In this document: piece by piece, positions 1-25,307 of the stretch
How the letters are laid out: every line of letters starts with the position of its first letter
How positions within the stretch are numbered: position 1 is the first letter of the stretch
Source: a virus
Length of the DNA: 25,307 nt
Direction: 5' to 3' (one strand)
IMG/VR virus record: IMGVR_UViG_3300026512_000055
Span: 1 to 25,307 of that record
The notes under the pieces: generated by a model
The model's input: the letters and a program-made list of their open reading frames with translations, nothing else
The model's database searches: none
Told to the model about the DNA's origin: nothing
Translations under genes and position numbers: made by a program

Positions 1-1478
1 GGATTAAATGCTAATTTAGTAATACCTTTCAGTTGACCTCTTTCAAGACCTGCTGATGCCCACCAACTTGCTCTGTTTGTACTTGTTTGTGCTCTAAGAC
101 CTGCGATGTGTCCTGCAATGTTAATCCAAACATATTTATCAAGATATTTGTTATAAACATAAGCATAGTTTGCTGCAGCAACTACAAACATATCATTATA
201 ATTAAGTGCACCTGTTTTTCTCCAAGCAACTAATTTACTAACAATATCAGATGCTTTAAGACCTACAGTGTCTTCTCTGTTAGCACCAATAAATGCTATA
301 CAATCTTTTCTTACATCAACTAATGCTTTTGCACTAAGTCCGGAATCTAGTTCATTACCTATTACAATATCAACATCAACTTCTTCTTTATTGTCCCATA
401 CTTCATAAGCAGTATTTAAGTCATCAAGACCCATAACAGAATCAGTACCGTTAACTAAAAATATAGTTCCTTTTGGTTCGCTAAATAAGTAAGAATCGAT
501 AGGATTGATATTATTGATATTATCTTTTACAAATAAGTAATTAGATTTAGTGTTTATAACTGTTTCTACATACATTGATTTATAATTTTGGTCTTTAGCG
601 TTTTCATCAAATGATACTGTAAAAGTTTCTTTAATTTGGCCATTAATTCTAACAACAATACCAAATTCGCCTGTTACTGGGTAATATTCGAATAAATCAT
701 CAAGCGAAATGCCTTCAAATGCTTGTTTTGCTTGTCCAAAATCTTCTGAATTTGCAATAGCAACTTCAATATCATTGCCCCAATTACCTGGGTTTTTAGC
801 AATAAATTTAAGTTTAGATGTAGCACCATTCATAGCGATCGATGTTTCTTTGTTTTCAAAATCAGAGTAATTTAATACTGGAATTTGTGTTCTTACATAA
901 TCGACATCCGATACTGCCGTTGCACCGTCTTCTACTGCGTCAAAAACACTATTCATTGATTGAGAAATACTATAAATTTTATTATCATCTGCTACTGTAA
1001 CAGAAACTGCTCTATCTAATTCAATAGAACTTGTATAATTATTTGAATCTACAGATTTAGACATAACAACATAAGTTATTTTAATTGAACCTTCATCGTT
1101 ACCAAATGCAACATAATCACCTATTTTAATTTTATCTAAATTTCCTGATAAATTAACAATAGTATTATTTATAACATCCTCTGTTACTGTTACACCGTCA
1201 ATTTCTTCTGTACTAGCATTTGTATTTGCTGCTCTTGAAACAAATAATTTGTTACCATATTTTAAAAATGATGATGCTTGTGCCCAATCATTATAATTTT
1301 TCTTGGTTGGTTTGCCGTAGAATGATACTAATTCATCTTCATTAGTAATTAACATATAAACACCTACTGGGCCTTGATCAAAATCTCCTGCGAAACATGC
1401 AATTGAGTTAGATACTGTTGGAGCGATTGCTGATGCGTCAATTTCTATAATTTCTACGCCGGGTGAGAGTAAAGACAT
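1..1478 (-). CDS. 18: Tail sheath protein, gp18-like (3' end outside window)
   Basis: This is the contractile sheath subunit that surrounds the tail tube and shortens on infection. I translated it by hand because it runs off the left edge. The ATG at 1476-1478 follows an AGGAGG Shine-Dalgarno, and about 492 codons are open to base 1. The N-terminus MSLLSPGVEIIEIDAS is the typical start of T4-like sheath proteins. Later segments such as CIAFIGANRED and NIAGHIAGLRAQ (near the left edge) match the conserved sheath protease-resistant/C-terminal region. T4 gp18 is about 660 residues, so roughly the last quarter is missing. It has its own late promoter about 170 nt upstream and a hairpin-rich leader. 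Family assignment rests on these motifs and on the neighbouring tail genes. Confidence 0.92.
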   Translation of the reverse strand, partial: MSLLSPGVEIIEIDASAIAPTVSNSIACFAGDFDQGPVGVYMLITNEDELVSFYGKPTKKNYNDWAQASSFLKYGNKLFVSRAANTNASTEEIDGVTVTEDVINNTIVNLSGNLDKIKIGDYVAFGNDEGSIKITYVVMSKSVDSNNYTSSIELDRAVSVTVADDNKIYSISQSMNSVFDAVEDGATAVSDVDYVRTQIPVLNYSDFENKETSIAMNGATSKLKFIAKNPGNWGNDIEVAIANSEDFGQAKQAFEGISLDDLFEYYPVTGEFGIVVRINGQIKETFTVSFDENAKDQNYKSMYVETVINTKSNYLFVKDNINNINPIDSYLFSEPKGTIFLVNGTDSVMGLDDLNTAYEVWDNKEEVDVDIVIGNELDSGLSAKALVDVRKDCIAFIGANREDTVGLKASDIVSKLVAWRKTGALNYNDMFVVAAANYAYVYNKYLDKYVWINIAGHIAGLRAQTSTNRASWWASAGLERGQLKGITKLAFN

Positions 1479-1501
1479 ATTATGCCTCCTTAATTGTTTG
1501 A

Positions 1502-1548
1502 TTTGTTACCTTTGTTGGTCAAAACCCCTCTTTAGGTTAAGTAACAAA
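1502..1548 (-). promoter_or_regulatory. Inverted repeat in the sheath mRNA leader
   Basis: TTTGTTAC at 1502-1509 is perfectly inverted as GTAACAAA at 1541-1548. On the sheath mRNA the intervening 31 nt can form smaller ACC/GGT and CCT/AGG stems. It lies about 15 nt upstream of the AGGAGG ribosome site. A role in translation or message stability is inference. Confidence 0.35.
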
Positions 1549-1575
1549 GAACTCTAATATTGATTGTAGCCAAAC

Positions 1576-1601
1576 TGTTATTATTTTGGTAAATAATAAC
1601 A
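1576..1601. promoter_or_regulatory. Perfect 11-bp hairpin in the sheath leader
   Basis: TGTTATTATTT (1576-1586) and AAATAATAACA (1591-1601) are perfect inverted arms around a 4-nt TGGT loop. Neither strand has a T-run after the stem, so it is not a standard intrinsic terminator. It sits between the late promoter at 1652-1659 and the sheath start, so it should be in the sheath 5' UTR. Confidence 0.5.
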
Positions 1602-1651
1602 ACTACATAGGAAGTGTCATAAACACTAACACATTTGAGTCTTTAACAATG

Positions 1652-1659
1652 TATTTATA
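1652..1659 (-). promoter_or_regulatory. T4-type late promoter for the sheath gene
   Basis: On the minus strand this reads TATAAATA followed by CATT, an exact match to the T4 late -10 octamer recognised by the gp55 sigma factor. Transcription should begin a few bases downstream, giving the sheath gene a leader of about 165 nt, unusually long for a phage structural gene. Confidence 0.7.
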
Positions 1660-1696
1660 AAATTAAGAAGTACATTAATGTAAATTTAAGTAAGAA

Positions 1697-1822
1697 TTAA
1701 TATTTCTTATGATGTAAAGGGTGTTGATAATTGGGTTTATGTAAGTGTTTGTAAGTCATTGCACTTACAATAACAATAGTTAAAATAATACCAAATACCC
1801 ATCTAAGTGTTGATACTATCAT
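1697..1822 (-). CDS. Small single-helix membrane peptide (41 aa)
   Basis: An ATG at 1820-1822 opens 41 codons ending in TAA at 1697-1699. Residues about 5-22 (TLRWVFGIILTIVIVSAM) form one hydrophobic transmembrane segment. The tail after it is short and rich in His, Lys and Pro (HKPNYQHPLHHKKY). The ribosome site is weak (AAAGAT). It lies between gp5 and the sheath gene, on the same strand, with a late-promoter-like GATAAATA about 30 nt upstream. I recognise no family. A small late-expressed membrane peptide could relate to lysis or assembly at the envelope, but nothing in the sequence shows this. Confidence 0.5.
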   Translation of the reverse strand: MIVSTLRWVFGIILTIVIVSAMTYKHLHKPNYQHPLHHKKY

Positions 1823-1851
1823 ATCTTTATTTGTTTGTTGTGATTTATTGA

Positions 1852-1859
1852 TATTTATC
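1852..1859 (-). promoter_or_regulatory. Possible weak late promoter (GATAAATA)
   Basis: The minus strand reads GATAAATA, one mismatch from TATAAATA, 30 nt upstream of the 41-aa ORF. In DNA this AT-rich a one-mismatch match is weak evidence. Confidence 0.3.
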
Positions 1860-1866
1860 CTTTTTT

Positions 1867-1898
1867 TTGTTATATTGATAATATTTTAATTATAACAA
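1867..1898. terminator. Inverted repeat after gp5, possible terminator
   Basis: TTGTTATA (1867-1874) is inverted as TATAACAA (1891-1898) with a 16-nt AT-rich loop. It lies just beyond the stop of the gp5 gene, the last gene of the tail operon. No T-run follows on the minus strand, so termination is uncertain. Confidence 0.3.
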
Positions 1899-1913
1899 TT
1901 TTATTATTAACTT

Positions 1914-3026
1914 TTATTTAAACCCTTTTGGTGTATTACTCCAAGTATAATCGCCCCATCTTGTTTTAGGGTCGTTAGCTTCCGTTTGATTAGGAACAAC
2001 TGTTACAGGGTGATGTGCAGGGTCAGAGGAATTATGTGTATGACTATTATAAACTGCTACATTAGCGTCATGTTTATCTCTAAGGGAACTTAAATTTCCT
2101 TTAAAATCTGCAATTTCTGCTTTTGAACTAATATCTTTATTAGCTGTAATTTTTTTAGTTACTTCTAAGTTACCATCGATTTTAACATCGTTATTAATAA
2201 GTAAATTCCCATCTGCCTGTATCTTAAAAAATCCTGCTATATGTTGAAAGTTGTCCATTTCCACACTTTGTCTAATACCACCCAAAATAATTTCGTCCAG
2301 GTTTTCTTCAATATAATTTTTTACACCTAATTTAATATGTGTATCAACATACCCTTCTACTATTTTGTTAATGTTTTTCATAACCTTTTTTGATATACTA
2401 CCATCGGGTCTGTAATCAATATATGTGCCTGTTTTATGATACATACGAATTTTTTCATTACCTGGAGTATCATCTATTTCAATAACATGACCTGATTTAG
2501 TTTCAATCACTGCATTATCTGGATATTTGCTTAAATTAGACAATGAACTAGGTTCTGTCATACTAACATCTGCACCAGATACACCGTCTGTTTTAGTAAA
2601 AATATCTAAAGTGTCGTTTATTTTTTTGTGAATTGTTTCTTCCAATTTATCAACACGCTGTAATCTATTTTGGTCTTCTTCATTTAGTCTATCTTCAAGT
2701 GGAAAAACACCGTCTGGACTATTAAAGCCAACAGTTTTGTCTGCTTTTTTAGTACTTTTACCACTAATAGCACCTAAAACTATAAACATATTAGGGTTTT
2801 CGTGGTCCATTGTAACAAATACCCAAGTTCCTATATTTGGAATTGAACTAAATCCCACACCACTACTAAAACCAAAAGCAGTGCTTTGCATTACTTCTGC
2901 CCATGGTAAATGTTCTGTTTTAACATTTTTTAATTTTTCATCATGAATACCGATTACTCTTACTTGAACTCTGCCATCTTTTTTAGGACTAATATTATTT
3001 TCTATTACTGCTCTATATAATTTCAT
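1914..3026 (-). CDS. 5: Baseplate central spike, gp5/gpV-like
   Basis: Likely the trimeric spike at the tip of the tail that pierces the outer membrane. The N-terminal part (residues about 1-100) has the OB-fold pattern of spike proteins (RVQVRVIGIHD, GTWVFVTMDHENPNMFIVLGAI). The middle ends in short beta-repeats (GGIRQSVEM, FFKIQADGNLLIN, KIDGNLEVTKKIT) expected of a C-terminal beta-helix. Near the end is HTH at residues 329-331 in YNSHTHNSSDPAHH, like the metal-binding HxH tip of gpV-type spikes. At 370 aa it lacks room for the lysozyme domain that T4 gp5 (575 aa) carries between these parts. It overlaps gp27 by ATGA, its partner in the hub, which supports the call. Confidence 0.8.
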   Translation of the reverse strand: MKLYRAVIENNISPKKDGRVQVRVIGIHDEKLKNVKTEHLPWAEVMQSTAFGFSSGVGFSSIPNIGTWVFVTMDHENPNMFIVLGAISGKSTKKADKTVGFNSPDGVFPLEDRLNEEDQNRLQRVDKLEETIHKKINDTLDIFTKTDGVSGADVSMTEPSSLSNLSKYPDNAVIETKSGHVIEIDDTPGNEKIRMYHKTGTYIDYRPDGSISKKVMKNINKIVEGYVDTHIKLGVKNYIEENLDEIILGGIRQSVEMDNFQHIAGFFKIQADGNLLINNDVKIDGNLEVTKKITANKDISSKAEIADFKGNLSSLRDKHDANVAVYNSHTHNSSDPAHHPVTVVPNQTEANDPKTRWGDYTWSNTPKGFK

Positions 3027-4165
3027 TGTTTACCTTCATTTATTCTTCTAAGAGTTAATCGTTGTATAAATTTTTGACCTGCTATTATTTTGTCTTCCAC
3101 CCTTGCTATTTCATATGTACCACTAAGTTTTACATCACCTGTTTCTCTTGTTTCAATAGACACTTGAGACCCAGAAACTCTAGCTTGTACTTCTTTCCAT
3201 AATAAACTATATTGTATATTACCAGGAACTATAATATTCATTTCCGTGTTATATTTGTATTCTTTATGTCTATATTCCTGTGTATCTATCATTAAACTTT
3301 TAGTATCGTATTGTGTACCGTTAGTTAATTGCGAGTTCTTAACAACACCACCTAAATTAAATTCATCCATAAAATTTTCAAGGTTTTTAGTATATGATAC
3401 TATAGATTTTGTTTCAGGATTATATGCCATAATCTTTGATTTTTTTATATTGTTTGTTCTACGAATATTATTAAATTGCAATTGATATTCCATCATTTTA
3501 AAGCCGTATAAATCAGTTTTACCAACCTGCACATATGGTAATTCATCACTTTTAAACATATCAGGAATATCTTCGTCACCAATAACCATATATTTTCTAG
3601 TTTGATAAAAATAAACACCTTCTCTATCAAATTCTTTTTCAATAAATGTTAGAAAATCTATATGTAATGGTACAATAAAATTACTTAATTTTCTTGTTTT
3701 CTGTGAAATTAATTTAATTTTAAATTCGTTTATAATTTTTGTATTATTATCAACTTCTGTTAATAAATAATCATTAAAAACATCTGCAAGAGTTGTTTCT
3801 TTGTATGATTTTGCTTTATATGTATTTTGTAATATAAACGATATAGTATCTTGAAATTTAAGTTGAATTGTTTTAAAATCTTGTTCTTTTATTTCACCAC
3901 TATTTGTAATAATAAACTCACGAATAAATGCTGTATTGTAATTATCTACAAGTTTTATTTTAAGTCGTTGGCCTGGATTTTCTAGCATAGTATTTACTAA
4001 ATCATAATGGTCATTTATAGTTACATTACCATAAATACGAAACTTGCCACTCCAATCAATACTTATTTCATTAATATAATTTGATTGTATTTCTATATCA
4101 TTTATTGTAAGTGTAAGTGTTTTAAAATTACATGAATCTACTAATAAACCAGTATTTGTACTCAT
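3023..4165 (-). CDS. 27: Baseplate hub protein, gp27-like
   Basis: Probable trimeric hub that joins the tail tube to the gp5 spike. At 380 aa it is close to T4 gp27 (391 aa). The N-terminal beta-rich domain (ISIDWSGKFRIYGNVTIND) and the segment with QDTISFILQNTYKAKSYKE, followed by a region with EFDREGVYFYQ, fit the duplicated tube-like domains of gp27/gpD-type hubs. Its stop overlaps the gp5 start as ATGA, and its start overlaps the gp53 stop the same way, so translation is probably coupled. The order gp53-gp27-gp5 is as expected for a T4-like baseplate cluster. The call rests on length, domain feel and neighbours. Confidence 0.75.
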   Translation of the reverse strand: MSTNTGLLVDSCNFKTLTLTINDIEIQSNYINEISIDWSGKFRIYGNVTINDHYDLVNTMLENPGQRLKIKLVDNYNTAFIREFIITNSGEIKEQDFKTIQLKFQDTISFILQNTYKAKSYKETTLADVFNDYLLTEVDNNTKIINEFKIKLISQKTRKLSNFIVPLHIDFLTFIEKEFDREGVYFYQTRKYMVIGDEDIPDMFKSDELPYVQVGKTDLYGFKMMEYQLQFNNIRRTNNIKKSKIMAYNPETKSIVSYTKNLENFMDEFNLGGVVKNSQLTNGTQYDTKSLMIDTQEYRHKEYKYNTEMNIIVPGNIQYSLLWKEVQARVSGSQVSIETRETGDVKLSGTYEIARVEDKIIAGQKFIQRLTLRRINEGKQ

Positions 4166-4623
4166 AATTCAACTTCTTTCAAAAGACTCATAAAATCATA
4201 AAGTTTTTCTGGTTTTATTATTTTTAATTGTCTATTTATTTCATTTTGTACTATTTCTTTATTAAGTGTAAGTGATTTAAGCCTATCGTATGTATCACTT
4301 TTGTATGCTCCAGCATAATTATCTAAGTATTTTTGTACTTTGTTTTCTGCAATTTTTTCAAGTATGTCGAAATCATAACTCATATCAAATAATGGGTCTA
4401 TACCATTAATAACAATAAGAAGGTCCCAATAATTTGCACTACCATAAAGAATAAATGAAATTTGTTCAATAGTTTGGTTATCAAATAATTCGATATATTC
4501 TACCCAATCTGCATCGGATAATTCTTTTAACTCACGGATTTTATCCATTTTTTTGGAAGTGTAATCTTCGGAAATAAAACTTAAACTGCTAATTTTATCA
4601 TATTTTAATACTGTATTTTTCAT
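4162..4623 (-). CDS. 53: Baseplate wedge protein gp53
   Basis: Wedge component that helps join wedges around the central hub. The diagnostic stretch is ISFILYGSANYWDLLIVING followed by IDPLFDMSYD (residues about 56-85), the typical gp53 LysM-like motif of a residue-poor phage version. At 153 aa it is shorter than T4 gp53 (196 aa), and the C-terminal part is helical and lysine-rich. Both ends overlap neighbours by ATGA (gp48 upstream, gp27 downstream), as in a tightly coupled operon. Confidence 0.82.
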   Translation of the reverse strand: MKNTVLKYDKISSLSFISEDYTSKKMDKIRELKELSDADWVEYIELFDNQTIEQISFILYGSANYWDLLIVINGIDPLFDMSYDFDILEKIAENKVQKYLDNYAGAYKSDTYDRLKSLTLNKEIVQNEINRQLKIIKPEKLYDFMSLLKEVEL

Positions 4624-5558
4624 TTAACCTCCTTAACATACCATTTATCTTCTGTAATTGTACGAAGCTCTTTTATAGTAATTGTTATATCAATTTGTTT
4701 AGGCATACCGTCCATAGTTGTTTCTAGAATACCACTACCTGCATAATTTGTAGCAATGTCTGATATAATACAAGGTCTAATACCTGTTAATATTTGAAGA
4801 GTATCATTACTAAACCAAAAATGAAAGAAATTAGGTGCTCTCATAATACTATTTGCTGTAATTGATGGTGAACTATGTTTTTTAAGTTGTTTAATTACTT
4901 CAATAATCGTATCTGCTTCTTTTCTTGATTTTGGTATCATTTTAAAACTAAATGAAAAAGTTCTGGGTTCCGAACCTGTGTAGTTTTGAAAATAACCAGG
5001 ATTTGCAAGAACTCTCGGAACACTTAATGTACTAGCAATTCTACCTATTGCTTTATTAATACTGAACCCAATTAAACCAGATGCTATATCATCAGCAGTA
5101 TCCACAACATCTTTAACAATACCAGTATCTGTACTAAATCCGTGTGCTTGAGAATCTGATAATTCGTTAGGTAAAGGTAATGCTATAATAAGTTTTTCTT
5201 CACCCTTAAACTCTTCCACTTCGTTTAAAATACTACCAATACTACTTGCAACTGCTTTAGTTTTGTCTATAGCATCACCTTCTGTTTTTGAAGCAGCAGA
5301 CATTTTATCTTTTGCTCTATTATATGTGTTTTTTAGTTGTGTTTCAATATCTTCTACTGATTTTGATTTATATATAGTAATATATAATCGCTTATTATTA
5401 AAATTCTTACTCATAATATCGTCAGGAAAATATAATAATCTTTTAGTGTCTTTAGTAATTTGTCTTTTACCCATTACTGCTTTTTTTGTTAACGCGCCAC
5501 TATCAGGAATAGGTGTTTTTGTTTTGTTTTTTGCTGCTTTTTTACCAAATTCTGCCAT
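4620..5558 (-). CDS. 48: Baseplate tail-tube cap, gp48-like
   Basis: Likely the tube-fold protein that caps the hub and starts tail-tube growth. It is 312 aa (T4 gp48 is 364). The N-terminus is basic and disordered. The core has KLIIALPLPNELSDSQ, then ANPGYFQNYTGSEPRTFSFS with FKMIPKSRKEADTI and LKKHSSPS, a pattern typical of gp48 in T4-like phages where RxFxFxFKMxPKS marks the conserved strand and helix. It is placed between the tape measure and gp53, as expected. The ATG at 5556-5558 lies 9 nt after the tape-measure stop. Confidence 0.78.
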   Translation of the reverse strand: MAEFGKKAAKNKTKTPIPDSGALTKKAVMGKRQITKDTKRLLYFPDDIMSKNFNNKRLYITIYKSKSVEDIETQLKNTYNRAKDKMSAASKTEGDAIDKTKAVASSIGSILNEVEEFKGEEKLIIALPLPNELSDSQAHGFSTDTGIVKDVVDTADDIASGLIGFSINKAIGRIASTLSVPRVLANPGYFQNYTGSEPRTFSFSFKMIPKSRKEADTIIEVIKQLKKHSSPSITANSIMRAPNFFHFWFSNDTLQILTGIRPCIISDIATNYAGSGILETTMDGMPKQIDITITIKELRTITEDKWYVKEVK

Positions 5559-5567
5559 TTATTTTCC

Positions 5568-7922
5568 TTATTTGTACGAATTATTGAATGCTTCTGATAA
5601 ATGTATATTATCGGGATTCTGTTCCATCTGTATATTATTTATATTAGCAATAGGAGTCGCAGCTAAAGCAGGTGCTAATTGTGATCTTTTATTAATAATT
5701 GACGATATGTTGTTTAATGTTTGTGCTTTCTCAAGTTCTTTAGGCGATTTATTTGTTACCATCATACTTTTTTGATACTCGTTTTCGTCTTTTTTAATTT
5801 CTTCATTAATATAATCATCTTTATCATATTCATTTTTTTGAGATGAATTTTCTGTGGCTAGTGCTCCATTAACCGGTGATTCTGGATTTTTATTTGATTC
5901 TAATTGTTCCGCTATTATTTTTTGTTGTGGTGTTAAAGACTTGTTATTTGTTTCACTTAATTTGTTTGTTTTCTTAGCATTATCTAATATACTTTCACCA
6001 CCAACAGAAATTGCTAATCCTAAAGCGGGTCCTACTCCAGGAATACTACCAACTAAACCAGCAATAACTTCAAGTGCAGCTTTTTTGTAGTTTCCTTTCA
6101 TTGCTTCATATATTCCAAACCCTAAACCTGTCAAAATACTAACACCTGGTATAAACCCTGCAACTTTTGACAATGCTTTAAGTCCTACTTTTCCTATAAT
6201 TTTTTTAACCATAGGCATTACAGTTTTCTTAGCTAATGCTTTTGCAGCACCAGTTAATTTAGCTACTTTACTCTTACCAAATTTTACTGCTTTACCGATA
6301 CCTTTTTTAACAACTGTTAATGCTTTACCTGCCAATCCTTTAGCACCTTTGTAAACACTTTTAGCATTTTTAACAATTCTAGTCTTAACTACAGATACTT
6401 TTTTAACAACATTGTCTTTAATATTTGTTGCTTTATTTTTTACAAAATCCTTAGCATCTGATACTTTTTTAACAACATTGTCTTTAATATTTTTTGCTTT
6501 AGTTTTTACACTATTCCATTTATTTGATACCCAATCTTTTGCAGCACCAGCTTTATTTTTTACAAAATCCTTAGCATCTGATACTTTTTTAACAACATTG
6601 TCTTTAATATTTTTTGCTTTATCTGCTAATCCACTAAAAAACTTTTTAAGTGTTCCTACTTTATTTTTTAACCATTGTAATGGTTCTCCAAATTTTTTCA
6701 TAAATGCACTTTTTGCTGCTTCAACACTTTCAGTTATTTTACCTTTAATAGAACTAAATATGGATTTCATAAATTTACCAGCAGGTTTCAAATATTCTGA
6801 TATTTTACTACCCAACCATTTACTTAATGTTCCAATACCTTTTAATGTTTTCCACACTTCTTTAGCAAGATATTTTAATATACTACCACTAACTTTAACA
6901 AGTTTACTCAAAAATTTAAATAATCCAGACCCTTTGAACATTTTCCAAAATTTAAATAGTTTAGGTCCAAATAATAACATAAACCCTTTAATAAGTTTAC
7001 TAAGAAAACTTTCGTCATCTTTTTTTTCTGGTTCATTTATTTGAGATACTTTTTGTACTTCAACAGAATTTGGTACTGACGAAGTTTTTATAGATGTATC
7101 CTGTTCATCAATAGAGTCTTCTTCTATTTTTGACAACACTTCATATATTTTAGTATTAATACCTATTAATTTTGAAATATTACTTAAATCAAAACTATTG
7201 ATACTATCAAAATTAATTTCTGATACCGCTTCTGCTGGTTTATTTGTATTTTTAGAATCAGTAGATTCCTCAGTCGATACTTGAGAAACTTTAGTAAAAA
7301 GTTTTTTCACTATTTTTTTAGATTTTTGTGTATTAACTTTACTTTCATTTGATTTGTCAAACTGGCTAGTTTCATCATCTAATGATTTTGGTTTGTTTAA
7401 TTCTGCTAATTCTTGTTGATATTTTACATCTTCTTCCTGTCTTTTTAGTTTTTTAATTTCTTTATCATTTATTTTTTTAAGTTTTTCAACTTTTTTAATT
7501 TTTCTATTTTGTTTAAAATTTATAACTTTTTTAATAAGACTAATATCTGTAACATTAGCAGTTTTCATAGATAATTTGTATTTGTTAATTACTTGATCAA
7601 GAACTTTGTTTTCATATTCATATCCTTCAACAGTACCTTTTTTAATATCTACAGGTTTTATTAATCCATTAAATTCTACATCACTAATTTTAAGATCTAA
7701 TTTATCTATTTGTTCTTGTTTTTTAGCAATTTTTTTCTCTAATTTATTTGAAAATAAACTACCAGTATTTAGTTTACTACTAACTTTTTTATATAAAAAA
7801 CTTGCTTGTTTTTTCTCTAACTTTTCTTCAAGGTCTTCTTTTTCTTTTATTATTGATGTTTTTTCTTTTTTTAATTTAAGAATTTCCTTTTGTGCTTTTT
7901 TAGTATATATTTCTTCTTCCAT
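5568..7922 (-). CDS. Tail tape measure protein, gp29-like
   Basis: Probable tail-length ruler. The protein is 784 aa if the ATG at 7920-7922 is used. That ATG overlaps the upstream stop as TGATG and has AAGGAG 7 nt before it; a GTG one codon earlier is possible. Residues 1-180 and several later stretches are lysine/glutamate-rich coiled coil. Hydrophobic segments appear at about 310-375 (FLSKLIKGFMLLFGP) and about 585-655 (GFIPGVSILTGLGFGIYEA, IAGLVGSIPGVGPALGLAIS), as in tape measures that can enter the membrane. Between them are near-identical repeats of NIKDNVVKKVSDAKDFVKNK. T4 gp29 is 590 aa, so a longer tail is predicted. Position between the zinc-ribbon chaperone-like genes and gp48 agrees. 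Sequence similarity to gp29 itself is not evident by eye. Confidence 0.75.
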   Translation of the reverse strand: MEEEIYTKKAQKEILKLKKEKTSIIKEKEDLEEKLEKKQASFLYKKVSSKLNTGSLFSNKLEKKIAKKQEQIDKLDLKISDVEFNGLIKPVDIKKGTVEGYEYENKVLDQVINKYKLSMKTANVTDISLIKKVINFKQNRKIKKVEKLKKINDKEIKKLKRQEEDVKYQQELAELNKPKSLDDETSQFDKSNESKVNTQKSKKIVKKLFTKVSQVSTEESTDSKNTNKPAEAVSEINFDSINSFDLSNISKLIGINTKIYEVLSKIEEDSIDEQDTSIKTSSVPNSVEVQKVSQINEPEKKDDESFLSKLIKGFMLLFGPKLFKFWKMFKGSGLFKFLSKLVKVSGSILKYLAKEVWKTLKGIGTLSKWLGSKISEYLKPAGKFMKSIFSSIKGKITESVEAAKSAFMKKFGEPLQWLKNKVGTLKKFFSGLADKAKNIKDNVVKKVSDAKDFVKNKAGAAKDWVSNKWNSVKTKAKNIKDNVVKKVSDAKDFVKNKATNIKDNVVKKVSVVKTRIVKNAKSVYKGAKGLAGKALTVVKKGIGKAVKFGKSKVAKLTGAAKALAKKTVMPMVKKIIGKVGLKALSKVAGFIPGVSILTGLGFGIYEAMKGNYKKAALEVIAGLVGSIPGVGPALGLAISVGGESILDNAKKTNKLSETNNKSLTPQQKIIAEQLESNKNPESPVNGALATENSSQKNEYDKDDYINEEIKKDENEYQKSMMVTNKSPKELEKAQTLNNISSIINKRSQLAPALAATPIANINNIQMEQNPDNIHLSEAFNNSYK
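6394..6621 (-). repeat. Tandem duplication inside the tape measure gene
   Basis: A 71-base stretch at 6431-6501 is repeated base for base at 6551-6621, exactly 120 bases (40 codons) apart. A third, partial copy begins at about 6394 and shares roughly 40 bases (GATACTTTTTTAACAACATT onward). On the protein, AKNIKDNVVKKVSDAKDFVK occurs twice and NIKDNVVKKVS a third time. Identity at silent positions indicates a recent duplication rather than only protein-level selection. Confidence 0.9.
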
Positions 7923-8623
7923 CACATATCTCCTTGTTCAGCTTTCTTAAGTTCTTCGTTTAGAATTGACAAATATACACTTCGTTCAAATGGTAACATA
8001 CTATCAATGTCTAGTTTAGAATAATGACCATGATAAACCATACTACCTATTGTATGATAAAAATTAGTTAATGTGTCTTCACTTAAATTTTCTATAAGAT
8101 GTTTTTTTAATAATGTAACATTATTAATATTTCCACAATGAATACATTTTGATTCCGCTGTAAAATTAAATTTAGTTTTATGTTCCTCTATATAATTAAC
8201 AAGGTCGTCATAAATATCTATGTCCAATTCATCTATATCAAAATCTACATAATCGTTATAATCATTCGAAAATGCTTCTTTTAATTTAAAATCTTTGTAA
8301 GATGATAAATTGCCTTCTTTAAGAACATTTTCAAATTGAATATCTAACTCATATTTTTCACCACAACTTTCACATTTTTTGATAAATGAAAATACTTCAC
8401 CTACGGATATATGTCTAAGTTCTAATAATATATACATTTTTTCATTATTAGATAAATCATTATATGTATAAGGCTCATGGATTTTTATATTATCTTCAAC
8501 TATTTCCATTAAAGCATCAAATTCATATTTACCAGAAGTATATAATAAAATATCCCTTTCTTGAATTGTATTATAAGGTGTTAATGTAATTACCTTATCA
8601 TTATATCTTAGAACCTTTTTCAT
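7922..8623 (-). CDS. Baseplate hub assembly protein, gp26/gp51-like, zinc-ribbon
   Basis: A 233-aa protein with two CxxC pairs, KKCESCGEKYEL (about residue 84) and SKCIHCGNINNV (about residue 160). Together they can form one zinc site. T4-like phages carry related proteins gp26 and gp51 that help assemble the hub around the tape measure, and this protein matches in size, zinc pairs and position beside the tape measure. The neighbour upstream has the same architecture and the two are probably paralogues. It starts one codon after its neighbour's stop, in the same frame, and its own stop overlaps the tape measure start. Which of the two equals gp26 or gp51 cannot be decided by eye. Confidence 0.65.
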   Translation of the reverse strand: MKKVLRYNDKVITLTPYNTIQERDILLYTSGKYEFDALMEIVEDNIKIHEPYTYNDLSNNEKMYILLELRHISVGEVFSFIKKCESCGEKYELDIQFENVLKEGNLSSYKDFKLKEAFSNDYNDYVDFDIDELDIDIYDDLVNYIEEHKTKFNFTAESKCIHCGNINNVTLLKKHLIENLSEDTLTNFYHTIGSMVYHGHYSKLDIDSMLPFERSVYLSILNEELKKAEQGDM

Positions 8624-8626
8624 AAT

Positions 8627-9373
8627 TTATTTTAACCAAGTATCAGGGAAAAATCCTGGTATTTCATCAAATTCAAAAACTTGTTTATTATTACAATGTG
8701 GACATTCCACTTCTTTTTTATTAAGTAATGTAAATGTTTGGTTTAAAAATGCTTCAAAAATATCATCAAATTCATCAATATCCATTTCTTCATAATAATT
8801 AATAACTTCATCAAAAGTCATACTTTGATTACCGTTAATACTTACAGTATGAAATGCAATTTCATTAATATCATCGCCAAGTTCTTTATTTTCATTATAA
8901 AATTTAGCATTAGGGATATTTCCAAACATTATACCTTTATACTCTTTCCATTCACTGTAATGAAAGGAATTGACATCATCAATATTTAGTGTAAGATTTA
9001 CTTTTTCTTCACATTCGTCACAAATATATTCAAATTTTACTTTATCAGATATACTATGTTTTCTTATTGTTACTAAAATATATTGTATTTCGTCTTGTGT
9101 AAGTGCAACATTCTTGTTTTCTAAACAGTTCATAACCAATGCTTTCATTATTGCATTATCTAAATTTTCATCAGATTGTATTGCTTTTTTAAAATTTTTT
9201 CTGTCTTTAGCTTTCCATTTTCTTGCAAATACTGATTTATGCCCTAAATTAATTTCAAAAAACTCTGTTTTTACAGAAGTATTTTGAACTGTTTGTGTAT
9301 TAACTGAAGGCATTTGTACTGTACCTCTTGACTTAATTTCGTTGTTTGTGTTTTGATTACTTTGAATACTCAT
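8627..9373 (-). CDS. Baseplate hub assembly protein, gp51/gp26-like, zinc-ribbon
   Basis: A 248-aa protein, about the length of T4 gp51 (249 aa). It has CxxC pairs in YICDECEEKVNLTL (about residue 127) and VECPHCNNKQVFEF (about residue 223), separated by an acidic helical region, and ends in IPGFFPDTWLK. The conserved C-terminal zinc knuckle and FEFD motif are typical of gp26/gp51-like proteins. The first 35 residues are low-complexity and rich in Asn, Gln, Ser and Thr. It is the second gene of the late tail operon, with ATG at 9371-9373, and is followed in the same frame by its probable paralogue. Confidence 0.65.
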   Translation of the reverse strand: MSIQSNQNTNNEIKSRGTVQMPSVNTQTVQNTSVKTEFFEINLGHKSVFARKWKAKDRKNFKKAIQSDENLDNAIMKALVMNCLENKNVALTQDEIQYILVTIRKHSISDKVKFEYICDECEEKVNLTLNIDDVNSFHYSEWKEYKGIMFGNIPNAKFYNENKELGDDINEIAFHTVSINGNQSMTFDEVINYYEEMDIDEFDDIFEAFLNQTFTLLNKKEVECPHCNNKQVFEFDEIPGFFPDTWLK

Positions 9374-9393
9374 TTCTTTCCTTTGTTTATTTA

Positions 9394-9981
9394 TTATTTT
9401 TCAAATATACCAGTTTTACCTGAATGATTAGTATATTCGCCACCTACTTCTGTTGTATTACAAATAAAGTTTACAGTAAATTCAGCTATTTGATTTTCTG
9501 TATTATGTGAAAATTGTAACTGTGATACAGATTCAATAATAGCAGTAGTTGTTTGAAATACTGGCATAGTGTAAACACCAATATCTTCATCTAATAAGAT
9601 CATCACATTCATTTTTATTTTATCATAATATTGTTCTTTACCTTTAATATATAGTGTTCTAAATGTGTTATAAAGTTTCATTTGATCATAATCTCTAAAT
9701 GTCATAGAAAACCTATATATTTCGTCTCTACCTTGATGAAATCTCCACTCATATGACACATATTGCATTACATTTGCATTTGCATAATTTGGTGTAGTTA
9801 AACTTATTAATGAAGAATTTAAATCGTCTGGTTCAATATCATACCATCCACACATTTTAGCAAAATCTTGAGGACCTGTTCCGCCATTTGTAGGAGCGTC
9901 AAACATTATGTAAATAGAATAATTATTAATTTTTGTCCATTTTTTATTTTGGATTATATTAACTGCATCAGATATTTTCAA
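9394..9981 (-). CDS. Tail-tube-fold baseplate protein, gp54-like
   Basis: First gene of the tail/baseplate operon, 195 aa, starting at a TTG (9979-9981) with AAGGAG 6 nt upstream; no ATG fits. The region YVSYEWRFHQGRDEIYRFSM, then TFRDYDQMKLYNTFRTLYIK, then SQLQFSHNTENQIAEFTVNF, follows the strand-helix-strand pattern of tail-tube and tube-initiator proteins. In T4, gp54 (320 aa) initiates the tube on the baseplate and is a relative of gp19 and gp48. Because clear gp48 and gp19 candidates already exist nearby, gp54 is the best role, but a third minor tube protein is possible. It is notably short for gp54. Confidence 0.55.
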   Translation of the reverse strand: MKISDAVNIIQNKKWTKINNYSIYIMFDAPTNGGTGPQDFAKMCGWYDIEPDDLNSSLISLTTPNYANANVMQYVSYEWRFHQGRDEIYRFSMTFRDYDQMKLYNTFRTLYIKGKEQYYDKIKMNVMILLDEDIGVYTMPVFQTTTAIIESVSQLQFSHNTENQIAEFTVNFICNTTEVGGEYTNHSGKTGIFEK

Positions 9982-9992
9982 ATGTATCTCCT

Positions 9993-10018
9993 TTTTTAGT
10001 ATTTATAAATACTAAAAA
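9993..10018. promoter_or_regulatory. 26-bp palindrome with divergent late promoters
   Basis: A perfect 26-bp palindrome centred on TATTTATAAATA. The plus strand carries TATAAATA at 10004-10011 and the minus strand carries it over 10000-10007, so two late -10 octamers share four bases. The minus promoter should drive the tail/baseplate operon and the plus promoter the tail-tube genes. Start sites would be close to the ribosome sites, giving very short leaders (about a dozen bases for the plus gene). RNA polymerase could not occupy both directions at once. Confidence 0.75.
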
Positions 10019-10029
10019 GAAGGTATTAT

Positions 10030-10800
10030 ATGAGTGATGTTGTACAAAATTTACTTAATAATGTATTACAAGATGGTGCAAGACCATCAAAATTTCGATG
10101 TGAAGTAACATTACCTACAGTATTTGAAAAAAGTGAACAAAATCTTGATGTTATTTGTAAATCTGCTATATTTCCTACTAAAACAAATGACATTATTATG
10201 GTTAAATATAAAGGTAGAAATGTACCAGTACCAGGTCAAGAACGATTTGGGCATACTTTAGATTTAACATTTTATGCAGATGCCAAACATAAATACAGAT
10301 CAATGTTTTACGAATGGGCACAAGCATTAAATTTTGAAAATTATTCAGAAAATAAAACACTAGAATTGGCAGCATTACAATCAAAAATAAATAATGAAGG
10401 ATTAGGTGCGTACAAAACAAATATTATATTAACTCAATTAAATTTTGAAGGTGATTTAGACGAAGTTTCGTATAACTTTTATAATGTATTTCCTAGAGAA
10501 GTTGGTCAAATAAATATGGGGTCTGAAACCATATCAACAATAAGTGAATTTAGTGTAACATTTTCGTATTCACATTTTGATATTGTAAAGAAGAAAGAGG
10601 GTATTAATGCTGATAATATTGCTAATGCAATTCTTGGAAAAATACAAGATACTGCAAATAGTGCTGTTAATAAAGCAATGGGTTATATATCAGATAGTAC
10701 TGCAGGTAAGTATATTAACGAAAAAGCAGCAGCAAGTTCAGCTAAAATACAAGATGCTGGTAAAACAGTTGGTACTTCAATAGATGAATTTTTAGGATAA
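10030..10800 (+). CDS. 19: Tail tube protein, gp19-like (copy A)
   Basis: Subunit of the inner tail tube through which DNA passes. The pattern RPSKFRCEVTLP, then VICKSAIFPTKTND, then GRNVPVPGQERFGHTLDLTF and YEWAQAL, then YNVFPREVGQINMGSE and ISEFSVTFSYSHF follows T4 gp19 (CKATALP, NRKINVAGDRTFDDW, LWPTNVGELQLD). At 256 aa it is longer than T4 gp19 (163 aa) because of an insertion around residues 95-125 and an Ala/Lys-rich helical C-terminal tail of about 60 residues. An AAGAAGG ribosome site precedes the ATG. A tail-tube paralogue follows after 4 bases. Expressed from the plus-strand late promoter at 10004-10011. Confidence 0.82.
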   Translation: MSDVVQNLLNNVLQDGARPSKFRCEVTLPTVFEKSEQNLDVICKSAIFPTKTNDIIMVKYKGRNVPVPGQERFGHTLDLTFYADAKHKYRSMFYEWAQALNFENYSENKTLELAALQSKINNEGLGAYKTNIILTQLNFEGDLDEVSYNFYNVFPREVGQINMGSETISTISEFSVTFSYSHFDIVKKKEGINADNIANAILGKIQDTANSAVNKAMGYISDSTAGKYINEKAAASSAKIQDAGKTVGTSIDEFLG

Positions 10801-10804
10801 TAAC

Positions 10805-11536
10805 ATGAATTTTACAATTAGCGACTTAAAGAAGAACCTAGGACCGGGTTTAGGCTTAAGAAAATCAAAGTACTTATTAGAAATACCAGTTCCAGGAAGT
10901 GATGGTAAAAAATTAAATATACTTTGTAGAAGTACATCATTACCAGAACGAACAATATCAACAACACCTATATTTCACTTAGGTAGAAAATATAATGTTA
11001 GAGCAGAAACAACATTTGCTGGTACATATTCTGTATCATTTGTAGACGATAGTAATATGAGTATTCGTGAAATATTTGATAATTGGTTATCACTTGTAGA
11101 CCAAACAAAACCAAAAGGTGATGGACTTCTTGGAAAATTAGGTGATAATGTAGGAAAATTAACAGAAACAGTTGACGGACTTATTAAAGCGGCTAATACA
11201 TTAAAAACATCATTTGAAACAGATGGTGGTATGTCATTTTTACTTAACGCATTTGACGGCAATTCTGGTCATCCTATATACCAAACAGATATTAATATAT
11301 GGCAATTAGGAAATACTGGTAAAAAAGTGTATGGGTATAAATTACAAAATGCATATCCGACTACAATAGGAACGGTAGAATTGGATGATGGTGATACTTC
11401 TACTATGTCCGAGTTTAGTATAGATTTTACATATTCAGAATTCATTCCTATTAAAAATGATAATTCCGGATTAATTGGGAGCATTCTTGGTAACACTGAT
11501 TCTGATATTATTTCTGGTGTTAGTAATTTATTTTAA
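10805..11536 (+). CDS. Tail tube protein paralogue, gp19-like (copy B)
   Basis: A second gp19-family protein, 243 aa, starting 4 bases after copy A. It has the same pattern: KSKYLLEIPVPG, LCRSTSLPERTIS, GRKYNVRAETTFAGTYSVSF with FDNWLSLVD, then LQNAYPTTIGTVELDDGD and TMSEFSIDFTYSEF. A helical, Gly/Lys/Thr-rich insertion (about residues 95-140) replaces the loop before the second sheet, and the C-terminus is short. It has diverged far from copy A. One copy may form the bulk of the tube and the other the tip, the tail end, or a neck ring; the sequence does not tell which. Confidence 0.8.
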   Translation: MNFTISDLKKNLGPGLGLRKSKYLLEIPVPGSDGKKLNILCRSTSLPERTISTTPIFHLGRKYNVRAETTFAGTYSVSFVDDSNMSIREIFDNWLSLVDQTKPKGDGLLGKLGDNVGKLTETVDGLIKAANTLKTSFETDGGMSFLLNAFDGNSGHPIYQTDINIWQLGNTGKKVYGYKLQNAYPTTIGTVELDDGDTSTMSEFSIDFTYSEFIPIKNDNSGLIGSILGNTDSDIISGVSNLF

Positions 11537-11553
11537 AATTTTAAAGGATTAAT

Positions 11554-12033
11554 ATGGGTTATCGTAATAAAAAAGGATGGTATAAACTTAAAAATTTAGA
11601 TAAGTTTGTACCATCACATGATGATTATATGAAAAGTTTTAACGAATCAACAGGTTCTGTTGAGTATAAGAGCGGTTTAGAGCTAAAAGCCTTTCAATTT
11701 TGCGACATTAACCCAAAGATTAAATCTTGGGCTTGTGAACCGTTTGCAATAAAATATGTAAAACCAACAGATAATAAAATTCATAGATATTTTCCTGATT
11801 TACTTGTTACTTTTGAAACCGGACAAACATTTTTAATAGAAATTAAATCTAGCAGCGAAACTGTACCACCAAAAAAACCTAAAAAAATATCAATTAAATC
11901 TGAGAAAAATTATAAAAAAGCACTTACGACATACGCAATAAATTCAGCTAAATGGAAGGAAGCTGGTAAATTTTGTGAAGAAAAAGAAATTAAATTTATT
12001 TTTTTGACTGAATTGCAACTAAATTCTAAATAA
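11554..12033 (+). CDS. 4: Head completion nuclease-fold protein, gp4-like
   Basis: T4 gp4 (also called gp50/gp65, 150 aa) finishes DNA-filled heads before tail joining and has a TnsA-like endonuclease fold. Here the 159-aa protein keeps the core: E43 in SGLELKAFQFC, then SWACEPFAIKYV, then HRYFPDLLV with D82, and FLIEIKSS with E96 and K98. That is the E...PD...ExK nuclease signature. GxYRNKKGWYKLKNxDKFVP at the start is also typical. AAAGGA precedes the ATG at 11554. It follows the tail-tube genes in the same plus-strand block. Confidence 0.78.
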   Translation: MGYRNKKGWYKLKNLDKFVPSHDDYMKSFNESTGSVEYKSGLELKAFQFCDINPKIKSWACEPFAIKYVKPTDNKIHRYFPDLLVTFETGQTFLIEIKSSSETVPPKKPKKISIKSEKNYKKALTTYAINSAKWKEAGKFCEEKEIKFIFLTELQLNSK

Positions 12034-12045
12034 TAAAAAGGTATT

Positions 12046-12053
12046 TATAAATA
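12046..12053 (+). promoter_or_regulatory. T4-type late promoter
   Basis: TATAAATA followed by CTATAAA, very close to the extended T4 late consensus (TATAAATACTATT), 23 bases before the next gene. It lies in a 14-bp palindrome (12041-12054), so the minus strand also carries TATAAATA at 12042-12049. Minus-strand transcripts from there would be antisense to gp4 and the tail-tube genes. Confidence 0.65.
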
Positions 12054-12076
12054 CTATAAATTATAATGAGGTGTGT

Positions 12077-12568
12077 ATGAAAGTCACTAAACAAGAAATT
12101 AGAAGAATATTTGAAAAATTAGATAAAGAATTGCACGAACTACAATTTCAACAAAACACATCTACTTTAATACAAATTAGTGCAGATTTTAAAGATATTA
12201 AAGAAGTAATACAATATTTTGAAAATAGCATAGATAGTCTTAAAACTCAAAATGAAGCATTTAAAGAAATTTTAAAAGAATCTGTTCGTGAAATGTGTAT
12301 TATTAAAGAGAAGATGTTAGACGGTATTATATCGAGAGATGAATTAATGAAGGAACTAAATGAATTATCACATAAAGTATTAACAGAGCAGCATACGGAA
12401 ACAGCAATACATATTAAAGTTAAAAAATATTTAAATAATGCTATATCTCCTAAAATGCTTATTGTTGCTATTGCTATTATTTTACTAATATCATCACTTA
12501 CTTATAATCCTGAAGTAACTAAAGAAGTTTTGCATGAAATATCACCTATTATTAAAAAAGTAAAATAA
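12077..12568 (+). CDS. Late coiled-coil protein with C-terminal membrane anchor
   Basis: I do not recognise a family. The ATG at 12077 follows GAGG at the right distance; a GTG two codons earlier is less likely. The 163-aa protein is mostly charged alpha-helix to residue about 118 (LDKELHELQFQQNTS, DIKEVIQYFENSIDSL). It then has one hydrophobic segment at about 127-143 (MLIVAIAIILLISSLTY) and a 20-residue tail. No signal peptide is present, so the large domain is probably cytoplasmic with a C-terminal anchor. It has its own strong late promoter and ends at a convergent hairpin. A lysis or head-tail assembly function is possible but unproven. Confidence 0.75.
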   Translation: MKVTKQEIRRIFEKLDKELHELQFQQNTSTLIQISADFKDIKEVIQYFENSIDSLKTQNEAFKEILKESVREMCIIKEKMLDGIISRDELMKELNELSHKVLTEQHTETAIHIKVKKYLNNAISPKMLIVAIAIILLISSLTYNPEVTKEVLHEISPIIKKVK

Positions 12569-12587
12569 TTGTAGTTTATATTATTTT
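12562..12587. terminator. Bidirectional hairpin between convergent genes
   Basis: AAAATAAT (12562-12569) inverted as ATTATTTT (12580-12587), loop 10 bases. T-runs follow the stem on the plus strand and A/T tracts flank it on both sides. It spans the stop codons of the plus gene ending at 12568 and the minus gene ending at 12581, so it may terminate transcription from both sides. Confidence 0.5.
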
Positions 12588-12775
12588 TTTAACTGCTCTT
12601 TAAGTTTTTTCTTTTCTGATTTAATATAAAGATAATGTTCTAAAGTAATTAAATAAGAACTAGGAACATTATATTCTTCACCTTTAGCGTTTTTAATTTT
12701 AGTCATATTATCAATAACTTCAATAACTTCTAATTTTTCTTTAGTGTCTTTTATTAATACATATTCTTTAGCCAT
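12581..12775 (-). CDS. Hypothetical protein, 64 aa
   Basis: Short basic protein with a beta-like start (EYVLIKDTKEKLEVIEVID) and a lysine-rich helical end (SEKKKLKEQLKK). It begins directly after the gp14 stop with no gap and is the last gene of that operon. No family recognised. The compact gene order and clean reading frame support a real gene. Confidence 0.6.
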   Translation of the reverse strand: MAKEYVLIKDTKEKLEVIEVIDNMTKIKNAKGEEYNVPSSYLITLEHYLYIKSEKKKLKEQLKK

Positions 12776-13489
12776 TTAAAATCTCCCAAATACATCATCT
12801 GCTGGGGGTACAACAATTTTTTCTGTATCTTTATCTATTTGAACCTTTGCTTCGTCTTCTACTGTATTATGATTATTTGTAAGTTCGTTGAAGTAGGAAT
12901 CTAATTCTTTGTAACTACCAATAGTTTCAGTGTCTTCGTCATTAATAGATTCCAGATCATCTGTAAGTTTAACATCATATGTTTTCATAGTAAGTTTGTA
13001 AACATTTTTAGTATCTTGTTCCGTAAATAAATTATTGATTCCTGGCACCATAAACTCTACATTTGTTATCTCCATAACTCTATTACTAGGTAAAATAACT
13101 AAATTAGATTGAAGTCTTTTGATAGGACTAAATGAGTCAACAACATATTCTTCATCTTCAACACCTTCTTCATCAAATTTTTCCTCAAATACTTTATCAA
13201 TAACTTTTCTGGATACGAACATATTAATACTTTCAACATTTAGCATACCAAATTCAGAAAAGTTAATTCCAATATCATCATAAGTATCACTATTTTCCGG
13301 TAGCATAGGAATTAAAAATGTGTCTTCTTTATTTGTTTTTATACTTTGATAATCGCCAAAACAACTTTTGTCGTAATTAATTTTTTCTGTTAAAAGTAAT
13401 TTACACTTAATACCATATAAATTAATAAGTTCAGCTGTTTGAGAAGAGAACATTTTATATTCGTTTCTATTTGTATAATTAAAATTCAA
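12776..13489 (-). CDS. 14: Neck/head-tail connector protein, gp14-like
   Basis: T4 gp14 (256 aa) forms part of the neck with gp13. This 237-aa protein shares its layout: LINLYGIKCKLLLTEKIN (T4: IQMRGVECYYVPREYVS), FGDYQS, INFSEFGMLNVESINMFVSR (T4: FSNFGMQVQDEVTLSIN), then LPSNRVMEITNVEFMVPGIN (T4: [20 protein letters not shown]) and YKLTMKTYD, and a polar, acidic C-terminal tail ending DDVFGRF. The similarity is in pattern rather than identity. The start is a TTG at 13487-13489, preceded by AAGAGG; the first in-frame ATG is 12 codons later. Late promoter TATAAATAG is 19 bases upstream. Confidence 0.7.
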   Translation of the reverse strand: MNFNYTNRNEYKMFSSQTAELINLYGIKCKLLLTEKINYDKSCFGDYQSIKTNKEDTFLIPMLPENSDTYDDIGINFSEFGMLNVESINMFVSRKVIDKVFEEKFDEEGVEDEEYVVDSFSPIKRLQSNLVILPSNRVMEITNVEFMVPGINNLFTEQDTKNVYKLTMKTYDVKLTDDLESINDEDTETIGSYKELDSYFNELTNNHNTVEDEAKVQIDKDTEKIVVPPADDVFGRF

Positions 13490-13507
13490 GTGTACCTCTT
13501 TTTTAAC

Positions 13508-13515
13508 TATTTATA
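13508..13515 (-). promoter_or_regulatory. T4-type late promoter for gp14
   Basis: Minus strand reads TATAAATA followed by G, immediately upstream of the gp14 ribosome site AAGAGG. The only gap in this operon, between gp16 and gp14, holds it. Confidence 0.6.
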
Positions 13516-13536
13516 GTATAGAAAAGTGTTAAACTT

Positions 13537-14040
13537 TTAGTTATTATCGGCATTTTTCATTCGTTCAATAAGATCTACCGTTGAAATATCTTCGATAATA
13601 TTAACTGTATTATTAATTGTATCAGGTGTATCCTGGTTGTTTATTTTCTTAATATTTAGTAGTACAGTAGAAAAATCTTTATATAATTGTGAATAAGTTT
13701 TTACACCATTAAGAACAGCAGTGGTAAGTTCTGCAAATGCAATAGTATTTCCTGATTTTTTATCGCCCTCTGCAAGTAATAAATCTTGTGTTGCCATTTC
13801 AAGAACTTTTCTACCATAAACAATAGATTCTTTAAGTGTTTGTCTTGAAAATGAAAAATCTTCTGACATTGTTTGTAAACTCATAACATCAACTGGATTA
13901 TACTCTTGTTTATTTTTAACTATTTCTTGCACACTTGAATCTAAAGTTGTTTGAATATCAGTGCCAATAAGTGCTTCGGCAGCATCAAATTTAGCACTAA
14001 TAGCATTAATTTTGTCTGCTGCTGAGGTTGCTTTTGACAT
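13537..14040 (-). CDS. 16: Terminase small subunit, gp16-like
   Basis: Small terminase recognises DNA and regulates the packaging motor. The 167-aa length matches T4 gp16 (164 aa). The central helical hairpin, MSEDFSFSRQTLKESIVYGR then VLEMATQDLLLAE, then TAVLNGVKTYSQLYKDFSTV, follows gp16 ([21 protein letters not shown], then TTTNREILKLHKDM). The N-terminal helix and the C-terminal segment NNTVNIIEDISTVDLIERMK also match the family layout. The large terminase gp17 is not in this window. It follows the GroES-like gene with one base between. Confidence 0.65.
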   Translation of the reverse strand: MSKATSAADKINAISAKFDAAEALIGTDIQTTLDSSVQEIVKNKQEYNPVDVMSLQTMSEDFSFSRQTLKESIVYGRKVLEMATQDLLLAEGDKKSGNTIAFAELTTAVLNGVKTYSQLYKDFSTVLLNIKKINNQDTPDTINNTVNIIEDISTVDLIERMKNADNN

Positions 14041-14041
14041 A

Positions 14042-14356
14042 TTAATCTGCTTTAACTGTTCCGATAATTGACTTTTCTTGTAATACTAGAAACATTCCGT
14101 CTTCTAGTATTACATCAATACCGTCTTGTTCTGCCCACATAATTGTAGTTCCTACTATACTCTGATCTAAGTCTACACCAACTGCTATTACTTTTCCAAG
14201 AGTCGGACGGTCTACTACTGAAGTATTTTGCTCCATTTCTAAAACAATTCCTGTTTCTGCTGTAACTTCGCCTTTTGGTAATTCTCTAGGCTGAACTATG
14301 ATTAGGTCCTTTGCTGGTACAAAATATTTACTTGGTACATCTGTATGTGTTATCAT
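14042..14356 (-). CDS. GroES-like co-chaperonin (gp31 functional analogue)
   Basis: The 104-aa protein has the GroES layout: KDLIIVQPRELP, the mobile loop region (residues about 26-45, GEVTAETGIVLEM), then LGKVIAVGVDLDQSIVGTTI and ILEDGMFLVLQEKSIIGTV, matching GroES GKVIAVG ... VGD ... YLVLxExDILG. T4 gp31 (111 aa) replaces host GroES so GroEL can fold the major capsid protein. Here the sequence looks closer to bacterial GroES than to gp31, which suggests it was acquired from a host. It sits between two small ORFs and small terminase in a late operon. Confidence 0.75.
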   Translation of the reverse strand: MITHTDVPSKYFVPAKDLIIVQPRELPKGEVTAETGIVLEMEQNTSVVDRPTLGKVIAVGVDLDQSIVGTTIMWAEQDGIDVILEDGMFLVLQEKSIIGTVKAD

Positions 14357-14376
14357 TTTTATCCTTTGTTTTGTGT

Positions 14377-14556
14377 TTATTTTAAGAAGTCTTCAGGACT
14401 TTCTTTTTTAATTATATTAGAAATTTTTTCTTTTGCTGCTGTAATTTTATAATTACATACATTAATAAAAGTATCATCATCATCTAATTTTTCAATTATT
14501 TGGTTCCATTTACTTATATTTGTTCTTAAATACTCGACAATTTGTTTAGGTGTCAT
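14377..14556 (-). CDS. Hypothetical protein, 59 aa
   Basis: Starts at ATG 14554-14556, directly abutting the stop of the upstream 64-aa gene, and ends with TAA at 14377-14379. The helical protein (MTPKQIVEYLRTNISKWNQI, then DDDDTF, then KEKISNIIKKESPEDFLK) has an acidic patch. No family recognised. Gene packing between two same-strand genes supports it. Confidence 0.6.
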   Translation of the reverse strand: MTPKQIVEYLRTNISKWNQIIEKLDDDDTFINVCNYKITAAKEKISNIIKKESPEDFLK

Positions 14557-14751
14557 TTATGAAAATACTTTACCATTAACTAAATCGGGTATTCTAGGAT
14601 TATATTGTGCATTTCTCGGCAATTCGAATTCCGTAACATTAATATCTACTAATTCAACTTTTTCTTTTTTTGGTTTAGATAGAGTTATAAATTTATTTAT
14701 CTCTTTAGATATTATATACTTACTTACTTTATTTTTTATATATTTTAACAC
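14557..14751 (-). CDS. Hypothetical protein, 64 aa, GTG start
   Basis: Starts at GTG (14749-14751) with AAAGGG 7 nt upstream; no ATG fits. The first half is basic and helical (LKYIKNKVSKYIISKEINKF), the second half acidic and Pro-containing, ending RIPDLVNGKVFS. No family recognised. First gene behind the late promoter at 14784-14791, in the GroES/terminase operon. Confidence 0.6.
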   Translation of the reverse strand: MLKYIKNKVSKYIISKEINKFITLSKPKKEKVELVDINVTEFELPRNAQYNPRIPDLVNGKVFS

Positions 14752-14783
14752 TTATACACCCTTTATGTTGATTGATTATAATT

Positions 14784-14791
14784 TATTTATA
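14784..14791 (-). promoter_or_regulatory. T4-type late promoter for the GroES/gp16 operon
   Basis: Minus strand reads TATAAATA then AATT, 33 bases before the GTG of the 64-aa gene. It lies in the gap between the two-helix membrane gene and this operon. Confidence 0.6.
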
Positions 14792-14802
14792 ATTACGGTT
14801 AT

Positions 14803-15069
14803 CTACAATTTTCTATCAGATACTCTTGGTTCTAAATTATTTACAATATTTTCGATATCAGCTTCAACATTATCCGTTTTATGTGACTTAAAAATATACT
14901 TATCGATTTCCCAAAAAATAATTGACCCTATTGCTTGACCCATCATAAGATTTAACCATAGTGGAAGATGTGCTGCTAACACCAACATAAATGGTAACAT
15001 CACCCATGCACTGATTTGCCATCTAATAAAGTAAACACCAAATTTCTTTGATATTAAATCTTTATACAT
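14803..15069 (-). CDS. Two-helix membrane protein, 88 aa
   Basis: Two hydrophobic segments: residues about 14-34 (FIRWQISAWVMLPFMLVLAA) and about 37-56 (LWLNLMMGQAIGSIIFWEID). A charged soluble tail of about 30 residues follows. The layout RWQ(L/I)S near helix one and IGxxIFWxxDxxIF in helix two recalls a small membrane protein type seen in many phages, function unknown; I state this from memory of the pattern. Its start lies within the last codons of the MBL-fold gene (8-base overlap), so they are probably coupled. Confidence 0.75.
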   Translation of the reverse strand: MYKDLISKKFGVYFIRWQISAWVMLPFMLVLAAHLPLWLNLMMGQAIGSIIFWEIDKYIFKSHKTDNVEADIENIVNNLEPRVSDRKL

Positions 15070-15760
15070 TTCGCCAATCCTTGTAAAAATCTAAACTACC
15101 TGTGTGATACTTGATTACTTTATTTTGGTATTCTTTTGAATATTCTAATTCAAAATCTGTTTTACAAGTATGTACATTTCTTGTTACACAATCCCAATTA
15201 CTAAAATCGTGAAAAATAAGGTCACAGTCTTTAGTTTTATCTTCAATTTGTTTATTTGCTTTTGTGTCCGCACTAATGTATATACTTTTTTTATTATGTG
15301 TAAATATAACACCTGTTGTTGATATAACACCATGATATGCTTTGATAAATTCTAAGTTTATTTTATCTATTTTTATAGTAGTATCATACATTGTAGTATT
15401 TATGTTAAACATATGAGCATAAGTATTTTGACATCCAATAAGTTCAGAATCTATATGCTTGAGATAATCTAAAATATTTTCTTTAATATTACTATTACAA
15501 ATAACAGTGGTAATTTTATTATACATAAAATATCGCCAATAAATCAACATTTTAAGATTGCCAATGTGATCTTCATCCATGTGTGAAATAAACACATTTT
15601 CTATTTTTTCGATATCTATACTATCATCTGATTTTAATTTATTCATAATATTAAAACCACAATCAAATAAAATTGTTGTATTACTGTGTTCTATTAAAAA
15701 TGATGAGTTTGTTTTATCAAAATCAAATCCACCACCGTTTCCTAGTTGTTTTACTCTCAT
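15062..15760 (-). CDS. Metallo-beta-lactamase-fold hydrolase, RNase Z/Apyc1-like
   Basis: A 232-aa protein with the MBL zinc motif at residues 60-65, H60-M-D62-E-D64-H65 in ISHMDEDHIG. The expected second histidine is Asp; HxDxDH is known in ComEC-type MBL domains. Further ligands can be placed: H143 in AYHGVISTTGVIF, D165 in YISADTK, and HD at 184-185 in LIFHDFSNW. The HxVxxxGxxF then GDT-like order resembles RNase Z and its relative Apyc1, a phage phosphodiesterase that degrades cyclic nucleotides of Pycsar defence. It is not a full-length ribonuclease Z (no exosite arm visible). Candidate substrate: cyclic nucleotide or RNA. The upstream promoter looks early rather than late. Confidence 0.75.
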   Translation of the reverse strand: MRVKQLGNGGGFDFDKTNSSFLIEHSNTTILFDCGFNIMNKLKSDDSIDIEKIENVFISHMDEDHIGNLKMLIYWRYFMYNKITTVICNSNIKENILDYLKHIDSELIGCQNTYAHMFNINTTMYDTTIKIDKINLEFIKAYHGVISTTGVIFTHNKKSIYISADTKANKQIEDKTKDCDLIFHDFSNWDCVTRNVHTCKTDFELEYSKEYQNKVIKYHTGSLDFYKDWRNV

Positions 15761-15780
15761 TCATATCCTTTATATATATT

Positions 15781-15809
15781 ATTATAACATTTTTATTATT
15801 AAAAGAAAC
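15781..15809 (-). promoter_or_regulatory. Candidate early promoter for the MBL gene
   Basis: Minus strand carries TATAAT (15781-15786), 17 bases downstream of GTTTCT (15804-15809). This resembles the T4 early-promoter pattern (GTTTAC ... TATAAT). It lies 21 bases before the MBL-fold start. No late octamer is present here. Confidence 0.4.
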
Positions 15810-15825
15810 TTATATACTTTTAATA

Positions 15826-16062
15826 TTAAGCTACTAAAAATATTTCTGGGTGTAATTTTTTAAGCATTTCTTTTAGTTCAAGTAATTCAACTAAATCGTC
15901 TACTGTGTACTCTTTACCTTTTAAAATAATACTACAATCCAAAGTGAATGTAGTATTTGTTAAATCAATATTAGTGTTTGAACTTGTAATATTATTATAA
16001 GTATCTAATTGTGTATTATGAGGTTGATTTAGTTTTGTTATTAAATCTGTTTCTTGGTTCAT
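15826..16062 (-). CDS. Hypothetical protein, 78 aa
   Basis: A short protein with an Asn/Thr-rich N-terminal half and a C-terminal helix with a leucine-rich stretch (YTVDDLVELLELKEMLKKLH). Its ATG (16060-16062) follows AAGGA. It lies between the hairpin after nrdB and the early-type promoter of the MBL gene. No family recognised. Confidence 0.6.
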   Translation of the reverse strand: MNQETDLITKLNQPHNTQLDTYNNITSSNTNIDLTNTTFTLDCSIILKGKEYTVDDLVELLELKEMLKKLHPEIFLVA

Positions 16063-16104
16063 TTTAATCCTTTATTTACTATTTTTATCTATTTAGTAAA
16101 TAAA

Positions 16105-16131
16105 ATGATATTTTTTATTAAAAAATATCAT
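16105..16131 (-). terminator. Hairpin overlapping the nrdB stop codon
   Basis: Perfect 13-base arms (16105-16117 and 16119-16131) around a single base. The arms include the nrdB stop codon (16118-16120) and the last codons. On the minus strand TTTTATTTACT follows, so this can act as an AT-rich intrinsic terminator for the nrd operon. With a one-base centre a small loop must form from the AT core. Confidence 0.5.
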
Positions 16132-17290
16132 CCCATTCATCTTCTTCCATATCCGACATAATACCAATTTTGTAATCCACTATTTCTAATTCTTGAGGAA
16201 GGACTTCTTCTTTACCTTGGCCTAACCATTGGTCCATCCAAGGTAGTGGATTTTGTGTAATTTCAGTAAACATTTTAGGTTCTTTGATTGCTCTAAGTCT
16301 TACATTTGTTATGTGTTTCATATAACGAGTTAAAATATCGGCATTTAATCCAATCATTGAACCTTCTTCAAATAGTTCTTCTGCCCACTCAATCTCATCA
16401 AAGGCAGCATCTGCATACATTTGTGTTACTTCATCTTTACACTCTTCAATAACTTCAAAGAATCCTTCTTCCTCATTTGTTTTTAATATGTTAATAAGTT
16501 TTTGTGTAATTTGTAAGTGTAAAATTTCATCTCTTGCAATAAGTTTTAACTCTTGAGCATTACCAGTCATTTTTTTATTTTCAGCAAATGCAAATGTACA
16601 AGCAAACGATACAAAGAAACGAATACCCTCAATTATGTTCCAAGCAATAAGTGCTAACCATAGTGCTTTTTTCATCTCAAAATCAGTTGGCGGTGTTAAA
16701 ATATGTAAGTATTCTGCTGTACTAAATACAAATTTTCTTAATTTTTTAAATGTTGTACTATCGTCAGCCTTAACATCATTAAGATATTCATATTTAGCAA
16801 GTAATTTATAAAAATCTTCATAAGGTTGCATAGTTCTAATTGTATGTTTTGTTATTGTTTTTTCTGTTAAAATACTATCAAATATCTCTGCGGGATTGTC
16901 AAATACATTTCTTAAAATATATGAATATGTATCACTATGATTTACTTCTTGAAATTGTAATCTAGTCATTGCTACTTCGAATGCTGGGTTTGTACATACT
17001 CTACCAAATGTAGCAAGTATATCACGACCTTGATTTGAGTCCCAAACAATTTGTCTTTTAAGATTTTTGTTAAAAATGTTTTGTACATTTTCTTCAAATT
17101 CTTTGTAATCTATTTGGTCCTGTGTAAGATTAATTTCCGCAGGTTTCCAAAAGTTGGCATCCATTTTCTCTGCAGTATCATAAAATTCTGGGTATTTCAT
17201 AATATCATATCTTTGTATATTTCTACCTGTACCAAAAAATATAGGTTCTTTCATTATATCTAATCGTAATTGTTCGTCATATAGTTTCAT
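16118..17290 (-). CDS. nrdB: Ribonucleotide reductase class Ia, small subunit NrdB
   Basis: Supplies the tyrosyl radical for conversion of ribonucleotides to deoxyribonucleotides with NrdA. The diiron ligands are D84, E115, H118, E221, E255 and H258. E115-x-x-H118 followed by Y122 (EVNHSDTY) has the same numbering as E. coli R2, and EGIRFFVSFACTFAFAE plus IARDEILHLQITQ carry the later ligands. The radical tyrosine Y122 is present, so this is an active class Ia enzyme. The C-terminus EEDEWDDIF is the acidic tail that docks in NrdA. It overlaps the upstream 57-aa gene by ATGA. 390 aa is typical (T4 NrdB 388). Confidence 0.95.
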   Translation of the reverse strand: MKLYDEQLRLDIMKEPIFFGTGRNIQRYDIMKYPEFYDTAEKMDANFWKPAEINLTQDQIDYKEFEENVQNIFNKNLKRQIVWDSNQGRDILATFGRVCTNPAFEVAMTRLQFQEVNHSDTYSYILRNVFDNPAEIFDSILTEKTITKHTIRTMQPYEDFYKLLAKYEYLNDVKADDSTTFKKLRKFVFSTAEYLHILTPPTDFEMKKALWLALIAWNIIEGIRFFVSFACTFAFAENKKMTGNAQELKLIARDEILHLQITQKLINILKTNEEEGFFEVIEECKDEVTQMYADAAFDEIEWAEELFEEGSMIGLNADILTRYMKHITNVRLRAIKEPKMFTEITQNPLPWMDQWLGQGKEEVLPQELEIVDYKIGIMSDMEEDEWDDIF

Positions 17291-17460
17291 TTATATTCCT
17301 TTAATAAGTGTTTGTATTTTTGTTCTAATCGCGGGGCTACTTCTATTGTTTTGGGTAAAATACCTGTATCCAATAAAATGTTTAATAAGTCTTGAACATC
17401 TTTAATTTTAGTGATGTCTATATATTTAGTTTTGTTTCTTTGTTTTAACCATTCAAACAT
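17287..17460 (-). CDS. Hypothetical protein, 57 aa
   Basis: I take the ATG at 17458-17460 as start: AGGAG lies upstream, and it overlaps the stop of the preceding gene by 8 bases. A longer frame of 67 aa from a non-ATG codon at 17490 is less likely. Mixed basic protein (MFEWLKQRNKTKYIDITKIK, then DVQDLLNILLDTGILPKTIE). No family recognised. Its stop overlaps the nrdB start as ATGA, so nrdB translation may depend on it. Confidence 0.6.
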   Translation of the reverse strand: MFEWLKQRNKTKYIDITKIKDVQDLLNILLDTGILPKTIEVAPRLEQKYKHLLKEYK

Positions 17461-17704
17461 CAGTATCTTTCTCCTGAAGGTACTTTTCAAAATATTTACC
17501 TATATCTGTCCCATTATTTGGGTAGTTGTGTATTTTATTAAGTTTATCTTGATATAATTTGTTACCCATACTTGGGTCAATATCATCACGAAACGCTAGT
17601 CTCAAGTGTCCTTTAATTCTTGTAAGTTCTTCTTTTGATATTGTTTTAGGATCTGAAAGTTCTAAGTACCCTTGTAGAAAGTAACAGAAGTTAGTTGATG
17701 TCAT
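17453..17704 (-). CDS. Small phage protein with N-terminal FCxF motif (83 aa)
   Basis: Begins MTSTNFCYFLQGYLEL, then SKEELTRIKGHLRLAF. This matches the pattern MTxxxFCxWxxGxxEL...IKxHL found in small phage proteins of unknown function and in the neighbouring 75-aa gene, so the two are probably paralogues. The C-terminal half (NYPNNGTDIGKYFEKYLQ) differs. It overlaps the next gene by 8 bases. Confidence 0.65.
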   Translation of the reverse strand: MTSTNFCYFLQGYLELSDPKTISKEELTRIKGHLRLAFRDDIDPSMGNKLYQDKLNKIHNYPNNGTDIGKYFEKYLQEKDTDV

Positions 17705-17717
17705 TGTTATTATCCTT

Positions 17718-17945
17718 TTAGCAATTTATAGTAGGGTTAAAATCCAAAGGCCCTAATGTTAAATCAGGTGATTTTACCTCTTTAGGTACTTCATCTTTAA
17801 GTGTACCATCATCATTTACAATATGTTCAAATACCATATTTAAATGGTTTTTTAAAATTTGTGTTTGTTTCTTGTTTAATCCATTTTCTGATTCAATAAG
17901 TTCAAGTGAACCCATAAACCAGAAACAAAAATCTCTTGGTGTCAT
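17718..17945 (-). CDS. Small phage protein with N-terminal FCxW motif (75 aa)
   Basis: Begins MTPRDFCFWFMGSLELIESE, then KKQTQILKNHLNMVFEH; the C-terminal tail is Pro/Asp-rich. The N-terminal half aligns with the adjacent 83-aa protein at Phe-Cys, Gly, Glu-Leu and the HLxxxF helix, so a tandem duplication is likely. The family appears in many phages, function unknown. AAGGAATATA precedes the ATG. Confidence 0.65.
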   Translation of the reverse strand: MTPRDFCFWFMGSLELIESENGLNKKQTQILKNHLNMVFEHIVNDDGTLKDEVPKEVKSPDLTLGPLDFNPTINC

Positions 17946-17954
17946 TATATTCCT

Positions 17955-18140
17955 TTAATATTTTGTTAAACCGTCATCTTGGTCCATGGTAATAATGTGT
18001 AATAGTTCTTTTAATTCGGATCTATATCTTCTTACAATACTATTTATTGCTGTACTATTATTATATCCATTAACATTTACAAACTCTTTAACTCTTTGTA
18101 TTTCTACACGAAGTTCATCTATCATTTTTTGTGTTTCCAT
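17955..18140 (-). CDS. Hypothetical protein, 61 aa
   Basis: Helical, mixed-charge protein (MIDELRVEIQRVKEFVNVNG, then IVRRYRSELKELLHIITMD). No family recognised. Likely a coiled-coil or helix-bundle protein. It begins with ATG after AAAGGAAC and lies in the cassette between nrdA and nrdB. Confidence 0.6.
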   Translation of the reverse strand: METQKMIDELRVEIQRVKEFVNVNGYNNSTAINSIVRRYRSELKELLHIITMDQDDGLTKY

Positions 18141-18279
18141 TATTTGTTCCTTTGTATATTATAGTTGATTTTTTATTAATTATTATTGATATAATCACAA
18201 CTAATGTTGCAATTATATACATTCCTGATATCCATACAATAAACAATAATAAATAAAATACTAATATAAGTGATTGCAT
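18115..18279 (-). CDS. Small membrane protein after nrdA (54 aa)
   Basis: I use the ATG at 18277-18279, which overlaps the nrdA TGA as TGATG; an upstream start inside nrdA (63 aa) is not needed. The first 37 residues are strongly hydrophobic (LILVFYLLLFIVWISGMYII then ATLVVIISIIINKK), probably one long or two closely spaced membrane helices, and the tail is polar. Its 3' end overlaps the next gene by 26 bases. Function unknown. Confidence 0.6.
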   Translation of the reverse strand: MQSLILVFYLLLFIVWISGMYIIATLVVIISIIINKKSTIIYKGTNNGNTKNDR

Positions 18280-20504
18280 CAAACTTGACAGCCACCACCT
18301 GAACAACCATCTTCGATAATTTCCTGAAGTTCGTCCAAAATACTAATAAATGTTGAGTAATAAGTTGTTTTTAGTCCCATTCTATGTGCTTCTGTAATAC
18401 TTCTAACCATAAGTTTCATAGGAAACTTAGGTTTGTTATTTGAATCCATAACAAAATCATTCTCTGTCCAATACACATTCGTTGATATTGCTTGGTCGAC
18501 ATACAGTTGAAATCTTGATAACATTCTTAAATATTTAATATTATCTAATTCTGTTGCTAATGTATAGTACTGACTTCCTTTAGCAAAGTTAGGTACAATT
18601 TGTTTGAAGTTACCAATTTTAGATTTTTTGGTAACAATTAAATCTCTTGGCATATCAATACCAGATGTACTATTACTGTAATCACTTGATGTGCCTGCTG
18701 GTGGAATAGCACTTAAAACAATGTGTCTCAATCCAAATTCAACAATATCTTTTCTTAACTGTTCCCATTTTTCATGACTAATAAATTTCCATTTACCATC
18801 ATTTGGCAACCATCCGTCCGCATATTTAGATTTAGTACGGAAGTTCGGTGCTTCACCTCTTTCTTTGGCTAGGTTCATACTTGCTGTTAAGAGATTGAAT
18901 TGTAAATGTTCGGCAAATTCTTCTGCATAATCGAGTGCTTCATCGGAATCATATTTTACTTTTTTCTTAGTTAAATAATGAGCCCAATCACTAATACCAA
19001 TACCTAAATATCTATTATTTATAGTACTATTTTCCGCTGCAGGTAATGGATAATCTTGTATATCAATAATATTATCTAATGAACGAACTAACTCTTTTGT
19101 AAGTCTTGGAAGTTCATCTAATCCTTTAATTTTACCGGCATTTACATTGCTAAGGATACATAGAGCAATAAGTCCGTTTTTGTCATATAAATGCTCAAGT
19201 GGCGATACTTCAAGCAAGATTTCTGCGCAGAGATTTGACATTCTAATTGATGCTTTAATAGGACCTTCATTAACATTATCTAAAAATAATGGATAGTATC
19301 TACCTGTTTCAAATCTTTCTGTTGCAAATGTTTTAAGTAATTTTCTAGCATTTACCTTTCTTTTACGAATACCTCTTTTATTTTCATATTTTAAGTATGT
19401 TTCTTCCCATAATTTGTAATCATATAAATTATTAATCAAATCTCTTGTTTCTTCAGCACTAAATAATGTTATATTTTCGTTATTTTTAGCACGATCAAAA
19501 AATAGTTTATTAAAACCAATGCCATAATCTAGTTTTTTAACTGAATTTTCTGGTGTACTTTTATTAGATTTAAGTGTTAGAATTTTTTCAATATCCCAAT
19601 TCCAGAACATATGATAGGATGTGGCACTACCACCACGACTACCCTGAGAAAAGGATTTAACAGCACCTTCAAACCATCTAAGAATAGGAACTGGGCCTGT
19701 ATGTTTAACAGTACCATTTCTAACACCTGCACCAGTTCCGCGAACACTACCATTATGAAGTCCGATTCCGGCTTTGTGTGCTGTCATAACAACTGCTGCT
19801 CCATTGGCTGCAGTAAGCGATTTAGTAGTATCTCCAGAATCAATTAAACAACAACTTGCATATCCTTTTGATGGTGTTCTTAAACCACTCATAATAGGAC
19901 TAGGTAACGATATTTTAAATGTGCTAAGATCATTATAATAATCAAGTATTAATTCATCTCTTTTTGGGTCTTCTTTAAACATTGCCATTGCAACAAGCAT
20001 ATTAAGTTCTTGTGGTGTTTCGAGTAATTTTGATTTAGTTTTAGATTTAACAATAAATTTATCAATAGCAGTGCTTAATCCTGCAAATGTAAAATCTAAG
20101 TCACGATCATACTTAATCTTGGAAGCCCAATGATCAATTTCGTCATTAGTGTAATACAAATGAAAGTTTTCATAAAAACCCAATTTAATATTTTTATTAA
20201 TAGTTTCAATTAAGGGTTTTGGTTCCCATTGTCCCCAGACTTCTTTTCTAATTTCCATAAGTAAACTTCTAGCCGCCGCATATTGATAATTAGGTTTTCT
20301 AAGACTAATTAAATCTGCTGTTGCTTTAGTTGTTACTTTGTGAATGTCAGATGTTTTAATACCATCAACAAACTGTGGTGCCGCCGCTAATTCAATTTCA
20401 CTTATAGAACACCCACTTAATCCTTCACAGAAAAATCCAACCATATCATGGTATTTTTCAAGGTCCATTGGTTCTTTACGACCATCTCTTTTTATTACAT
20501 TCAT
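18279..20504 (-). CDS. nrdA: Ribonucleotide reductase class Ia, large subunit NrdA
   Basis: Catalytic subunit. Residues 1-90 form an ATP-cone (VIKRDGRKEPMDLEKY, then IHKVTTKATADLIS). The active-site segments are present: ASCCLIDSGD with the first redox cysteine, MSNLCAEILLE with the radical cysteine and glutamate, and LIALCILSNVNAG with the second cysteine. The C-terminal redox pair C734 and C739 is in EDGCSGGGCQV. Length 741 aa is close to E. coli NrdA (761) and T4 NrdA (754). Paired with nrdB about 1 kb downstream on the same strand. The ATG at 20502-20504 lies 2 bases after the 61-aa gene stop. Confidence 0.96.
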   Translation of the reverse strand: MNVIKRDGRKEPMDLEKYHDMVGFFCEGLSGCSISEIELAAAPQFVDGIKTSDIHKVTTKATADLISLRKPNYQYAAARSLLMEIRKEVWGQWEPKPLIETINKNIKLGFYENFHLYYTNDEIDHWASKIKYDRDLDFTFAGLSTAIDKFIVKSKTKSKLLETPQELNMLVAMAMFKEDPKRDELILDYYNDLSTFKISLPSPIMSGLRTPSKGYASCCLIDSGDTTKSLTAANGAAVVMTAHKAGIGLHNGSVRGTGAGVRNGTVKHTGPVPILRWFEGAVKSFSQGSRGGSATSYHMFWNWDIEKILTLKSNKSTPENSVKKLDYGIGFNKLFFDRAKNNENITLFSAEETRDLINNLYDYKLWEETYLKYENKRGIRKRKVNARKLLKTFATERFETGRYYPLFLDNVNEGPIKASIRMSNLCAEILLEVSPLEHLYDKNGLIALCILSNVNAGKIKGLDELPRLTKELVRSLDNIIDIQDYPLPAAENSTINNRYLGIGISDWAHYLTKKKVKYDSDEALDYAEEFAEHLQFNLLTASMNLAKERGEAPNFRTKSKYADGWLPNDGKWKFISHEKWEQLRKDIVEFGLRHIVLSAIPPAGTSSDYSNSTSGIDMPRDLIVTKKSKIGNFKQIVPNFAKGSQYYTLATELDNIKYLRMLSRFQLYVDQAISTNVYWTENDFVMDSNNKPKFPMKLMVRSITEAHRMGLKTTYYSTFISILDELQEIIEDGCSGGGCQV

Positions 20505-20506
20505 TC

Positions 20507-20692
20507 TTAATCCTTAAAATACACTACAAAGATGCCAAATGTTACTTCTCCATCCGCTTCTAGTTCAGAACTGTTTGATGTTTTTAATGATATGTCATTT
20601 ACTATTGGTGATATTTGATTGATTTTTCTTTCTTTTTGTACTTGCCAATCCTCAAATTCCTTTGAAGAATTGAATTTTATATATGCTAACAT
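20507..20692 (-). CDS. Hypothetical protein upstream of nrdA, 61 aa
   Basis: Begins MLAYIKFNSSKEFEDWQ and ends GEVTFGIFVVYFKD, so a small alpha/beta protein is likely. First gene of the nrd operon, 2 bases before nrdA. No firm family. AAAGGA precedes the ATG, and a TATAAT box lies 20 bases upstream. Confidence 0.65.
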   Translation of the reverse strand: MLAYIKFNSSKEFEDWQVQKERKINQISPIVNDISLKTSNSSELEADGEVTFGIFVVYFKD

Positions 20693-20711
20693 TTGTATCC
20701 TTTATATTTGT

Positions 20712-20717
20712 ATTATA
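20712..20717 (-). promoter_or_regulatory. Candidate -10 box for the nrd operon
   Basis: Minus strand TATAAT within GTGTATAATAC, 20 bases before the first ORF of the nrd operon. The -35 region is poor, so an extended -10 or phage activator would be needed. Confidence 0.35.
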
Positions 20718-20764
20718 CACTAATTTTTATTAATGAGTTTAATGCAGTGTATTTAATGTATCTA

Positions 20765-20953
20765 ATGTATTAATTTATTTATTATTCTAAAAAAACCATC
20801 TAAAATTGCTTCAATGTAATATAATATATTTGCAAGTGTTAATTGTTTTGAAAAATCTGTAAATATATTAGATAATATTACACTTATTTCTGTATTGTAA
20901 TTTAATGACGAGATTAATAATCTTAATACTTTATAGTAGCAATATCTGATGTC
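20765..20953 (-). other. 63-codon open frame without a start codon, past the helicase end
   Basis: A frame shifted from the helicase stays open for 63 codons, 52 of them in the 230-bp gap between the helicase stop and the nrd promoter. It reads ISSLNYNTEISVILSNIFTD, then LTLANILYYIEAILDGFFRI. It has no ATG, GTG or TTG. It may be a decayed gene or chance. The rest of the gap holds no recognisable RNA gene. Confidence 0.25.
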
Positions 20954-22305
20954 CTAGTTATAGCAACATAAAATAATCTAAAAGACAGGTCAATATCATT
21001 TCTCCAAGGTAAATCTGTACTATCTACAAATACTTGTTCTACTGTAGAACCCTGCGCTTTATGACAAGTTACTGCAAAATATTGTTTTACTTCCGCAAAC
21101 TTTTTCTTAAAATCGTAAAAGTTCCTCCATTGTCTACCATCTATCTTTGCTTTTTGTGTTAATTTATCTAATTTTTCTTGGTATTTGTTCATTTCTTCTG
21201 GTTTAATTACACGAAGGAAATTTTTACCAGTTGGTGAATCGAAATGTACTACATATATGTTTATACCCTCATATGTATCTTCTTCTAATTCTTTAATAAG
21301 TACTTCAGCATTATTTTGGGCTATAATTACATCAGGTAAATATGGGTCAAACGCTGGAGATTGCATAACTAATAAATCACCAACATCAAGAAAATTAATA
21401 TTATTTGATTGTTTAAAAATACATTTAGCAACATAGTTCAAAGAGTTTACTGTTTTATTTGTAAATGTGGTAAAAAATGAATTGTAAAATTTGGATTCTT
21501 TAATTGGTTTACCTATATCGTCTTTTACAAAATTATAATATGCTTCTACTAATCCACGAGTGTCTGTAACTACATTAATTTTATCTGTTTTTTTGGAATA
21601 ATCAATTGTTCGTTTAATACAAAATGATGGATTTTTATAATCTTTGTTTTCGATTTTATCAACAATTTCCGATGCTAATTGAATAATAGGATTATCTTTT
21701 GCTTGTCTAACAACTTCATTTAATTTAAATTTTGTAATTCCTGTATCTTGAAATAAATTATACTCTGAATTATTAACTGGTGGTACTTGAAATTCATCGC
21801 CGATTAAAATAATAGTTTCATATAAGTATCTTTGAGATTTTACTAATTTGAATAATGCTTCGTCCATCATAGATACTTCATCTATAAATAAAATTGAACA
21901 TTTTTTTGGTTTTTTAGCATATGAATCTACTTGGAATTCTTCCTCACCTGTTTTATAATTTATGGAAGCCTTAATGTTAAAATATGAATGTACGGTACTT
22001 ACACCATTTAATTCATCAACATTAACATCTGCACTTTCTAATTTTTTGCGTAGTTCTAAAAGTGCTTTATGTGTTAATGCAGTACATTGAATATCTTTAT
22101 CAGATACAGGGTTGTCCTGAAAATATTTTACTAGACTAGCACTTAATGTACTTTTACCCGAACCTGCTTTACCTGTTATTAGTAAATAATTAGCATCAAA
22201 TGCACCTGCTTCGTGGTTAGTAATAACATTTTCAACAATTTTAGTGAAATATGAACCTTGTTCATCGTTTAAATATTCTAAAATATTATTTTTTGTATTA
22301 TTCAT
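20923..22305 (-). CDS. dda: Dda-like SF1B DNA helicase
   Basis: ATP-driven 5'-3' helicase that helps start replication and recombination in T4-like phages. Length 460 aa (T4 Dda 439). Walker A is at residues 45-52 (GKAGSGKS). Walker B follows in ILFIDEVSMMDE, then GDEFQVPPV (motif III). The C-terminal motifs are YFAVTCHKAQGSTVEQVFVD and FRLFYVAITRTSD (motifs V-VI), as in UvrD/Dda-type helicases. The ATG at 22303-22305 overlaps the 89-aa gene stop by 8 bases. It is the last gene of the GNAT/ABC operon. Confidence 0.9.
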   Translation of the reverse strand: MNNTKNNILEYLNDEQGSYFTKIVENVITNHEAGAFDANYLLITGKAGSGKSTLSASLVKYFQDNPVSDKDIQCTALTHKALLELRKKLESADVNVDELNGVSTVHSYFNIKASINYKTGEEEFQVDSYAKKPKKCSILFIDEVSMMDEALFKLVKSQRYLYETIILIGDEFQVPPVNNSEYNLFQDTGITKFKLNEVVRQAKDNPIIQLASEIVDKIENKDYKNPSFCIKRTIDYSKKTDKINVVTDTRGLVEAYYNFVKDDIGKPIKESKFYNSFFTTFTNKTVNSLNYVAKCIFKQSNNINFLDVGDLLVMQSPAFDPYLPDVIIAQNNAEVLIKELEEDTYEGINIYVVHFDSPTGKNFLRVIKPEEMNKYQEKLDKLTQKAKIDGRQWRNFYDFKKKFAEVKQYFAVTCHKAQGSTVEQVFVDSTDLPWRNDIDLSFRLFYVAITRTSDIATIKY

Positions 22306-22567
22306 ATAATAAACCTTTTTGTGTCATTAAATCTGCTACTTTTGTAGATTCGTCTATATACATACCTGCTAACCAATAATCATAATCCTCATCATAATAT
22401 GGTTCTATAACCATATCTAATTCCTCACTAATTTCTGTTAGTACTGCTTTGAAGTTTTTAATATCATCGTTATCCATTTCGTGTACAGGAATCTTTTCGT
22501 TATATCTACCTTTGTAATTAAAGTGAGACCCATCTAACGCAAATTTATATTTATCCCAAAAATTCAT
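22298..22567 (-). CDS. Hypothetical acidic protein, 89 aa
   Basis: Acidic protein (NFWDKYKFALDGSHFNYKG, then EELDMVIEPYYDEDYDYW), rich in Tyr, Asp and Glu. No family recognised. It starts 2 bases after the ABC-ATPase stop and overlaps the helicase by 8 bases, so it is co-transcribed. Confidence 0.65.
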   Translation of the reverse strand: MNFWDKYKFALDGSHFNYKGRYNEKIPVHEMDNDDIKNFKAVLTEISEELDMVIEPYYDEDYDYWLAGMYIDESTKVADLMTQKGLLYE

Positions 22568-22569
22568 TA

Positions 22570-23187
22570 TTAATCCTTTATTATCATAAAATGTGGTTTA
22601 TTTTCTTTTAGTTCCATATTGAAACGGTCTTTGTTTATAGTAAGTGTTTTTTCATCTGTGTTATAAATCCAATCAGGTTGTAAATAAGGTATAACATCTT
22701 GATGTACACCTGCAAACACTACATTTACCATATTTTTATTTCTAATATACTTTTGTATAGAGTTACTTAGTCCCATTGCTGTGTTTCGATCTATAGTACT
22801 TGTAAATTCATCACGAACCATATTAGATTTTAAACTTCTTGCTAAATCAACACGATACCCTTGCCCTTGTGATAATATTCTACGAGGCAATAACCATTGG
22901 GGTACAGAGTTAAACCCAACTGCTTGTAATCTATCAATAGCGTCTTTTGTATTTTTGAAGTGCGAACAAACTGCTTCATTATCATACCATTGTATTTCTT
23001 GTTCCTTGCCAAACCGTTTCAATAATAGTGATTTTCCACTACCACTTTGACCTGTTATAAAACCAATATTAAATTCAAAATCTATATCAAGAATATGTTC
23101 ATTAAATGTGTATTCTTTTTGATATTCTATTGTAAACATATCACATATTTCTTTAGTAATTTTAGACTCTTCTAATTTAACCGTCAT
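22570..23187 (-). CDS. Soluble ABC-type ATPase (COG2401-like)
   Basis: A 205-aa nucleotide-binding domain with no membrane helix. Walker A GQSGSGKS at 46-53, signature LSQGQ at 105-109 (ILSQGQGYRVDLARSL), a degenerate Walker B with DE at 126-127 (MVRDEFTSTIDR), D-loop D133, and the H-loop histidine H162 (VVFAGVHQDVIPYLQPDWIY). DEFTSxxDR and the LQPDWIY ending match the ABC ATPase half of a bacterial and mobile-element protein fused to an acetyltransferase (COG2401). Here the acetyltransferase is a separate gene of the same operon (23423-24235). Function of that protein type is unknown, and it is not a transporter by structure. Confidence 0.75.
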   Translation of the reverse strand: MTVKLEESKITKEICDMFTIEYQKEYTFNEHILDIDFEFNIGFITGQSGSGKSLLLKRFGKEQEIQWYDNEAVCSHFKNTKDAIDRLQAVGFNSVPQWLLPRRILSQGQGYRVDLARSLKSNMVRDEFTSTIDRNTAMGLSNSIQKYIRNKNMVNVVFAGVHQDVIPYLQPDWIYNTDEKTLTINKDRFNMELKENKPHFMIIKD

Positions 23188-23205
23188 TAGTGTCCTTTAG
23201 TATAA

Positions 23206-23295
23206 TTATTTAAGTTTGTTAAGTTCTTTGACTTTATTTATGACATCTTCTATTTCGTAATCACTTTCAATTAAAATTGAAGCAATTATTCTCAT
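23206..23295 (-). CDS. Tiny ORF, 29 aa (possible second half of the 39-aa ORF)
   Basis: Begins ATG at 23293-23295, overlapping the upstream stop as ATGA, and ends at 23206. It reads MRIIASILIESDYEIEDVIN and VKELNKLK. I infer from the ATGA overlap and complementary content that it was once one reading frame with the upstream ORF. Weak support as an independent gene. Confidence 0.4.
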   Translation of the reverse strand: MRIIASILIESDYEIEDVINKVKELNKLK

Positions 23296-23411
23296 GCCAT
23301 TTCCCAACGGTCCTTTCTAACAATAGCACCATCTTCTCTAAACTCATAACCCAAAGGGTCTTTACCCTTAAATTCTTCTTTTCGGAAGTTGTTTTCTGTT
23401 ACTGACCTCAT
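23292..23411 (-). CDS. Tiny phage ORF, 39 aa, REDG/RWE motif
   Basis: Begins ATG at 23409-23411 and reads MRSVTENNFRKEEFKGKDPL, then GYEFREDGAIVRKDRWEMA. The GYEFREDGxxVRKDRWE segment is one I recall from many small phage proteins. In those, as far as I remember, the protein continues with a short helix, which is what the overlapping 29-aa ORF supplies. Located between the GNAT and the ABC-ATPase genes. Confidence 0.5.
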   Translation of the reverse strand: MRSVTENNFRKEEFKGKDPLGYEFREDGAIVRKDRWEMA

Positions 23412-23422
23412 TTAAATTTCCT

Positions 23423-24235
23423 TTATGTTTTAAGTGCTTTAAGTGCTTTGAGTTTAAGTCGTTCTTCTCGTGTAAGTACTTTTCGTTTATTTCGTTTATT
23501 TTGTTGTTTGTACTTTTTATTATCCTTATCACTTAGTGAACCTACAGATAGTTCTTTTTGTGGTGGTAAAACTTTATGTATTATACTATAAATCTTATTA
23601 AGTTTTTTACGAAGTGTTTTGTACTCATCTAAATTTTCAGAAGTAATGTCTTTTTCTAATGTTTTAATTTCTTTTTCTAAATTATGTAATTCTATAGGAT
23701 CAAACAGTAAATCATAATTTAATGTTTGTGTGTAATAATGTCTATACATTTTTTCACCATCTCTTAACCCAGCCATAGATTTTTCATTATGGTCTTTTGA
23801 TAGTTTGAATTCTCTTTGATTGTAGTGTCCAGCAACCCAATTTTTGGAGTTTTCTCTATATTCTCCTAATCTAGGATGATATGTAGCACCATAAACTTTA
23901 AATCCTTGTTTAGTATAAAAATCACTAATACTATTAATCATTTTTGAAGAAATACCTAATCCTTGAAATTCAGGAAGTACAATAGTTCTAGTTAATCGTT
24001 TAGCAGGATATGATGCAATTTGAAACATAACACCTATACAACCAACTAAAATTTCTGTGTTATTATTTGTCCAATAAAAAGTAAAAAATTTAGCACCATT
24101 AGGTAGTGTTTTATCGTGTGGTTTATTAGCGGTCATGTAGTGATAAGGTGCAAACTTTTTCCAAAGATGCTTTTCACCCTCTTTCACTATTAATTCAATT
24201 TTAAATTGTGGAATGTTTTGTAAAATTATTTTCAA
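23423..24235 (-). CDS. GNAT-type acetyltransferase (COG2401-like partner)
   Basis: A 270-aa protein with TTG start at 24233-24235 after AAAAGGA. Residues about 25-130 have the GNAT fold: FAPYHYMTANKPHD at the start, LVGCIGVMFQIAS as the central strands, and RTIVLPEFQGLGISSKM with the acetyl-CoA-binding QGLGIS at 91-96, then ATYHPRLGEYRENSKNW. This matches the acetyltransferase half of the fused GNAT/ABC-ATPase proteins (RxVVLPDYQGxGIG...SHP in bacteria). The C-terminal 100 residues are a basic coiled-coil (EIKTLEKDITSENLDEYKTL, then KLNKIYSIIHK) ending in Lys-rich tail. The acetyl acceptor is unknown. Confidence 0.75.
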   Translation of the reverse strand: MKIILQNIPQFKIELIVKEGEKHLWKKFAPYHYMTANKPHDKTLPNGAKFFTFYWTNNNTEILVGCIGVMFQIASYPAKRLTRTIVLPEFQGLGISSKMINSISDFYTKQGFKVYGATYHPRLGEYRENSKNWVAGHYNQREFKLSKDHNEKSMAGLRDGEKMYRHYYTQTLNYDLLFDPIELHNLEKEIKTLEKDITSENLDEYKTLRKKLNKIYSIIHKVLPPQKELSVGSLSDKDNKKYKQQNKRNKRKVLTREERLKLKALKALKT

Positions 24236-24255
24236 GATGTTCCTTTTAATGAAAT

Positions 24256-24261
24256 ATTATA
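24256..24261 (-). promoter_or_regulatory. Candidate -10 box for the GNAT/ABC operon
   Basis: Minus strand TTGTTATAATATTTC, with TATAAT at 24256-24261, 20 bases before the GNAT start. A -35 element is not clear. TGTTATAATA also occurs before the MBL gene (15781-15786), which may point to a shared early-type promoter. Confidence 0.35.
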
Positions 24262-24300
24262 ACAAAAATTACATTAAAGAACACTTAAATATTTAAAACT

Positions 24301-24876
24301 TTAAATACTAAAATTAAAGTTTTCTATGTCTTCTTGTTGAAATATTTCATGTGTGTTTTCAAAAAGTGCTGGCTCAGCTAAAAATGTAGTACCAGGACAA
24401 ACATCGACATCACAAGAAAATGCAAAGGTCTCATTGTTATTTATTTCTAACGGCCAAAATATTTCTTGAAATTCGTTAAGATTCCATTTAATATCTTTTT
24501 TAGTTGGCATATCTGTATTCATAATTGTAGATACTCTAAGATATTTTTCGTCTGGATTAACAAGTACTAATGTTTTAAAATCAGATTTTGTAAATGTAAG
24601 TGATACCATAGTACGATTAGTAAGTTTTTTGTTATCTATTTTTTTAACAATATATTCTAATCCATGTTGCATTGCTGTTTGTACTTGTTTAAGAGGTACT
24701 CTTGTTCTAAGTTGTGCTCTTTGAAGCAATGAGTGTTGTATTTTGTCATTAACATCCACTTCATACCCAGGTATTTCTAGTTTCCAATTTTTCTTTTTAA
24801 TTTTCAATTCTTCAGATACAGTGTCTGATAAAGACTCTCTTAATGCTAATTCATCTACAAACGATTTAAATTTCAT
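24301..24876 (-). CDS. Protein of unknown function with capsid-targeting-like N-terminus
   Basis: A 191-aa soluble protein, no homologue recognised. The start MKFKSFVDELALRESLSD resembles T4 internal-protein targeting peptides (for example MKTYQEFIAEA). It contains Leu-Arg-Glu, matching the LxE or IxE sites that the head protease gp21 cuts. The rest has mixed strands (TNRTMVSLTFTKSDFKTLVL) and ends with NFNFSI. It overlaps the nuclease gene stop by ATGA and shares its late promoter. A head-packaged protein is therefore possible. Confidence 0.65.
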   Translation of the reverse strand: MKFKSFVDELALRESLSDTVSEELKIKKKNWKLEIPGYEVDVNDKIQHSLLQRAQLRTRVPLKQVQTAMQHGLEYIVKKIDNKKLTNRTMVSLTFTKSDFKTLVLVNPDEKYLRVSTIMNTDMPTKKDIKWNLNEFQEIFWPLEINNNETFAFSCDVDVCPGTTFLAEPALFENTHEIFQQEDIENFNFSI

Positions 24877-25229
24877 TTTTTCTTTTTCCCACCAAAATAT
24901 TCTACTGCTAATCCTTCATCGACAAGCATTTCATTAAGTGATTTATCACCATCTTTATACATAATACTGCCTAACATTCTACCATACTTTCCTGCTTTAT
25001 CTTTATATGTTTTAATATAAAGTGTGTCTTTATGTTCTTCAATAAGTTCTACTAATCTGGCACGAGAAATCAACCCTTGTGGTCTTGATTCGCCTCTAAG
25101 TTCAGGAGTATCAATACCGTATAAACGAATTACTTCTTTTTTAGTTATTCCAAATCCAAGATCTAAAACTACTGTGATAGTATCCCCATCATAAATTTTA
25201 ATAACTTCTTTAATATTGTATGTGTACAT
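24873..25229 (-). CDS. Staphylococcal-nuclease-like (thermonuclease) protein
   Basis: A 118-aa protein with the SNase core and no signal peptide. Calcium ligands are D14/D16 in IYDGDTITVVLDLG and D40 in RLYGIDTPE, with catalytic R35 and E43 there. The second arginine R84 is in DKAGKYGRMLGSIM. GLAVEYFGGKKKK closes the protein in place of the usual longer C-terminal helix, so this is a minimal version. Predicted to cut DNA and RNA. It lies right behind a late promoter, which is late for a host-DNA degrader. Confidence 0.85.
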   Translation of the reverse strand: MYTYNIKEVIKIYDGDTITVVLDLGFGITKKEVIRLYGIDTPELRGESRPQGLISRARLVELIEEHKDTLYIKTYKDKAGKYGRMLGSIMYKDGDKSLNEMLVDEGLAVEYFGGKKKK

Positions 25230-25241
25230 ATAAACACCTTA

Positions 25242-25263
25242 AGTTTAATTTAAACTATTTATA
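25242..25263 (-). promoter_or_regulatory. Late promoter with adjacent inverted repeat
   Basis: Minus strand TATAAATA followed by G at 25256-25263, then AGTTTAA/TTAAACT arms (25242-25256) around one base. The promoter lies 27 bases before the nuclease gene and fits T4 late consensus. The repeat may be a chance AT palindrome or an operator. Confidence 0.5.
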
Positions 25264-25280
25264 TTTTTTGCGTCTAAAAA

Positions 25281-25307
25281 TTACCAATCATCATCAATAA
25301 TAGATTC
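25281..25307 (-). CDS. C-terminal end of an upstream gene (partial)
   Basis: The minus strand reads ESIIDDDW then TAA at 25281-25283 and runs off the right edge. Acidic ends of this kind are common in phage proteins. Only nine codons are visible, so identity is unknown. Confidence 0.35.
   Translation of the reverse strand, partial: ESIIDDDW

What the first reader, a model, noticed from the sequence alone, without database searches (positions are those of the whole stretch)
22570..24235. Split GNAT acetyltransferase / ABC-ATPase pair in a phage early operon
The ABC ATPase (DEFTSxxDR, LQPDWIY) and the GNAT (LPEFQGLGIS, YHPRLGE) each match one half of a known fused protein type, COG2401, seen in bacteria and mobile elements and without known function. 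Here they are two genes in one operon with two tiny ORFs and a helicase. Seen: motifs, order, shared strand and short gaps. Known: the fusion exists. Inferred: the two proteins act together, perhaps with ATP hydrolysis gating acetylation of a host or phage target, such as a modified nucleic acid or a defence protein.
Basis: partly seen in the sequence, partly recalled or inferred. Interest (0 to 1): 0.7.

Follow-up and report, generated by a model that had tools for sequence, protein, structure and literature searches.

The report
Split ATPase–acetyltransferase pair in phage
Two neighbouring genes in a T4-like phage encode the two halves of a protein that most other phages make as one piece, probably an ATP-driven enzyme that puts a small acyl group on DNA; the protein type and that prediction were already known, and what is new is that here the halves are separate genes in reversed order.

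Summary
Window 22570-23187(-) encodes an ABC-type ATPase and 23423-24235(-) a GNAT acyltransferase. They match the two halves of one phage protein family, PHROG 11143: ABC to positions 8-199 (E 5e-52), GNAT to 202-335 (E 9e-20). In most relatives the halves are one protein in the order ABC-GNAT; most others have adjacent genes in that order. The window has the reverse order. It belongs to a four-contig clade: three contigs have GNAT before ABC, one has the genes convergent. The neighbourhoods differ but the pair stays together. The two proteins keep 37 of 43 near-invariant family residues, including every ATPase motif. The ATPase is not SMC/RecF-type by its best family match. COG2401 itself could not be searched. 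The likeliest function is an ATP-assisted acyltransferase acting on DNA bases. That idea is published for this family (PMC7824862). Support found here: ParB-domain genes next to many relatives, Mom genes beside several, and a mom-like location in two Mu-like phages. None of these markers was found near the window pair. Substrate and chemistry remain unproven. Verdict: a new split, reordered variant of a known but uncharacterised kind.

The parts
23423..24235 (-). GNAT acyltransferase subunit, 270 aa (TTG start), first gene of the pair
   Evidence: PHROG 11143 positions 202-335 E 9e-20; Pfam Acetyltransf_1 above cut-off; GNAT fold in AlphaFold2 model, pLDDT 85.8, Foldseek E 2e-6
24134..24154 (-). 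FAPYHYM, family motif FxxHHYL, presumed substrate site; its His-Tyr is shared with Mom enzymes
   Evidence: F28, H32, Y33 invariant in 82 relatives; hhalign to Mom profile
23948..23965 (-). QGLGIS, acyl-CoA-binding motif A (family usually QGLGIG)
   Evidence: alignments A2, A6
23426..23698 (-). C-terminal helical, basic extension ending NKRKVLTREERLKLK; found in the window's clade
   Evidence: present in L021 and L270, shortened in L181; absent from the fused relatives aligned
22570..23187 (-). ABC-type ATPase subunit, 205 aa, second gene of the pair
   Evidence: PHROG 11143 positions 8-199 E 5e-52; alignment of 17
23029..23052 (-). Walker A GQSGSGKS
   Evidence: sequence; invariant columns
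22861..22875 (-). ABC signature LSQGQ
   Evidence: sequence; invariant columns
22786..22821 (-). Walker B and D-loop MVRDEFTSTIDR
   Evidence: D126, E127, S130, D133, R134 invariant
22702..22704 (-). H-loop histidine H162
   Evidence: invariant
23206..23411 (-). Small gene between the two subunits, read as two overlapping tiny ORFs (23292-23411 and 23206-23307); probably one small protein split by a one-base frame change; not part of the enzyme
   Evidence: tblastn of the joined reading to LESphi3 P31_4, 54% over residues 1-61, E 2e-12; absent between the genes in L021 and L270
22298..22567 (-). 89-aa protein of unknown function, 2 nt after the ABC gene; neighbour
   Evidence: no family above cut-off
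20923..22305 (-). Dda-like SF1 helicase; neighbour, not shown to belong to the pair
   Evidence: PHROG 325 E 4e-76

Best explanation
The two genes encode the subunits of one enzyme, a split and reordered form of the phage ABC-GNAT protein (PHROG 11143). Shown: homology of both halves, retained motifs, close linkage in every relative of the clade, and nesting inside a clade of mostly fused proteins. Inferred: the ABC subunit pairs with another ABC subunit around ATP, holds or opens double-stranded DNA, and presents a base to the GNAT subunit, which transfers an acyl group from acyl-CoA. ATP hydrolysis resets or gates the cycle. The product would be phage DNA carrying an acylated base that host restriction enzymes cut poorly, a role like that of Mom in phage Mu but with an ATPase partner. 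My estimates: the two act as one complex, 0.85; nucleobase of DNA as substrate given that, 0.55-0.6.
For: Both match halves of one family. In phage, viral and cellular collections nearly all relatives are fused ABC-GNAT or adjacent. ABC and GNAT trees give the same three-member clade, support 100; a fourth member came later. The pair stays together although the neighbours differ: DNA polymerase and rIIA-like (L021), terminase (L270), NUDIX-like (L181), nuclease and Dda helicase (window) (names for L021, L270 and L181 neighbours are read from the translations by eye). 37 of 43 near-invariant residues kept. Fused homologue modelled with pLDDT 93.1 and pTM 0.86, implying a fixed domain arrangement. 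DNA target: ParB-domain gene immediately upstream in 52 of 68 genome loci and 11 of 19 phages, of the type forming the N-terminus of phage DNA methyltransferases (PHROG 498, E 4e-44). Mom genes (PF25680) directly beside ABC-GNAT in five loci (L071, L246, L248, L183, L244) and within 2 kb in L028 and L081. In two Mu-like transposable phages it follows the tail-fibre genes, where mom lies in Mu (Mu position from general knowledge). GNAT half matches a Mom profile at the HY motif (E 0.003); a generic GNAT pair does not (E 0.41). UvrA, a DNA-binding ABC ATPase, is among the top PDB profile matches. Published prediction: PMC7824862.
Against: No Mom gene was found in the window record and no ParB-like gene by the profile built here; 0 of 117 relatives from the first two viral scans have ParB upstream, so the DNA context comes from other branches. 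The Mom neighbours are few, partly one lineage, and the per-base excess is a rough comparison made with two different profiles. The HY match to Mom is short and its hhalign probability is only 10%. The GNAT model is closest in fold to protein and polyamine acetyltransferases, not to a nucleic-acid one. The window GNAT has Ser where the family has Gly in motif A. No biochemical test of any member was found.
Confidence: 0.5

Rival explanations
1. The pair acetylates a protein, such as host RNA polymerase, ribosome or a defence protein, with the ABC ATPase as a regulatory or targeting subunit, comparable in effect to phage Rac.
For: Closest solved folds are protein and polyamine acetyltransferases: NAA80, SpeG, Naa50, NatD. 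Phage GNATs acting on host RNA polymerase are described (PMC7824862).
Against: I know of no such enzyme with an ABC partner. ParB and Mom neighbours and the mom-like position point to DNA. Generic fold similarity says little about substrate.
Confidence: 0.2
2. The pair acetylates RNA (tRNA or mRNA), working like TmcA/NAT10, where an ATPase delivers RNA to a GNAT that makes N4-acetylcytidine.
For: Same logic of ATPase plus GNAT; a weak PDB profile match of the GNAT half to an RNA cytidine acetyltransferase (9j3c, E 0.06).
Against: TmcA uses a helicase-type ATPase, not an ABC ATPase; the match is weak and short; the neighbours are DNA-handling genes.
Confidence: 0.12
3. The genes are merely neighbours and act separately.
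For: In the window 235 nt and a small unrelated gene separate them; in L181 they lie on opposite strands.
Against: Fused in most relatives, adjacent in all four members of the clade despite changing neighbours, congruent trees.
Confidence: 0.05
4. The ABC protein is a transporter ATPase and the GNAT modifies the transported compound.
For: Many phage records call it 'ABC iron siderophore transporter'; the fold search returns transporter ATPases.
Against: No membrane-permease family among the 25 commonest families listed for viral neighbours; best family match is PHROG 11143. All ABC domains share this fold.
Confidence: 0.03

Closest known systems
PHROG 11143 / phage ABC-GNAT fusion (e.g. Leptospira phage LE4, Aeromonas phage PX29, Nonlabens phage P12024S)
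   Same: Both domains, nearly all invariant residues, close linkage
   Different: Window has two genes, in the order GNAT then ABC, and a basic C-terminal extension on the GNAT
GNAT coupled with ABC ATPase, predicted DNA-base acyl modification (Iyer et al. 2013, restated in PMC7824862; Tenacibaculum phage pT24)
   Same: Same family: the pT24 ABC protein is aligned here (L004) and clusters near that of P12024S in the tree
   Different: pT24 has order ABC then GNAT; no ParB-like gene near the window pair
Mom of phage Mu (PF25680)
   Same: GNAT-superfamily enzyme with a His-Tyr motif; same neighbourhoods or genome position in several phages
   Different: Mom has no ABC ATPase; its profile does not match the window GNAT at E up to 1
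COG2401 (MK0520, ABC-type ATPase fused to a predicted acetyltransferase domain)
   Same: Same domain pair by description
   Different: Not tested directly; a T5-like relative carrying this name (PHROG 886) is only remotely related to the GNAT half (E 0.002)
TmcA/NAT10 RNA cytidine acetyltransferase
   Same: ATPase coupled to GNAT
   Different: Helicase-type ATPase, RNA substrate, no convincing sequence link

Membership tests
PHROG 11143 (ABC-GNAT) | ABC half matches family profile | tested here: met
   E 4.7e-52, positions 8-199
PHROG 11143 (ABC-GNAT) | GNAT half matches family profile | tested here: met
   E 9.3e-20, positions 202-335
PHROG 11143 (ABC-GNAT) | Both halves in one polypeptide, ABC first (usual, not universal) | tested here: not met
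   Two genes, GNAT first; hence a split, reordered variant. Splits in ABC-GNAT order are common in the family
PHROG 11143 (ABC-GNAT) | Near-invariant residues kept | tested here: met
   37 of 43
COG2401 | Match to the COG2401 profile | not testable with these tools
   No COG library; only an annotation of a neighbouring family
Mom (PF25680) | Match to Mom profile | tested here: not met
   Not among hits at E up to 1; no match in the window record; hhalign E 0.003 with probability 10% on a short motif only
SMC/RecF-type ATPase | Match to SMC_N or AAA_23 over the cut-off | tested here: not met
   SMC_N E 0.05, AAA_23 E 0.009, both below cut-off
ABC transporter ATPase | Match over a transporter family's cut-off, or permease gene nearby | tested here: not met
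   Best NCBIfam score 30 against cut-off 296; no permease among the families listed for viral neighbours
DNA-base acyl-modification system | Modified base in phage DNA | not testable with these tools
   Needs mass spectrometry
DNA-base acyl-modification system | ParB-like or Mom gene next to the pair | tested here: inconclusive
   Frequent (ParB) or occasional (Mom) in other branches, absent near the window pair; window is a fragment

The most novel reading that the evidence does not exclude
An ABC-ATPase-gated acyltransferase that adds an as yet unknown acyl group to DNA bases, distinct from Mom, and able to work as two separate subunits; to my knowledge it would be the first DNA-base modification machine driven by an ABC ATPase.
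Probability: 0.4. Interest if true: 0.75.

Novelty: new variant of a known kind. Interest (0 to 1): 0.45.

Why it matters
The ABC-GNAT protein is widespread in phages and in bacterial and archaeal genomes, yet I found no biochemical test of it. A natural two-gene form keeps the two activities apart, so each subunit can be purified, left out or mutated alone. That makes the question 'does ATP hydrolysis gate acylation, and of what' directly testable. If the DNA reading is right, it adds a new way for phages to escape restriction.

Tried and rejected
Searching IMG/VR with single proteins found nothing; alignments were needed. Looked for Mom in 50 contigs with ABC-GNAT: 4 of 50, none next to the pair in that sample; the adjacent cases came from other loci. 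Tried to read Iyer 2013 and Krishnan 2020: not held. Full-text search for COG2401 gave no paper. Searched for a reported acetylated base in phage DNA: no clear hit. Foldseek did not tell substrates apart. A generic GNAT family (PF13302) was sought as a control in 25 phage records and gave nothing, so E. coli SpeG and RimI served instead. Considered and rejected: transporter ATPase, SMC/RecF ATPase, chance neighbours. The two tiny ORFs as parts of the system: rejected, because they are absent between the genes in L021 and L270.

Full report
What is there. The window is a complete IMG/VR virus record of 25,307 bases. It comes from a T4-like phage with a contractile tail: sheath, baseplate, tail tube and head-closure genes, plus ribonucleotide reductase and a Dda-like helicase. 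At the stated place lie two minus-strand genes, a GNAT (23423-24235, TTG start) and an ABC ATPase (22570-23187). The order of transcription is GNAT, then ABC.

Family. PHROGs place both proteins on one profile, PHROG 11143: the ABC protein on positions 8-199 (E 4.7e-52), the GNAT on 202-335 (E 9.3e-20). tblastn in phage records finds relatives, mostly fused, in Aeromonas, Vibrio, Streptococcus, Lactococcus, Leptospira, Gordonia, Porphyromonas and other phages. All ABC motifs and most conserved GNAT residues are kept: 37 of 43 columns that are at least 93% conserved in 97 fused proteins. The exceptions are V135 to T, C165 to V, L218 to M, V262 to I, G273 to S, and P195, which falls in the linker.

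Architecture. Profiles built here were run over all fetched loci. Fused ABC-GNAT: 70 of 80 in the first viral scan, 70 of 77 in the second, 71 of 80 in cellular genomes, 60 of 92 rows in the later scans aimed at the window's own clade. Nearly all others are neighbouring genes in the order ABC then GNAT. These sets overlap, so the numbers describe proportions only. The reversed order was found in only three contigs: the window, L021 and L270 (the latter two were fetched more than once). In L021 the genes overlap by 17 nt and in L270 by 23 nt. A fourth contig, L181, has the genes convergent on opposite strands. In separate trees the window, L021 and L181 form one group with support 100, for the ABC protein and for the GNAT; L270 was found after the trees and is placed with them by similarity, gene order and its basic GNAT tail. 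In the ABC tree the group sits inside a 66-row group (support 99) of mostly fused proteins. The simplest reading is one fission and reordering in the ancestor of this clade. The genes around the pair differ among the four contigs, yet the pair stays together.

The stretch between the genes. In the window 235 nt separate GNAT and ABC. The two tiny ORFs there, joined across a one-base frame change, match a small hypothetical protein of Pseudomonas phage LESphi3 (54% identity, E 2e-12), which there follows a Lar-like anti-restriction gene. I take it as an inserted gene, not a subunit.

Structure. A fused relative from the nearest fused group (L022) models at pLDDT 93.1 and pTM 0.86. Such a pTM over 365 residues implies that the two domains are placed firmly against each other; the error matrix itself was not available. 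The window GNAT models at pLDDT 85.8 with a helical, basic C-terminal tail of lower confidence in part. Foldseek finds ordinary GNAT and ABC folds. Substrate cannot be read from this.

Context and function. In cellular genomes 52 of 68 loci have a ParB-domain gene directly upstream; so have 11 of 19 phage loci, but 0 of 117 loci of the first two viral scans, which include those nearest the window. That ParB domain is the one found at the N-terminus of phage DNA methyltransferases (PHROG 498). Mom-family genes lie directly beside ABC-GNAT in L071, L246 and L248 (one lineage), L183 and L244, and within 2 kb in L028 and L081. That is 7 in 1.12 Mb of flanks, against 4 in 4.22 Mb over 50 whole contigs; the two counts used different profiles, so the excess is only rough. 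DNA methylases occur among neighbours too. In two Mu-like phages the gene follows the tail genes, where mom lies in Mu (general knowledge). The GNAT half aligns with Mom at the motif F..HY (hhalign E 0.003, probability 10%), while Mom against SpeG/RimI gives E 0.41; the GNAT half also carries the classical acyl-CoA motif (E 1.6e-5 to SpeG/RimI). Together this favours DNA as substrate, as Iyer and colleagues predicted for this family (PMC7824862, section 3.4.7). I could not open their 2013 paper.

Mechanism proposed. Shown: homology, motifs, linkage. Inferred: an ATP-bound ABC dimer grips DNA and presents a base to the GNAT, and hydrolysis releases or advances it. The nature of the acyl group, the base and the role of ATP are unknown.

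Verdict. Observation confirmed. Interpretation partly supported: the pairing is well supported, COG2401 membership is untested, and DNA is the best-supported target. The family and its predicted role are already in the literature, so the novelty is the split, reordered two-gene variant.

Noticed in passing
L006 4953-6010, L013 4938-5983, L015 4905-5905, L019 3869-4923, L003 4794-5908: In Streptococcus, Lactococcus, Oenococcus and Thomasclavelia phages the GNAT frame begins inside the ABC ORF in another frame (-1) and, as far as read by eye, without an obvious start codon: a candidate programmed frameshift that would make the fusion.
   Followed up: partly
L009 4780-4908; L014 4819-4968: A standalone 42-49 aa protein (PHROG 28816) lies directly upstream of ABC-GNAT in Mu-like phages and resembles by eye the last 40 residues of the ParB-like protein found there in other phages.
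   Followed up: no
L014 6077-6694; L018 2312-2962; L009 6035-6508: A formyltransferase-fold gene (Formyl_trans_N) directly follows ABC-GNAT in three phages; it might supply or use a formyl group.
   Followed up: partly
L015 6055-6435; L019 4985-5353: Genes resembling ASCH-domain proteins (annotated so in L019) lie just downstream of ABC-GNAT in two Gram-positive phages.
   Followed up: no
window 23206-23411: Small gene apparently broken by a one-base frame change, related to a protein encoded next to a Lar-like restriction-alleviation gene in phage LESphi3.
   Followed up: partly
window 15062-15760: Metallo-beta-lactamase-fold protein with a sub-threshold match to the anti-Pycsar protein Apyc1 (E 5e-4, below cut-off).
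   Followed up: no
L011 and L020 (phages nickie and Cyrano, about 110 kb): Two ParB-like genes, a divergent ABC gene and a separate GNAT-like gene (PHROG 886, in Cyrano annotated MK0520-like) form a fully split, remote version of the same system.
   Followed up: partly
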